64,000 bases of DNA from Fibrobacterota bacterium (GTDB lineage: Bacteria; Fibrobacterota; Fibrobacteria; UBA11236). The stretch is from assembly GCA_947482115.1 (NCBI GenBank), contig CANKII010000002.1, positions 186,001-250,000 of the forward strand. The letters run 5' to 3'. The notes below the pieces were generated by a model that saw only the letters and a program-made list of their open reading frames with translations, had not been told where the DNA came from and ran no database searches. A program made the position numbers and the translations under genes. Below are positions 1-64,000 of this stretch, one piece after another; the stretch's first letter is position 1; every line of letters begins with the position of its first letter.

Positions 1-2
1 TC

Positions 3-1460
3 GGTTTTCAAGAGCAGGGCGTGATTGGCATCGCACTGAACCCCAAAACTTTCTCGCAGGATAATCTCCTCTATATCATGTATGCCACGGGGTCGAGCGG
101 CATCCCTTCCGCCACGAACGGCTGGCGTATTTCCAGATTCAAGTTGAATCCGTCCACCAAAATGATCGATCTCGCCTCGGAGAAAATTTTGCTGCACATT
201 CCGGCCGGCACTGCGAATCGCTGGCATACTGCAGGCTCCATGCAGTTCGACAATTTCGGAAACCTGTACGTCGCCGTTGGGGACAATGAATCCGAAGCGA
301 TGGGTCCGGCGAACACGGCGGACTTGCGTGGCGGCATTCTCCGCATCAAACCGGATTCCACGACTACAAGGGGTTACACGATTCCTGCCGGGAATTTCGG
401 CGACTACTGGGCGAACCAGTGGCAGAGCCAGGGGCTTGCCACCAGGGCGGCGGCGTATCGTGACACCGCGATTGTGAAATCGGAGATTTATGTTAAAGGC
501 ACCCGAAATCCTTACGGATCCAGTCTCGACAGGAACCGTCTCGGTTGGGTCGCTTGGGGTGAATGCGGTCCCGATGTTCAACGCTCCGAGGAGTATGATT
601 TCGTCACCCATCCCGTCTTCGGAGGCTGGCCCTTCTGGGCCGGGAATGCGGTCCGACAAGGTGCTCTCGCCGCAAGTTATGATGAAACTCCGGAGCCGAA
701 TACCTCCCCCCTCTGGACGGCCTTCAATCCCACGACCATGAGCACGAGCGTACCCGTAAACAACTGGGCGCAAGCCAAGGGATATGACACCCTGCCACCC
801 ATGCACGTACCAACCTACACCGAGCAGAACGGCTGCGCCACGGGCGCGGCCGTCATCCGTTATGATGGCCGGATCAGCAACCCAGGCAAAATGCCGCCGC
901 ATCTCGACAACACTGTGTTGTATACGAACCAGACAAGCAACGGCCATTTCGCCGTGAAGTTCGATCCCGTCACTGCGGGAAATGTCGGAACAGTGGCAAC
1001 GGTATTCACAAGCGTCGGATTCCGCTCCACGGCACAACCCCTGCTGGGGTCATCCTTGGATCTTCAGCAGGGTCCGGACGGCGCCATTTATTCTGTGAAT
1101 TGGGGAGCGGGATGTTGCGACGGCGATCGGGCGGCATCCGCATATGAAGGGGTTTCACGCGTCACGTATACCGGTACCTGCCAGGATTCCGGTTTGTACC
1201 CTGCCACGACGTCCATATCCAGAAATCATTTTTACCAAGATGTCGACTGGTTCAAAATGGGTGGGAACAATTTCTTTGTGCTTGCGGATGGAATGCACGA
1301 GATTCGGATCCTACAGGTCAATGGCAGCATCCTGTATGCGTTCAAGGGGGAGGGTCGGAAGAAGTACGAGTTCCCCGTCAATCTCTCCAGGAACAACCTG
1401 TACTATTTGGAGGTCAAAACGGAGAGGGGTGTCGCCATCCGCGGATTTCTTCGCCCTTAG
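3..1460 (+). CDS. PQQ-dependent glucose/sorbosone dehydrogenase-like secreted protein, 5' partial, with a C-terminal sorting-type domain
   Basis: Frame is open to the window edge (GFQEQGVIGIALNP...). Motifs such as LYIMYATG, RWHTAGSMQFDNFGNLYVAVGD and GTRNPYGSSLD are typical of sorbosone dehydrogenase-like beta-propellers. Confidence 0.75.
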   Translation, partial: GFQEQGVIGIALNPKTFSQDNLLYIMYATGSSGIPSATNGWRISRFKLNPSTKMIDLASEKILLHIPAGTANRWHTAGSMQFDNFGNLYVAVGDNESEAMGPANTADLRGGILRIKPDSTTTRGYTIPAGNFGDYWANQWQSQGLATRAAAYRDTAIVKSEIYVKGTRNPYGSSLDRNRLGWVAWGECGPDVQRSEEYDFVTHPVFGGWPFWAGNAVRQGALAASYDETPEPNTSPLWTAFNPTTMSTSVPVNNWAQAKGYDTLPPMHVPTYTEQNGCATGAAVIRYDGRISNPGKMPPHLDNTVLYTNQTSNGHFAVKFDPVTAGNVGTVATVFTSVGFRSTAQPLLGSSLDLQQGPDGAIYSVNWGAGCCDGDRAASAYEGVSRVTYTGTCQDSGLYPATTSISRNHFYQDVDWFKMGGNNFFVLADGMHEIRILQVNGSILYAFKGEGRKKYEFPVNLSRNNLYYLEVKTERGVAIRGFLRP

Positions 1461-1612
1461 ACTCGGTTGACTCGGCGGTTTTCTGTGGGAGTTGATCCTT
1501 TTGAAAACCAGTTCGGGCCGTCCGGTCATTATTTCGAATGGGGTTTTGTGAAGAAAATCCGGGGCCGGAGCGACGGATGTCACCCCTTTGAAGAACTATT
1601 TTTCTCCCCCTC

Positions 1613-1698
1613 GGAGAGTTAGGCTAATTGGTAAGTCAGCGGTCTTGAAAACCGCCGCTCGTAAGGGCTTGGGGGTTCGAGTCCCTCACTCTCCGCCA
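1613..1698 (+). tRNA. tRNA-Ser (UGA)
   Basis: GGAGAGT...ACTCTCC acceptor stem, anticodon loop CTTGAAA, long variable arm, GGTTCGAGTCC T-arm, encoded CCA. Confidence 0.93.
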
Positions 1699-1708
1699 TC
1701 AAAAATCC

Positions 1709-2386
1709 TCAGGCTTTGCTTAATCGCTTTGCCGCCAACACCAAACACAAAGTTGAACCCAGAAGCAGTGCGGACAAAACGCCTGCTTGTGCCATTGCGT
1801 TCCCAATCAAAGCCTGCGAAGAAACCGTTACTAGCGGGAACAGCACCAACAGGGACAACCCCGTCAATTGCGCCGCAGAGCGTACGGTTTCACAGCGCAG
1901 TGAAATGAACGCAGACAGGGAACAGAAGAACAGGGACAGGAATGGTGTGAGCAACAGGGCGAAGATCCAGTCCGACGGCTCGGCGTATTGAAAGCTTCCG
2001 CTCAGCGAAGCCAAAACCAAAGCCATGATTTGACCCGCCCATCCAACAGCGAGAGGAAAGGGAAGAATGCCCAGCACCTTGCCCAGAAACAATTGCCCGC
2101 GCGGAATGGGCAAACACAACAAAGTTTCCCACGTCTGTCTTTCCTTTTCACCCGCGAATGCATCTGCGCCCAAGGGAACTGCCATCGAAGCGCCAATAAG
2201 CGACAGTATGGCCAGAAAAGTTCGAGTCAACAACCAGCGTTGTGAAGGATCATTGGTGAACAGAAAAATCGTGGTCCCATGCAGGAGGATTAACAGCAGG
2301 GGAACGGCCGCGAAGGGGATCAGGAAGCGCGGATCGCGCAGCACCAATCCCCATTCATGACGTGCCAATTGCAAGGAGATTTTCAT
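1709..2386 (-). CDS. ABC transporter permease (CcmB/ABC-2-like)
   Basis: Multiple hydrophobic helices, GADAFAGEKERQTWETLLCLPIPRGQLFLGKVLG motif, overlaps the upstream ATPase gene. Confidence 0.8.
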   Translation of the reverse strand: MKISLQLARHEWGLVLRDPRFLIPFAAVPLLLILLHGTTIFLFTNDPSQRWLLTRTFLAILSLIGASMAVPLGADAFAGEKERQTWETLLCLPIPRGQLFLGKVLGILPFPLAVGWAGQIMALVLASLSGSFQYAEPSDWIFALLLTPFLSLFFCSLSAFISLRCETVRSAAQLTGLSLLVLFPLVTVSSQALIGNAMAQAGVLSALLLGSTLCLVLAAKRLSKA

Positions 2387-3366
2387 GGCGCGTCCTCCAC
2401 ATAATGGCGGTACAGATCTTCCAGCGAACGCGAATGCGGTTCGGCACGAAGAATTTTTCCGCCGCTTTGAATCAGGGAGGAAAGGACGTCTGAAAGCGAA
2501 GTGAGGATGGTCTTATCGCGAATGCGAATTCCCCAAGTGCCAAGTCGTAATTGTTGGGGTGGTAAAACCTGAAGGGAATCAAAACGAATCGACAAAGCAT
2601 CCACCACCGAGGCATCCAAGGTTCCCGTGCCTTCGACTTCCGCACTTTCAACATTCTTGGACAAATCCTGCCGCGACAACGCATGCACCATCAAACCGCG
2701 TTTCAAAAATCCATAATCATCAGCAATGTCTTCCATCTGTTCGAGACGATGTGAAGTCACCAGCGCGGCATTGCCTGCGGAGACATAACGGCGGAGATGG
2801 GACAACACCAATCTTTGCGCACGCGGGTCGAGATGTTCGGTGGGTTCATCCCATAACACCAGCGGGGGACGGTGCAACAAGGAACGCATCAGTTGCACCT
2901 TGCGCTTGTTGCCCTGCGACAATTTCCCAATGCGTGTGGAGAGTGATTCCAGTTCAAACGCCGCCGCCAGTTCTTCAATCCGTGCCGCTGGATTATCGAT
3001 GGTATAAAACCCGGCGAGAAAGTTCAGATACTCGTTTGTCGTCATGCGGGCATAAGCATTGGGGCTTTCCATCAGCACACCCACCCGATGGAACAGCTCG
3101 GGAGGAAATTCGTTTAGAAGTTCGTTATCCAGCACTTGTAATGAACCCGATGTGGGGCGCAGCAGTCCTGTGAGGCAACGCAGCAAAGTTGTTTTACCCG
3201 CGCCGTTCGGACCTAGCAGTGCGTAGATGCGTCCGGGTTTCACTTCTAAATCGAGACCGCGAAGAGCTTCGGCCCCCTCAATCCCCCGAAGGGGGAAAGT
3301 GGGGGGCCTCCCCCTTCGGGGGATTGAGGGGGAATACCGCGCATGCAGATTTGAAACCTGAATCAT
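2383..3366 (-). CDS. ABC transporter ATP-binding protein
   Basis: Walker A GPNGAGKTT, LSQGNKRKVQL signature, Walker B LVLWDEPTEHLDP. Confidence 0.93.
   Translation of the reverse strand: MIQVSNLHARYSPSIPRRGRPPTFPLRGIEGAEALRGLDLEVKPGRIYALLGPNGAGKTTLLRCLTGLLRPTSGSLQVLDNELLNEFPPELFHRVGVLMESPNAYARMTTNEYLNFLAGFYTIDNPAARIEELAAAFELESLSTRIGKLSQGNKRKVQLMRSLLHRPPLVLWDEPTEHLDPRAQRLVLSHLRRYVSAGNAALVTSHRLEQMEDIADDYGFLKRGLMVHALSRQDLSKNVESAEVEGTGTLDASVVDALSIRFDSLQVLPPQQLRLGTWGIRIRDKTILTSLSDVLSSLIQSGGKILRAEPHSRSLEDLYRHYVEDAP
3273..3332. repeat. Perfect 24-bp inverted repeat with 12-nt spacer inside the ABC ATPase ORF
   Basis: CCCCCTCAATCCCCCGAAGGGGGA / TCCCCCTTCGGGGGATTGAGGGGG. Confidence 0.95.
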
Positions 3367-3372
3367 CCGCGA

Positions 3373-4767
3373 CTATCCCGATACGTGGATGTTGTCCACC
3401 AGCACGTCGGGAACTTTTACGGAAGAGAAAGAATCCGAGTAACTGTCGGAAAAACCGCGAATGAGATTGAGGAGATCAAAGAAGTTGGTGTTCAAGGTCA
3501 CCCGATCCACAGCGTGAATGCGTTTTCCACCTTCGTAGAAAAATCCCTGCGCCCCAATGGAGATTTCACCGGACACCGCAGAGCAACCCGAACCGCCTTC
3601 GAGTTTGACCACGTAAAAGCAGCGGGGATTGGCAGTGAGAAGTTCATCCAAAGTTTGGTTTCCCTTGCGAACCATGTAATTCGCAAAACCCGTTCCCGCC
3701 TTTCCGGAATAGCCGCGGGATGCCGTTCCAGTGGGAGCGACTCCGTCTTTTTTCGCGGATTCGAGATTGTAAAGAAAGGTTTGCAAGACGCCGTCGCGTA
3801 CGATATCCAGTTTGCGGGCAGCAACACCTTCACCGTCGAAGAGATAGGAGCCGGGCATCAATGGAATGAACGGATCACTGACCAGATTGAATTCGGGAAC
3901 GGCGATGGACTGTCCGAGTTTTCCCGATAGCCGTGACTGTCCCTTTTGCACGGCCTCGGCGAAAAACGGCGAAGAGAACATGGAAAAGATTTGCGGGCTG
4001 ACGCGGTTGGAAAACACCACGGGATAGGTTCCCGACTCCAGCGGTGAAGCGTTGAGCAATTCCACGGCGCGTTCCACGGCCTTGTGCGCGATGAACTCGG
4101 CATCGAACTCAAAAGAGCGTCCGGCCTTGCTGTACACACCCATTTTTTTGTTCTCGCCATCCTTGGCCACTGCGCCCAATCCGGCGGAAACGGAACTCTG
4201 GCGCGATTGGTAAAACACGCCGTTGGAATTGCGCAGCATGGAAAATCCACTACCGCGCGAAACGCCGAGATAGGGAACATTCTCAATACGGCTATCGGTT
4301 TTTAGTGCAATCTCTTCCAGCTTGAGGCCAAAGTTTTTCATGTCCTCAAAGGACACCGATTCCAAATCCGGATTGAAAAGCCGTAGATCGATTTCAGGCA
4401 ATGGCGCGGGATGGGGGAGATCGATTTCCACTTCATCGGTCAATGAAGCATGACTCCACGCATCGGCTACAGTGCGGGCCAGCGCTTCGCGCGTCATGCG
4501 TTCGGTGAATGCGAAGCCGGGACGTTTGCCGCGAAAGAGTCGGACGCCAATGCCGCGCGAATTGGAAAGCTCGGTGCTTTTCACCTTGCCTTCAAACAAT
4601 TCCAGTCCCATGCTTTCGGATTCTCCGGCGACAATGTCGAAGCGATCCGCGCCCTGCCGACGGCTTTCTTCACTGACGAAATCTACCGCGTCGGCAGGTG
4701 ATAAAGTTTGATTGATAGGATGCCCAGAGTCCGGACCCTGAGCCTGTCGAAGGGTCGAGGAGATCAT
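3373..4767 (-). CDS. pmbA: Metalloprotease-related protein TldE/PmbA
   Basis: TldD/PmbA family sequence (FDIVAGESESMGLELFEGKVKSTELSNSRGIGVRLF...GYSGKAGTGFANYMVRKG); ATGA overlap with tldD supports the start at 4767. Confidence 0.9.
   Translation of the reverse strand: MISSTLRQAQGPDSGHPINQTLSPADAVDFVSEESRRQGADRFDIVAGESESMGLELFEGKVKSTELSNSRGIGVRLFRGKRPGFAFTERMTREALARTVADAWSHASLTDEVEIDLPHPAPLPEIDLRLFNPDLESVSFEDMKNFGLKLEEIALKTDSRIENVPYLGVSRGSGFSMLRNSNGVFYQSRQSSVSAGLGAVAKDGENKKMGVYSKAGRSFEFDAEFIAHKAVERAVELLNASPLESGTYPVVFSNRVSPQIFSMFSSPFFAEAVQKGQSRLSGKLGQSIAVPEFNLVSDPFIPLMPGSYLFDGEGVAARKLDIVRDGVLQTFLYNLESAKKDGVAPTGTASRGYSGKAGTGFANYMVRKGNQTLDELLTANPRCFYVVKLEGGSGCSAVSGEISIGAQGFFYEGGKRIHAVDRVTLNTNFFDLLNLIRGFSDSYSDSFSSVKVPDVLVDNIHVSG
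4735..4755. repeat. Short dispersed repeat ACCCTGAGCCTGTCGAAGGGT, encoding part of TLRQAQGP in PmbA
   Basis: Same ~20-bp sequence as at 5876-5896; related to 48069-48090. Confidence 0.9.
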
Positions 4768-6173
4768 CTTCCACCTACCAAGATGCTGTCCACGCGTAAA
4801 GTGGGCTGCCCCACATTGACCGGAATGCTTCCACTCGATGCACCGCACATGCCGGCAGCCAGTTCGAGATCATTGCCCACCATGGAAATGAGCGGAAGGA
4901 TTTCAGGGCCTTTGCCGATCAAGGTCGCACCACGAACGGCTTCCGCGATTTGTCCATGCCGGATGACATAACCTTCCTCCACGGCGAAGTTGAATTCACC
5001 CGTGGCGGGATTCACGGAACCGCCGCCCAGTTTTTTGGCGTACAATCCGTCTTCCACGCTGGCGAGAACTTCGGCGGGAGTGTGCTTGCCTGCTGCGATA
5101 TAGGTATTGCGCATACGGGACACAGGAGCATATTGATAGCTCTCACGGCGCGCGCTGCCGGAAAGCACTACGCCCGTTTCTTCCGCGCCGACACGATCGC
5201 TCATGTAGGTTTTGAGCACACCGTTTTCGATCAGAGTTGTCTTTTCGGATGGCCGTCCTTCGTCATCCATTTGAATGGAACCCCACGAACCTTCGATGAG
5301 TCCATCATCAATGGCGGTAACTTCGGAGTGCGCAATCTGTTCACCGATCTTTCCCGTAAACACGGAGGCTTTGTGCCGCACACCTTCGGTTTCCAAAAGA
5401 TGTCCGCAGGCTTCGTGGAAAATGACTCCGCCGAACCCGTTGCCCATCACCACTGGCATTTTTCCGCCCTTGACATATCCGGCGGAAAGCATGCGCACGG
5501 CGCGCTCGGCGGCATCATGTGCATAACGCTCGGCATCGAGTCCCTCGAAAAATTCAAATCCGCGTTGAACACCCGGTGCTTCGCCAGCTACAAAAATTTC
5601 CCCGCCTTCTTCAGCGGTGACGCTGATGTGGAAGCGGCAGCGCGTGCGTGTGTCCGTGACCCAAAGTCCGTCGCTGTTGCAAATCAATATTTCCGAAACG
5701 ACATCACCCGCACGGGCGTTCACCTGCGAGATTTTTTTCGAGAAGGATCGTGCGGCTTGATCGGCGCGCAGCAACAGATCCAGTTTTCGTTCCTGACCGA
5801 TGGTGCGTGGATCCAAAACGATGCGCTGGCGGTTTTCCAGTTGAACACCAACGATTGGTTTGGACACAGGCATGGTCCCTGAGCCTGTCGAAGGGTGCCG
5901 TGCCCCCACAACCGGGCCACGCGATTGCGCCAACGCATCGATCAATTTCAACAGATGTTCTTCGTCATCCTTGCTGGTATGGGCATAGAGAACTTCCGTC
6001 CCGAACAAAAGGCGTATGCCGATGCCGTAGTCCGTGCCCGCCGTGGCGGACTCGACCTTCTTGTCCTTGTAGGACACCGAGGCATGGCGGGTTTCCTCCT
6101 CGAAAAGTTCTGTAAAATCCGCGCCGCGGTCGCGGCCGGCCTGCAATAATCGTTGGGCTTTTTCTTGTTCCAT
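4764..6173 (-). CDS. tldD: Metalloprotease TldD
   Basis: Zinc motif region GFGGVIFHEACGHLLET; start at MEQEKAQRLL chosen over the longer ORF. Confidence 0.92.
   Translation of the reverse strand: MEQEKAQRLLQAGRDRGADFTELFEEETRHASVSYKDKKVESATAGTDYGIGIRLLFGTEVLYAHTSKDDEEHLLKLIDALAQSRGPVVGARHPSTGSGTMPVSKPIVGVQLENRQRIVLDPRTIGQERKLDLLLRADQAARSFSKKISQVNARAGDVVSEILICNSDGLWVTDTRTRCRFHISVTAEEGGEIFVAGEAPGVQRGFEFFEGLDAERYAHDAAERAVRMLSAGYVKGGKMPVVMGNGFGGVIFHEACGHLLETEGVRHKASVFTGKIGEQIAHSEVTAIDDGLIEGSWGSIQMDDEGRPSEKTTLIENGVLKTYMSDRVGAEETGVVLSGSARRESYQYAPVSRMRNTYIAAGKHTPAEVLASVEDGLYAKKLGGGSVNPATGEFNFAVEEGYVIRHGQIAEAVRGATLIGKGPEILPLISMVGNDLELAAGMCGASSGSIPVNVGQPTLRVDSILVGGR
5876..5896. repeat. Short dispersed repeat TCCCTGAGCCTGTCGAAGGGT, encoding PSTGSGT in TldD
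   Basis: Matches the repeat in pmbA but is read in a different frame. Confidence 0.9.
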
Positions 6174-6409
6174 GAAAGGCAAAATACCTAACCCAAGGGA
6201 ATCCTCCACTCAAAAGGTTCCGAAAGCGTCGTCCAATCAAAGACAATTTCGAACAAAAAAGTTCAAAGTCTGTATGGATGGGAGTTTTGGCACCCAGGCT
6301 GTGGCAATTTGGAGCGATAAATGCTCTTTGGTTCCCTTAGATTGTGTGGATTGGGAATTGCTAATCCTAACCGCATGGTTGATCGGGAAACCATGAAGCA
6401 GGAGCAAGC

Positions 6410-7855
6410 ATGAAACTGGGCACCTATAATCCCGAGGTTTTTTACGACGAGTTATTCGAGTCGGTGGGGAAGCCGCGTCCGCTCGCCAGCGTTCTGGTTC
6501 GCAATCTCGAGTCCATGCCGGACGGGGAATTGATCCGGAGGCAGCAGGCGGCGGAGAAAGCCCTTTTCGATTTGGGCATCACCTTCAACGTCTACAACAA
6601 CCAAAGCGGTTTGGAACGGATTTTCCCTTTCGATGTGTTGCCGCGAATGATTGAGGCCATGGAATGGGATTTCATTGAACGGGGATTGAAGCAACGCATT
6701 CGCGCGCTGAATCTTTTCCTCGACGATATTTATCACGATCAGCGAATCGTCAAAGACGGAATTGTTCCGAAGGAACTCATCCTGTCTGCCACCGGTTATC
6801 GCAAAGCTTGTCGTGGACTCAATCCTCCCTGGGGCATCTGGTGCCATATCACGGGAACGGATTTGGTCAAGGATGGAGATGGCAAACTGTTTGTGCTGGA
6901 AGACAATATTCGCTGCCCCTCCGGTGTGTCTTATGTGATCGGAAATCGTCAGGTGATGAAGCGAGCTTTTCCGCAAATCTTCGGAGCCATGAATCCGAGG
7001 CCGGTGGAGGATTACCCTAGTCGTTTGCTCGACATGCTGCAATTCTTGGGACCGCGAAGCGACAATCCACCTTCCGTGGCTTTGCTGACTCCCGGTATTC
7101 ACAACTCCGCTTATTTTGAACATTCGTTTCTCGCGCAGCAAATGGGAATCGAATTGGTGACAGGCAATGATCTTGCGGTGCGCGACGGCTATCTCTACAT
7201 GCGCACGACGCGTGGATTCAAGCGTGTGGATGTGCTGTATCGCCGCATCGATGACGATTTTCTGGACCCGGAAGTGTTTCGCCCGGATTCGATGCTCGGT
7301 GTTCCCGGCCTGATGGATGTGTATCGCAATGGCCGCGTCGCGATTGCCAATGCGCCTGGAACCGGTGTGGCAGATGACAAAGTGGTTTACGCCTATGTAC
7401 CCAAGATCATCGAGTATTATCTGGGTGAAGAGATTTTACTTCCGAATGTGGATACCTACATGTGCTGGGTTCCGGAAGAACGGGATTATGTGCTCAAGCA
7501 CATGGAAGAGTTGGTGATCAAGACAGCCAATGATTCCGGCGGTTACGGAGTTTTGATCGGTCCTCACTCCACCCAAGCCGTTCTCAAGCAATGGGCGGAA
7601 CGCATTCAGGATAATCCACGAAACTTCATCGCGCAAAAAACGTTGTCGCTCTCACGTGCTCCGGTGATTGTAGGAAATAGCTGTGAAGGTCGTCACGTGG
7701 ACTTGCGACCTTTCGCGTTGTACGGCAAGGATATTTATGTCATGCCCGGAGGTCTGACACGTGTGGCTTTGAAAAAAGGATCGCTCGTTGTGAATTCTTC
7801 GCAAGGTGGAGGCAGCAAGGATACCTGGGTGCTATCCGGGGGATTAGTTACCTAA
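6410..7855 (+). CDS. Circularly permuted type 2 ATP-grasp protein
   Basis: Motifs LEDNIRCPSGVSYVIGNR and VIKTANDSGGYGVLIGP, followed by an alpha-E protein gene. Confidence 0.9.
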   Translation: MKLGTYNPEVFYDELFESVGKPRPLASVLVRNLESMPDGELIRRQQAAEKALFDLGITFNVYNNQSGLERIFPFDVLPRMIEAMEWDFIERGLKQRIRALNLFLDDIYHDQRIVKDGIVPKELILSATGYRKACRGLNPPWGIWCHITGTDLVKDGDGKLFVLEDNIRCPSGVSYVIGNRQVMKRAFPQIFGAMNPRPVEDYPSRLLDMLQFLGPRSDNPPSVALLTPGIHNSAYFEHSFLAQQMGIELVTGNDLAVRDGYLYMRTTRGFKRVDVLYRRIDDDFLDPEVFRPDSMLGVPGLMDVYRNGRVAIANAPGTGVADDKVVYAYVPKIIEYYLGEEILLPNVDTYMCWVPEERDYVLKHMEELVIKTANDSGGYGVLIGPHSTQAVLKQWAERIQDNPRNFIAQKTLSLSRAPVIVGNSCEGRHVDLRPFALYGKDIYVMPGGLTRVALKKGSLVVNSSQGGGSKDTWVLSGGLVT

Positions 7856-8847
7856 TGCTGAGTCGTGTTGCGGATTCCGTTTACTGGATGGCGCGTTATA
7901 TCGAGCGGGCTGAAAATGTCGCGCGTTATGTGGACGTCAGCCTGCAAATGGCGCTGGATACTCCCGGTGGAATTCGCCAGCAATGGCATTCGCTCGTGGC
8001 TGCCGCCGGAGATGAAAAACTCTTCGTTGAAAAATACGGTGAAGTCGCTCCGGTCGAACAGGAGGCACGCGATGCCATCCTGCATTTTTTGACTTTCGAT
8101 TCCAGCTATCCCAATTCCATTTTTTCCTGCGTGACCAAGGCGCGTGAAAATGCGCGGGCCGTGCGGGGAAATCTTCCGCTGGAAGCCTGGGAGCATCTCA
8201 ACAAGTTTTATCACCTGCTCACTTCCGTGGATGCGCGCAAGCGTGCGGCGGAATCCGCGCATGTTTTTTTCAGCGAGATCCGGCAGGCGAGTTACCTCTT
8301 CGAGGGCATCGTGGAATCCACCATGTCGCGCGGGGAGGAATGGCATTTTCTGAAACTCGGAAGATATTTGGAGCGGGCCAACCAAACTTCACGCATTCTC
8401 GATGTGAAATATTTCGTACTGCTTCCCGATCCGGCGGATGTGGGTTCGGTGGTGGATGATTTACTCTGGGCGGCACTGTTGCATTCCGTCAGCGGATACG
8501 AAATGTTTCGCCGCCGTCATGGCCGCATTCTGCCGGAGTCCGTGGTGGATTTTCTGGTGCTGGACCGCGAGTTCCCCCGCGCCATCCTGTTCTGCCTGCT
8601 CCGCGCCGAGGAATCCCTGCTGGCCATTTCAGGCACACCGCTGGGCTCCTTCCGCAACCCGGCCGAGAAACGACTCAGCCGCTTGCGCGCCACCCTTGCG
8701 TATTCCAATGTGGAGGATATCGTGGCCAAGGGCCTGCATGAATATCTGGATCATTTGCAAAACGGTTTGAACCAGATTGGAGAAGGTATTTTTGAATCCT
8801 TCTTCACGCTGGACGCGGCGGCCATGGGCCAATCCCAACAGCAATAA
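7855..8847 (+). CDS. Alpha-E domain-containing protein
   Basis: MLSRVADSVYWMARYIERAENVARYVDV is typical of the family. Confidence 0.92.
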   Translation: MLSRVADSVYWMARYIERAENVARYVDVSLQMALDTPGGIRQQWHSLVAAAGDEKLFVEKYGEVAPVEQEARDAILHFLTFDSSYPNSIFSCVTKARENARAVRGNLPLEAWEHLNKFYHLLTSVDARKRAAESAHVFFSEIRQASYLFEGIVESTMSRGEEWHFLKLGRYLERANQTSRILDVKYFVLLPDPADVGSVVDDLLWAALLHSVSGYEMFRRRHGRILPESVVDFLVLDREFPRAILFCLLRAEESLLAISGTPLGSFRNPAEKRLSRLRATLAYSNVEDIVAKGLHEYLDHLQNGLNQIGEGIFESFFTLDAAAMGQSQQQ

Positions 8848-8862
8848 AACAAGGAGGATGCC

Positions 8863-9618
8863 ATTACTTTCTGTCTCGGTATCAAGGTGGCCGAAGGCCT
8901 GGTCGGGATCGCGGATACGCGCATCACCTCAGGCAGCGAATGCATCACCGCAAAAAAAGTCATGGTCTATCAGGGCCGTAAATATTCGTACTTCCTAATG
9001 GCGTCCGGGTTGCGCTCCCTGCGCGACAAATCGCTCACGTATTTCGAAGAGGCGATGGAGAAAAAAGGGAAAGGCTTCGACAAGCTGTTCAAGGCGGTGA
9101 ACTGTTATTCGGCACAGATCCGCAAGGTGGCTGCTGAGGATAAGGAAGCCTTGACGGAAAGCGGCCTCCACTTCAACATCCATTTGCTCATGGGCGGACA
9201 ATTCGCAGGCGACAAGGAGCAAAAACTGTACATGCTCTATCCCGAAGGAAACTGGGTGGAAATTGGAGAAGGAACTCCGTATCAAATCATCGGTTCCCCG
9301 CCTTATGGAAAGCCCGTATTGGATCGGACTTTGAAGTATCAGGATTCCATTTCTTTCGCCTTGAAAGTGGGGAGTCTCGCGTTTGATTCCACCCGCATCA
9401 GCGCGGCGGATGTGGATTTCCCCGTGGATGTCGTGGTGTACAAAAAAGGCTCCTTTCAAATGTTGGAGAAGCGCTTCACCAAGGATGAATTGAAAGGCAA
9501 TGCAGATTGGTGGCAGGAGCGTTTGCGTGACTCCGTGAACCGGCTTCCGTCCTTCTGGTCTGATGCTTTTTTCAAGGAACCTGAAAAGACCCAACGCAAG
9601 GCCGGGTCCAAACCCTGA
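8863..9618 (+). CDS. Anbu/20S-proteasome-like peptidase
   Basis: (I)TFCLGIKVAEGLVGIADTRITSGSECITAKKV; strong SD AAGGAGGA at 8851-8858. The N-terminus reads ATT-ACT-TTC, so the start is uncertain (annotated ORF starts at GTG 8887). Confidence 0.8.
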   Translation: MTFCLGIKVAEGLVGIADTRITSGSECITAKKVMVYQGRKYSYFLMASGLRSLRDKSLTYFEEAMEKKGKGFDKLFKAVNCYSAQIRKVAAEDKEALTESGLHFNIHLLMGGQFAGDKEQKLYMLYPEGNWVEIGEGTPYQIIGSPPYGKPVLDRTLKYQDSISFALKVGSLAFDSTRISAADVDFPVDVVVYKKGSFQMLEKRFTKDELKGNADWWQERLRDSVNRLPSFWSDAFFKEPEKTQRKAGSKP

Positions 9619-9621
9619 GCC

Positions 9622-10455
9622 ATGCGCTTCCGCATTCGTCACGTCACCACTTACCGTTATGATCGCCCCATCACCTTGGGTCGTCATGTGATTCGTTTGC
9701 GCCCCCGCGAAGATGGTTTGCTCACTCTTGATTCCTTCGCCCTTTCCATCCACCCGCCTCCCGCCGGGCTTTCGCCTGTGCTGGACTTGGAGGGAAATGC
9801 CACCTACGTGGCGTGGTTCGACAGTGATGTTCAGGAGCTTCGTGTTTCCGTGCGCAGCGAAGGGCGAACGCTTCCGCGTCCTTCGCTTCTTCTGGAGCCC
9901 GATGCAGTTCAGTTGCCGGTGGATTATGGGATGACTCAATCCGGTGTTTTCGCTTATTTGCGTTTGGATCCCATGGAACGGAGCGTGACCGATTTCGCTC
10001 ACAACATTGCCCGTGAATCGGAAGCGGACACATTGACTTTTCTAAACCAGCTCAATCAACGATTGCATGAGCAGCTTCAGACCATTCAGCGATTGACGGG
10101 CGAGCCTCTGGCGCCGGAACAAACGTTGCGAGACGGCAAAGGTTCCTGTCGGGATTTGGCCGTGCTATTTGTCGCCTGCTGCCGTTCGCAGGGCATCGCC
10201 GCGCGATTTGTCAGCGGGTATTTTCCGGCGCATCCCGGCGACAAGCAACACATGCATGCCTGGGCGGAAGCGTATCTTCCCGGAGCGGGCTGGCGTGCTT
10301 ATGATCCTACGCAGGGTGGGGAAGTCGGCGAACGGCATGTGGCCGTTGCTGCTGCTGCGGAATCCTTGATGGCAACACCCATCTTCGGATTTTACAACGG
10401 AGACGCCCGTTCCGGAATGGATATCGAGCTGTCAGTGGATATTCTGGAAGATTGA
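9622..10455 (+). CDS. Transglutaminase-like cysteine protease
   Basis: MRFRIRHVTTYRYDRPITLGRHVIRLRPR and catalytic GSCRDLAVLFVACCRSQGIAARFVSGYF...HAWAEAYLPGAGWRAYDPT. Confidence 0.93.
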   Translation: MRFRIRHVTTYRYDRPITLGRHVIRLRPREDGLLTLDSFALSIHPPPAGLSPVLDLEGNATYVAWFDSDVQELRVSVRSEGRTLPRPSLLLEPDAVQLPVDYGMTQSGVFAYLRLDPMERSVTDFAHNIARESEADTLTFLNQLNQRLHEQLQTIQRLTGEPLAPEQTLRDGKGSCRDLAVLFVACCRSQGIAARFVSGYFPAHPGDKQHMHAWAEAYLPGAGWRAYDPTQGGEVGERHVAVAAAAESLMATPIFGFYNGDARSGMDIELSVDILED

Positions 10456-10475
10456 TTTGGATGAGTCCGGAGCGG

Positions 10476-11666
10476 TTAGAAATACCGTTCCAATACTTTC
10501 TTATTCGCCACGAAATAATCGATGCCTGACAGCAAGGTCACCACAGTGACAATAGACATCAGGGTATAAGGAGTGTAATTCCAGATGGTCGTCCAATAAG
10601 GCGTATCCGGCCAATAGCGTTGAATAATGGTGTCTGCGATTTCCAGCGCCAATATGGTAATGACCGCCGTGCCTTGCAGGGCGGTTTTCCATTTGCCGCT
10701 ACGGCGCGCATCAATGGTGACTCCGGCCGCCGCTCCTAGTGTCCGTAGCGTTTCGATGGTGGATTCACGAAAGAAAATCACCGCCACCATCCACACGGCT
10801 GCATAGCCTGAGGCCATAAAGCACAGAAAGATCATCATGTTGGAGATTTTGTCGGAATACGGGTCGAGATATTTTCCGAGTTGCGTCACCTCTCCGCGTT
10901 TGCGCGCCAGATAACCGTCGAGTCCATCGCTGGCGACAAAGAAAATGGCCAGCAAGGCGGCGAGAATTTTAAACACCAGATGGTTGTCCTGATAGACCAG
11001 ATTGTTGTCGTAAAAGAACACCCAGATGAACACCGGGGACAGCAGGATGCGGCTGAAGGTGATTTGGGAGGCCACGGAGAGGGGTTTGCGCGAGGCCACG
11101 TCGCGGTAGTAGAAGTACAGGTATCCGATGCCAGTGGCGAACATGAACAGGATGCTGGCCACCATGGTGATGTGAGCTGCGTGCCCCGTGTTCCACATGT
11201 AGAGCACGGCGGTGGTGATCAGGCTGAGGTTGGTGGCTTTGCTCCAGAAGGTGTTGAGTGGCAACGTCCGCCGCTCATTGAGAAGACTGATGGAGAAGAT
11301 GAGGTAGAAGATGTTGCGCAAGGTGAGGATGACCAGCCCGGTGCATAGAACGGTGGGGAAGGGCTCGAGAGGAGCAAAGAGCAGGCGCAGAAAAAGAACC
11401 AGAAAAATGATGTTGACCAGCAACTTGTCCCCGAGCTTGAGCCAGAACAATGCAAAGGGTCTTTCAATGTCGTCGTAGTGAATTTTGAAGGAAGCCCAGG
11501 CTCCCATCAGCAACGAGCCCAGCAAAAACATCGTGGCCAGCAGCTTGTGATCGAAAAAAAGCCAGGCCACCGCGCCCAGAAATAAAATCAACCGCGTGAT
11601 GAGAAACGCACGGCCTACAATGCGCCGGGGTTCCAGAGGATCAGGTGGAAGATGGGCTTGGGTCAT
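10476..11666 (-). CDS. CDP-alcohol phosphatidyltransferase family membrane protein with N-terminal helices
   Basis: CDP-OH motif DGLDGYLARKRGEVTQLGKYLDPYSDK. Confidence 0.85.
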   Translation of the reverse strand: MTQAHLPPDPLEPRRIVGRAFLITRLILFLGAVAWLFFDHKLLATMFLLGSLLMGAWASFKIHYDDIERPFALFWLKLGDKLLVNIIFLVLFLRLLFAPLEPFPTVLCTGLVILTLRNIFYLIFSISLLNERRTLPLNTFWSKATNLSLITTAVLYMWNTGHAAHITMVASILFMFATGIGYLYFYYRDVASRKPLSVASQITFSRILLSPVFIWVFFYDNNLVYQDNHLVFKILAALLAIFFVASDGLDGYLARKRGEVTQLGKYLDPYSDKISNMMIFLCFMASGYAAVWMVAVIFFRESTIETLRTLGAAAGVTIDARRSGKWKTALQGTAVITILALEIADTIIQRYWPDTPYWTTIWNYTPYTLMSIVTVVTLLSGIDYFVANKKVLERYF

Positions 11667-11738
11667 GACTTCGCGGCCTTGCGTACCGCATGATGAAAAA
11701 TGCTTTCCGTTCCCGGTTCCGGGAAGGATCCTGCGATT

Positions 11739-12554
11739 TTAATGCTTCATCATTTCCCGAACCCGGTCGGCTTCATTGCTTTGCGGGCAGGCGGATAGCA
11801 AATCCTTCCAGATCTGGTTGCGCCGGGCTTCGTCCTGCTTTTCATTGTAGATCAGGCCAATTTTAAAGCGCGCCGGGCATGACTTGTCCCCTGAAGGAAA
11901 CTCCTGCAAAACCCGTTGGTAAAGGCCGAGTGCTTCATCGGCCCGATCGCTCTTCCACAGGCATTCGCCCATCCAATACAGGGATTGTTCTTTAAAAGAG
12001 CCTGCTGTGGTGTCGCTTTCATAAACACCTTTGAAACCCTGATAGGCAAGGTCGTACTTGGCCTTGATGTAATCTTCACGGGCCTGATTGAAAAGATGGT
12101 CAAGGTCCAAACCATCCACCACCTTGACCGTAGTAGGCACATACGGCGGAGCAACTCCCACGGGTCCTCCGCTGCCCGGAAATCCCCCTCCAGAGATGAC
12201 CACCTTGCGCTGTTCCAGGCGATCGAGTTTCTGGCTCAAGTCACTGAGGCGGCGCTGGGTTTGGTCTATATCGGCGTGCAAACGGCCGATTTGGGACTGC
12301 AGATCCGTAAGCATGGTGGTCAAATCCGCCCGCATCTGGCTGGACGTACCCCCCTGTTTAAGGCTCAGGGCATCTATGGATTTCTGGATTTCCGCGATTT
12401 GCGTGCGCGAAGAATCAACCTTGGAACCAATTTCCCGGAGTTCCTGCGTTCGAAGCAATGTGATTTGAGAGCAACCCACCAACAGTCCGCTGAGAAGGAC
12501 TGCTGGTGGGAGCAACGAAGAGATGCGCTTTAAGCGCATGAGGCGCATCAGCAA
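11739..12554 (-). CDS. Tol-Pal system protein CpoB/YbgF-like
   Basis: Lipoprotein-type N-terminus, coiled coil, then TPR-like C-terminus; next to pal and tolB. Confidence 0.8.
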   Translation of the reverse strand: MLMRLMRLKRISSLLPPAVLLSGLLVGCSQITLLRTQELREIGSKVDSSRTQIAEIQKSIDALSLKQGGTSSQMRADLTTMLTDLQSQIGRLHADIDQTQRRLSDLSQKLDRLEQRKVVISGGGFPGSGGPVGVAPPYVPTTVKVVDGLDLDHLFNQAREDYIKAKYDLAYQGFKGVYESDTTAGSFKEQSLYWMGECLWKSDRADEALGLYQRVLQEFPSGDKSCPARFKIGLIYNEKQDEARRNQIWKDLLSACPQSNEADRVREMMKH

Positions 12555-12557
12555 TTT

Positions 12558-13079
12558 TTAGAAACTGGGGCTGAAATCGTCCCGGCGGTTTTTGGACCAA
12601 GCTGCATCATCCTGACCCTCTGCGGCCGGTTTTTCCTCACCGTAGCTGATCGTGGACAAACGCGAGGCTGCGATGCCATAAGTCGTGAGATAGGACTGCA
12701 CGGCCTTGGCCCGACGATCTCCGAGGGCTAGATTGTACTCGTTGGTGCCGCGATCATCCGCATTACCCTGAATCTGCACCGTGAGGGAAGGTACTTCCTT
12801 CATGAGGGCGCCGATGCCTTCGCAAATCGACTGGCCTTCAGAAGTCAGTGCACTCTTGTCATAGTCGAAGTAAACCGTCTTGAAGGTTTCCGTGACACGA
12901 GCCTGCAAACGACGGCGACCTTCACCCATGGTATCGGGTGGCGGCGGTGGCGCTGGCGGGGTTTCTACAACAACTTTGGGTGGTGTCGGCTCAGGTGGCG
13001 GAACTACCGGGGGTTTTTTAGAACATGCAAAAAACAGGGTGCTTGCAAAGCCAAGTGAAGCCCAATACTTCAGTTTCAT
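12558..13079 (-). CDS. pal: Peptidoglycan-associated lipoprotein Pal (OmpA-like)
   Basis: Lipobox FFACSK; VQIQGNADDRGTNEYNLALGDRRAKAVQSYL. Confidence 0.92.
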   Translation of the reverse strand: MKLKYWASLGFASTLFFACSKKPPVVPPPEPTPPKVVVETPPAPPPPPDTMGEGRRRLQARVTETFKTVYFDYDKSALTSEGQSICEGIGALMKEVPSLTVQIQGNADDRGTNEYNLALGDRRAKAVQSYLTTYGIAASRLSTISYGEEKPAAEGQDDAAWSKNRRDDFSPSF

Positions 13080-13171
13080 GAGATATCTCCTTATTTGTAC
13101 GAAGGCTAACCAATTCAAGAATCAAACTACACAAATCCCGCGGTGTTTTCAAAAAAATCCCGGCATTTCCA

Positions 13172-14455
13172 TCAATAATCCGACCAGGAAGGCATGGAAT
13201 TTCCTCCGGAAAATGTGAGACGCCGGGGTTCGGTGCCATCCGCCCCCATCACAAATATTTCCGGTGATCCCGTTCGGGTCGACATGAAGATGAGATGTCG
13301 CCCATCGGGACTCCAGGAGGGGCTTTCATTGCTTCCCGCATCCGAGGTGAGTTTGACCGGATCCTTACCGTCCGGGGTGACGGTGTAAATGTTGAAGTTG
13401 TTGCCGCCATCCAAGGCCACAAAGGCGATTCGATCCCCCTTGGGAGACCAGGCAGGGGAACCGTAATAGTCCAAATCGAAGCTGATACGGCGGAGATTGG
13501 AACCGTCCCGATCCATCACGTAAAGCATGGGTTTGCCATTACGATCCGAAACAAAGACGATTTCATATCCGTTGGGAGACCAGCTGGGTGAGGTATCTAT
13601 GCCTTCGAAAAAGGTGAGCCGGTCGGATTTTCCGCCCGCCACAGGCCGCCGGTAAATCTCACTGTTCCCGTCCATGGTCGAGGCATAGATGATTTCGCCG
13701 TCCGTCTTGTTGTAATTGGCCGCGCTGTTCATTCCGGCAGAGTTGAACATTTGCCGGGTCGTAGTCGCGGTCATGTCCGCTTGAAAAAATTGCGGGGAAC
13801 CGGCGGCATAGCTCGTGTAGAGGATTTTGTCCTTTGCGCCCATGAAAATGGGAGTCAGATTGATGGACTTGTTGGATGTGACCTGATGAGCATTGGCTCC
13901 ATCGTAATCCATGACCGAGATTTCTTTTCCGCCGGGCCTTTTGTTAACATACGCGATGCGGGTTTGCGCGATTCCTTTTTCACCGAACAATTGAAAAACC
14001 AGTTCATCGGCGAATTGATGGGCCGCCAGTCTCAATTGCTCCTTCGGACCTGAGTAGGATTTTTTCAGGATGGCCGTTCCCGAGTCGATGTCGATCAGTT
14101 CGCAATTCAAAGTGTATTTACCGTTCTCAAGGGAATAGTCGCCGCGGAGATAGGCGAGCGCACCGTCGTCCTTGAAACGGGCTTTGGACACGGCATCGAA
14201 AGCAGGGGCGAATTGCACCCGGAACCGGCCGCTGAAATGCAGATCGTTCACAAGCACGGTTCCCGGCGGATTGGGCACGGACTTAGGGTCGCCCTTCAGG
14301 CATTGAAACTCCACATAGCCCAAGGAGAGAACTTCGGCTCCCTTCTGCTCTGAAGTAATCACGACGTCAGCAGCGAAAGCCACGTCGATTCCCATGACCA
14401 GCAGGGAAAGCGCAAGAAGACGAAGAATGTTACTGGCCTTGATAATAGAGTTCAC
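13172..14455 (-). CDS. tolB: Tol-Pal beta-propeller protein TolB
   Basis: Repeated SPSWSPNG/SPAWSPKGDRIAF/SPSWSPDGRHLIF propeller motifs. Confidence 0.93.
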   Translation of the reverse strand: MNSIIKASNILRLLALSLLVMGIDVAFAADVVITSEQKGAEVLSLGYVEFQCLKGDPKSVPNPPGTVLVNDLHFSGRFRVQFAPAFDAVSKARFKDDGALAYLRGDYSLENGKYTLNCELIDIDSGTAILKKSYSGPKEQLRLAAHQFADELVFQLFGEKGIAQTRIAYVNKRPGGKEISVMDYDGANAHQVTSNKSINLTPIFMGAKDKILYTSYAAGSPQFFQADMTATTTRQMFNSAGMNSAANYNKTDGEIIYASTMDGNSEIYRRPVAGGKSDRLTFFEGIDTSPSWSPNGYEIVFVSDRNGKPMLYVMDRDGSNLRRISFDLDYYGSPAWSPKGDRIAFVALDGGNNFNIYTVTPDGKDPVKLTSDAGSNESPSWSPDGRHLIFMSTRTGSPEIFVMGADGTEPRRLTFSGGNSMPSWSDY

Positions 14456-15137
14456 AATTTACCTGCAGGAGATCTTTGGGAAAATTTTCAGGGATGGGGG
14501 GCACATGTTCCAGTCGCAGAATGGTGCGTTCTGCGAGCTGGTTCAAAGTGACGCTTCCGGAGCTGCCCGTTACAGACACGGAGGAAATGCTTCCGTCACG
14601 GGCCACGTCAAAACTCACAACGACTTTGACCCGTCCTTCGATTTCAATTCCGGCGGGAGGGGACCACAACCGGTCCACCATTTTTTTTACCCGGCTGGCC
14701 CAGAAAGACAGACGTGGATCGGAAGGGACGATCAAATTGGCCGTCAGTTGTTGCGTTTCTTGCGGCACGTCTTTCACGGGACTCGATGTGTCGAGCGTGG
14801 GCCTTGTTCTTTTGGGCTCCGGCTTGGAAACGGCGACGGGATTTTTGGGCTTGGCTGTGAGCTTCGGTGCATCGGGTTCGCGCGTCTCGATTTTCTCGGG
14901 CGGCGGTGGAGGTTCCGGTGATTTGGGTGCCAAAGGACGCAGCTTCGGTTCCACGTTCACCATTTCAAAAATGGGTACGGGAGCAGCCGGTTTTTTTTCA
15001 AAGGAGTTGTACAGGACAAAACCCATCAATGCAACCGCATGCAGGCCTCCCGAAAGTACAACGGCCAGACGCGGTTTTTCCTTGTCCGCGCGTTGTGAAC
15101 GGGACGTTTGCTTTTCCGCGGAAAGAGGGACGGACAT
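14430..15137 (-). CDS. TolA/TonB-like energy-transducing protein
   Basis: Single N-terminal TM, Pro/Lys-rich linker, TonB-like C-terminal domain; between tolR and tolB. Confidence 0.8.
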   Translation of the reverse strand: MSVPLSAEKQTSRSQRADKEKPRLAVVLSGGLHAVALMGFVLYNSFEKKPAAPVPIFEMVNVEPKLRPLAPKSPEPPPPPEKIETREPDAPKLTAKPKNPVAVSKPEPKRTRPTLDTSSPVKDVPQETQQLTANLIVPSDPRLSFWASRVKKMVDRLWSPPAGIEIEGRVKVVVSFDVARDGSISSVSVTGSSGSVTLNQLAERTILRLEHVPPIPENFPKDLLQVNCELYYQGQ

Positions 15138-15143
15138 GCGCCC

Positions 15144-15551
15144 TCAACGCCCCTGTATTGTGGGGTCGGTCAGAAAGCCGAGCCGTTTTCCGCCCTGTCT
15201 TTGCACGGCGGAAACCACTTCCATCACGAAGCCGTAGGGAACGCTTTGATCGCTGTTGACGATGACGGCTGTTTCTGGATCGCCGGTGAACACGGCGCGA
15301 AAATCCTTTTCGAAATCCTGAAGATCCGAGGCTGTTTCATTGATTAGAATTTCGCGTTCCTTGGTGATGGTCACCTCGATGGCTTTTTTTTCCTCAAGAC
15401 TTGCAGCCTGCGTTTTGGGCAGTTCCACCTTGACTCCCTGACTCATCAACGGTGCCGTGATCATGAACACCACCAGAATGGCGAAGATCACATCGATCAA
15501 ATTGATCAGATTCAGATCGGCATTGACCCGGAGGGATTCGCGACGTCGCAT
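15144..15551 (-). CDS. tolR: TolR/ExbD family protein
   Basis: NLINLIDVIFAILVVFMITAPLMSQGVKVELPK. Confidence 0.9.
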   Translation of the reverse strand: MRRRESLRVNADLNLINLIDVIFAILVVFMITAPLMSQGVKVELPKTQAASLEEKKAIEVTITKEREILINETASDLQDFEKDFRAVFTGDPETAVIVNSDQSVPYGFVMEVVSAVQRQGGKRLGFLTDPTIQGR

Positions 15552-15557
15552 GAAACC

Positions 15558-16259
15558 CTATGCCTGCGGCGCGCGCGGGGCGCGTTCCAAAGCCAGAAGA
15601 TCGCCGCGCTTGAAGGCACTGACCACTTCGGAACCGAAGTTGTACAATGCGGATTCGGCACGGCGGTTGAATCCCACCGAGGCATTGTATTCCAGTGAAG
15701 CCGGGATGGCGACGATGAGTCCTGAGAACACGGCCATCAACGCCTGGGCAACACCCGGAGCCACTACCGTGATATTGGCCGATCCCATTTTTCCGATTTG
15801 GAAGAAGGTGTCCATGATGCCCCACACCGTTCCCAAAAGTCCGATAAGCGGGCCGGTGGCGGTGCAAAAAGCGAGATAGGTCAGGCCGCGCTCATTCAGA
15901 TCTTTTTCCGCATCCACGGCGCGATCGATGGATTCCTGAACGAGTTGGCCGCGCGCCTCCAGCGAGTCGTAGGACACGAACTGCGAAAGCCCTTCGATTT
16001 CCTGCAGGGCACTTTGAACGACGCGTCCCTGTGCCGTGTTCGGCATGCTCTTCGCGGCCCGTGCAATATCCTGCAAAGTCGGCCGCAAACCCATGGCGAC
16101 TTCCCAATCCGCGATGGATTTGCGCTTGCGCCGGTTGCCAAAGGATTTTTGAATCAACAGAGCCCATACCCCGATGGAGAGCAAAAACATGATGCCCACC
16201 GTGACCCAGGTGGAAAGTCCCGCATGGCTCAGGATGTCAAGTACGGCGGAATCATGCAT
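15558..16259 (-). CDS. tolQ: TolQ/ExbB/MotA family proton channel
   Basis: ERGLTYLAFCTATGPLIGLLGTVWGIMDTFFQIG. Confidence 0.92.
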   Translation of the reverse strand: MHDSAVLDILSHAGLSTWVTVGIMFLLSIGVWALLIQKSFGNRRKRKSIADWEVAMGLRPTLQDIARAAKSMPNTAQGRVVQSALQEIEGLSQFVSYDSLEARGQLVQESIDRAVDAEKDLNERGLTYLAFCTATGPLIGLLGTVWGIMDTFFQIGKMGSANITVVAPGVAQALMAVFSGLIVAIPASLEYNASVGFNRRAESALYNFGSEVVSAFKRGDLLALERAPRAPQA

Positions 16260-16338
16260 GGGCGGGCTTCCTTTTGAACTCGGTTAAGTTCAAAATTTAC
16301 TGGAAAAAAAACAATTCGGGAGCGAATGACGAAAAAGA

Positions 16339-17718
16339 TTACGCCAGAGTGGCGCGAAGCTTTTCGATTTGGGCGCGGTAGGCGGTGTCGCTTTCCATGA
16401 ATTGTTCCACGCGCTTGATGCTGTGAATGGCGGTGGAGTAATCGCGATTGAAGGCTAAGCCAATGGTATACAGGGAATTATCGGTAAGCTGCCGCGCGAG
16501 GTACATGGCCACGTGGCGCGGCTCGGCGATGTTTTTCTTGCGGGTCTGGGAGGTAAGCAGTGCCGGAGACAATTTAAACTCCGCCGCCACCGTGTCGATG
16601 ATACGTTTGAGCGTCAGCCCCTTTTGATGGTTGCGAACAGTGTCGCCGAGGATTTCCTTGGCGATGGCGATCGTGATGGGAGCGTGGGTGAAATCGGCAT
16701 AGGCCGAAAGCTTGATGAGTGTTCCTTCAAGTTCACGGACGTTGGAGGTCACATGGCTTGCCACATAAGCCAGCACATCTTCGTTTATGCAAGAGTCCGC
16801 ATCCATTTCAGATTTCTTGTGCAGAATGGCGAGACGGGTCTCGAGATTCGGAGGTTGCAAGTCGGCGAGAAAACCGGTGTCAAAACGGGAAAGCAGACGC
16901 GAATGCAATCCCTGAATTTGGGAAGGCGGGCGATCCGAAGTAATGACGATTTGGCGGTTAAAGGAATGCAGCGCACTGAAGATGTTGAAGAATTCATCCT
17001 GCGTGCCGGGTTTGCCCGCGAGGAACTGAATGTCATCGATGAGCAGGATGTCGGCATCCTTATAGGACTTGTAAAAGGCGCGCGAATCCTTGTTCTTCTG
17101 GACGAACTCGATGTATTCGCGTGTGAATTCCTCGGAGGTGCGGTACACGATCTTCTGGACGGTTTCATTTTCCCGGCAGAAGTGGGCGATACCCTGCAAC
17201 AAATGTGTTTTGCCCATGCCCGTTCCCCCGTAGAGGATCAGCGGGTTGAATTTGTTGCGGCCCGGCGCTTCGGCAACGGCCATGCAGGCGGCATGAGCCA
17301 GTTGATTGCAGTCTCCGACCACGAAGTTGTCAAAGTTATAGGGGGAATACAGGGGTACAGTGGCATCTACGGTGACAACCGGTTTGCTTTGCCCGTGTCC
17401 GGCTTCGGGTTCTTCTACGGAGCCGGGATGAAACAACTCCAACGCTGGAGTTTGGGTCACCGTAAAGAATACCGGCAGGAAAAATCCCAGATGTTCGTGC
17501 GCGGCGTTTTCAAGAATGGACTTGTAATGATGCTCCACATATTCGAGCACGAACGTGTTGGGAACACCCACCACAAGTTTGTCCCGGGAATGTTCGGTGA
17601 GGCTGAGATGTGAGAACCAGGTATTGAACGCGGTTTCCGGAATGCGTGTTCTCAAGAGATCCAAAAGACGGTTCCAGAGGAACTGCGCCGAAGCTGTGGG
17701 AGGAATTCCGGATTCCAT
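16339..17718 (-). CDS. dnaA: Chromosomal replication initiator DnaA
   Basis: FNPLILYGGTGMGKTHLLQGIAH, DILLIDDIQFLAGK, C-terminal AEPRHVAMYLARQLTDNSLYTIGLAFNRDYSTAIHSIKRVE. Confidence 0.96.
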   Translation of the reverse strand: MESGIPPTASAQFLWNRLLDLLRTRIPETAFNTWFSHLSLTEHSRDKLVVGVPNTFVLEYVEHHYKSILENAAHEHLGFFLPVFFTVTQTPALELFHPGSVEEPEAGHGQSKPVVTVDATVPLYSPYNFDNFVVGDCNQLAHAACMAVAEAPGRNKFNPLILYGGTGMGKTHLLQGIAHFCRENETVQKIVYRTSEEFTREYIEFVQKNKDSRAFYKSYKDADILLIDDIQFLAGKPGTQDEFFNIFSALHSFNRQIVITSDRPPSQIQGLHSRLLSRFDTGFLADLQPPNLETRLAILHKKSEMDADSCINEDVLAYVASHVTSNVRELEGTLIKLSAYADFTHAPITIAIAKEILGDTVRNHQKGLTLKRIIDTVAAEFKLSPALLTSQTRKKNIAEPRHVAMYLARQLTDNSLYTIGLAFNRDYSTAIHSIKRVEQFMESDTAYRAQIEKLRATLA

Positions 17719-17860
17719 GTGCTCTGAAGTTTTCAAGGAACCGGATAAGATAGTTTCGATCCGGCAGGACCCAAGTCTTTTTTCAAACAATGCAAGTCGT
17801 TTTCAGTAAAGAAAATAGCCCGAAATTTGGAGTGGAAACTTTTCCCCTCTCATTCACACT

Positions 17861-17894
17861 TTATCCCCTTGTTGCAAACGATATGTGGGGATAA
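17861..17894. promoter_or_regulatory. Inverted TTATCCCC...GGGGATAA pair between divergent dnaA and manA
   Basis: 8-bp arms with 18-nt spacer. Confidence 0.45.
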
Positions 17895-17906
17895 CTTTCC
17901 AAAAGT

Positions 17907-18974
17907 ATGACCGGTTCACCCTTGCCACCCTTAAAATTTAAACCCGTACTTTTGCCGAAGCCTTGGGGCGGAAATGCCTTATGGAAAGTGTTGGGCAAAG
18001 GCGAAGTTGGCGACAAGAATATGGGCGAATCTTGGGAATTGTCAGATAGAGACGAAGCTTCCACTGTGGTAAAAGGTGGAGCCTTCGACGGAACGAGTTT
18101 CAGTGCCATTTTGTCCGGACATTCACGTGAATTGTCTGGAAAACTCCTGTCCGCATTTCCCCTTTTGTACAAGTTTATTTGCGCCCGGGAAAAACTCTCC
18201 GTTCAGGTTCATCCCGGAGCGAATTCACCTTTGGGAGAGGCCAAGACCGAGTGTTGGTATGTGGTCGACGCGGAACCCGGTGCCGAATTGATTGTGGGCG
18301 TTGCTCCGCAAGGGCGGAATCGGGAGGAAACTCTGGCTTTGCTCAAATCCTCCCGCTGCGAAGAAGTATTGCGGCGTTGGCCGGCGCGCAAAGGCGACGT
18401 GTTTTTTATTCCAGCGGGCACGGTGCATGCTATTACCGAAGGACTTTTGCTTTACGAGGTTCAACAAAATTCCGACACGACTTTCCGGCTTTACGATTGG
18501 GGACGCGTTGATTCGCAAGGCAAATCACGGACGCTGCATTTGGAAGAAGCCTCAGAAGTGGCGGATATTGAGCAGCGCGAAGGTTACAACATCCAGTCCG
18601 TACAGGTAAACCGGGAATCGCACACAGAAGATTATTTGGTCGCCTGCCCTTATTTTGCGTTGGTAAAATGGCATGATTTCCAGAGCCGTGCAAGTTTGGT
18701 GACACGAGGAAAATTCCGGGTGCTTAGCGTTGTGGTCGGTTCGTTTAAACTGATGTGGGATAGCGGAGAATCCATGTCGTTGAATTTGGGGGATACCGTT
18801 TTGATTCCCGCCTCCTTGGAATCCGTTCAATTGGAATCTCATTCTCCGGATTCGGAATTCATCCTGAGTTGGGTGCCGGATATGGAGGATGAGATTCGCG
18901 TACCGTTGAAGCAGGCAGGGTTCGAAGATGTTGCAATAAAGGCGTTATCCGGACCGGTCGGAATCCGGCTTTAG
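17907..18974 (+). CDS. manA: Mannose-6-phosphate isomerase, class I
   Basis: KPWGGNALWKVLG, KLSVQVHPG, FIPAGTVHAITEG. Confidence 0.9.
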   Translation: MTGSPLPPLKFKPVLLPKPWGGNALWKVLGKGEVGDKNMGESWELSDRDEASTVVKGGAFDGTSFSAILSGHSRELSGKLLSAFPLLYKFICAREKLSVQVHPGANSPLGEAKTECWYVVDAEPGAELIVGVAPQGRNREETLALLKSSRCEEVLRRWPARKGDVFFIPAGTVHAITEGLLLYEVQQNSDTTFRLYDWGRVDSQGKSRTLHLEEASEVADIEQREGYNIQSVQVNRESHTEDYLVACPYFALVKWHDFQSRASLVTRGKFRVLSVVVGSFKLMWDSGESMSLNLGDTVLIPASLESVQLESHSPDSEFILSWVPDMEDEIRVPLKQAGFEDVAIKALSGPVGIRL

Positions 18975-18989
18975 GCTTTTTTCGAAGCA

Positions 18990-19022
18990 ACAAAAAACCC
19001 GCCTTTTCAGGCGGGTTTTTTG
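18990..19022. terminator. Bidirectional rho-independent terminator
   Basis: AAAAAACCCGCCTTTTCAGGCGGGTTTTTT between convergent genes. Confidence 0.93.
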
Positions 19023-19044
19023 TTCAATCAAACTTCTGGAAAGA

Positions 19045-19518
19045 TTACCAGAGAATTTTGAAGCTGGCACCGCCTACGATGCTGATGCCGGAACCCACGG
19101 TGTTAATCTGAAAATCGGGAGCCAGGGGAATGTTCAAACCAAAGCGTGTGGACAGCAGGATCCGATCCAGCAAAGTTACTTCGGGTTGCAAACCGCCAAA
19201 CAATGCGAATCCGACGTTTTTGGTCTTTTGCGGCAGTTTGGTGAAAATAACGCCAGCGGCGAAATTATTGTCCACGGGACCCCAGTGCTGGAGCTTGCCG
19301 AGATAGAATCCCGAAACGCCCAAAGCAAGTTTGGTGTCGGGAGCTGCTGCGTCATTGTACATGATGGCGCCGCCGACATCGAGAGCGGCGTTTTGGTTGA
19401 GACCAATGCGCGCCACAATGTGGTTCAGATTGGCATCATAGCCCACGCCTTTAAGGCCTTGGGCATTGGCACTTACTGCCAATCCTAATGCGGCGGCGAA
19501 CAGTGTGAGTTTTTTCAT
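19045..19518 (-). CDS. Secreted/outer-membrane hypothetical protein
   Basis: Signal peptide MKKLTLFAAALGLAVSANA; alternating hydrophobic beta pattern. Confidence 0.65.
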   Translation of the reverse strand: MKKLTLFAAALGLAVSANAQGLKGVGYDANLNHIVARIGLNQNAALDVGGAIMYNDAAAPDTKLALGVSGFYLGKLQHWGPVDNNFAAGVIFTKLPQKTKNVGFALFGGLQPEVTLLDRILLSTRFGLNIPLAPDFQINTVGSGISIVGGASFKILW

Positions 19519-19576
19519 GAATACTCCTTTGAGGGGGTGTGGTGTGTGAGACAAGGTTTTTTACAGGGTTTGCACG

Positions 19577-19756
19577 TTGCTATCAGGGATTAAAGTGGCT
19601 TTCCGCGACATTGGACGAGGCCGCATTGAAAGTTCCCTCTGCGGGGGTGGACGAGGCCGCATTGAAAGTTTCCTCCGCGGTATGGGACGAAGATGCGCTA
19701 AAGCTGCCGCCGGCGGTATGGGACGAAGATGCGTTGAAAGTTGTTTGGAAAGTAGT
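19577..19756. repeat. 36-bp tandem repeats (four clear units plus a partial one)
   Basis: Units begin at 19613, 19649, 19685 and 19721 (GGACGA...). Confidence 0.9.
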
Positions 19757-20470
19757 TTGAAGAAGGTTGCCCAAGAGGGTGCCGCCACCAGCTCCGCAAA
19801 TGCATGTGTTTAGATCCGAGTTGGTGAATAAATTGAGGGGATCCTGTTCTTCGCTTATATCAATACCACTGCCTACCGCGCAGGTTGTCAATTTCGCAAC
19901 CGAAGCTGGGGGATTGGCATCACAGTCATGGCATGACATCAGATCCGTTAAAATGCTTATGAAACCCGGGCATATTCCAAGCGCCTGAAAACAGGGGGTC
20001 AAAGCCGAAATGTCCTCCGCATGGTCAAGGGATGCGCAAGCAGCGGGCAGCCCTGTAACGGACGATCCACCAGTCGTTCCACCGCCCGTGGTGCCACCCG
20101 TTCCGGATCCTAGGCAAGAGGTGTATTGTGCATTACAAGTTTGTGCTTGGGTTGCATAGGTGGTCCCACAGGCAGCCGACGCCGTACCATTACCTGCGTT
20201 GGCGGTAAGGCAACTGGTGTATGTTGTCGCTGCAGCCGAGCTACAGGAGGTAAGGGTAGTAGCGCAATCCTGAGTTTTTGCAACGGACGCAGCTTTTGCA
20301 AGCACAACAGATTTTTGCGCCGCTGTAATTTTATTCACGAAGGAAGTCGATGCATTGAAACTGCTGCTATTACGTGCCGCGTTTTCAGAGTTGTTATCCA
20401 CCTGAAAACATCCCCAGACCAACAAACAGGCTGCGGCCGGAAGGAGTTTAAGTCCGATGCTCTTTTTCAT
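19583..20470 (-). CDS. Lipoprotein with C-terminal 12-residue tandem repeats
   Basis: MKKSIGLKLLPAAACLLVWGCFQ lipobox; C-terminal FNASSSHTAGGS/FSASSSHTAEET/FNAASSTPAEGT/FNAASSNVAESH. Confidence 0.65.
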   Translation of the reverse strand: MKKSIGLKLLPAAACLLVWGCFQVDNNSENAARNSSSFNASTSFVNKITAAQKSVVLAKAASVAKTQDCATTLTSCSSAAATTYTSCLTANAGNGTASAACGTTYATQAQTCNAQYTSCLGSGTGGTTGGGTTGGSSVTGLPAACASLDHAEDISALTPCFQALGICPGFISILTDLMSCHDCDANPPASVAKLTTCAVGSGIDISEEQDPLNLFTNSDLNTCICGAGGGTLLGNLLQTTFQTTFNASSSHTAGGSFSASSSHTAEETFNAASSTPAEGTFNAASSNVAESHFNP

Positions 20471-20629
20471 GGGTAAAGTCCCTTTCTTTTCGTTTTTACG
20501 CTCGAAATATTTCAGAAACAACAAGACAGCAAAAATGTCGTATCAAGAAAGATAACGCAATTGGAAAAAAATGGAAGGACAAAGTTTTTGTTTTCATAAC
20601 CTGTTTTCAATAAAAGAGATAGCCGGATT

Positions 20630-21880
20630 TTATGCGGCCGCCCATTCATCCGAAGTGAACTGTAATTCGATTGGAGGTCCGGCCTGTTCGATTCTGGGCA
20701 AGGCACGAATCGCATCCACATAATTTTCCGAGACAAAAAATTCCTCGAGTTTCAGGGTATTTCGAATGCGAAGCACTGAAGCGTTGCCCAAGGATTCTGA
20801 CCGGCCTCGGCGGGCATAACGCAAGGCTTCTTCCAGTGCTTCCCTCGGGTTGGCACATACGATGGGAATACGCCCGCGTTCGATGTTTCCCGTTGTCAGG
20901 ACATTGCGTCCGGTCTTTTCAAAATCAATTGCCGCCAATGCTTCTTTGGTGGTGAAATCCGCAAGGCCTATCCCCAGCGCATTACCGTGGGTGGCAGCGG
21001 TGAGTCGCAATACCGCCAATGATTTTATGCGCGGAGATTCCAGTTCCGGTTCTCCGCGAATCCGCATGCGGCCAATTACATGGGTGTCCATGCCGGTTCC
21101 GCTGATGTCCTTGCCCATTTCATCGACGATTACCACATCCCAATCCGGAAGCGGCAGGGAAGGCATCAAGCCCCGCGCCAAAGCGAGCAATTCTTTTTCA
21201 CCCGCTTCCATATCTGTCTTGTCCAAACCGCGTATGGCCACGGGATTTTGCAAGGCATCTTCGACAATACCAAAGCCCGCGAGGAAGTTGGATTTCTCCA
21301 GCAAGTAGCGTGCGACCTTGGGCATATTTTCACGCAAACTGCGCGGGCCTCCGGCGTGCAACAACGAGGCGGCCTTTTCCTTGCCCAAGCCGATGGCCAG
21401 CATTTTATGCAAACCACTTTCCAATTCACCGGTAAAACTGGTATGCGGCTTAATCCGGTTCAGAAGAATGACGCCATCCGCGCCTGCGGCAAATTCATCC
21501 TGATAGGCGGGAAGGTTTTCAGATGTGTTTCCAATCAACACCGTATTCATGGTGGCTCGAATGGGGCACCCGGCACTGGAGTCTGTGATTCCCAAATCCC
21601 GCAGTACTTCAACCTGTCCCTCGGCCGTTGCATTTCCATGACTTCCCATGGCGGGAACGATGAAGGGATGGGCGCCGCTTTCGTGGAGGAGGGCCGCTAC
21701 AGTTTTCACCATTAGGGGAAGATGGCGGATTCCACGACTGCCGATACCCAGCGCAATATTTTTTCCTGCCACGTTGTTTGCAAGATTCAGCTTTTGCCAT
21801 TCAGTGCGCAAGGTGTTTTCCACATCCACCGGAGGGAGGGATTGCAGGCTGCGCCGGAAATGAACAAAGCGGGGGAGCAT
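20630..21880 (-). CDS. DUF2088/LarA-like protein
   Basis: IALGIGSRGIRHLP, GSHGNATAEGQ, ILLNRIKPHTSFTGELESGLHKML resemble lactate racemase LarA-family proteins. Confidence 0.7.
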   Translation of the reverse strand: MLPRFVHFRRSLQSLPPVDVENTLRTEWQKLNLANNVAGKNIALGIGSRGIRHLPLMVKTVAALLHESGAHPFIVPAMGSHGNATAEGQVEVLRDLGITDSSAGCPIRATMNTVLIGNTSENLPAYQDEFAAGADGVILLNRIKPHTSFTGELESGLHKMLAIGLGKEKAASLLHAGGPRSLRENMPKVARYLLEKSNFLAGFGIVEDALQNPVAIRGLDKTDMEAGEKELLALARGLMPSLPLPDWDVVIVDEMGKDISGTGMDTHVIGRMRIRGEPELESPRIKSLAVLRLTAATHGNALGIGLADFTTKEALAAIDFEKTGRNVLTTGNIERGRIPIVCANPREALEEALRYARRGRSESLGNASVLRIRNTLKLEEFFVSENYVDAIRALPRIEQAGPPIELQFTSDEWAAA

Positions 21881-21921
21881 GGGTGGAATTCTACTTTTTC
21901 CACATCCAAAGGAAATCATTC

Positions 21922-22236
21922 ATGCAAAACTTTGAAAATCGATTGTGGGCGACCTCCGTGCAACTTGCAGGGGAAGCGGGCATGGAGTTTACCGTCCCTT
22001 GTTCCCGGAATGTGCAGGACCTATTGGCAGCGGGTGTGAAAGACATGTTGCGTGAGAAGCGGGTTTCCGAGGAAGATCTGGAACAGGCGGATGCGAGTCT
22101 TTCCCGGTTGGTTGGAGAGATGGTACGCGTCACACGGCAGCTGGGTTCGAACGCCTTGTCGGGTGAAAAAATCAAAATTCGGGAAGGCGCTTTGGTGCAG
22201 GCCAAGGAACTCTGTCCCCTTTGGCCATTCGGATAA
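21922..22236 (+). CDS. Hypothetical protein (~104 aa)
   Basis: ORF from ATG at 21922 divergent from the LarA-like gene; no family recognised. Confidence 0.5.
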   Translation: MQNFENRLWATSVQLAGEAGMEFTVPCSRNVQDLLAAGVKDMLREKRVSEEDLEQADASLSRLVGEMVRVTRQLGSNALSGEKIKIREGALVQAKELCPLWPFG

Positions 22237-22238
22237 GA

Positions 22239-24467
22239 TTATTCCGGTGTCAGCCGCATATACAATGCGGCTAAAGGCGGTAAAGACAATTCCAGTGAAT
22301 GCGGAAAGCGGTGCATGGGAACGGGCTCGGCATTCCGCCCGCCAAGATTTCCCACATTACCGCCGCCATAAGTTTCCGAATCGGTGTTAAGAATTTCCTC
22401 GTAATGTCCCGGTGAGGGAACGCCGATGCGATATCCGTGTTGCGGGACCGCGCTGAAATTGAACACGCAAACCACAATTTCGCGTCGTGAATCTTTTCCA
22501 TTTGTCTTTGAACGCCGCAAAAATGAGATGATGTTTTTGTCGCGATCCCGGAAATCAATCCACTGGAACCCCTCATAGGCCGAATCCAGTTCATGCAAGG
22601 CGCGTTCATTGCGGTAGAGATGATTCAAGTCGCGCATCATGGCCTGCAAGCCTCGATGCATTTCGCCGCCGGAAGATTCCAGCAAATGCCAGTCGAGTTG
22701 GCCTTTCACATTCCACTCGGATAACTGCCCAAATTCCAAGCCCATGAAGTGCAATTTTTTTCCGGGATGGGCGTACATGTATGCGAATGTGGTGCGGACA
22801 TTCGCGAACTTCTGCCAGAAGTCCCCGGGCATTTTATTGGGCAATGATCCTTTTCCATGCACGACTTCGTCGTGGGAAAGGACCAACATGAAACGTTCGC
22901 TAAACGCATAGGACATTTCAAAGGTGAGCAAGTCCTGATGATAATGCCGGAACAACGGATCCTTGGCGAGATAGGAAAGGAAGTCGTGCATCCAACCCAG
23001 ATTCCACTTGTATTGGAAACCTAGGCCATTCTTGTCCAGGGGATGGGTCACACCGGGAAAGGAGGAACTCTCCTCGGCGAGGATCAGACGATTAGGGCAG
23101 CGCTCAGCTACGACCGCATTGAGATGTTTGAGAAATTCCACCGCTGCACGATTGACGTTGCTGCCATCGGCCTCCGGTTCCCATTCCCCATGACGCCGTG
23201 CATAATCGAGGTACAACATGGAAGCCACGGCATCGACGCGCAAACCGTCGGCATGAAATTCCTCCAGCCAATACAGGGCGTTGGCGATGAGAAAGCCCGA
23301 CACTTCGTTGCGGCCATAATTGAAAATGCGTGTGCCCCATTCCGGGTGCTGGCCTTTGCGGGGATCCTGATGCGCATAAAGCTGGGTGCCATCGAAAGCA
23401 TCCAGACCATGAAGATCGGATGGGAAATGCGCAGGGACCCAGTCGAGGATGACGCCGATTCCGGCGTTGTGGCAGGTTTCGATGAATGTCTTGAGTGCTT
23501 CGGGGGTTCCATAGCGCCGTGTGGGTGAATAATATCCCGTAACCTGATAACCCCACGATTCATCCAAAGGGTGTTCCTGGATGGGCATTAATTCGAGGTG
23601 TGTATAGCCCATGTCGCGGACATAGGGAACCAACTCGGCGGCCAATTCGACATAGGTTGGGAAATCATTTCCGTTGTCCCTGTGCTTCCACGATCCCGGA
23701 TGGACTTCGTATACACAGACCGGGGCCGAATCCGATTGGACTTGATGTCTTGTGGATTCCCACGCTTGATCTTTCCACACATGGGGCGTCGGATCGGTAA
23801 TGACGCCCGCGGTTCGGGGTCTTAATTCAGTTTCTCGCGCTACGGGATCCATTTTTTCAATAGACTCCCCATTCGATGTCTGAATCAGGAACTTGTAACT
23901 CGCATGGGGATGCACGTTCGGTGCGAAGATCTCCCAGACGCCGGAGACGCCCGACTTTCGCATCATGTGGCTGCGGTTATTCCAGGCGTTGAAGTCCCCA
24001 ATGACGGCAACACCCTGTGCATTGGGCGCCCACACGGCGAAGTGTACGCCGGTAATCCCGCAATGCTCAATGAAATTCGCTCCCAATTTTTCCCACAGGC
24101 GATAATGCAGGCCGCGATTGAAAAGATGAAGATCATAATCTCCGAGTACTGGAGGGAACGCATAAGGATCGCGGTAATCCACGCTCTCACCGGAATACAG
24201 ATTCGCGTGCACACGATAGACCAGATTCTCCTGGGGATTTGGAAGCAGCGCTTCGAAACAACCCGTTCCGGAGTTGTTGATGCAAGGCGTAACTCCTCCA
24301 TCATGCTCGATTTCGACGGAGCGAAAACTTGGATTAAATATGCGGACGAGTCCCGAGGTTTTGCCCTGATCTACTGTGCGGTGATAGCCAAGCTTTTCAA
24401 AAGGATCGGCGAGCCTGCCGCTTTCCAGAGAGCTGAGTTCGTGAGGAGGGATAAGGCAGTCGGACAT
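22239..24467 (-). CDS. glgB: 1,4-alpha-glucan branching enzyme
   Basis: GVHFAVWAPNAQGVAVIGDFN, YTHLELMPIQEHPLDESWGYQVTGYYSPT, LRVDAVASMLYLDY, LSHDEVVHGKGSL. Confidence 0.97.
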   Translation of the reverse strand: MSDCLIPPHELSSLESGRLADPFEKLGYHRTVDQGKTSGLVRIFNPSFRSVEIEHDGGVTPCINNSGTGCFEALLPNPQENLVYRVHANLYSGESVDYRDPYAFPPVLGDYDLHLFNRGLHYRLWEKLGANFIEHCGITGVHFAVWAPNAQGVAVIGDFNAWNNRSHMMRKSGVSGVWEIFAPNVHPHASYKFLIQTSNGESIEKMDPVARETELRPRTAGVITDPTPHVWKDQAWESTRHQVQSDSAPVCVYEVHPGSWKHRDNGNDFPTYVELAAELVPYVRDMGYTHLELMPIQEHPLDESWGYQVTGYYSPTRRYGTPEALKTFIETCHNAGIGVILDWVPAHFPSDLHGLDAFDGTQLYAHQDPRKGQHPEWGTRIFNYGRNEVSGFLIANALYWLEEFHADGLRVDAVASMLYLDYARRHGEWEPEADGSNVNRAAVEFLKHLNAVVAERCPNRLILAEESSSFPGVTHPLDKNGLGFQYKWNLGWMHDFLSYLAKDPLFRHYHQDLLTFEMSYAFSERFMLVLSHDEVVHGKGSLPNKMPGDFWQKFANVRTTFAYMYAHPGKKLHFMGLEFGQLSEWNVKGQLDWHLLESSGGEMHRGLQAMMRDLNHLYRNERALHELDSAYEGFQWIDFRDRDKNIISFLRRSKTNGKDSRREIVVCVFNFSAVPQHGYRIGVPSPGHYEEILNTDSETYGGGNVGNLGGRNAEPVPMHRFPHSLELSLPPLAALYMRLTPE

Positions 24468-24528
24468 GGATGACTACAAGGTATTTGCGTACGGGGATAA
24501 AATCATGGAATAAATGGGTTATAAAACA

Positions 24529-24556
24529 GGAAACCCCGCCGGGAGGCGGGGTTTCC
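24529..24556 (-). terminator. Hairpin terminator downstream of the tRNA-Val/tRNA-Asp unit
   Basis: GGAAACCCCGCC-GGGA-GGCGGGGTTTCC with T-rich tail on the minus strand. Confidence 0.8.
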
Positions 24557-24578
24557 ATACGCCCAAGGCGTTTTTTAA

Positions 24579-24655
24579 TGGCGGAATGGACGGGACTTGA
24601 ACCCGCAACCCCTAGCGTGACAGGCTAGTACTCTAACCAATTGAGCTACCACTCC
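24579..24655 (-). tRNA. tRNA-Asp (GUC)
   Basis: Reverse complement GGAGTGGTAGCTCAATTGGTTAGAGTACTAGCCTGTCACGCTAGGGGTTGCGGGTTCAAGTCCCGTCCATTCCGCCA. Confidence 0.96.
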
Positions 24656-24662
24656 GGAAAAT

Positions 24663-24739
24663 TGGTGGGCGTTGTAAGATTTGAACTTACGGCCTCCTGC
24701 ATGTAAAGCAGATGCTCTAACCAACTGAGCTAAACGCCC
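24663..24739 (-). tRNA. tRNA-Val (UAC)
   Basis: Reverse complement GGGCGTTTAGCTCAGTTGGTTAGAGCATCTGCTTTACATGCAGG...ACGCCCACCA. Confidence 0.96.
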
Positions 24740-24754
24740 TTTTGTGTGATTCCG

Positions 24755-24949
24755 CTATTCCTTGTCCTTGCCCTTCCAGAGGCTCCACGGGAGAACCACC
24801 AGATAGGCAAAGAGCAGGACGAACGGGGCCACGTTCAGGGCCAGCTTGTTATTGGCCGGCTTGGCCCCCAAAAGAAAAAATCCCACAACAAGAAGAAGGA
24901 CGGCAAGTCCGACTCCCCAATAGTTCTTTTTGCTAAAGAAAGGTTGCAT
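24755..24949 (-). CDS. Small two-helix membrane protein
   Basis: 64-aa ORF with two hydrophobic segments and charged tail. Confidence 0.6.
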   Translation of the reverse strand: MQPFFSKKNYWGVGLAVLLLVVGFFLLGAKPANNKLALNVAPFVLLFAYLVVLPWSLWKGKDKE

Positions 24950-25099
24950 ACCGTGACCGTTTTTCGAGATACCCGCCTTCCCTTTATTGGGATGACGGAA
25001 CGCCCAAAACAGGGGAGAAGATACGTTCTAGTCGAAAAGGGATCAAGGAAATTCGCGAGATTAGATGCGAAAAATCGAACTATTCAAGGAAATAACGGC

Positions 25100-26113
25100 T
25101 TAGCCCTTTACTCCGTCGCGTTCGTAGGCTTGAATAACCTCACGAACAAGTCTGTGCCGCACGATATCCTCCAAACCCAGCTCGATTTGCCCAATGCCTT
25201 CAATGCCAGCAAGGATGCTGCGGGCGTGGGTAAATCCGGATTTTTGACGGTCTAGGAGATCCACCTGACTTTCATCACCCGTGAGGACGGTTTTACTTCC
25301 CACACCGATGCGCGTGAGGAACATTTTCATTTGAGCCACGGTCGTATTCTGGGCCTCGTCGAGAATGATGAAGCTGCGTCCCAAGGTGCGGCCGCGCATG
25401 TAGGCCAGCGGGGCGATTTCCACAACATTCTCTTCGGAATATTCGCGCAATTTATCAGCGGAAATCATCACGCTAAGGGCGTCATATAAAGGTCGCATAT
25501 ACGGGGCGATCTTTTCACTGATCATGCCGGGCAAAAACCCCAGACTTTCACCGGATTCCACCGCCGGACGGCAGAGGATAATACGATCTACCAGCCTTTT
25601 TTCCAGAGCTTGCACGGCCATGGCAACAGCCAAAAATGTTTTTCCCGTCCCCGCAGGACCGGCAGCGAAGATCATGTCGTATTTCCGAACTACCTTAACA
25701 AATTGGGCCTGTCCCCGGGTTTTGGCCTGGATGGGATTTCCATACCGATCCATGAGAATAGGCTTTTCCAAGGCAGGAGCAGCACCACTTCCACTAGGAT
25801 CGGATCCGTTGGCGGGTTTGGAACTGTTCAACAAGTCTTCCAAGTAGAACTCCGGAATTTGCTGACCGGTTTTAATGGCCTGAGTCATGTGTTCCAAGGC
25901 AATACGGGCGCGGTGGGCGGTGGCTTCATCTTCGGCCTGGATGGTGATTCCAGGATTGCGGGTCAGGAGTTTGACCCCTAATGTCTGTTCGAGGCGGATG
26001 AAATTCTGTTCAGACTCCCCGCCAAGCCGCGTCTTTTCTTCGTCCGTAGCCGGAAGCGTCAGGGTAATCAAAGGCGCCAAGATTGTGAAAGGGGGGGAGA
26101 GTTCCTGCTCCAT
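25100..26113 (-). CDS. phoH: PhoH-like ATPase
   Basis: IQAKTRGQAQFVKVVRKYDMIFAAGPAGTGKTFLAVAMAV and FIILDEAQNTTVAQMKMFLTRIG. Confidence 0.95.
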   Translation of the reverse strand: MEQELSPPFTILAPLITLTLPATDEEKTRLGGESEQNFIRLEQTLGVKLLTRNPGITIQAEDEATAHRARIALEHMTQAIKTGQQIPEFYLEDLLNSSKPANGSDPSGSGAAPALEKPILMDRYGNPIQAKTRGQAQFVKVVRKYDMIFAAGPAGTGKTFLAVAMAVQALEKRLVDRIILCRPAVESGESLGFLPGMISEKIAPYMRPLYDALSVMISADKLREYSEENVVEIAPLAYMRGRTLGRSFIILDEAQNTTVAQMKMFLTRIGVGSKTVLTGDESQVDLLDRQKSGFTHARSILAGIEGIGQIELGLEDIVRHRLVREVIQAYERDGVKG

Positions 26114-26162
26114 GATTAAGAAGTATAAAAGATTTTTATCTTTTTCCCGTCTTTAAGCCATT

Positions 26163-26531
26163 ATGCAAGCGGATCTACGTTCCATCATCGATACAGTCAA
26201 AGGGGCTCTTGCAGGTCCTGAGCTTGTCCACGGATTCGTGGACTTGGCTTTTGTCGGTTCCGATCCCAACGAGGTGACCGACGACCTGAGCAATGTACTC
26301 CTTGTAACCAACCTGGTTCATACCCGGCTCATGGCTGTGGCCGAGGAAGTGGACATTGTGGCCATGCTGTTTACGAACAATCATAAGCCGACACAGAAGG
26401 TGATTGACCGTGCCCGCGAGTTGGAAATTGATTTGATTACGACCCACCTGTCGTTGGAAGAAGTCCACCGGTTGTTGAAGGCCGAATTCGGCTCCACACT
26501 GGAAATCAAGGCGCGTTTACAACCGCATTGA
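26163..26531 (+). CDS. Hypothetical protein, possibly DRTGG-like
   Basis: ~122-aa ORF with alternating alpha/beta pattern (VLLVTNLVHTRLMAVAEEVDIVAMLFTNN). Confidence 0.5.
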   Translation: MQADLRSIIDTVKGALAGPELVHGFVDLAFVGSDPNEVTDDLSNVLLVTNLVHTRLMAVAEEVDIVAMLFTNNHKPTQKVIDRARELEIDLITTHLSLEEVHRLLKAEFGSTLEIKARLQPH

Positions 26532-26597
26532 CCCTCACCCCATAATCCATTGTCTGTGAATTCGCCCCTCTCCCATTTTAAAGAATGGGAGAGGGGA
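26530..26597. repeat. Intergenic repeat CCCTCACCCCATAATCC...CCCCTCTCCCAT...GGGAGAGGGG
   Basis: Near-identical to the start of 41156-41299. Confidence 0.9.
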
Positions 26598-26602
26598 ATG
26601 TG

Positions 26603-27484
26603 CTACTCTACGTTGGCCAATTGTTCGCGAATGATTTCCAAATCCTCTTTCCACCCAATGCAAATCTGCTGAATATCGAAATACTGGCTCTTGTTGCTGA
26701 GTGTATTCACTTCGCGATGCATTTCTTGTTGAAGGAATCCCAACTTCTTTCCCGGTGATGCATGTTCTCGCAACGTTTCCAGAAAGTGTCCGAGATGAGC
26801 GCGCAAGCGAACCAGTTCCTCCGCCACATCCAGCCGTTCCGCCATGATGCCGATTTCGGTGAGGACCCGATCTTCTGCCACAGGTTGGCCGTCGAGTAAT
26901 TCCTTGATGCGTTCCCGCATCTTTGCCACATATTCCGATTGACGTTGGGGTGCCAGCGTTTGGACTCGATCCAATGCAGGGTAGAAGGCTTCGACACGCT
27001 TTTCCAATTCACGGGAAAGATCCGAACCTTCGCGTTCCCGCATTTTGACCAGCTCGGCACAGGCTTGGCGAAACACCGGCAGAATTTTTTCCGTGACCAC
27101 TTCAGAGGGTTCGGTGGATTGGCTTTGAACCACCATCTCGGGAATTTTGAGCAGGTCAGCCACATTGGCTTGTCCTAGACTTCCGAGTTCACGACCCATG
27201 CGCTGAAGCAATTGCGCATAAGCATGAAAGAGTGGTTCGTTCAAGGTGACTTGTGCCGCATTCGCGCCATAAACTTCATAATGCACGTGGCAGTTCACCG
27301 AGCCGCGACCAATGAAGGTTCCCAGCTCACGCCGCAACAGTGGTTCCAGATGGAGCAAGTCGCGAGAGACGCGGCATTGAAAATCCAGAAAACGGTTGTT
27401 GACCGACTTGAGTTCCACGCTGACAAAATGCGTCGTGCCGGATTCTTCCGCGCGTCCGTAACCCGTCATGCTTTGCAAGGCCAT
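26603..27484 (-). CDS. yicC: YicC/YloC family endoribonuclease
   Basis: MALQSMTGYGRAE start and C-terminal KLGFLQQEMHREVNTLSNKSQ. Confidence 0.93.
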   Translation of the reverse strand: MALQSMTGYGRAEESGTTHFVSVELKSVNNRFLDFQCRVSRDLLHLEPLLRRELGTFIGRGSVNCHVHYEVYGANAAQVTLNEPLFHAYAQLLQRMGRELGSLGQANVADLLKIPEMVVQSQSTEPSEVVTEKILPVFRQACAELVKMREREGSDLSRELEKRVEAFYPALDRVQTLAPQRQSEYVAKMRERIKELLDGQPVAEDRVLTEIGIMAERLDVAEELVRLRAHLGHFLETLREHASPGKKLGFLQQEMHREVNTLSNKSQYFDIQQICIGWKEDLEIIREQLANVE

Positions 27485-27561
27485 ATTCTTTCCTCCCGCC
27501 AATACCCGATCCAATGTAGAACCCCGAAACCCCTCGTTGTGATTCCTCGCGCGGAGTAGAT

Positions 27562-28524
27562 TTGAAGTCCAGAGGGTTTATCGTGTCTTCCAAACCTGAA
27601 AATAGCGTTCCCGAACGCGCTGTCAGCATTCCTTTCGAGGAGGAATATCAGGCGCATCTGCTGTTGGAAAAACGGCTGTCGGAAAACACGGCGAACTCCT
27701 ATCTGAGCGATTTGCGTTTGTGTTTCGGACATTTGGAAGTTGGAGCAGATGCTCAGTCCTCCCTGAAACCGGATCGCTTGCGGGAATTCTTCGCCGCTTT
27801 GATCGAGCTGGGTTTTAGTCCCTCGACTTTGGCCCGGTTTCTGGCGTCGTTGCGGAGTTATTGCGTTTATTTGATGGACACAAATCGGCTGACGGTGGAT
27901 CCCTGCCGTGGCATTCGCATCCCCAAACAGCAGCGTTATCGTCCCCGCAGCCTGACTCATCAGGAGATGCAGGAACTTTATGCTTCGTTGGAAGGAAGGA
28001 TTCAGGCAGGGACAAAAAATGCACGGCGCGATTTGGTTTTGGTGGAACTTCTCTACGGAATGGGCTTGCGTATTTCGGAGGCTATTCAACTGCCGTTGGA
28101 TGCCGTGCATTTTGACGAGGAAGTGGCGATGATCTTGGGCAAGGGCAACAAGCAGCGCATTGTTCCCTTGGGCGGGAAAATCATTTCGTCTTTGCGCGAT
28201 TATCTGGATTCGGAACGCGCGGCTTTGGCGAAGCCCCGCTGTGAAACGGTAATTGTGAACAACAGGGGATTGCCTATTTCCCGCATGGGGGCGTGGCAAA
28301 TCGTTCGCAAACTTTGTCTGTTGGCCGGGCTGGATGCCATGGTGATTTCCCCTCACACGTTTCGGCATACCTTCGCCACGCATTTGATTGAAGCGGGCGC
28401 GGACTTGCGGGCGGTTCAGGAATTACTGGGTCATGCGGACATCAGCACAACGCAGATTTACACGCATCTGGATCAGGATTATTTACGCGAGGTTCATCAG
28501 AGCTTTCATCCACGCAACAAATAG
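27562..28524 (+). CDS. Tyrosine recombinase XerC/XerD-like
   Basis: GMGLRISEAIQL, HTFRHTFATHLIEAGADLRAVQELLGHADISTTQIYTH. Confidence 0.92.
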   Translation: MKSRGFIVSSKPENSVPERAVSIPFEEEYQAHLLLEKRLSENTANSYLSDLRLCFGHLEVGADAQSSLKPDRLREFFAALIELGFSPSTLARFLASLRSYCVYLMDTNRLTVDPCRGIRIPKQQRYRPRSLTHQEMQELYASLEGRIQAGTKNARRDLVLVELLYGMGLRISEAIQLPLDAVHFDEEVAMILGKGNKQRIVPLGGKIISSLRDYLDSERAALAKPRCETVIVNNRGLPISRMGAWQIVRKLCLLAGLDAMVISPHTFRHTFATHLIEAGADLRAVQELLGHADISTTQIYTHLDQDYLREVHQSFHPRNK

Positions 28525-29306
28525 TTCACAGCATTGCGGAATATTTGCAGGCCATCCCCTTCAATTTTCAACCCATCGCGATGCCATCGCGGATGCTGTG
28601 TAGCCAACACGTGTGCTTCGGGATGCGGCATCAAACCGAATACCAAACCATCGCTGCTGCACAATCCAGCCACATGAGCCGTTGAGCCATTGGGATTGGC
28701 GGGAAATCCATCCGGTCCTTCCGGCGGAAGAGAACCATCTTCGAGATAATATCGCAAACAGGTTTGTTTGGATGCTTCCAGCGATTTCAAAAGCTCTGCG
28801 CTTCCGGGAATGAATTTTCCTTCACCGTGCCGCACCGGTAAATACAGCCGCTCGATTCCCTTCAACCAAATCGAAGGCGTTCCCGTTTCCGTTCGCAGGT
28901 AACACCAGCGATCTTCATAGCGGCTGGAGTCGTTATAAGTCAATGTGCAGGTTTGCGTGAACGATGCCGGTTCGGTTCCGGGCAATAATCCCAATTTCAC
29001 CAACACCTGAAAGCCGTTGCAGATTCCAATGATGGGGATTTTCTTCTCGCGCAATCGCAACAACTGATCGCCCAACTTATAGCGCAAACGATTCGCGAAA
29101 ACTTTTCCACTGGCGATATGATCGCCAAAAGAGAATCCGCCGGGAACAGCGAGGATGTCGAAATCCTCCAACCGAACATGACCGTCGATGCAATCGTGTA
29201 AATGCACACGCTCGGCTTTGCCGCCCGCCAGATTAAAACTGTGCGCGAGTTCGGCATCCGAGTTGATGCCGTATCCGGTCAATACTGCGATACGTGGTGC
29301 CGTCAT
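28506..29306 (-). CDS. purQ: FGAM synthase glutaminase subunit
   Basis: PRIAVLTGYGINSDAELAHSF, AVPGGFSFGDHIASGKVFANR, GICNGFQVLVKLGLLPG. Confidence 0.92.
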   Translation of the reverse strand: MTAPRIAVLTGYGINSDAELAHSFNLAGGKAERVHLHDCIDGHVRLEDFDILAVPGGFSFGDHIASGKVFANRLRYKLGDQLLRLREKKIPIIGICNGFQVLVKLGLLPGTEPASFTQTCTLTYNDSSRYEDRWCYLRTETGTPSIWLKGIERLYLPVRHGEGKFIPGSAELLKSLEASKQTCLRYYLEDGSLPPEGPDGFPANPNGSTAHVAGLCSSDGLVFGLMPHPEAHVLATQHPRWHRDGLKIEGDGLQIFRNAVNYLLRG

Positions 29307-29313
29307 ACCATGC

Positions 29314-32286
29314 TCACAGGTTTAAAGGAGGCTGCCATTTTTCCAGCACTTCTTCCACGGTGGTTTGAATCAAAACTTTGTCAGCGCGATTGACTTGAAT
29401 CGTGTTTTCAGAAATCACGTCACCGATGCAGGCCATTGCAGAACCTTGCAAAGCGGATTCAAATGCTTTTGCGTTTTGCGGGCTGACGCTGACTACGAAG
29501 CGTCCCTGACTTTCACTGAAAAGCAAAGCGATGTCGGAAAGCCCGCCGTCCTGAATCATTTTGGATAAATCGACTTCACAGCCCAGTCGACCCGCGAGTG
29601 AGGACTCGGCTAGAGAAACCCACAGTCCGCCATCGGAGCAATCGTGAACCGAGCGGAGCAGATTTTTCTGAATGGCTTCGAAAAGTTTGCGGTACAAATT
29701 CAGATTCGCTGCAGCATCCACTTTCGGAACAGTATTCCCGATGGCTTCAAGCATATGATAATACTCTGAAGCGCCGAGTTCATCGCACGTCAAACCCAGC
29801 ACATAAATTTTGTCGCCGGGATTTTTGAAATCCATGGTGACGGACTTGGTGGAGTCCGCAACGGGACCGATGATGGTCACGAGCAAGGTGGGCGGAACGC
29901 TGATGCGATTCTTGCCCCGGCCATAGTCGTTCTTCATCGAGTCTTTGCCGGAAATCAAAGGCAGATCATAAGCGAGACACAAATCGTACAAGGCCTGATT
30001 GGCCCGCACCAATTGCGCCATCTTGTATTGGCCATCCGGAGTGGAAGGCGATTCAACAGGATCCGGCCAGCAGAAGTTGTCGAGCGCCGCCAATTTTCCC
30101 GGCTCTGCGCCCACAGCCACGGCATTGCGCATGGCCTCATCCACAGCACAGGCAGCCATGTGATACGCGTCGATGTCACTGTATCTCGGCACCAATCCGT
30201 GTGATACGACCACGCCGTCTTTGCGATCGTACAACGGGCGAACCACGGCGGCATCGCTGGGGCCGTCATTGCGCGCTCCGGTAAACGGTTTGACCACGCT
30301 TTGGCCCTGCACTTCATGATCGTATTGCCGCACCCAGCTCTCTTTGGAACAGATGTTGAGCGACGAGAGAAGAGTCAACGCATCCGTCTTGAGATCGCGT
30401 CCGGCCAAAATGGAAGCGGGCGGTTCGAGATGACGCGTAGCCGTCCATTGTGCCTTGATATACAACTTCGGATTTCCATCATGGAGGAAATTCATATCCA
30501 TGCTGCAAACAGGGCGCTCTTGATAGAAACATTCGAACAAGCCGGTGTTGGTGAATGTGCCGAGATCGGAAATTTCCACGTCACGACGCGCAGCCAAATC
30601 CTTGAAGGCCTCCCAATCTTGGGGCGGCACGGCGAAAGACATGCGTTCCTGAGCTTCGGAAACCAGAATTTCCCACGGATCCAAACCTGCGTACTTTAAC
30701 GGAGCGCGATCCAGATGCAGTTTGCAACCACCGGATTCACGCGCCATTTCGCCCAGACTGCTGGACAAGCCTCCTGCACCGTTGTCGGTGACAAAGCGAT
30801 AAAGTCCCTGTTCCCGTGCTTCCAGCATGAAGTCGAGCATTTTCTTTTGTGTAATCGGATCGCCGATTTGCACGGCGGAGACGGGGGAGGCTTCCGTGAG
30901 CGCCGCCGAGGAAAATGTCGCGCCGTGAATGCCGTCCTTGCCGATACGGCCTCCGGCCATGACAATGCGGTCACCGGATTCAATGCTTTTTTCCCACGAA
31001 GGTTTGCCATTGATTTCGGAAGGAATCAATCCGCCCGTGCCGCAAAACACCAAAGGTTTTCCCAAATAGCGGTCATCAAAAACGATGCTGCCATTCACGG
31101 TGGGAATGCCGGATTCGTTACCACCATCCTTAACGCCGCGATGGACTTCCTTGAAGAGGCGTTTGGGATGATGGAGTTTTTCCGGCACGGGCTTGTCATA
31201 AAACGGCGAAGCGAAACAGAAAACATCGGTGTTAAAGATGGGTTTGCAGCCCATGCCGCAGCCGAGAATGTCGCGGTTCACCCCCACAATGCCGGTCATC
31301 GCGCCGCCATACGGATCGAGCGCGGAAGGGCTGTTATGTGTCTCCGCTTTCATCGCGATGTCCCAGCCGTCGCAAAAAGCAATGATGCCGGCATTGTCGG
31401 TGAACACGGATTTCAACCACGGCGCTTTGGGGCGCACCGCATCAGTGACGGCCTTGATGAATGTTTTGAACAGCGAATGAATGATGCGGGTTTCACCTTT
31501 TTCATCGGTGTATTCGACATCAGCGGCGAAAATTTTGTGTTTGCAATGTTCGCTCCAGGTCTGGGCGATCATTTCCAGTTCCACGTCGGTGGGGAAGGGG
31601 GGTAGTCCCAATTTTTGACGATCCGCTCGGCGCACTGGTTCCGCGAAATGCGCGCGAATGGCTTGCATTTCCTCAAGCGTCAGCGAAAGCAACATTTCAT
31701 CGGAAAGCTTTTGCAGCGCTTCCGGATTTTCCGGCAAAACGATTTCACGAACTTCGGGTTTATGCGGTACCACCACCTTGCGAGATACCGCCGGAATCCC
31801 AGGTGATTTTTCCCATTCTTCGCGGGAAATCACCTGCCATGTTTCGATGAGATCATTGGCCAAAAGGGTTGTGGCAATGCGAATGGCTTGTTCACGATTT
31901 AGCGAACCGCGCAACAGGACTTGGCGGCTGGTGTAAACCTGATCCCCATCGCTCAGTTTTTTCCCGAGGCAATCCGCCACGCCTTCACGCGCCGAGCGGC
32001 CCACATTGTCCGTCACACCGGGTTTATATCCGGCCTCAATCAACCAGTCAAAGTTGGAGGCAAGTGGTTTGTTTAAGGAATAAGTTTCAGTGATGGGATC
32101 GTGGAACAGTTCTTTCCCGGCGCGGTCGAGTTCGTTCGAACTCAAATCCATTTCCAGCGTATAGACCCGGATTAATGTGGCGTCTTCTGCGGGCAGGCGT
32201 AAATCCTCCCGAATCGCCTTGAGAATGCGATGGGCCGGGGAATCCGTGGACGGGCTTTTTTGGGCGACTTCGATGCGGTTTAACAC
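29314..32286 (-). CDS. purL: FGAM synthase, large subunit with PurS-like N-terminal domain
   Basis: QTWSEHCKHKIFAA, KAETHNSPSALDPYGGAMTGIVGVNRD, DNGAGGLSSSLGEMA. Confidence 0.95.
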   Translation of the reverse strand: MLNRIEVAQKSPSTDSPAHRILKAIREDLRLPAEDATLIRVYTLEMDLSSNELDRAGKELFHDPITETYSLNKPLASNFDWLIEAGYKPGVTDNVGRSAREGVADCLGKKLSDGDQVYTSRQVLLRGSLNREQAIRIATTLLANDLIETWQVISREEWEKSPGIPAVSRKVVVPHKPEVREIVLPENPEALQKLSDEMLLSLTLEEMQAIRAHFAEPVRRADRQKLGLPPFPTDVELEMIAQTWSEHCKHKIFAADVEYTDEKGETRIIHSLFKTFIKAVTDAVRPKAPWLKSVFTDNAGIIAFCDGWDIAMKAETHNSPSALDPYGGAMTGIVGVNRDILGCGMGCKPIFNTDVFCFASPFYDKPVPEKLHHPKRLFKEVHRGVKDGGNESGIPTVNGSIVFDDRYLGKPLVFCGTGGLIPSEINGKPSWEKSIESGDRIVMAGGRIGKDGIHGATFSSAALTEASPVSAVQIGDPITQKKMLDFMLEAREQGLYRFVTDNGAGGLSSSLGEMARESGGCKLHLDRAPLKYAGLDPWEILVSEAQERMSFAVPPQDWEAFKDLAARRDVEISDLGTFTNTGLFECFYQERPVCSMDMNFLHDGNPKLYIKAQWTATRHLEPPASILAGRDLKTDALTLLSSLNICSKESWVRQYDHEVQGQSVVKPFTGARNDGPSDAAVVRPLYDRKDGVVVSHGLVPRYSDIDAYHMAACAVDEAMRNAVAVGAEPGKLAALDNFCWPDPVESPSTPDGQYKMAQLVRANQALYDLCLAYDLPLISGKDSMKNDYGRGKNRISVPPTLLVTIIGPVADSTKSVTMDFKNPGDKIYVLGLTCDELGASEYYHMLEAIGNTVPKVDAAANLNLYRKLFEAIQKNLLRSVHDCSDGGLWVSLAESSLAGRLGCEVDLSKMIQDGGLSDIALLFSESQGRFVVSVSPQNAKAFESALQGSAMACIGDVISENTIQVNRADKVLIQTTVEEVLEKWQPPLNL

Positions 32287-32384
32287 GGTGGATAAATGTA
32301 GCCACGTGTCCTTCCAGGGCGGGTGGGATTTGGTAACTTTGCCGCTCCCGATTTTGAACGGTGTTGAAATCGGATTAGTGTTGC

Positions 32385-32460
32385 GTCCTTGTAGTTCAAC
32401 AGGATAGAACGGTGGTTTCCTAAACCGCTAATCCCCGTTCGAGTCGGGGCGAGGACACCA
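32385..32460 (+). tRNA. tRNA-Arg (CCU)
   Basis: GTCCTTG...CGAGGACACCA; anticodon loop TTCCTAA. Confidence 0.94.
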
Positions 32461-32486
32461 CACGCAGAAAAAAGGCGATTGAGAAG

Positions 32487-32657
32487 ATGCCCCATCTCAA
32501 GAGCTCCTTGATCCGGAAATCATCGAAGATTATAGGCCATTTATTAATGGCGGTGTTATGCCTTTCAATCGCTCTCGATTTACGCACTGGCGAAATTGTC
32601 TACGTTTGTGATTACAAGTGCTGCACCGTAGCAAGTTTTTTTCCTATTCCGTATTGA
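32487..32657 (+). CDS. Possible 56-aa membrane peptide overlapping the start of the lipoprotein ORF
   Basis: MPHLKSSLIRKSSKIIGHLLMAVLCLSIALDLRTGEIVYVCDYKCCTVASFFPIPY; below the ORF-track length cut-off. Confidence 0.3.
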   Translation: MPHLKSSLIRKSSKIIGHLLMAVLCLSIALDLRTGEIVYVCDYKCCTVASFFPIPY

Positions 32658-34168
32658 CAGCCGGCGCGATTCTCCTGATGATGTCGGTGTTTTATTCCTG
32701 CGCTTTTGACACCGGTTTGGTGGATGTGCCGCGACCTCTGGGAAGCTTCACCGGCGTCATTCATGGCGATAGCATACCTCAAACTGCCAATCTTAGGCTT
32801 GCAGTGATTTGGCAGTCCACCAACGGGGGGATCAGCACATGGGATCTGGGAAACCCAAGCTTGGATGCAGGTGGCACATCCTTTACAGGCAGTATTACTC
32901 GGCTTCCCGAGACGGAAATTTCGAATTCGGATGAATTTATTCTGGGAAAATTGTGTCTTTACAACGACACCAATGGAAATCACAAGCTGGATTTTGCCTC
33001 TCAAGAATACGAACGTATTCGAGCAGAAATTCATGATGTCAAGCTCCAACTTCAAACATCATTTGCAACGCTTATGAGCTACGGAGACACCATTCAGTCC
33101 AAGTCTGGAGTTTCAGACTCTTTTTGGGTAGGCAATGGACGGATTTATCACGGAAGCAGTACTAATTCCCCAGTCATTAAGAACCAAGAAGGAGCTGGAG
33201 GTCGTGAATGGGATTGGCGTTCTTTACTCAAGGCCAGGTTTCGAGTCTTGTTCCATCCTGACAAGTGGGAAGATTTCTTTAATCATGACGGGTCTTTTTC
33301 AACAGACGACCTTGACATAACTGGACTGGGAGTGGACACGGCTGTAACCTCGTGTCAACTGGAACGTTTGCGTCCTCACAAGGGGCGTGAGGCGGAATTC
33401 GAACAAACTTTGCAAGCCACCACCCTGAAACAAGCCATACTGGATTCTCTGACAAATGCCGCAAAATCGGAAATTAACCGGGTTTGGCATCAGGAAGCAC
33501 CTAACTTGGGGTTTGAAAGAGTCTTGGCAAGTTCGGATTCAGACTACATTGTTTACTTTTCTGGACAGAATTCAAGAAATGCAATGCTTGAAGCGGAAAA
33601 AGCCAGTGCTTTCTCCGTAGCTCAAAAGGGGAACCTTAGAGTGGGCTTTAATTTGATGGAATGTGATACAGTTGGCGCTTGCGTTGCCAAAGATCTACGC
33701 CTTGATCCGCGCACTTTGAAGAGTATCGATCCGGTTTCGCTGAGTTCGGGTGTTCTTTCAATTCCGGTTTTCGAGTTCCCCACAATTTCCTCGAACCTTT
33801 TTTATCCTGACAGCATCACACCTACAGATGTTAGTCCAGCATTGGATCAATTTATTGGAGAATATCAGTGTTCCTGTGGCAAATCTTTGGAAATAGTTCT
33901 CTCAGAACGAGATGGCTTATCGCTCATGACTCAAAATTTTGGGACTCGGAACCTCATTCAAGCTAAAGCGGATAGCAGCGTATTTTTTTATAAGGACAGC
34001 ACTCTTAATTTGCAGGTTCGGTTTATCCAGAACGAGTCTGGGGAACAAACCGGTGGCTATAAATTGTTGATGAGCTTTTTGGATCGCAGGACAACGTCCT
34101 ACAGTTCATCACGGCTATTTGCATACTATGTGGGGGCTTCTTCTCAGGATTCGGTGGATTCAAGATGA
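32618..34168 (+). CDS. Putative lipoprotein of unknown function
   Basis: GTG start, hydrophobic segment followed by Cys (VFYSCAFD); overlaps the sigma factor gene by 4 bp. Confidence 0.65.
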   Translation: MLHRSKFFSYSVLTAGAILLMMSVFYSCAFDTGLVDVPRPLGSFTGVIHGDSIPQTANLRLAVIWQSTNGGISTWDLGNPSLDAGGTSFTGSITRLPETEISNSDEFILGKLCLYNDTNGNHKLDFASQEYERIRAEIHDVKLQLQTSFATLMSYGDTIQSKSGVSDSFWVGNGRIYHGSSTNSPVIKNQEGAGGREWDWRSLLKARFRVLFHPDKWEDFFNHDGSFSTDDLDITGLGVDTAVTSCQLERLRPHKGREAEFEQTLQATTLKQAILDSLTNAAKSEINRVWHQEAPNLGFERVLASSDSDYIVYFSGQNSRNAMLEAEKASAFSVAQKGNLRVGFNLMECDTVGACVAKDLRLDPRTLKSIDPVSLSSGVLSIPVFEFPTISSNLFYPDSITPTDVSPALDQFIGEYQCSCGKSLEIVLSERDGLSLMTQNFGTRNLIQAKADSSVFFYKDSTLNLQVRFIQNESGEQTGGYKLLMSFLDRRTTSYSSSRLFAYYVGASSQDSVDSR

Positions 34169-34776
34169 AACCCGAACTAATGATGTCCGTTAAAATTTCG
34201 CCATCTTCTTTTGAGAAGGTCGAACTTGCGACGATCGCTCCGGGTGCTGATGGGCTGGAGGAACTTTTCCGTCGCTATTCCAATATGGTGTTTCGCATAT
34301 GTCTGCGCTATACCAAGAACCGCGAAGATGCTGAGGACATGGTATCCGAAGTTTTTATGAAGGTGAACAAAGGGAAAGATGATTATCGCGGTGATGCCAA
34401 ACCCATGGTTTGGATTTATCGAATAGCTGTAAATCATTGCTTGGATCATCTCCGTTCCAGAAAATCAAGAAACGAGCTGGATTTGGAGGATTTGGACACC
34501 CAGGCGTTAAGGACGCTTGAAGGACATGGAGATCGTTGTCTGGCAAAAATCACTTTGGAGCGAATTTTAGGCAAAATCAACCCTACAACTCGTAAAATCC
34601 TCTTTTTATGCCATGTAGAAGGCTTGACGCATGGTGAAATAGCCAAAATTCTTGGGGTTACGCGGGAGGCAGTTACGAAAAAACTGCACCGTTTTTCAGA
34701 AGAAATGAAGCGCAAGGAAAAAAATTGGTCTGAGGTGTCCCCAGAATCGGATAATAATCGTCTTATGGGGGTGTAA
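34165..34776 (+). CDS. ECF-type RNA polymerase sigma factor
   Basis: Region 2 EELFRRYSNMVFRICLRYTKNREDAEDMVSEVFMKV; region 4 LTHGEIAKILGVTREAVTKKLHR. Confidence 0.9.
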   Translation: MKPELMMSVKISPSSFEKVELATIAPGADGLEELFRRYSNMVFRICLRYTKNREDAEDMVSEVFMKVNKGKDDYRGDAKPMVWIYRIAVNHCLDHLRSRKSRNELDLEDLDTQALRTLEGHGDRCLAKITLERILGKINPTTRKILFLCHVEGLTHGEIAKILGVTREAVTKKLHRFSEEMKRKEKNWSEVSPESDNNRLMGV

Positions 34777-34778
34777 CC

Positions 34779-35558
34779 ATGATCTCCCAATACCTCAAAG
34801 ATATGGGTAAAAAAATGAAACCTTCCCTTTTTAGGGTTGAACAGTACCTGAACGGCGAACTAAATACCGCGGAATCCCGGGATTTTGAGTCGCTTATGGC
34901 ATCAGATCCTGATTTGAAAAGCTTTGTCCAATCCCAAAGCAGGATTCGGTACGAAGGCTTTATTCCTGCATTTCAGTCGGCAAAAATCCAAGCCGCTCGT
35001 TTCAGCCAACCTTCCGTCTTTTCGGAATGGCGTAGAAAAATGGGCGAGCGTTTTTCTCCTGTCTTTCCACCCCAAGTGGCATGGGCCATGGGACTTTGTC
35101 TTCTTGCCGGTGCAGTTTTGGTGCTTTTCCGCCCTGAGCGGTTGGAATATCCGGTACAGGATTTTACCGCCAAGGGTAGTAGTGCTCCTTTCCATTTGCG
35201 GGTTGGGGCAAAGGATTTTCAACCGGAGCAATCCGGGTTTGTCAAAGCTGGTGACACCATGTCCTTTGTATATCGCAGCTTGACGGGTGCACACGTGCAG
35301 ATTTGGTATCAGGATGATGGTGGAGAAATCAAGCCTTACTTGGCCCCCACTTCCGGTGCGTCCTCTTGGGCGGGCACCTCGACTTGGCGTCAAGCCGATT
35401 ACAAGGTTGTTCTTTTTTCGGATTGGAATAAGGAATCAATCTGGGTTCTGTGGTCCGATCAGGATTTTGGAAATCAAGAGGCCCGAAAGGTTCTTGAAGG
35501 TGGTCGAGGCGGAGAAGCCATCCAAAAGGTTGCTTTCCATCTCGTCCGGACACCGTAG
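34779..35558 (+). CDS. Putative anti-sigma-like single-pass membrane protein
   Basis: N-terminal YLNGELNTAESRDFESLMASDPDL resembles zinc-less anti-sigma N-termini; one TM; soluble C-terminal domain. Confidence 0.55.
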   Translation: MISQYLKDMGKKMKPSLFRVEQYLNGELNTAESRDFESLMASDPDLKSFVQSQSRIRYEGFIPAFQSAKIQAARFSQPSVFSEWRRKMGERFSPVFPPQVAWAMGLCLLAGAVLVLFRPERLEYPVQDFTAKGSSAPFHLRVGAKDFQPEQSGFVKAGDTMSFVYRSLTGAHVQIWYQDDGGEIKPYLAPTSGASSWAGTSTWRQADYKVVLFSDWNKESIWVLWSDQDFGNQEARKVLEGGRGGEAIQKVAFHLVRTP

Positions 35559-35566
35559 AGGAACTG

Positions 35567-37177
35567 ATGAAATCGATTTGGCGCGTCGCTTTGGTTTTGG
35601 CGATGATGCAATGCATCACCCTAGGTTGGTCCGGGGTGCAGAGGCTGGCCCTCCTGGTCGGAAGCGACAGGGGTTTGCGCAATGAAACTCCCTTAAAATA
35701 TGCCGACAGGGATGCCCGCCAAATGGCGGATGTTCTTGCAAATTCCGGAACTTTTGACAAGGATGGGATTTACATCCTTCCCAATCCCACACTTAGCGAA
35801 GTGCGCGCAACGCTCCAGGAAATTCGAGCCCGCGTCAAACAGATTGCCAAATCCGGAAAAGAGAGCATGGTCTGGGTTTATTTCTCGGGTCACGGGGGTT
35901 CCGGTGCAGTTCATATCTCCGGACAGCGTTTGACTATTGAGGAAATTCGTGATTACTTGGGTTCGCTCGAATCCGGTTTAAAAATTCTTGTTGTGGATGC
36001 CTGTGAGTCGGGAGACATGCTCCGTCAAAAGGGCGGCCAGGTTGTTGAGGATCGCCAGATTCAGGCCGATGATCGACTCGAGGCACATGGGACGGTTGTT
36101 CTCAGTTCCAGTGCGCAGGGAGAGGAAGCCCAAGAATCCGAAAAGTATCAGGGTTCGGTTTTTACGCATCATCTCATCAATGGTTTGCAGGGCATGGCAG
36201 ACAATAACGGCGACAAGGAAATATCCCTCTGGGAAATGTTCTATTACGCCCGTGCCAGCACCCAGGCTGAGAAGATATTGGGTCAGCAAGGTCGTCAAAA
36301 CCCGAGTTTTGATTTCGACGTGGTCGGCCGTGCGGATATTCCCATTGCCTATCTGGAAAAAAGCCGTTCGCGTTTGGTGTTGCGCGGCTTTCCCACTGTT
36401 CCTTTGGAAATATATTCCGCCGGTGGCATGGAGCTGAAAAATCGCTTGTGGCTTACCGGACGCAAGGAAGTGACCATTCAACTTCCCTCCAACGATTACA
36501 TCCTCGCGTATGACGATGGGGATCAAGTTCGTTTGGCTGAAGCGGATTTGTCACATGGAGTGGAAAAAATATTGAGTCCCAAATCCTTCCAGTCCAAGCC
36601 GAGGTCTCTGGTTTATTCCAAAGGCGGTCGTGCCATCAGTGATCACGGATTTCAGGCGTCGATTGGAGACAACAATCCTGCGGGGGATGGCCTGTCCATG
36701 TTCGGAGGACTGGACTACGTATATCGCACCGGCCATTACAAACATGAGGCCGGGATTGGATTTGGAACCGGGGCTTATTCGGATCCGGTTCAGCAAATTC
36801 ACCGCACTTACTACTCTGGCTCTTATGGAGTTGAGCGTTCCATCTACCGCAAGATTCGCTGGCAGCTAATGTTGGGCCCTCAATTCAAGTATTTCGTCGT
36901 AAAACAGGATGCATTGAATAAACAACTGCAGGCAAGTCCGGAAGTCTCAAAAGAATTGGGAGTTTCTCCGAACAGGACTTCCTATTCCCAAATTATGCAG
37001 TTGTCCATGCCGTTGGAATTTGAGACGGAAGTCGGCGGTCCTTTCCCTGCATGGCTGTCCTTGTCTATTTCGCCGCTACACGAAGTCTGGTATCGCGATG
37101 TCAATCTGAACTGGCAAACCCGTTTGCGTTTCCAGCCGGTGGTAGGCTTTTCAATCGGCCGTCATCTCGGTTTTTAA
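35567..37177 (+). CDS. Caspase-like (C14) peptidase with C-terminal beta-barrel-like domain
   Basis: RLALLVGSDRG...LKYADRDARQMADVL, catalytic YFSGHGGSG and VVDACESGD; beta-rich C-terminus ending in Phe. Confidence 0.85.
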   Translation: MKSIWRVALVLAMMQCITLGWSGVQRLALLVGSDRGLRNETPLKYADRDARQMADVLANSGTFDKDGIYILPNPTLSEVRATLQEIRARVKQIAKSGKESMVWVYFSGHGGSGAVHISGQRLTIEEIRDYLGSLESGLKILVVDACESGDMLRQKGGQVVEDRQIQADDRLEAHGTVVLSSSAQGEEAQESEKYQGSVFTHHLINGLQGMADNNGDKEISLWEMFYYARASTQAEKILGQQGRQNPSFDFDVVGRADIPIAYLEKSRSRLVLRGFPTVPLEIYSAGGMELKNRLWLTGRKEVTIQLPSNDYILAYDDGDQVRLAEADLSHGVEKILSPKSFQSKPRSLVYSKGGRAISDHGFQASIGDNNPAGDGLSMFGGLDYVYRTGHYKHEAGIGFGTGAYSDPVQQIHRTYYSGSYGVERSIYRKIRWQLMLGPQFKYFVVKQDALNKQLQASPEVSKELGVSPNRTSYSQIMQLSMPLEFETEVGGPFPAWLSLSISPLHEVWYRDVNLNWQTRLRFQPVVGFSIGRHLGF

Positions 37178-37383
37178 AGCCTCCTTCTTAATCCTCATTT
37201 CAGGCCGTTCACTTTTTCAAATCCGGATGAACCGGTCTGTTTTTTCGCATTCTTTCCCGCCAAAAACCCGCAGTAGTTGAAAGTCACGGCATTGGAAGCT
37301 ATGCCCTGATGACCCTGGGTCCGGGACGTCCCCGTGCTTAAATTTCACGGAGCGGCGGCTGACAATCGCTACATTAGCCCTCC

Positions 37384-38457
37384 ATGAACTCTTCAACACC
37401 CCCCCAATCCCGCCAGCCCCGTTCCGAAAGCTTTGTTCATCCTTTTCTGGAAGCCGCTCATGGCCGTGCTCCGGCGCGTCCACCCGTTTGGATTATGCGG
37501 CAGGCGGGACGGTATTTGCCGGATTATCGCCGTGTCCGTAAACTGTTTCCCAGCTTTCTCGACTTTTGCCGTTCCCCCGAGCATGTGGCGGAAGTAACCG
37601 TACAGCCGGTGGATCAAATCGGCGTGGATGCGGCGATCCTTTTCTCCGACATTCTGGTGTTGTTGCCACCCATGGGATTGAATCTCGAGTTTGTTGAAGG
37701 GGAAGGACCCGTGGTGCATAATCCCATCCGAGATGCCGCTGCAATTGAAGCCTTACCGGGCGGTGATGTGAATGTGGATTTGAACTATGTGTTTCAGGGT
37801 ATTCAATTGACCTTGCGCGATTTGGCCGGATATGTTCCGCTCATTGGTTTTGCTGGCGGGCCATTCACCGTAGCTTCCTATATGGTGGAAGGCGGTTCTT
37901 CTAAGGAACTGGCAAAGCTGAAAGGATTGATGTTCTCAAATCCCAAAGCTTATCACATGCTTTTGGAAAAGCTGGCAACGATCACCGGAGCCTATCTGTG
38001 CGAACAGATTCGGCAGGGAGTGGATGCGGTTACCATCATGGATTCCTGGGCCGGATATTTAAGTCCCAGTGATTATCGCGAATTTGTTTTCCCGCATACC
38101 CGTTCCGTCATTGCCCATGTCCGTTCCCAGTTCCCCAAAACGCCGTTGATCCATTATGCCAATGGTGCGCCCACCTTGTTGGGTGATTTCGTCAATCTTG
38201 GCGCGGACGTGGTGGGTTTGGATTGGCGTGTAGAATTGCCTCAAGCCTTCAAGGAACATCCCGCCCAGACTTTTCAGGGAAATCTGGATCCGTGCTACCT
38301 GTTTGCACCTCCGGAAAAAATTGTTGCGAAGGTGCATGAGATGAAAGCTATTGCGGGTAATCGTCCGCATATCTGGAATTTGGGCCACGGGATTTTGCCC
38401 ACGACTCCTGTGGAAAATGCCCGGGCTTTTGTTCAAGCGGTTCACGGTGAAATCTGA
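37384..38457 (+). CDS. hemE: Uroporphyrinogen decarboxylase
   Basis: PPVWIMRQAGRYLPDYR and FAGGPFTVASYMVEGG. Confidence 0.96.
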   Translation: MNSSTPPQSRQPRSESFVHPFLEAAHGRAPARPPVWIMRQAGRYLPDYRRVRKLFPSFLDFCRSPEHVAEVTVQPVDQIGVDAAILFSDILVLLPPMGLNLEFVEGEGPVVHNPIRDAAAIEALPGGDVNVDLNYVFQGIQLTLRDLAGYVPLIGFAGGPFTVASYMVEGGSSKELAKLKGLMFSNPKAYHMLLEKLATITGAYLCEQIRQGVDAVTIMDSWAGYLSPSDYREFVFPHTRSVIAHVRSQFPKTPLIHYANGAPTLLGDFVNLGADVVGLDWRVELPQAFKEHPAQTFQGNLDPCYLFAPPEKIVAKVHEMKAIAGNRPHIWNLGHGILPTTPVENARAFVQAVHGEI

Positions 38458-38479
38458 TTTTCTGATTCCGCTTTTTCGT

Positions 38480-39553
38480 TTATAAAATCAGCATCGCATC
38501 GCCGTAGCTGAATAGACGGAATTCCCGTCGAATGGCTTCGGTGTAAGCTGCTTTGGCTCGTTCCGTACCGATCATCCCACACACCAGCATGAATAGCGTT
38601 GAGCGGGGCCAATGAAAATTGGTGAGTAGAGCATCGACCGTTTTCCACGCGTAGCCGGGATAGACAAACAGGCGGGTTTCTCCGCTTTGCGGGTGAAGTA
38701 TGCCGGATGCATCGGCACAGGTTTCCAAAACACGGGAAGCGGTTGTTCCCACCGCCAAAATTCGCCCGCCGTTTTTATGGGTTGCATTCAAAACATCTGC
38801 GGAAGATTGTGAAAGTGAAAAGGTTTCGGAATGCATGGGATGCTCTTCGGCTGTTTCTGTTTGCACGGGACGAAATGTTCCCGCTCCCACATGCAAAGTC
38901 AGCTTGGCGGTGTGAATTCCTTTTTGTACGGCAGCATTCAATAGTTCCTGCGAGAAATGCAGAGATGCGGTGGGCGCGGCTACGGAGCCGAGATGTTCTG
39001 CGAAAACACTTTGATAGGTTTGTGCGTCGATGGCTTCGGGGGCGCGACGGATGTAGGGCGGCAGGGGAATTTCACCGGTCTGTTCCAGTTTCTGAAAAAA
39101 GGCTTCGCCTCCGAGATTGAAACGCAAGACCCGTTCACCTTCCGGCAGCACATTCGTCACTTCGGCAGAAAAATCTGATGTGAAGTCAACCCGTTTTCCC
39201 TGAGTCAGTTTTTTTCCGGGTTTTGCGAGGCATTCCCAAATGGCCGGGCCACTGGAATCCGTGCAGGATTTAATCAGCAGGACTTCGCAAATGGATCCGT
39301 TTTCCATTCGACCATGTAAACGTGCCCGCAACACCTTGGTGTCATTCAAAGCCAATGCATCGCCGGGTTTCAGGATATGGATCAAATCTTCCGTTTTTCC
39401 AAAAGCCCAGCCTTCGGATTCAACGGGTAGGGGAAAATCTGCCGGTAACTTTCCGTTTTTGGGAACAACCATCAACCTTGCCGTGCCTCTTGGGAGAGGA
39501 TGCAAAGCAATCTGGCTTTCCGGAAAGGAAAAATCGAAGTCAGAGGTGAGCAT
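38480..39553 (-). CDS. queA: S-adenosylmethionine:tRNA ribosyltransferase-isomerase
   Basis: DFDFSFPESQIALHPLPRGTARLMV, LHVGAGTFRPV, TNFHWPRSTLFMLV. Confidence 0.95.
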   Translation of the reverse strand: MLTSDFDFSFPESQIALHPLPRGTARLMVVPKNGKLPADFPLPVESEGWAFGKTEDLIHILKPGDALALNDTKVLRARLHGRMENGSICEVLLIKSCTDSSGPAIWECLAKPGKKLTQGKRVDFTSDFSAEVTNVLPEGERVLRFNLGGEAFFQKLEQTGEIPLPPYIRRAPEAIDAQTYQSVFAEHLGSVAAPTASLHFSQELLNAAVQKGIHTAKLTLHVGAGTFRPVQTETAEEHPMHSETFSLSQSSADVLNATHKNGGRILAVGTTASRVLETCADASGILHPQSGETRLFVYPGYAWKTVDALLTNFHWPRSTLFMLVCGMIGTERAKAAYTEAIRREFRLFSYGDAMLIL

Positions 39554-39604
39554 GGGTAGGGAAAATTAGCTTGACCGGATAGATTTTAACCGGAGGAAAT
39601 TGCC

Positions 39605-40171
39605 ATGGCCCTGCCCAAAATCTCCGTTTTCATTGCCACCAGTTTAGATGGCTTTATCGCCCGATCCGATGGTTCCATTAATTGGTTGTCCATGGTGGAG
39701 AGTCCCGGGGAGGATTATGGTTATGGAGAATTCTTTGCCTCGGTGGATACTCTCGTTTTGGGCAGGAAGACTTATGAAACAGCTTTGAGTTTTCCTGATT
39801 GGCCCTATGCCGGGAAACGTGTTGTTGTCATAACCCATCAATCTTTTGAATCCCGACATGGCGAGGATTTTTTTTCGGGTTCTCCTGCAGAACTTGTTAT
39901 CAAGCTGGAAGCCGAAGGTGCGAAACATCTTTATGTGGATGGTGGCGCAACCATTCGCAGATTTTTAGCGGAAAATCTGGTGGATGAGATGACACTGTCG
40001 GTGATTCCCGTTTTGTTGGGAGAGGGGATTTCCCTCTTCGGGGCCAAGGTACCCGAGACTCAACTGGTACTGCAATCCAGTCGATCTTACCCGAAAGGAC
40101 TGGTTCAGCTTAGATATCTAGCGGGTAACGTTTTTTCCAGCAAGGATAAAGCCCCATACCGCAAAGGTTAG
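39605..40171 (+). CDS. Dihydrofolate reductase-family (RibD C-terminal-like) protein
   Basis: KISVFIATSLDGFIARSDGSINWL and GGATIRRFLAENLVDEMTLSVIPVLLGEGISLF. Confidence 0.88.
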   Translation: MALPKISVFIATSLDGFIARSDGSINWLSMVESPGEDYGYGEFFASVDTLVLGRKTYETALSFPDWPYAGKRVVVITHQSFESRHGEDFFSGSPAELVIKLEAEGAKHLYVDGGATIRRFLAENLVDEMTLSVIPVLLGEGISLFGAKVPETQLVLQSSRSYPKGLVQLRYLAGNVFSSKDKAPYRKG

Positions 40172-40522
40172 AGTTCCCAAACCTGCGCCCAGAAACAGGG
40201 GGTTCCAGAAAGGAGTGGCAATCAGGGAGTATCCAATGGCAATGGTGGGCATCAATGCAGCCAACGCAGCAGCCCTCAACATTCCGGAGCTTACGGACGA
40301 TTCACGGGCCAAAGCGAGAAGAAGCACAACCAAGGCAAGGATGTCCCATCCGCCGTGAAACCAGACATGGTTTGAGAACGGTGTTTTTGCGTTAATGCCG
40401 GCGTCAGTTTGAAACAGGTCCATCAACTTCGGATAAAGGATCGTGATCAGCCCGAAGACGAGCCAGTAAACCGCCATCAGTCTCAAATAAAGTCTGGAAT
40501 GCTTGGGGTTCATAAATCGCAT
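40118..40522 (-). CDS. Small multi-pass membrane protein
   Basis: Four hydrophobic segments; start trimmed to MRFMNPKHS to avoid the tRNA. Confidence 0.55.
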   Translation of the reverse strand: MRFMNPKHSRLYLRLMAVYWLVFGLITILYPKLMDLFQTDAGINAKTPFSNHVWFHGGWDILALVVLLLALARESSVSSGMLRAAALAALMPTIAIGYSLIATPFWNPLFLGAGLGTLTFAVWGFILAGKNVTR

Positions 40523-40549
40523 CCTACCAAAATTGGATTCTACCAAAAA

Positions 40550-40625
40550 TGGCGTTCCCAAGGAGATTCGAACTCCTGTCGCCGCCGTGAAAGGGCAGTG
40601 TCCTAGGCCTCTAGACGATGGGAAC
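40550..40625 (-). tRNA. tRNA-Glu (UUC)
   Basis: Reverse complement GTTCCCATCGTCTAGAGGCCTAGGACACTGCCCTTTCACGGCGGCGACAGGAGTTCGAATCTCCTTGGGAACGCCA. Confidence 0.96.
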
Positions 40626-40679
40626 GTGTCTTCACGGAGGTCCGCGAAGGGCCGAAAAAGCTAGTAAGATTCTCTCCTT

Positions 40680-41153
40680 ATGAAAATCCGTTTGATATGC
40701 ATCGGAAAGATGAAAAATGCCCATTTACAGGCCTTGGTCGGGGACTACACCGAACGCATCGGCCATTTCGCGAATTTGGAAGTCGTGGAACTGCGTGATG
40801 GCAAGGCCACGGATGCCAAAGTAAGGCTCACAGAGGAGGCAAAGGCCATTCGCCAGACTTTGGAAACTAAAGGCAATGCGGGGTTCTCAGGGGCTGTTTT
40901 GTGGGATGAAAAAGGGAAGGCATTGGACACGGCTGAGTTCTCTGAGTTTTTGGAACGCGAAGCGCGGCGCGGTGGCGTTTTAACTTTCATCATCGGGTCT
41001 TCCCATGGAGTCGATGCGGCTTTGAAAAAGGAAATACCGAAGCATTTGCGCCTCAGTGCTTTTACCTTGACTCATGAATGGGCCCGGGCTTTGACCTTGG
41101 AACAGATTTACCGCGCCTTTTGCCTGCAACGGGGATTTCCTTATCATCATTAA
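40680..41153 (+). CDS. rlmH: 23S rRNA (pseudouridine1915-N3)-methyltransferase
   Basis: MKIRLICIGKMK, FIIGSSHGVD, HEWARALTLEQIYRAFCLQRGFPYHH. Confidence 0.96.
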   Translation: MKIRLICIGKMKNAHLQALVGDYTERIGHFANLEVVELRDGKATDAKVRLTEEAKAIRQTLETKGNAGFSGAVLWDEKGKALDTAEFSEFLEREARRGGVLTFIIGSSHGVDAALKKEIPKHLRLSAFTLTHEWARALTLEQIYRAFCLQRGFPYHH

Positions 41154-41155
41154 CT

Positions 41156-41299
41156 CCCTCACCCCATAATCCGTAGTCTATGAACTCGCCCCTCTCCCAT
41201 CTTAAAGGATGAGAGAGGGGAGTAACACAAAATTTTAAACAGGTTTGGACCTTCCCCTCTCCATCTCTTTGACAGATGGAGAGGGGTTAGGGGTGAGGA
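41156..41299. repeat. Composite intergenic repeat with nested inverted repeats
   Basis: Outer CCTCACCCC...GGGGTGAGG; inner CCCCTCTCCCATC...GATGAGAGAGGGG and CCCCTCTCCATCT...AGATGGAGAGGGG. Confidence 0.92.
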
Positions 41300-41320
41300 C
41301 ATGTACCTTTTCCTTTCGTT

Positions 41321-42925
41321 ATGACTCTTTCTCCTAACACTCGCTACGTTGTGCGGGAAATCGCGCTGCCATTGGAAGCTTCCGAGGCAAAGGAATTGCC
41401 CAAGGCTGTTGCCGGGTATTTACGGATTTCGGAGAAAACCATTTCCGGTGTGCGTATACTGCGAAAGTCTCTCGATGCGCGTGCGCGTAATCGGCCCGTA
41501 TGGCGCTATGCAGTAGAGTTTACTTGTTCCACGGAGTTGAAGCACCCGCGAGTATCTCCTTCGCAAAAAGAACCCCCGAGTGAACCGGAACAAATTCGGA
41601 AACCGCTGCCAGGATATACGGTGGCGATTGTCGGCAGTGGTCCGGCGGGAATGGCCGCAGCGATGGGATTGGCGCGCAAGGGGTATGCGGTCACGGTGTT
41701 TGAACAGGGAAAACCCGTGGGCCCGCGGTTTCGCGACATCCGTTTGTTCATCAAGCAGAATCGCTTTGACGCCAAGTCGAACATTCTCTTCGGCGAAGGT
41801 GGAGCGGGGACTTTCAGCGATGGGAAACTTACAGCCCGGACCCGGAATCAATACACGGATGAGTTTTTGCGCGAGCTCGTGGTTGCGGGAGCGAATGAAT
41901 CTATTACCTATCTCCATCACCCGCATATCGGAACAGATCGGTTGCAAATGATCATTGCCGCCTTTCGGAAACATTGCGAGGAAGCGGGTGCGACCTTTCG
42001 TTTTGAAACCGAAGTTACCGACGTAATACTGGACAACGGGATTTGTCGTGGTGTGGTGGTGGCAGGGAAAGAAATTCCTTTTGACGCCGTTGTGGTGGCA
42101 CCGGGTTTGTCGGCAGATCGCTTATATGCAGCGTTGGCTGAACGCGGAGTGACCTTGCAGCGCAAGGAATTTTCTGTCGGAGTGCGCGTCGAGCATCCAC
42201 AGGAATTGATCAACAAGCGCCAGCTGGGCGACAAGGTGGATGCAAAGCTTGCCGGTGCGGCGGAATATTTTCTGACCTGGCAAAATGAATCGGTGGGCAG
42301 TGCGTATTCCTTTTGCATGTGCCCTGGCGGTGTCATCATTCCCTGTGCCGATCAACCGGACGCATTATTCACCAACGGCATGAGCTATTCCAATCGCGCC
42401 ACCAAATTTGCGAATTCCGCTGTCGTGGTGCCGGTGAATATCGAAGTCTTGCCCGGCGGTGTATTGGCCGGTGTGGAATATCAGCGCAAGCTGGAGAAGG
42501 ATGCATTTCGTATGGGAAGCGCGGGAGGCGTAGATTTTACCTACCCGGCGCAAAGCATTGCGGCATTTGTGGAAAATCGCATCGACGTAGAACCTTACCC
42601 GCGTACTTCGTTTCTGAAACCCTTGCACTGGGTCAATCTCTGGGATTTATTCGAGCCTGCAGTATCGAAAGCCATGGCCGAGTCTTTTCAAGCCTTTGAT
42701 AAAAAAATTCCGGGATTCATCCGCACCGGTGTGATGATCGCTCCAGAGTCCCGTACGTCTTCACCTGTTCGCATTCTCCGCAATCCCGAAACTTTGGAAT
42801 CGGTGAACACGGTGGGATTATATCCCATCGGCGAAGGCGCAGGTTATGCCGGAGGAATTGTGTCTTCCGGAGCGGATGGATTCCGACTCGCGGATATAGT
42901 CGCTCCCTGCAAAGTTTCTCGTTGA
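41321..42925 (+). CDS. FAD-dependent oxidoreductase
   Basis: YTVAIVGSGPAGMAAAMGLARKGYAVTVFEQG Rossmann motif. Confidence 0.88.
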   Translation: MTLSPNTRYVVREIALPLEASEAKELPKAVAGYLRISEKTISGVRILRKSLDARARNRPVWRYAVEFTCSTELKHPRVSPSQKEPPSEPEQIRKPLPGYTVAIVGSGPAGMAAAMGLARKGYAVTVFEQGKPVGPRFRDIRLFIKQNRFDAKSNILFGEGGAGTFSDGKLTARTRNQYTDEFLRELVVAGANESITYLHHPHIGTDRLQMIIAAFRKHCEEAGATFRFETEVTDVILDNGICRGVVVAGKEIPFDAVVVAPGLSADRLYAALAERGVTLQRKEFSVGVRVEHPQELINKRQLGDKVDAKLAGAAEYFLTWQNESVGSAYSFCMCPGGVIIPCADQPDALFTNGMSYSNRATKFANSAVVVPVNIEVLPGGVLAGVEYQRKLEKDAFRMGSAGGVDFTYPAQSIAAFVENRIDVEPYPRTSFLKPLHWVNLWDLFEPAVSKAMAESFQAFDKKIPGFIRTGVMIAPESRTSSPVRILRNPETLESVNTVGLYPIGEGAGYAGGIVSSGADGFRLADIVAPCKVSR

Positions 42926-42932
42926 CCCGATC

Positions 42933-43886
42933 ATGTTACTCGAAATTCCCATAGGACCCAATGACGCGGGGCAGCGTGCCGAACGGTTTCTCCGCCGCTA
43001 CTTTCCGCATGTGGGGCTCAGCCGTTTGCAATCGCTGTTTCGCCGCAAGGAGATCAAGATCGCCAAGCGCTCCGTGGAGCGAGGGCATTTGCTCCAGCCG
43101 GGAGATGTGCTTCAGGTTTATGGACTAAAACCTGAGGAAGCAACGCGGCCGGATTCTTTTCATCCGGATGTGGTGGCGGGAGATCCGGTCCCCTCAGTGT
43201 ATGAAGATGATGAATTGTTGGTAGTCAACAAACCCGCAGGCGTGGCTTCGCATCCGGGGACGGGCATTGCTCCCGGCGCATCGTTGATCGAACGGGTGCA
43301 GGCACAGTTAGGCTCGCAAGCGCAATGGTCGGGTGAACTTTTTTCTCCGTCTCTAGTCCATCGTTTGGACAAGGAAACATCAGGTGTTTTGTTGATCGCG
43401 AAAACCGGTCCGCGTCTGCGCAGTCTCGTGGCAGCTTTGCGCGAAGGGCAGATCCGTAAACGGTATCTCGCCTTGGTGGTGGGGCATCCCAAACCAGCGT
43501 CGGGCACCATTGATGCGCCGTTGGAACGGGAAGACAGCGCTTCCGGTGCGAAGTCGTTAGTGGCTGAAGACGGTGGTAGCCGCGCTGTGACACATTATAA
43601 AACGATTCAAAAACTCGGCGATTATTCTCTGCTTCAAGTTGTGATTGAAACCGGACGCATGCATCAAATCCGCGCGCACCTAAGTCATCTCGGGCATCCG
43701 TTGGTGGGGGATACGCGGTATGACAAGCCTGCGATTGCGCGGGAACACATGCGCGAGTTGGGAATCAAACGGTTGTTCCTCCATGCGGAGGAAGTGTCGT
43801 GGGAAGAAGGCGGAAAAACCCGCATCTTCAACGCGCCGATGCCGGAGGAATTACAGGAAGTTATTTCTCCGTCCCCGTTGCATTAA
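42933..43886 (+). CDS. RluA-family pseudouridine synthase
   Basis: S4-like N-terminus, LVHRLDKETSGVLLIAKT, GRMHQIRAHLSHLGHPLVGDTRY. Confidence 0.93.
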   Translation: MLLEIPIGPNDAGQRAERFLRRYFPHVGLSRLQSLFRRKEIKIAKRSVERGHLLQPGDVLQVYGLKPEEATRPDSFHPDVVAGDPVPSVYEDDELLVVNKPAGVASHPGTGIAPGASLIERVQAQLGSQAQWSGELFSPSLVHRLDKETSGVLLIAKTGPRLRSLVAALREGQIRKRYLALVVGHPKPASGTIDAPLEREDSASGAKSLVAEDGGSRAVTHYKTIQKLGDYSLLQVVIETGRMHQIRAHLSHLGHPLVGDTRYDKPAIAREHMRELGIKRLFLHAEEVSWEEGGKTRIFNAPMPEELQEVISPSPLH

Positions 43887-44775
43887 ACAGTTCTTTCATT
43901 CCCCCAAGTGATGCCATGACCCCACTGGCTTCGAAGGGAAGGAAGACAATTTTTTGTGCGTCCTTCGCAATCAAATTCAGCGACTCCAGATATTTCTGTG
44001 CGATGAGATATTGAGCCGGGCTTCCCGTAGTTCCAAGTGCTTCGGCAACCATTTTAATGGCCTGACTCTCGGCTTGCGCCACGCGCAAACGGGCCTCAGC
44101 CTGGCCTTCCGCCGCCAGAATCGCGGATTGTTTTTCGCCTTCCGCGCTGACGATCTTGGACTGTTTCGAACCTTCCGCCTTGAGAATGGCCGAGGACTTT
44201 TCACCTTCGGCCTGTGTGACTGTGGCGCGGCGGGTGCGCTCGGCGGTCATCTGCTTTTCCATGGTTAGTTTGATTTCTTCCGGAGGTGTGATGGTCTTGA
44301 GCTCCACGCGCATGATCTTGACGCCCCATTGCTGGGTGGCGGAATCAAGTGTTGCGCGGAGTTGTCCGTTGATCATATCGCGCGAAGTGAGGGTATGATC
44401 GAGATCCAGCGCGCCGATGACATTGCGCAAAGCCGAAAGGGTGAGCTGTTCAATGCCCCACGTCAGGTTTTGAATTTCGTAGGTGGCGCGGACGGGATCC
44501 ACCACGACGTAATAAATCACCGCATCCACTTCCATGGTGACATTGTCCCGCGTGATGACCGGCTGGGGTTCGATTTGGGTGATGCGTTCCCTCACGTCTA
44601 TGGTGGCTCGTACGGTGTCCAGGAACGGAAAAATGGTGTTCATTCCGGCTTCTGCGGTCTTGTGAAACTTGCCGAGCCGCTCAATGATCTTGACCTGTTT
44701 TTGGGGGACGATTTTGATGGCCGTGGCGACAATGATGAGCGCGAATAAAACCAGAATGGAAAGAATGAGCATCAT
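43861..44775 (-). CDS. SPFH/stomatin-like protein
   Basis: VKIIERLGKFHKTAEAGMNTIFPFLDTV and LDLDHTLTSRDMINGQLRATLDSATQQWGVKIMRVELK. Confidence 0.94.
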   Translation of the reverse strand: MMLILSILVLFALIIVATAIKIVPQKQVKIIERLGKFHKTAEAGMNTIFPFLDTVRATIDVRERITQIEPQPVITRDNVTMEVDAVIYYVVVDPVRATYEIQNLTWGIEQLTLSALRNVIGALDLDHTLTSRDMINGQLRATLDSATQQWGVKIMRVELKTITPPEEIKLTMEKQMTAERTRRATVTQAEGEKSSAILKAEGSKQSKIVSAEGEKQSAILAAEGQAEARLRVAQAESQAIKMVAEALGTTGSPAQYLIAQKYLESLNLIAKDAQKIVFLPFEASGVMASLGGMKELFNATGTEK

Positions 44776-44788
44776 ATCATGAACTCCT

Positions 44789-45226
44789 TTAGGATATTAT
44801 GTCGTTCGCTGACGGCGAAACGTTCAGTGTGATTCCGTCCGCACCGTCCACACGGACAGGCGTACCTATGGAAAGAATCGAGGAACTTTGCGCGGCCCAA
44901 TCTTCGCCTGCAATGGTAACCCGGCCTGTTCCGGCCGAATCCACCGTTTGGGTGACAACTCCCGTTTTCCCAAGCAGAGCTTCGGTTCGGGATGGAATTC
45001 CGCGTGCGCCAAGTTTGGCGAGCAATCGGGGTCTTAAAAGCAACAGGGAGACTGGCAGAATTACCACAAACAGGATGATCTGGATGACGAGAGGGAAACC
45101 GGCACTTGATGCAGCAGCGGCGACCAGTGCGGCGAGTGTCACGAAAATGTACCCGAATAGAGGGGAAAGAACTTCGACGATGGCCGCAAGGACAGCGAGT
45201 GCCAGCCAACCCATTGTTATTGTCAT
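44789..45226 (-). CDS. NfeD-like protein
   Basis: Three hydrophobic segments plus OB-like C-terminus; adjacent to stomatin gene. Confidence 0.85.
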   Translation of the reverse strand: MTITMGWLALAVLAAIVEVLSPLFGYIFVTLAALVAAAASSAGFPLVIQIILFVVILPVSLLLLRPRLLAKLGARGIPSRTEALLGKTGVVTQTVDSAGTGRVTIAGEDWAAQSSSILSIGTPVRVDGADGITLNVSPSANDIIS

Positions 45227-45402
45227 AGATGCATCGTCCTGCTTAAGGACACAGTATACAATTCGATTCCCATGGCCATGATCCCAATCGTAAAAAAAGG
45301 CCGTGAATAGGCGGCTTTTCCAGTTCCTGAAACCCCAATATCGCTCTATATTTGGCCCGCTGGCCAATCACTAAATAAATCGGTCAAAAGCTGGGGAATC
45401 CT

Positions 45403-46245
45403 GTGTCGCTTGCGGTGGAAAAATGTCTGACAACGCTTCGGGCAGAGCCGTTGAAATTTCCAAGGGGCACTCCTTCGCTGAATGTTGAAGTCGATGCCAT
45501 TTCTGCGTGGATGGATCCGAGACACACTTCACTGTTGCAAACCTTGCTGGAAAACTCGGGCGAGGATGTTCAATTACCCGGTTCCCCGGACATGCTCCAG
45601 AAGGTGGGCGGTACCACGGAGAATTTACGGCGCGACACACGCCTGAAGTTTCTCGAGTTTCGGGAAAAATGGGTGACGCGACTTGAAGTCAAAGCCCTGC
45701 TTCCTTTTCTGCAACGCAATCAATGGTTTGTTCCCCATTCCGAAGGCGGATTCACCTTGGCAGGCAAAGGCACGGTCAAGGAAGCCCGTATGTTGTATTT
45801 GCAAACCTTGCACGATATGGCTTCGGATTGCGCGCGTCAATGGGCGTCCGTCGCCGGGCGATTGCAGGCTTTGCAGGAAAAATTTTCCGAGGAATGGCTC
45901 CGGGAATTGCCGCCGGAAAACGGGTTTCGCATGCCGCCGGTTCTGGAAGCCACTTTGCGTGCCGCCGAGTTTCAGGCTTGGAAGTCCGTGCGTCTTTCCC
46001 TCGGAAACATCGCCGAAGAAACCTTCGTGCATTCCGTTGCGCGCTGGGAGGAACTGCACGCTTCTACACCCGAAGCGTTGATGCGGGAGATTGCGAAGAC
46101 TTGGCGCAAGCTGGATCCTTCGGGGAACGGGTTCATCGGATTCATGCGCGCCATGTCCTCCCTGACGGAACAATTGACTTTGGCCATGCTGGATCATTAC
46201 GATCGCAAATGGGAACTTTTTTTACGCGGTTTTTCGGAAGTTTAA
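45403..46245 (+). CDS. DUF3348-like protein
   Basis: Sequence character and neighbourhood; family assignment from memory. Confidence 0.5.
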   Translation: MSLAVEKCLTTLRAEPLKFPRGTPSLNVEVDAISAWMDPRHTSLLQTLLENSGEDVQLPGSPDMLQKVGGTTENLRRDTRLKFLEFREKWVTRLEVKALLPFLQRNQWFVPHSEGGFTLAGKGTVKEARMLYLQTLHDMASDCARQWASVAGRLQALQEKFSEEWLRELPPENGFRMPPVLEATLRAAEFQAWKSVRLSLGNIAEETFVHSVARWEELHASTPEALMREIAKTWRKLDPSGNGFIGFMRAMSSLTEQLTLAMLDHYDRKWELFLRGFSEV

Positions 46246-46285
46246 AGACAGTCACAATGCAAGAAAGGCAAAAGAACAGGATCCC

Positions 46286-47620
46286 ATGAAAGAGAAAAAA
46301 TCGAGTCCTTACAGTGTGTTCATGTGGGGCGCGTTGCTGACCGCCGTGGTATGTTTCGGCCTTGCGGCTCAACGCATGAGTGCGAAAAGACCGGCGCGGG
46401 CCGATGCCTATGTCATCGCAGGCATTCTGGGATTGTTAAGCGCGGCTGCCGCATGGAGCTCGGGTTCCGCCCATGAGCGTTCGCGACGCAGCCAGGAAAG
46501 TTTGCAGGGGTCGCTCGAAAAATTGCAGGAGCGCATGCAGGATTTGCCCCGCGCCTTGATGGAAGACAGCGTCAAGGTCGCCGAGAAGGAAAGGCAGGAA
46601 CGCCGCATCGATCAGGAGCGCCATGCCGGTGAATTGCGCCAATCCTTGCAGGATGGATTGAATTCAGGCTTTGCGCCCATCGCACCAGCCTTGTCTGAAC
46701 GCATCGGGGCTTCGCTGAATGCCCTGTCCGATTCGCTGCGAGTCGATCGCGAAGAGAGAGCCAAAAACCTGCGCGACATGGGAGAGACAGTTTCGGGTTT
46801 GCAAACCTTCCAAAAGGAATGGGCGCAAACTTCCTCCGCATTATTGACGAAGCTGGGTGAACAGGGAGCAGTTCTTCACAAGGAGCTTTCCGAGCGCGAT
46901 ACCGGATGGCGCACGAGTCTCGAGAAATTGTCGACCGAATTATCCTCGGCAAACAGCGCGCGGTTTCAATCCGTGTCTGAATCTCAATTGGCCAAGGCAC
47001 AGGAAATTTTGGGAAGCCTTGCGAAAACTTGGGATGAGACGGCACAGGCCAATCTCGCAAAGATGGAAGCCTCGGTCGCCAAACTTTCCGAATCCTTCGC
47101 AGCCGGTTGGAAAGACACTCAGTCGGAATCGAAAGAACATTTTGAAAAGACATCCGGGGCATTGCTACAAGGTTTGAACAGTGTTAAGGACTCACTGGCA
47201 CAGGGTTTAGGCTTGGCAAAAGAAACGGTGTCTTCACTCAGTGCCGAAGCTTCCCAACATATTCGCAGCAGTACCGAACAAGCTGAAGGATGGCTGGAAG
47301 GCTTGTCCCGTGCGGCCATCACTTTGCAGGAGGCTGCGCAGGGTGCGCAGCGCATGGGCGAGGAAAGCTCCGCCAATCAGGCTGGTATGAAAGCCGTGGT
47401 GGAAATGCTCAATCAAAACCTGACGGGCGTGCTGGATCGGCTGCAGTCCTTTGCCGCTGTCTCGCAGACTCAGGAAGCCTTGCTCGAGAAGATGGAAGTC
47501 ACCGTCCGTCGTTTCGAAGAGCGCTCCGCCGAATTGCTGGAAGAAAACGCCCTGAAAATTCAGGAATCCTTTTTGGACGCACTCGAACGTGCTGAAAGCA
47601 GTGAAGCACGGAATGCCTAA
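46286..47620 (+). CDS. Two-TM, long coiled-coil protein (DUF802-like)
   Basis: Two N-terminal TM segments followed by a long heptad-rich region. Confidence 0.5.
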   Translation: MKEKKSSPYSVFMWGALLTAVVCFGLAAQRMSAKRPARADAYVIAGILGLLSAAAAWSSGSAHERSRRSQESLQGSLEKLQERMQDLPRALMEDSVKVAEKERQERRIDQERHAGELRQSLQDGLNSGFAPIAPALSERIGASLNALSDSLRVDREERAKNLRDMGETVSGLQTFQKEWAQTSSALLTKLGEQGAVLHKELSERDTGWRTSLEKLSTELSSANSARFQSVSESQLAKAQEILGSLAKTWDETAQANLAKMEASVAKLSESFAAGWKDTQSESKEHFEKTSGALLQGLNSVKDSLAQGLGLAKETVSSLSAEASQHIRSSTEQAEGWLEGLSRAAITLQEAAQGAQRMGEESSANQAGMKAVVEMLNQNLTGVLDRLQSFAAVSQTQEALLEKMEVTVRRFEERSAELLEENALKIQESFLDALERAESSEARNA

Positions 47621-47622
47621 TC

Positions 47623-48060
47623 ATGTCTGAGAAGTCCGAAAAAACACTGTCTCCTTTGGAGTCTTTGGGCGAACGCTTCGAGCAATCGACGCGTTCGCGG
47701 ATTTCGGATTTGCTCCGGCGTTATGCACATCGACTGGCTCCCGCCGAACGCTCCGCCTATGAGGCCTGGTTAAAGGCCGCACCCCAGGGAGCCTTGATTT
47801 CGTTGCGGCGCAGACTGCTCGATCGACTGTTGCGCGGTGCCGTCCAGCGGCGCCGCTCCAAACACAGTTGGGAAGGTCTCGCCACTTTGGAAACCAAACC
47901 GCGCGGTCCGTACAATGCCCGCGCCGTGTTGGAAGAAACTTTGCGCCGTGTGGCGTCCGTGGATTCAGGATGGACCCGGGAATATCTGGATCTCTATGCC
48001 GGGATGGATAAAATCCGCGTCGCCTGTCAGACTCTTCTGCCGCAGGCCGGAAGAAAATAA
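47623..48060 (+). CDS. DUF2894-like protein
   Basis: GPYNARAVLEETLRRVASVDSGWTREYLDLYAGMDKIR. Confidence 0.5.
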   Translation: MSEKSEKTLSPLESLGERFEQSTRSRISDLLRRYAHRLAPAERSAYEAWLKAAPQGALISLRRRLLDRLLRGAVQRRRSKHSWEGLATLETKPRGPYNARAVLEETLRRVASVDSGWTREYLDLYAGMDKIRVACQTLLPQAGRK

Positions 48061-48068
48061 CTTCCGCT

Positions 48069-48090
48069 ACCCTTCGACTCCGCTCAGGGT
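48069..48090. repeat. Short dispersed repeat ACCCTTCGACTCCGCTCAGGGT
   Basis: Related to the tldD/pmbA repeats; lies just after the holA stop. Confidence 0.8.
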
Positions 48091-48093
48091 ACG

Positions 48094-49062
48094 CTAAGCC
48101 AAAGCCAGACTGACGAGCGCCATTTCCACTTCAAAGCGGTGGGAATAACGGCCCTGTTTTAATTCCCATTCCAGACTCGCCAACCGCGTCAGAATCTTTT
48201 TCCAGCGTGCCAGCGAACGCGAACGCGCCTGATCCAGATAGCGTTCCTTTTCGATGTGCAGGAATCGGTTGAGTTTGAAAGCCTCGGCGATTTCGTGTTC
48301 ATTCGCTCCGTCATCCAGCATGGCCCGTATGCGGGACAGTTTCAGGAAATGACTGAACAACATCATGGTGGCTCCAATGCCACTGTTTTCGCTGCTGTTG
48401 TCGAGCAAGTTGCGCAGCGCGGGCAAAAAGTCGGAAGGCTTCTGTAAACCTGCAGCCTTCTGGTATTCGAAAATGGTGTGCACCTTGAGCGGACTGACAA
48501 TGTCGCGGATGGCCTCGGTGGTGATGGCTTGACCTTTGGGAAGAAAGGTGTCGATTTTTTCCAGCTCGTGATCCAGTTCGGCCGGTTCATTCCCGACAAT
48601 ATCCTGCAGCAGTTGGGCATCGGATGGCGACAGTTTACGGCTGTAACGTTGCTTGGCTCTATCCATCAACCACGCGGGGATTTTATTGTCGTAAGGAAGT
48701 TTGAAATCGAACAATCGTCCGGCCTTGTCCAATGCCTTTGCAAAGGCCGATCGGCCATCCAGTTTTTCTACCGAGAGGAATACTGCGGTCTGCGGATTGT
48801 CGGATTGAAAGGCGCGCTCCAACAGTTCACGTCCGGCGGCGTTCACCTTGTCGTAATTGCGGAGGATTAAAGCTTTGCGGGGTGCGAAAAGATCCGGCGT
48901 TTGATAGGACTCCGCTACGGAACCAGCGTTCAGTTCTTCGCCGAAGTGGGTTTCACGAACGGGAGCCGGGCCGGATTCCGAAGCTTCCCATTTCGCCAGT
49001 TCGGCATCGAGAGCTTCGTGTTTGCGCAAATCATCGCTGCCGGAAAAGGCATAAACAGGCAC
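48094..49062 (-). CDS. holA: DNA polymerase III delta subunit
   Basis: Overall HolA-like sequence, e.g. ALILRNYDKVNAAGRELLERAFQ and PAELDHELEKIDTFL. Confidence 0.82.
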   Translation of the reverse strand: MPVYAFSGSDDLRKHEALDAELAKWEASESGPAPVRETHFGEELNAGSVAESYQTPDLFAPRKALILRNYDKVNAAGRELLERAFQSDNPQTAVFLSVEKLDGRSAFAKALDKAGRLFDFKLPYDNKIPAWLMDRAKQRYSRKLSPSDAQLLQDIVGNEPAELDHELEKIDTFLPKGQAITTEAIRDIVSPLKVHTIFEYQKAAGLQKPSDFLPALRNLLDNSSENSGIGATMMLFSHFLKLSRIRAMLDDGANEHEIAEAFKLNRFLHIEKERYLDQARSRSLARWKKILTRLASLEWELKQGRYSHRFEVEMALVSLALA

Positions 49063-49074
49063 GTTAAACGGCTC

Positions 49075-49548
49075 CTAGCGGTATTTGAGAATCTCCAGCT
49101 TCAAAGCGCCCTTCGGAATCTGCACTTCGATGACGTCTCCGACTTTGCGGCCCATCAATCCTTTGCCGATGGGGGAGGCGGAGGAAATTTTTCCTGCGAC
49201 CACATCGACTTCATCCGAACCGACCAGGGTGTATTCCAGCACTTTGTTGGTGTTCAGGTTCTTGACGGAAACCACGGCCCCGAAAATCACGTGACTGCTT
49301 TCAGAGGCGTCGACGGTGAATATTTCAGCGCGGGCGATTTTGTCATCCAGCATTTGAATCTTGTCTTCGATATGTCCCTGTTTTTCCTTTGCCGCATGAT
49401 ATTCGGCGTTCTCGGAAAGATCACCCTGTGCGCGCGCCACAGCGATCTCGGAAATGATATGGGGCCGGTCCACTTTTTTCAAATGGTCGAGTTCAAGCAC
49501 CAGCTTGTCATAAGCTTGTTGGCTCATCGGAATACTGTTATTGGCCAT
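49075..49548 (-). CDS. greA: Transcription elongation factor GreA
   Basis: MSQQAYDKLVLELDHLKKVDRPHIISEIAVARAQGDLSENAEYHAAKEKQG. Confidence 0.95.
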   Translation of the reverse strand: MANNSIPMSQQAYDKLVLELDHLKKVDRPHIISEIAVARAQGDLSENAEYHAAKEKQGHIEDKIQMLDDKIARAEIFTVDASESSHVIFGAVVSVKNLNTNKVLEYTLVGSDEVDVVAGKISSASPIGKGLMGRKVGDVIEVQIPKGALKLEILKYR

Positions 49549-49754
49549 AAAAACACCTTCAGGAAACGTTTGCAGACAAAAAACCCAAACAAAAAACGCG
49601 GGCCGTTGCAGCCCACGTCTTCGCACGGATTTCTCCCTCGCTCTGTTTAGAAGATAATGCGGATCGGGTTAAATTTCTATCTATTCCTCACAAAATTAAG
49701 GACTTATCCGGGTATTTTATCCGGGTATTGAACAGCCAAAAACCCGGGAATTCA

Positions 49755-50936
49755 ATGAAAAACGTGGTTTTTCCAAAAGGTTTTCAAGCCGGAGGCGTCG
49801 CCTGCGGCATCAAGAAAAACGGGAACCCCGATCTTGGCTTCTTGCAGAGCCATCCGCCTGCAACCGCCTTTGGAGCGTTTACCCGGAACACGGCGGCTGC
49901 GGCTCCGGTCAAGTACTGCCGGGAAGTGCTGGCTTCCGGTTCCAAAGTTTCTCATATCCTCGTCAACAGCGGCAACGCCAATGCTGCCACGGGTCCCAAA
50001 GGTTATGAAGATGTCCTCACTACGGTGTCCCATTTGAAAAATGCGATGCGGATTGAAGGCGGAGTGTTGATTTGTTCCACGGGCGTGATTGGCGAACCCT
50101 TGCCCATGGACACTTTGAAAAAAGGCATCGATTTACTGTGTGGCAAACCGGGCCCGACTTCGGATTTTTCGTCCGCCATCATGACCACGGATACCTTTGC
50201 GAAAATTGCCGAGGTGACTTTGAATCTGGCGGGCCACGAAGTGCGATTGGGTGGAGCGGCCAAAGGTGCAGGGATGATCTGTCCCAACATGGCGACCATG
50301 CTGGCGTTCATGACCACCGACATTGGATTGGAATCCGGTTATCAATCCCGGTTTCAGGATTCCGTGGAACGCAGCTTTAATTCCATCACCGTGGATGGAG
50401 ATATGAGCACGAATGATACGGCATTGTTACTTGCCAATGGTGCAAGCGACGTGCAATACTCTTCGTTATCCTCCGCCGATCAAAGATTGTTTGATGCCGC
50501 CTTGATGGATTTGATGCGGCAACTGGCGCAGTCCATTGTGCGCGATGGGGAAGGAGCCACCAAGCTCATCACGGTGGAAGCGGTGGGAGCGGTTTCCGAA
50601 GCGGATGCAAAAGCTGTGGTGCGGGCTGTGTCGAATTCTCCTTTGGTAAAGACGGCTTTTTTCGGTGGTGATGCGAACTGGGGACGCGTGCTTGCCGCAG
50701 CGGGATATTCCGGCGCGGCTTTGGAAATGGAAAAACTTTCCCTGGAATTCTGCGATGTCAAAGTGTTTGAGAACGGTGTGCCATTGCCGCGAGACGAAGA
50801 GGATTTGGCGCAACGGATGAAGGCGAAAGACGTTTCCGTGAAATTGAATTTGGGTTTGGGCAAGTTCGCATGGACTTACTGGACTTGCGACCTCAGCTAT
50901 GACTACGTGAAGATCAACGGAAGCTATCGGAGTTGA
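49755..50936 (+). CDS. argJ: Bifunctional glutamate N-acetyltransferase/amino-acid acetyltransferase
   Basis: GGAAKGAGMICPNMATMLAFMTTD cleavage motif. Confidence 0.95.
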   Translation: MKNVVFPKGFQAGGVACGIKKNGNPDLGFLQSHPPATAFGAFTRNTAAAAPVKYCREVLASGSKVSHILVNSGNANAATGPKGYEDVLTTVSHLKNAMRIEGGVLICSTGVIGEPLPMDTLKKGIDLLCGKPGPTSDFSSAIMTTDTFAKIAEVTLNLAGHEVRLGGAAKGAGMICPNMATMLAFMTTDIGLESGYQSRFQDSVERSFNSITVDGDMSTNDTALLLANGASDVQYSSLSSADQRLFDAALMDLMRQLAQSIVRDGEGATKLITVEAVGAVSEADAKAVVRAVSNSPLVKTAFFGGDANWGRVLAAAGYSGAALEMEKLSLEFCDVKVFENGVPLPRDEEDLAQRMKAKDVSVKLNLGLGKFAWTYWTCDLSYDYVKINGSYRS

Positions 50937-51925
50937 AAAGGAAATTTGGTTTTATGAGTCCCGCCCGTATTTTTACCGCGTTTATTACCGCAACGATTCT
51001 GCTTGCGTCCCAATCGCTTGCCGGAGGTTATCCCGACAGACCCGTCCGCGTAATTGTTCCTTTCGGTGCAGGCGGTGGTGCGGATTTGATCGCACGCTCT
51101 TTGAGTGCGAAGCTGTCGGAGATGTGGAAACAATCCGTTATTGTGGAAAATCGCGTGGGCGCGGGAGGCTCCATCGGTGCGGATTTGGTGGCCAAGTCTG
51201 TTGCCGATGGCTACACGCTTCTGGTGCATTCCTCCGCGTATGCCTCCAGCGCCGCCTTCTATGCAAAACTGCCCTATGATCCCCTGAAGGATTTGGTGTC
51301 GGTCGCTCCACTCGGCAGCGCGGGAAATGTATTGGTCACCGGCAAAGTTTCTGGACTGAAATCGGTTGCGGAACTGATTGCAGCGGCAAAGAAGAAACAC
51401 AGAAAGATGAAGTTTGGATCGGCCGGTGCCGGAAGTGGAACCCATTTAAATGCGGTAAAGTTTAATCTCGCCGCAGGATTACGATCCGTGCACGTTTCCG
51501 ATGATCTCGGCGCCATGGCCGTCAACGAGGATGTCATGGCCGGGCGAATCGATTACTGGTTCGCACCCATCGCCAGCGTATTGCCGTTACTGGATAACGA
51601 CAGCCTCGTCATATTGGGAGTGAGCTCAAAGGAACGCACGAAATCGTTGCCGAACGTGCCGACGCTTTCTGAATTGGGTTTGAAGGGCTTCGATTACAAA
51701 TTGTGGTACGGGGTGTGGGCGCCAGCCGGTATTTCCGACGAGGTGCACAAGAAACTTGCCGAGGATGTGGTCATTGCGCTGGCTTCCCCCGAAGTGAGCG
51801 ACCAACTCGAAAGAAACGGGGTCAGTCCGATGGATATGACACCCGCCAAATTTGCGCGTTTTATTGAAGGTGAAATCAGGGAATCCACCCGCATCATCAA
51901 GGCGGCGGGCATCAAGCAGCAATAA
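50933..51925 (+). CDS. Tripartite tricarboxylate transporter (Bug/TctC) substrate-binding protein
   Basis: YPDRPVRVIVPFGAGGGADLIARSLS; FGSAGAGSGTHLNAVKF. Confidence 0.92.
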   Translation: MKRKFGFMSPARIFTAFITATILLASQSLAGGYPDRPVRVIVPFGAGGGADLIARSLSAKLSEMWKQSVIVENRVGAGGSIGADLVAKSVADGYTLLVHSSAYASSAAFYAKLPYDPLKDLVSVAPLGSAGNVLVTGKVSGLKSVAELIAAAKKKHRKMKFGSAGAGSGTHLNAVKFNLAAGLRSVHVSDDLGAMAVNEDVMAGRIDYWFAPIASVLPLLDNDSLVILGVSSKERTKSLPNVPTLSELGLKGFDYKLWYGVWAPAGISDEVHKKLAEDVVIALASPEVSDQLERNGVSPMDMTPAKFARFIEGEIRESTRIIKAAGIKQQ

Positions 51926-51964
51926 ATCTTCTAATTTTCTGCTTCCAAACCCGGAGAAAAAACC

Positions 51965-53212
51965 ATGAAGTCCCTGACCCAGCCGCTGTCCCAAGTCGAT
52001 CCGGACATCGCGGGCCTTATCGCCAAAGAAGCCCATCGCCAGGAAGAGGGCATCGAACTCATCGCATCGGAAAACACCGTCAGTCAAGCCGTGCTCGAAG
52101 CCATGGGCTCGGTGTTCACCAACAAATATTCCGAAGGTTATTCCGGGAAACGTTATTACGGCGGCAACGAAGTCGTGGATGAAATGGAATCCCTCGCGGT
52201 AAATCGCGCCAAGGCTTTGTTCGGCGCGGAGCATGTCAACGTGCAGCCGCTTTCCGGTTCGCCCGCCAATCTTGCCGTGTATATGGCCGTGGCCAAACCT
52301 GGCGACAAAGTCTTGGGTCTCAAGCTCGATCACGGTGGACATCTTTCGCACGGACACCCGGTCAATTTTTCCGGTCTCATGTACAACTTCGTGCAATATG
52401 AAGTGGACGAAAAAACCTGCCGCATCGACATGAACCGCGTTCGCGAAGTGGCGCTCAAGGAACGTCCCCGCATGATCATTGCGGGCTTCTCTGCCTACTC
52501 GCGCGACATCGACTGGAAGGCTTTCAAAAGCATCGCCGATGAAGTTGGCGCAGTCACTTTCGGCGACATCGCGCATATCGCCGGTCTCATCGCTGGCAAG
52601 GCGTTGGAGAACCCGGTTCCCATTTTCGACATTGTCACCACTACGACCCACAAGACTTTGCGCGGCCCGCGCGGGGCTATCATCATGTGCAAAAGCCAGT
52701 TCCAAAAGGACATTGACCGCACGGTGTTCCCAGGCATTCAAGGCGGCCCGCATGACCATGTCAATGCCGCCAAGGCCGTGTGTTTTCAGGAGGCGTTGCA
52801 GCCTTCGTTTCAGGAATATGCCAGGCAGGTGATTCGCAATGCGCAGGCCTTGTCCGCAGAATTGATGTCGCGCGGCTATCGCGTTTTGACCGACGGCACG
52901 GACAACCATCTTCTTGTCGTGGATTTGCGCAGCAAAGATCTCGCAGGCAAAGCCGCTGAAGTTGCGCTGGACAAAATCGGAATCTCCTGCAGCCGCAGCA
53001 CCATTCCTTTCGACACACGCAAGGCAATGGATCCTTCCGGTATTCGTCTGGGCTCGCCTGCCATGACCACACGTGGCATGGGTGAAGCCGAAGCCCGTTT
53101 GATCGGCGGATTCATCGATAAAGCCATTATGAAATCCGGCGATGAAGCTGTGCTGGCCCGCATTCACGGCGATGTGAAGGAACTGTGCAAACGGTTTCCG
53201 CTATACCTGTAA
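51965..53212 (+). CDS. glyA: Serine hydroxymethyltransferase
   Basis: GIELIASENTVSQAVLEAMGSVFTNKYSEGYSGKRYYGGNE; TTTHKTLRGPRGAII. Confidence 0.97.
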   Translation: MKSLTQPLSQVDPDIAGLIAKEAHRQEEGIELIASENTVSQAVLEAMGSVFTNKYSEGYSGKRYYGGNEVVDEMESLAVNRAKALFGAEHVNVQPLSGSPANLAVYMAVAKPGDKVLGLKLDHGGHLSHGHPVNFSGLMYNFVQYEVDEKTCRIDMNRVREVALKERPRMIIAGFSAYSRDIDWKAFKSIADEVGAVTFGDIAHIAGLIAGKALENPVPIFDIVTTTTHKTLRGPRGAIIMCKSQFQKDIDRTVFPGIQGGPHDHVNAAKAVCFQEALQPSFQEYARQVIRNAQALSAELMSRGYRVLTDGTDNHLLVVDLRSKDLAGKAAEVALDKIGISCSRSTIPFDTRKAMDPSGIRLGSPAMTTRGMGEAEARLIGGFIDKAIMKSGDEAVLARIHGDVKELCKRFPLYL

Positions 53213-54312
53213 ATTCCGGTGTGGTGGAATCCGCCGCCGGAGTGCAGCGGGAATTTTTCATCGGCCCCAAACGGATTTACCCGAACGTTTATCTCGCGCC
53301 CATGTCGGGCGTCACTGATATTTGTTTCCGCCAGCTCGTTTCCCGTCTGGCCCGAGGCCGCACGGGATTATTGGTTTCCGAATTTGTTTCCGTCGAAGGT
53401 CTGACGCGCGACAATCCCAAGTCGATGAAACAAATGGCTTTTGCCGAAGAGGAACGTCCGTTCTCCGTGCAAATCTTTGGTGGAGAACCGGGTCGCATGG
53501 GTTGGGGCGCAAAAATCGTCGAAGAAACCGGCGCGGATTTTGTGGAGATCAATTGCGGCTGTCCTGCTCCGAAAGTGGTGGGCAAAGGCGGCGGTTCGGG
53601 TTTGTTGAAAGACCTTCCCAATCTCGCAGCCATCGTGCGCTCAGTCAAAGCTGCGGTGTCCATTCCCGTTACGGTGAAAGTGCGCATTGGCTGGAGCGAC
53701 GAACTCATTACGCTGTTTGAAACGCAGAAGATCATCGAAGGCGAAGGCGCTTCGGCGATGGTGATTCACGGGCGCACGCGCGCACAAGGCTACAAGGGTT
53801 TGGCGAATTGGGATTTGATCGGCGAGGCGAAAGCACGGGCGACCATTCCTGTGGTCGGCAACGGAGATGTACTGCGCGTCGAACACGTTGTGGATCGTTT
53901 AAAAAAATATGGAGTTGACGGCGTGGCCGTGGGACGAGGCGCGATGCACAATCCGTGGATCTTCGCGCAAATCGCCGATGTGTATGAAGGAAAGGAACCT
54001 TCGCAGCCGACACGGGAGGATTACCTCCAATTGTTTGAGGAGTATCATCATTTGTTGCGTGGAGAGATGGACATTGAATTGCGGGCTTTGGGAAAACTCA
54101 AGCAGATGGCTGCGCGGGCGATGAAAGGCCTGCCGAGCAGCGGTCTGGCCCGTCTGTCCTTACTGCGTTCGCAATCCGTTTCGGAATTCTTCGATCATCT
54201 TCGGGCTTACTTCGAGCAGATTCCGTCGATGGAACGGGATATGGAAATGCTGGAGGATTTGAACGGGAAGGAAGACACGGAAGTGGTGTTTGGGAATGCC
54301 TACAAGAATTGA
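53185..54312 (+). CDS. dus: tRNA-dihydrouridine synthase
   Basis: LAPMSGVTDICFRQL, VEINCGCPAPKVVGKGGGSGLLK; 5' overlap with glyA so true start uncertain. Confidence 0.92.
   Translation: MQTVSAIPVNSGVVESAAGVQREFFIGPKRIYPNVYLAPMSGVTDICFRQLVSRLARGRTGLLVSEFVSVEGLTRDNPKSMKQMAFAEEERPFSVQIFGGEPGRMGWGAKIVEETGADFVEINCGCPAPKVVGKGGGSGLLKDLPNLAAIVRSVKAAVSIPVTVKVRIGWSDELITLFETQKIIEGEGASAMVIHGRTRAQGYKGLANWDLIGEAKARATIPVVGNGDVLRVEHVVDRLKKYGVDGVAVGRGAMHNPWIFAQIADVYEGKEPSQPTREDYLQLFEEYHHLLRGEMDIELRALGKLKQMAARAMKGLPSSGLARLSLLRSQSVSEFFDHLRAYFEQIPSMERDMEMLEDLNGKEDTEVVFGNAYKN
54253..54312 (+). repeat. dus 3'-end repeat, copy A (in dus)
   Basis: GAGGATTTGAACGGGAAGGAAGACACGGAA-GTGGTGTTTGGGAATGCCTACAAGAATTGA. Confidence 0.95.
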
Positions 54313-54438
54313 TTTTCCCATGCGTTGTTTTTTTGCGGAATAGCCGCGGCGGGTGACAAAAAGGCCATAAAATCCTTTCGTGCGCGTTCCCCTCCATTCT
54401 ATCTTCCTTCACATCAGAACCTATTCCAGGGAGAAACG

Positions 54439-54858
54439 ATGAAAACCATTCCCACCAAATTCGGATTCCTGCTCCTTTTCGGGGCCATTGCCGCAATCGT
54501 GGCCTGCAATAAAAAAGAGCCGAGAGTCTATTTCGGAAACCTGAAAAGCGGCCAGCAAGTTGAAAGCCCGTTCAAAGTCGAGATGAAATGCGAGAACCTT
54601 GTGGTGGAACCCGCCTCAAAAGGCGTCAACGAGGGCCACGGGCATTTCCACATCATCATCAACAGTCCGATGCCGCCGGCAAACTCGCCGATCCCGGTTG
54701 ACCCCATGCACATCCATTACGGACAGGGACAGAATGAAACGGAGCTGAATCTCCCCCCGGGAGAATACGATCTTCTCCTGCAATTTGCGTATGGAAATCA
54801 CGTGCCTTATGACCCGCAAATCACGAGCGACATCCTCCACGTCACGGTCACCAAGTAG
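54439..54858 (+). CDS. DUF4399-like lipoprotein
   Basis: Lipobox IVACNKK; GHFHIIINSPMP...HIHYGQGQNETELNLPPGEYDLLLQFA. Confidence 0.75.
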   Translation: MKTIPTKFGFLLLFGAIAAIVACNKKEPRVYFGNLKSGQQVESPFKVEMKCENLVVEPASKGVNEGHGHFHIIINSPMPPANSPIPVDPMHIHYGQGQNETELNLPPGEYDLLLQFAYGNHVPYDPQITSDILHVTVTK

Positions 54859-54881
54859 GTTCTAAAGTTCAAGGAGGAACC

Positions 54882-56153
54882 ATGAAACCCATTTGGACAC
54901 TGGCAGGCTTTTTGACATTGGGAATTGCCGCGGCAATTCACGCTGAGGTGTTGATCAAACCCAATGATCCGAACATCAATTATTACGGGCGTTTTGATTT
55001 TTCCAATTCCGCGACCACGGTGCCGTTCAACTGGCCGGGCAGTGTCATCGAGGCCGGTTTCCCCGGACCTTCAATCGGCGTCGAGCTGAACGACGGGAAC
55101 GGCAGCTATTTCAATGTGGAAATCGACGGCGCGCTGGTGGATTCCCTTTTGCCCACGACCACCACTCACCGGACAATCCGCACCAACCTCTCCGCCGGTA
55201 ATCACACAATCCGGATCACCTTGCGTTCCAATGGTCTGAACTGTTCCTTCAGCGGTTTTTATCTCGCCAATGGGATGTCCTTGGTCGCGCCGCCCGCCAA
55301 GCCGCTCCATAAGATCGAATTCATCGGCGACTCATGGACTGCGGGCGATGTCATCGGCCAGACCACCGGAACCCCCAACCTGAAATATTTCAACGCGTCC
55401 CTGACCTACGCACGGCGTTCCACCATTGCCTTCCATGCGCAGGATATTCTTGTCGCACGCGGCGGAGCCGGCTTGATCAAAAGTCAGGGCAACGCCGCGA
55501 CAATGCCCACGCGGTATCCGAAGACGCTATGCGACGGCACGGCCAACTGGGATTTCAACTCGTGGACTCCCGATTTGGCGGTCATTTTCTTGGGCATCAA
55601 CGATTACACCATCGGCGGCGTCACGGACACAAACTTCCGGGCGACTTACCGGACGTTCATTAACACGGTGCGCGGGCATTATCCGAACGTGCCGCTTATT
55701 TTGGTGGGCTTGGCGGGAAGCACCCTGACCAACGTGCAGGCTGTGGCGACATCATTCACCGGTACTACGGTTTTTTCCAGCCCCATCACTCTGGCCAATG
55801 CGAAGGCGCTTTACCAGCATCCCAATCAGGCGCAGCACCAGCAGATTGCCGATTCGCTGGTTGCGGTGATCAAGCGGGTGATGGGTTGGGATACCGCGGC
55901 GACTGTCGGAATCCAGGCTTCACAGACGGGACATGAAGCGCGAACTCACGGAGATACGTTTATTAAAACGTCCTTGGATAAAATTGTTTTTCCTGCGGAT
56001 CTCACGGGGGTGAACAAGGAGATCATCGCGTTTGATTATTCCGGGAGATCGATCCGGAAATGGGTTACGGAAAAGCAGACGGTTTTTCTCACGGGGGATA
56101 TGAATCTTCCTGCGGGGTTGTATTTCCTCAAAACGAGGGCAGTGGGGAAATAG
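54882..56153 (+). CDS. SGNH/GDSL hydrolase (CE2-like esterase) with C-terminal sorting-type domain
   Basis: IEFIGDSWTAGD, FLGINDYTIGG, and C-terminal EIIAFDYSGRSIRKW...LPAGLYFLKT. Confidence 0.82.
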   Translation: MKPIWTLAGFLTLGIAAAIHAEVLIKPNDPNINYYGRFDFSNSATTVPFNWPGSVIEAGFPGPSIGVELNDGNGSYFNVEIDGALVDSLLPTTTTHRTIRTNLSAGNHTIRITLRSNGLNCSFSGFYLANGMSLVAPPAKPLHKIEFIGDSWTAGDVIGQTTGTPNLKYFNASLTYARRSTIAFHAQDILVARGGAGLIKSQGNAATMPTRYPKTLCDGTANWDFNSWTPDLAVIFLGINDYTIGGVTDTNFRATYRTFINTVRGHYPNVPLILVGLAGSTLTNVQAVATSFTGTTVFSSPITLANAKALYQHPNQAQHQQIADSLVAVIKRVMGWDTAATVGIQASQTGHEARTHGDTFIKTSLDKIVFPADLTGVNKEIIAFDYSGRSIRKWVTEKQTVFLTGDMNLPAGLYFLKTRAVGK

Positions 56154-56245
56154 CTCCAGGAATTGATGCTTCATCCATTTAGTTCCTACCCTTTAGGGAG
56201 TAATGCCCCTAACCCCCATGCGCGTCAAACCGATGAACGGATGAA

Positions 56246-57391
56246 TTGAGCGAATCCAACCTGTTATCCGCACCGGAGGTCCCCTCGGTTCTTCCAGCGA
56301 ACCCAGGTTTAGAAGAAGAAGCCGGCAAAAGACTGAAATTCGGAAAATCCAACGATTTTCAAACCGAACTCCGGCGGCGCGTCGAGGAGTTCTTCCAGAC
56401 CACAGGGCGAGCGCAGCGCGATTGCCCGAGCATGTATTTCAAGACGGGAATTATTCTGGTCGCATTCGCGGCCTCCTACGCGGGACTGACGTTCTTCGCT
56501 TCCACATGGTGGCAGGCCTTGCCCTTCGCCATTCTCCTCGGCATCACCATGGCCGAGATCGGTTTCAACGTCCAGCATGACGGCGCACACCAGGGCTATT
56601 CAAGCCGCCCCTGGATCAACAAGCTGATGGCGATGACGTTGGACGTGATCGGCGGCAGCTCCTATATCTGGCATTGGAAGCATGACATCTTTCACCATAC
56701 CTACGTCAACATCGCGGGCCACGATGCCGATATCAACTTGGGCGTTTTCGGGCGGCTGAGCCCCCAACAGAAACGGCACGCATATCACCGCTGGCAGCAT
56801 TTCTACCTGTGGCCCTTATACGGTTTCCTCGCCTTCAAGTGGCTGTTCTATGACGATTTTCGCGATGCCCTCACCGGCCGGATCGGGGCATTCCGGATTC
56901 CGCGGCCCAAGGGCTGGGAAATGGTGCTTTTCCTCGGGGGCAAGGCGGTCTTTTTCACCTTGGCGTTCGCGATTCCCATGCGGATCCATCCGGTTTGGGT
57001 GGTGCTGCTTTGCTACGGGGTGGTGGCGGGAGTGTTGGGCCTCGCGCTCAGCATGGTGTTTCAGGTGGTGCATGTCGTGGAACAGGCGGAATTCCCCATG
57101 CCGCGATCCGACACCGGCCGCATCGAAAAAGCGTGGGCCGTCCATCAGGTGGAGACCACGGTCAACTATGCCCGCGACAACCGGACGGTGACATGGCTGG
57201 TGGGAGCCCTCAATTTCCAAATCGAACATCACCTGTTCCCCCGGATCTGCCACATCAATTACCCGGCCATTTCCAAGCTGGTGGAAAGCACCTGCTGCGA
57301 ATACGGAGTGCAATACTCCCAACATGCGTCATATGGCGCCGGTTTGGCGTCGCATTTCCGCTGGTTGCGCAAGATGGGGTTGGCCGCGTAA
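56246..57391 (+). CDS. Fatty acid desaturase
   Basis: TTG start; His boxes HDGAH, HDIFHH, QIEHH. Confidence 0.92.
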   Translation: MSESNLLSAPEVPSVLPANPGLEEEAGKRLKFGKSNDFQTELRRRVEEFFQTTGRAQRDCPSMYFKTGIILVAFAASYAGLTFFASTWWQALPFAILLGITMAEIGFNVQHDGAHQGYSSRPWINKLMAMTLDVIGGSSYIWHWKHDIFHHTYVNIAGHDADINLGVFGRLSPQQKRHAYHRWQHFYLWPLYGFLAFKWLFYDDFRDALTGRIGAFRIPRPKGWEMVLFLGGKAVFFTLAFAIPMRIHPVWVVLLCYGVVAGVLGLALSMVFQVVHVVEQAEFPMPRSDTGRIEKAWAVHQVETTVNYARDNRTVTWLVGALNFQIEHHLFPRICHINYPAISKLVESTCCEYGVQYSQHASYGAGLASHFRWLRKMGLAA

Positions 57392-57393
57392 AA

Positions 57394-57426
57394 TTTCACA
57401 ATGGCGCCCTCGGCTCCATTGTGAAA
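57394..57426. terminator. Hairpin, possible terminator
   Basis: TTTCACAATGG...CCATTGTGAAA between convergent genes; no clear U-tract. Confidence 0.5.
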
Positions 57427-57463
57427 CATGTCGTCAAATAGTTTCATTTTTAACAGTGGGAAG

Positions 57464-57952
57464 TCAGTTCGTTTCACACGAAGAGGCGGCGGCAAAGCAC
57501 TTGGTTCCCGAAAAACGAACCCTGTTTCCGGTTTTCTTTCCCTGCTCGTAGAGCTGGTAGTATCCCTCGACGGACGAAGAATCAATGCGCGTGATTTGGA
57601 CGTTTGCGCTGAGGGTCCGGCAAGGTAGGCCGACATGCCAAGGATCGGGATAGCATTCCCAGGCGTCGAGATTTTCGCTACTCCCCACTTCGAGGCTGTC
57701 CAGGTTCGGGTTGCGGATCCGGAATGATTCGCCTTCCTGCACAATCGAAGTCAGATCGATATGCTTGTGGTCATCCAAAAGGTTTTCGCTTCCGGGGCAG
57801 CCTTGTGGAAGGATGTTGAGACGCACGGTTTGGGGCGGATTCCAAGGGGTGCCACGGCAATAGTTGCCTATGAAAACTGTTTGGTACTCGACCTTCGATT
57901 CCGTACAACCGAAAAAGAGGACGGCGAGAAGCAGGGGGCCGTGCGTTTTCAT
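57464..57952 (-). CDS. Putative lipoprotein
   Basis: MKTHGPLLLAVLFFGCTES lipobox. Confidence 0.65.
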   Translation of the reverse strand: MKTHGPLLLAVLFFGCTESKVEYQTVFIGNYCRGTPWNPPQTVRLNILPQGCPGSENLLDDHKHIDLTSIVQEGESFRIRNPNLDSLEVGSSENLDAWECYPDPWHVGLPCRTLSANVQITRIDSSSVEGYYQLYEQGKKTGNRVRFSGTKCFAAASSCETN

Positions 57953-58030
57953 GGGCACCTCTGGGTGATAGTGAAACAAGTGTACATCAAATCCCGGTCA
58001 TAAAAATTTTCGGGCATTTCCGACCGCTTT
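57930..58030 (-). repeat. Shared leader/signal-peptide module, copy 1
   Basis: Similar to 60612-60713 (CAGGGGGCCGnGCnTTTTCAT...CAAATCCCGGTnAT...TTTCC). Confidence 0.8.
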
Positions 58031-58126
58031 GGGCAAGAACGAGACGATCACACTGCGTCAATTATCCGTTCGAACGACCTTTATTTTCGTAGTTTAAAAT
58101 CTCCATCCTAAACCAGGAGTCGACTC

Positions 58127-59077
58127 ATGTCTGACCAGAAAATCATCGTGGTGTTGGGCGCAACCGGGGCGCAGGGCGGCGGGCTCGCGCGCGCCATCCT
58201 CAATGATCCCTCAAAGACATTTTCCCTTCGCGCCGTGACGCGCAAGCCGGACTCGGATAAGGCGAAAGCCTTGAAAGCTGCCGGCGCGGAGGTCGTGACT
58301 GCCGACCTCGACGATGTGGAAAGCCTCACAAAGGCCTTCTCGGGTGCTTACGGGGTTTACGGCCTCACCAACTTTTGGGAACACTTTTCGCCGGAGAAGG
58401 AAACGGCTCAGGCGAAAAACATCGCCGAGGCCGCCAAGGCTGCCGGAGTGCGGCATGCGATCTGGTCCACCTTCGAGGACGTTCGCGACAAGGTTCCGCT
58501 CGCGGACACCCGCATGCCCACCTTGCTCGGGAAGTACAAGGTTCCGCATTTCGACGCCAAGGCGGAGGCGAATGCGTTCTTCCGCAATGCCGGAGTGCCG
58601 ACCACTTTCCTGTTGACTTCGTTCTACTGGGACAACCTGATTTATTTCGGTCTTGGTCCCAAGAAAGGCCCGGACGGCGTACTGGCCATCACCTTTCCCA
58701 TGGGCGACAAGAAGCTGCCCGGCATCGCCGCAGAGGATATCGGCAAGTGCGCTTTGGGTGTTTTCAAGGCCGGAGACAAGTACATCGGTAAAACGGTTGG
58801 CGTTGCCGGCGGGCACCAGACCGGGGCGCAGATGGCGGCCTCGCTGTCCAAGTCTCTGGGTCAGGAAGTGCGTTACAACGCTGTGCCGGCTGACATGTAT
58901 CGCGGTTTCGGTTTTCCGGGCGCGGACGAGATGGGCAATATGTTTCAGTACAAGGCCGACTTCGAGGAAGCCTACTGCGGCGTGCGCAACCTCGACGAAT
59001 CGAAGGCCCTTAATCCCTCGATCCAGAGTTTCGATCAGTGGCTGGCGGTCAATAAGGACAAGATTCCGCTGGAGTGA
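58127..59077 (+). CDS. NmrA-family NAD(P)-binding protein
   Basis: KIIVVLGATGAQGGGLARAIL; NmrA-like GVRHAIWSTFEDV. Confidence 0.9.
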   Translation: MSDQKIIVVLGATGAQGGGLARAILNDPSKTFSLRAVTRKPDSDKAKALKAAGAEVVTADLDDVESLTKAFSGAYGVYGLTNFWEHFSPEKETAQAKNIAEAAKAAGVRHAIWSTFEDVRDKVPLADTRMPTLLGKYKVPHFDAKAEANAFFRNAGVPTTFLLTSFYWDNLIYFGLGPKKGPDGVLAITFPMGDKKLPGIAAEDIGKCALGVFKAGDKYIGKTVGVAGGHQTGAQMAASLSKSLGQEVRYNAVPADMYRGFGFPGADEMGNMFQYKADFEEAYCGVRNLDESKALNPSIQSFDQWLAVNKDKIPLE

Positions 59078-59101
59078 TCTCAACATCGACGGTTAGACGC
59101 C

Positions 59102-59131
59102 GTGGTGTTTGGGAATACATACAAGAATTAA
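59102..59131 (+). repeat. dus 3'-end repeat, copy B
   Basis: GTGGTGTTTGGGAATACATACAAGAATTAA (VVFGNTYKN-stop). Confidence 0.95.
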
Positions 59132-60633
59132 AGTACGCGATAGCACACGGTGATGCCGAATTCTGTTCCCGAGGCATCCTGCGTGCGGGTGGCTCCGAAT
59201 CGCTCCAACTGCGAGGGAAAGGACAACAGGCCCTCGATCCCCAAAGCCTCCTTTAGCAGGCCCAGCCCGAAGCCTAGGGAAAAGGCGCTGTAAGCGGCCG
59301 GATCGTCGGGCTTTGGATTGAGCTGGACGCTGCGTGTGGGCACGCGCGGCGAAGGCAAGAATGGATCGAAATGGAACTCGCGATACCCAGGAACGCTCTT
59401 GGCATCCTGTCGCCAAGTCCAGCCGGCCCGCAGGGCCAGGCTCATGTTGTCCGGGAAACGGAACCAGGGCAGACGTTCGACCTGCTGTTCCACGCCCAGA
59501 GAAAACCGGTGGTAGCGTTCGTCTTGGATACTGTCGACGTCGTAGGAGTGTCCGGAGGTTTCCCACTCCAGCAGCAGGGTACTCATCTCCCTGAAGCTGA
59601 AACTTCCACCCAGCCCAAAGGCATTGATGTCGCGCGTTTCATGCATGGCATTGATCTTGTTGCCCTTTTTGAACGGGTTCTGATTGCCTTTGATTGCGGC
59701 ATATCCCTGGGCATCTTCGGAACGGTGGGCAAAGCGTAGGGCCGGTGCCAGCTTGAACTCCCGCACCTTGAGGGTGTACATCCATTGCGTTTGCAACGTC
59801 CAATAATCGGTCCAGACGATCGGATATTCCGCGCTCGCGCCGCCTGCTTGACGATACGCGCCGAAGAATCGCTCCGTTCCCAATTCCAGTACCACGTCAC
59901 TGATTAAGGGCAGTGACTGGGTGCCTCCGAAGTCGGCCAATAAACCGTAACGCGGAAGCGTGAGGGTGGCGACCCGTTCCAAGCGTCCCGACGGAGTCTG
60001 CAAGCTGTCAAAGCGGCCTCCGAATCCGGCGAAGGCGTCCACCTCCAAGTACGGAAGCAACTGGCTGCCGATGTCGAAACGCAATGCGGGGATTGCGAGG
60101 ATCACACGGTTCATGTCTCCGGAATAATCCATGTTCCCGATGGCGACATGGACTGCAAGCCCCACCCTCAACAGGCCTGAGGCGGGACCCGCGACCAGAT
60201 CGACGCCAAACAGCGAGGTTCCCGTTTCCACACTGTCGCCGCCTTTGGCCTGGTAGGTCTCCGCCTGCCGCTGGTAGTAGAGGGTGGCACCGACTATGCC
60301 GGGTTTAAAGAAACCCAGTTGCGGGATGGCATAGTCTGTGTGGTCAATGGCCAGAGAGTCCCCATCCGTAGAACGGCTGGTGCCGAGAATTTCAAATCCG
60401 GCCGAAACACGTTCCGGGTGGGTTTCCAGAAGACCCAAGGGTGATCCACCTTGGTCATAGAGATTGTAAAGCTGGGCATTGGTGAATCGGGGTTCGCCCA
60501 GAGCCAGGTTACGCAGGGAATTGCTGCCGGAGGCGCTGCGGTTGGCTGGCGGCGCTTCCGGAAATATCTGGGTCAGTCCCGGCATGGAGGCTAGGGAAAT
60601 AGCGGCGAAGAACAGGGGGCCGGGCATTTTCAT
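59128..60633 (-). CDS. Outer-membrane-type hypothetical protein
   Basis: N-terminal signal peptide and beta-strand periodicity. Confidence 0.65.
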   Translation of the reverse strand: MKMPGPLFFAAISLASMPGLTQIFPEAPPANRSASGSNSLRNLALGEPRFTNAQLYNLYDQGGSPLGLLETHPERVSAGFEILGTSRSTDGDSLAIDHTDYAIPQLGFFKPGIVGATLYYQRQAETYQAKGGDSVETGTSLFGVDLVAGPASGLLRVGLAVHVAIGNMDYSGDMNRVILAIPALRFDIGSQLLPYLEVDAFAGFGGRFDSLQTPSGRLERVATLTLPRYGLLADFGGTQSLPLISDVVLELGTERFFGAYRQAGGASAEYPIVWTDYWTLQTQWMYTLKVREFKLAPALRFAHRSEDAQGYAAIKGNQNPFKKGNKINAMHETRDINAFGLGGSFSFREMSTLLLEWETSGHSYDVDSIQDERYHRFSLGVEQQVERLPWFRFPDNMSLALRAGWTWRQDAKSVPGYREFHFDPFLPSPRVPTRSVQLNPKPDDPAAYSAFSLGFGLGLLKEALGIEGLLSFPSQLERFGATRTQDASGTEFGITVCYRVL

Positions 60634-60713
60634 CGGGCGCCTCGGGGTGAGAGTACGTATAGTGTATACTCAAATCCCGGTTATGGATATTTGTGCGTGT
60701 TTCCAATCACCTT
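60612..60713 (-). repeat. Shared leader/signal-peptide module, copy 2
   Basis: See 57930-58030. Confidence 0.8.
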
Positions 60714-60758
60714 TTGAAAATGAGGGTGTCCCTTTTTGGAAGATGGGAATAAAACCTA

Positions 60759-60818
60759 GAGGATTTGATCGGTAAGGAAGAGTCGGAAGTGGTGTTTGGG
60801 AATACGTATAAGAATTGA
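60759..60818 (+). repeat. dus 3'-end repeat, copy C (extended, 60 bp)
   Basis: GAGGATTTGATCGGTAAGGAAGAGTCGGAA-GTGGTGTTTGGGAATACGTATAAGAATTGA (EDLIGKEESEVVFGNTYKN-stop). Confidence 0.96.
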
Positions 60819-60820
60819 AG

Positions 60821-61405
60821 TTATTGTCTGAAGACGAGTTTTGGACCGGACTTGTCTTGTTGGAATTCAATGATTCTGTATAGGAATCGGTTCGCCCTTA
60901 ATCCGGATCGAATTTGACGGCCGATTACCAGATCCCCACTGGCAAGCTGTGAAATAAAGTCGTTCGTGTAAATCCCTTTTCTTGTGTTGAAGGGCGGGCT
61001 AGATTTTTCGAATACATCAGATACGGATTTGTTGAATTCGATGTAGCCATCCCACCTGCCATCATCACGATCCAAACGTTTTCCTACGGCACCCGCAATA
61101 TTCTGGGAATTCGGTAATCCATCCTTTGAACCACGAAGGGATAAAGCGGCTTTATCCTGTTTAAGTGCTAATTCCAATTCTGGTTTTGAAATCCATCCGT
61201 CACTATCGTGGTCGCAGATTTTCAAAACATCTTTGCTTGCCTTCATGCTGTCAGAGCGGACATTTTGATATACCGCACTCGCGATACTGTAGATCAAGTT
61301 GTTTCTGATGGCTGCCAAAGTATCTGGAGTTTGCGCCGAATAAACAATGGAGAATCCTGAAATTGAAATGAGCATGACAAGCTTAAAAAACGGAGCTTTT
61401 CTCAT
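60821..61405 (-). CDS. Secreted EF-hand-like protein
   Basis: CDHDSDGWISKPELELAL and DRDDGRWDGYIEFN calcium-loop-like motifs; N-terminal signal peptide. Confidence 0.7.
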   Translation of the reverse strand: MRKAPFFKLVMLISISGFSIVYSAQTPDTLAAIRNNLIYSIASAVYQNVRSDSMKASKDVLKICDHDSDGWISKPELELALKQDKAALSLRGSKDGLPNSQNIAGAVGKRLDRDDGRWDGYIEFNKSVSDVFEKSSPPFNTRKGIYTNDFISQLASGDLVIGRQIRSGLRANRFLYRIIEFQQDKSGPKLVFRQ

Positions 61406-61446
61406 TCTTTACTCCTTACGGTCCATTCGGTCGAAGTTGTTTGAAT

Positions 61447-62028
61447 TTACGAACCCTGCAGTAGCCGCATGGCATAGTCACGAACATCTTTCGGCCATTC
61501 CTTCGTCAGCTCTTCGAGTTTATTGACATCTCCGGCATACAAGGCTCTGGAAGCCTCTTCGAATCCCGGAAGATTTCCCGACATGGCCCACATGAAATTC
61601 CCCGCAGCGTCGCGCGCCTTTCGCGCATGCTCCTTGTCGGGATCGCGCCGCTTCGCTTCTTCCACTAGTTTGCGCAATGTTCCCGAGGCTCCCTGCGGTT
61701 GCTGTTCCAGCCATTCCCAATGGCGGGGGAGAAGTGAAATCTCACGGCAGACAATCCCGAGCTTCGGACGTCCCGGTCCGGTTCGCGGAGTTGTGGCCTC
61801 CTCTTTGGGTGTGAAGAGCGGATGTGCAGGAAGTTTACGCAGAACATCTTCTGGCGTGCCGCGAAGATCGAAATCCACCTGCTTGCCGGTGCGATCATCG
61901 AAGATTAAAAGCGCAGCGTTGTCGCCGCTGTCCAAGTGCTTTTTGGACTCGAGGACAATTGATTTGATATCGCCGGAAAGCAGAAGTTTGGTTCCGGAGA
62001 AGGCTGTGTAGGTGTTGTTGGTTTCCAT
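61447..62028 (-). CDS. DUF2239 family protein
   Basis: RTGPGRPKLGIVCREISLLPRHWEWLEQQPQGASGTLRKLVEEAKR. Confidence 0.85.
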   Translation of the reverse strand: METNNTYTAFSGTKLLLSGDIKSIVLESKKHLDSGDNAALLIFDDRTGKQVDFDLRGTPEDVLRKLPAHPLFTPKEEATTPRTGPGRPKLGIVCREISLLPRHWEWLEQQPQGASGTLRKLVEEAKRRDPDKEHARKARDAAGNFMWAMSGNLPGFEEASRALYAGDVNKLEELTKEWPKDVRDYAMRLLQGS

Positions 62029-62070
62029 AAATCCCTCTTTTTATCCCGTTTTAAGGGAGGATAAATATTA

Positions 62071-62100
62071 TTACCCGGGTAATTTATATATACCCGGGTA
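62071..62100. promoter_or_regulatory. Paired palindromes TTACCCGGGTAA and TACCCGGGTA
   Basis: Two CCCGGG-centred palindromes 19 bp apart in the DUF2239 promoter region. Confidence 0.6.
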
Positions 62101-62120
62101 AAATTCAAGGGGTAATTTGA

Positions 62121-62139
62121 GGATTCACATAAGAATTAG
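62121..62139 (+). repeat. Possible degenerate dus 3'-end repeat, copy E
   Basis: GGATTCACATAAGAATTAG; shares ATAAGAATTAG with copy D. Confidence 0.4.
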
Positions 62140-62153
62140 AAATCGCGGTTAAT

Positions 62154-62174
62154 TGTATGTACAAAGAACATACA
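62154..62174. promoter_or_regulatory. Inverted repeat TGTATGT-N7-ACATACA upstream of the CopG/BrnA-like gene
   Basis: Perfect 7-bp arms, ~70 bp upstream of ATG 62244. Confidence 0.5.
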
Positions 62175-62243
62175 TTAAACGCATTCTGTTTCAGGAGAAT
62201 AAGGCGCCGATTTATCTGTTCACGATTTTCGAGGAGGGTTGAA

Positions 62244-62510
62244 ATGAAGCTGACGAAATTTGAGAAGGAGCTGCAAGCGGCGATGAAGAAGGGAAGCTAT
62301 GAGATCGTCAAGCTTTCAAAAGTGGAGCGGGAAAAATACCGCGCTGCTGCGCGGACAGCGCTGGGGAAGAACGAGACGATTACGCTTCGTGTCAATGGCG
62401 GAGATCTGCGGGCATTGAAGGAGATTGCGTTGAAGGCTGGGAAACGGTATCAGACGTATATCGGGGAATTGTTGCATGAGCATGCGGTGAAGAAGGTGAA
62501 GCTGGCGTGA
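62244..62510 (+). CDS. Ribbon-helix-helix (CopG/BrnA-type antitoxin-like) protein
   Basis: KNETITLRVNGGDLRALKEIALKAGKRYQTYIGELLHEH. Confidence 0.65.
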   Translation: MKLTKFEKELQAAMKKGSYEIVKLSKVEREKYRAAARTALGKNETITLRVNGGDLRALKEIALKAGKRYQTYIGELLHEHAVKKVKLA

Positions 62511-62546
62511 AAGCTGTCAGTGCTGAGTTCAACAGTTTGTTTAGAA

Positions 62547-62576
62547 GCGGTGTTTGGGAATATGTATAAGAATTAG
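62547..62576 (+). repeat. dus 3'-end repeat, copy D
   Basis: GCGGTGTTTGGGAATATGTATAAGAATTAG (AVFGNMYKN-stop). Confidence 0.93.
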
Positions 62577-62589
62577 TTCGCAAGACTCA

Positions 62590-63834
62590 TCACGCTATAA
62601 TCCCCTCCTCTAACTCGCCGACTCCAGCATCGGTTATTGAGCCTAAGCTTCTACGTGCCTGATTGAGATAGTCACGAACTTTCCGTCTTATTACATGTTC
62701 CGGCATATCTTGCAAATCTGCTCTTATTTTTTCGGCCTCAGTCAATATGTCTGCCGTTAGGTAAGGGGCAGAGCTTAACTCCAACATTAATGGAAGATGA
62801 AATTCAGTTCCTTTCCCAATCCGTCCTCTCACTGGACCAAAGGCTAGATAGTTCACCATAAAATCAGCGCTTAGTATTGGAGAGTCTGGAGGGTCCATGA
62901 TCATTACTTCACGCAATCGGGATTTTAAATCAAATGTCTTTCGGTCTATAGTTAACCACCAAGCACTATAACCGAACGGAGATGATGTTTCTTTTTTCCT
63001 TAGTTGTACTACACCGCAATAACATTCTATGTCATGTTCAATGAGGCGGGTAACAACTATTTCGTCAAAAGGTTTGTTATAACGTTCACATTGACGTTGA
63101 TGCGCTTCGTACCAAAGGGTCTGAAGCGCAGTGCGAAGCTCAGTTGGTGCTGCAGCGAGTTCTGTGGAAAGGCTAAGTGTTTGAATTCCAAACTGGGCCA
63201 GTAGATAGTCGGAAATATCTTGGTGTGGTTGCTCGCGGCCTCGAAAATTCTCAAGCCATTTAGAAAAACTTGCTACAGATCTTCCACTAACTATATACCG
63301 TTCAAATAAATACGGAACACTTCCTTCCCATCGATATCCTATTTGAGCACAGGTTTGTGCGCGATTTATATGGCGTTCAATTTCTTCAATAATTGCAGGT
63401 GTGATAAAGAGATTTAATCCTGCTTCCTGAGCGGCATTAATCATCCTTGTGAACCTGCCAGGGGAAGGCTCGCTGAGAGTCTCAACTAACAAAGGTAAAG
63501 TGACCGATGCATCAAGCCATATTTTCCCATGGGCAAACATTTTTTCGACTGCACCTTGCACATCAGGAGTTTGTCGAAGGAAGGCGAGTAGGGTGTAGGC
63601 GTCAGCAAGTTGTTTTAAATGTGTTTGGATAGAAGGGTCTTCGCTCATGAGCGCTTCACGAACGCCGTTTTTTAAGATATCCAACCAGTCAGTTCCTGCA
63701 AGTTTCGGGAATGGACTTGTTGTCAATTGGGCGATTAATATGTCTGTAAAATCTCCAACCGCGAAAGCCGAGAGTTTTCCAGTTTGGACAGCAAGAGCGA
63801 ATGTCTGGCTGCGATCTAAAAGTACCTCATCCAT
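62590..63834 (-). CDS. PIN-like domain protein; N-terminus probably extends upstream of this ATG
   Basis: Acidic motifs KIWLDASVTLPLLVE, TPAIIEEIERH, FDEIVVTRLIEHD, WWLTIDRKTF; same frame stays open upstream to a TAA near 63960. Confidence 0.55.
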   Translation of the reverse strand: MDEVLLDRSQTFALAVQTGKLSAFAVGDFTDILIAQLTTSPFPKLAGTDWLDILKNGVREALMSEDPSIQTHLKQLADAYTLLAFLRQTPDVQGAVEKMFAHGKIWLDASVTLPLLVETLSEPSPGRFTRMINAAQEAGLNLFITPAIIEEIERHINRAQTCAQIGYRWEGSVPYLFERYIVSGRSVASFSKWLENFRGREQPHQDISDYLLAQFGIQTLSLSTELAAAPTELRTALQTLWYEAHQRQCERYNKPFDEIVVTRLIEHDIECYCGVVQLRKKETSSPFGYSAWWLTIDRKTFDLKSRLREVMIMDPPDSPILSADFMVNYLAFGPVRGRIGKGTEFHLPLMLELSSAPYLTADILTEAEKIRADLQDMPEHVIRRKVRDYLNQARRSLGSITDAGVGELEEGIIA

Positions 63835-64000
63835 TGAGGCTCGGATAAGTTTTGTAAGTGCCGCTTCTTGTCCAGTTATATGGTGAGCTCCGAGTAGAGA
63901 GTCGCTAATTTTTCTTATAGATATAAGCAGTGTCGATTCGACAAGGCGGCATTTGTCTTAAAACTTTCCAGGTTCCTTTTCTCTTCATGAGTGAGGCAGA

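Follow-up and report, generated by a model that had tools for sequence, protein, structure and literature searches.

The target gene and the repeated copies of its 3' end

The window, i.e. the whole 64,000-nucleotide stretch that was analyzed, belongs to a genome of 2.7 Mb in 15 contigs (99.4% complete) from a member of the Fibrobacterota. Its plus strand carries at positions 53185-54312 the gene for a DusB-like tRNA-dihydrouridine synthase of 375 amino acids, here called dus (Pfam Dus, 4e-73; TIGR00737 DusB, 5e-87, with a score of 292.0 bits that lies slightly below the cut-off of 293.3). The 3' end of this gene occurs four times as a direct repeat on the plus strand, at 54283, 59102, 60789, and 62547, and exact matches to GTGTTTGGGAATNNNTANAAGAATT start at 54286, 59105, 60792, and 62550. 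The 25-nt core was matched four times in the window and not once in 100 shuffles. No copy beyond these four was present in the 2.7-Mb genome when up to three mismatches were allowed. A weak fifth candidate at 62110 matched at 17 of 25 positions, was equalled in 4 of 20 shuffles, and is not claimed.

The limits given for copies A to D are exact bounds over ten codons. Copy A is the live dus terminus (54283-54312; VVFGNAYKN, stop codon TGA). The putatively displaced ends are copy B (59102-59131; VVFGNTYKN, TAA), copy C (ten-codon bounds 60789-60818, TGA), and copy D (62547-62576; AVFGNMYKN, TAG). Copy C is recognizable over 66 nt (60753-60818), which read NLEDLIGKEESEVVFGNTYKN up to the stop codon. 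Frame and stop were thus kept in all four copies, following the pattern VVFGN[A/T/T/M]YKN with the stops TGA/TAA/TGA/TAG and with alanine instead of valine as the first residue of copy D. Copy D ends in a stop although two bases of this codon differ from the TGA of the live gene. Copy C and dus are identical at 56 of 66 nt, and 6 of the 10 differences fall on third codon positions. The left limits of dus homology are unequal, at about 31 nt in copy B, 36 nt in copy D, and 66 nt in copy C. The variable residue in NxYKN is alanine in the live gene, threonine in copies B and C, and methionine in copy D; three dus ends from the same genus read NTYRN, NTYKN, and NTYMN and have the threonine in common.

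Because frame and stop codon were retained with different stop codons, and because copy C preserves 66 nt of the dus C terminus, copies B to D are best read as displaced, formerly working dus ends of different alleles rather than as decayed duplicates. The competing idea, in which the dus end was duplicated in tandem in this lineage and unrelated genes were inserted between the copies by chance, finds some support in the mutual similarity of the copies, which at 26-30 of 33 positions are closer to one another than to the same-genus dus ends (20-25 of 33). It is nevertheless improbable given the conserved frame with differing stops, the genus-typical threonine in copies B and C, the third-position bias in copy C, and the presence of unrelated genes, not duplicated neighbors, between the copies. 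The dus gene itself is intact, and the displaced ends resemble other alleles. A coding signature of this kind, in which the frame is kept and the stop codons differ, is a simple test that helps to separate displaced alleles from decayed duplicates.

Gene content of the segments

Segment A-B (54313-59101) contains, according to open reading frames and Pfam matches, genes for a DUF4399 protein (plus strand), a CE2/GDSL esterase (plus), a fatty-acid desaturase (plus), and a lipoprotein-like protein (minus), followed by a fragment of an RHH gene and an NmrA-like gene (plus). None of these genes turned up in the dus-manB interval of relatives. A stretch of 37 nt that precedes the NmrA-like gene (58022-58058) shares 81% identity with 62354-62390 within an RHH open reading frame further downstream, and it is probably a fragment of a gene related to that reading frame.

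Copy B is followed on the minus strand by the gene for an outer-membrane-type protein of 501 amino acids (59128-60633) without a Pfam family. Homologues of this protein (58-61%) are encoded in three genomes of the same family, on contigs other than that of dus. The upstream regions and starts of the lipoprotein-like and outer-membrane-type genes (57922-58030 and 60603-60713) are alike, with 70-82% identity over 34-44 nt, the proteins being otherwise different.

Segment C-D comprises two minus-strand genes, one for an EF-hand-like protein of 194 amino acids (60821-61405; weak EF-hand_6 match, G+C 43%) and one for a DUF2239 protein assigned by Pfam (61447-62028), and a plus-strand reading frame for a BrnA/CopG-type (RHH) antitoxin-like protein (62157-62510), whose match is weak and below the Pfam cut-off. 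The DUF2239 gene is preceded at about 62060-62115 by repeats containing ACCCGGGT. Over 28 nt, this region is 93% identical to sequence close to the DUF2239 gene in genome G002, and the repeats are perhaps an operator.

Copy D is followed by a minus-strand gene for a PIN-like protein of 414 amino acids (62590-63834), which matches the C-terminal part of a 735-residue protein and was absent from 100 relatives. Beyond the window, a minus-strand reading frame for an REase-like protein of 286 amino acids (L005:4916-5776, about 63915-64775 in window coordinates) is followed by manB at about 64812. The PIN-like and REase-like reading frames match two parts of a single 735-codon gene on plasmids of E. 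coli, Citrobacter, and Klebsiella. The two adjacent minus-strand reading frames correspond to the plasmid protein in different frames, which suggests that a frameshift has divided the gene in this genome or that the assembly contains an error. In the plasmid examined, the gene for the 735-residue protein adjoins that for a TrlF-family ATPase. The G+C content is about 43% in the EF-hand and PIN parts and mostly 50-60% in the remainder, much of segments A-B and B-C being native-like. No similarity to phage DNA was detected for 54200-62000.

The dus-manB interval in relatives

In four genomes of the same family, dus and manB are directly convergent, with about 25, 62, 71, and 455 nt from stop to stop; in the genome under study, 10.5 kb separate the two genes. 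The empty site is known from these four relatives, the species itself being represented by one genome. More generally, the native loci of relatives usually have a convergent gene after dus, most often manB, at a distance of -3 to 455 nt. The occupied intervals vary. G001, from the same genus, carries 1.9 kb with a DUF2239 gene homologous to that of segment C-D, G007 a gene of 1036 codons, and G008 two reading frames, with an overlap between the first and the dus stop. In G002, a 358-codon esterase-like gene starts 39 nt after dus and the contig then ends; the contig of G003 ends 124 nt after dus. In G002 and in five genomes of the same family, DUF2239 homologues are located on contigs other than that of dus. 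The dus-manB interval is therefore a variable spot in the family. Differing genes without dus-end repeats occupy it in several genomes of the family (L048, L049, L050, and L055). A tRNA-Glu (CTC) gene lies upstream of glgC (L005:8568-8642, about 67567-67641 in window coordinates), and 76-97 nt at this gene recur with 91-97% identity in G001 and in five genomes from another genus within the family, marking the right-hand conserved flank.

Repeated dus ends were absent from all 30 related dus loci, most of which could be read for 9-16 kb downstream with a few much shorter contigs among them; the best similarity was 23 of 33 positions versus the 26-30 of 33 seen here. Within 100 relatives, the core pattern was restricted to the dus end of G008 itself and scattered matches with two mismatches.

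The DUF2239 gene shared with the dus-manB interval of G001 is one argument for an origin without any site-specific recombinase, in which pieces of relatives' dus-manB regions, each a dus 3' end with its downstream neighbor, were acquired and combined here through homologous or illegitimate recombination. The uneven left limits of dus homology, with 66 nt of dus retained in copy C, point in the same direction. On the other hand, a preference for one point would be required if all three separate insertions were to begin within the final 31-66 nt of dus, the homologues of the outer-membrane-type gene are located away from the dus contig, and the PIN gene occurs in no relative. We regard this origin as rather unlikely, although it is the most serious competitor of the explanation preferred below.

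Arrangement of sites and adjoining genes

A preliminary description of this DNA had reported a constant geometry in which each downstream dus copy abuts the 3' end of a minus-strand gene, and its coordinates for copies and gene ends proved to be correct within 1 nt. The last bases of copy B (59102-59131) overlap the minus-strand stop codon (59128-59130) of the 501-codon gene, 2 nt separate the end of copy C (60818) from the stop of the EF-hand-like gene (60821), and 13 nt lie between the end of copy D (62576) and the stop of the PIN-like gene (62590). Over about 94 kb around the site, 9% of the non-ORF positions have a minus-strand stop no more than 20 nt to their right, and the ends of 4 of 43 plus-strand genes are equally close to a convergent stop. 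The chance of finding three of three copies beside a convergent stop is about 0.0008, a figure calculated post hoc.

The regularity thus holds for copies B, C, and D. It does not extend to copy A, where the next gene is the plus-strand DUF4399 gene starting at 54325 or 54440, nor to the left flanks, which differ: the plus-strand NmrA stop is 24 nt away from copy B, the 5' end of the minus-strand outer-membrane-type gene is 155 nt away from copy C, and the plus-strand RHH stop is 36 nt away from copy D. The segments are 4.8, 1.7, and 1.8 kb long, with a further 2.2 kb or so between copy D and manB, and hold one to six genes on mixed strands. Since dus 3' ends in relatives usually have a convergent neighbor, the order of site and convergent gene is best read as the native geometry of a dus end that was displaced. 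A striking regularity between sites and genes can therefore arise without cassettes, because a displaced gene end carries along its convergent neighbor.

The same arrangement had suggested recombination-site/gene cassettes, i.e. mobile integron-like units of a minus-strand gene plus a 3' site mobilized by a recombinase with the dus-end sequence as its substrate. In minus-strand orientation, a site does follow each of three genes within 13 nt, as in the gene-attC order of integrons. Several observations disagree with such units, beginning with the sites themselves, which are coding dus termini, and with the mostly multi-gene, mixed-strand segments. A search for further cassettes of equal geometry had been proposed as a check; no other array was found in the genome or in the 30 related dus loci.

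Recombinases, folds, and outside matches

Only two tyrosine recombinases were found in the genome, one XerD-like and one XerC-like, and each scored below its NCBIfam equivalog cut-off. No integron integrase was found besides these enzymes, and no serine recombinase, including the large ccr type, was detected in the genome. A six-frame Pfam scan of the dus-manB interval revealed neither an integrase nor a remnant of one. A Dus-associated integrase adjoining dus was not found either, and the repeat corresponds to the 3' end of dus, not to its 5' part. The repeats folded no better than shuffles (z from -0.8 to +1.5), which provides no sign of an attC-like hairpin. A single dif-like candidate with three mismatches is located on another contig, and it therefore lends no support to the use of Xer at dus. 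In viral contigs, no convincing attP was found; the core pattern gave no match and, after it was loosened, three that were judged to be due to chance. The one match in genome contigs, in an Omnitrophota sequence with a different context, was judged likewise.

An integron was therefore ruled out on enzyme, fold, and segment content, and gene cassettes are a very improbable and largely refuted explanation. What stands from the earlier proposal of cassettes instead of random duplications is that the copies are non-random and lie where acquired DNA was joined at a recombination hot spot. The part that envisaged gene cassettes with one site per gene does not hold.

Proposed origin of the array

We deduce that small genomic islets have probably accumulated in tandem at the dus 3' end, in an array devoid of an integrase. 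On at least three occasions, foreign DNA would have inserted between dus and manB. Each time, a 3' end supplied by a related allele would have completed the dus frame, displacing the older end downstream along with its adjoining convergent gene. The direct repeats now seen in a row would be earlier working termini of dus, each with a minus-strand gene behind it. The joins may have been made by a site-specific recombinase that acted on a core of 25-30 nt and is now lost or supplied in trans.

Support for stacked islets comes, besides the kept frames and stops of the four copies, their allele-like differences, and the empty dus-manB site of relatives, from the low-G+C PIN/REase segment, the two parts of which occur on enterobacterial plasmids and whose PIN gene is found in 0 of 100 relatives, and from the differing inserts at the same dus-manB point in G001, G002, G007, and G008. 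Several findings speak against them. The interval lacks an integrase or remnant, and the genome offers only XerC/XerD-like enzymes and no serine recombinase. The left limits of homology are uneven, which is unexpected from one precise recombinase. In addition, repeated dus ends occur in no relative, the viral contigs yielded no convincing attP, and much of segments A-B and B-C has a native-like G+C content. Plain recombination of relatives' dus regions agrees better with the lack of an enzyme and with the unequal left limits; the repeated use of one short point favors a recombinase that was lost or acts in trans. A bolder version, in which the dus 3' end is a mobile recombination site of a cassette-like system lacking its own integrase, with segments moved in trans by host Xer or another enzyme and genes captured in a fixed convergent orientation, appears very improbable.

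Comparison with known systems

The stacked islets have their closest counterparts among tandem islands. In Dehalococcoides, islands lie in tandem downstream of ssrA between 20-bp repeats that correspond to the 3' end of this gene; an integration module is missing from 15 of the 31 islands (PMC3146451). The concept of cis-mobilizable elements (CIMEs) and their accretion is described in the same work (PMC3146451). Here too, tandem segments downstream of one conserved gene are bounded by direct repeats of its 3' end, as is characteristic of tandem islands and CIMEs. The target is, however, the protein gene dus instead of a tmRNA gene, the segments span 1.7-4.8 kb in one genome only, and no dedicated integrase was found anywhere in that genome. 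Genomic islands with their own integrase carry its gene within the element; the array at dus has none.

SCC/ECC elements insert in the 3' region of rlmH and leave extra attR copies from remnants (PMC6222049). They share with the present locus a conserved RNA-modification gene as target (a methyltransferase gene in the case of rlmH), which is hit in its 3' region, stays whole, and is accompanied by extra copies of its end. Unlike them, the dus locus has no ccr-kind serine recombinase, and its repeats lack the TATCATAA core motif. The islands of dusA-associated integrases target the 5' end of dusA, rarely dusB or dusC, with the integrase gene adjoining (PMC4482086). Both cases involve a tRNA-dihydrouridine synthase gene, which those islands restore, but they differ in that the 5' end and an integrase are involved there, and the 3' end without an integrase here. 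Integron cassettes are similar in having a site at the 3' end of genes that point one way, and dissimilar in their integrase and attC fold, both lacking here, where the segments are multi-gene and mixed-strand.

The locus is best read as resembling the Dehalococcoides ssrA islands, CIMEs, and SCC remnants, minus their enzymes. It belongs to a known type of gene-insertion hot spot and is not a new cassette system. With it, the dus 3' end joins the conserved RNA-modification genes that serve as landing sites.
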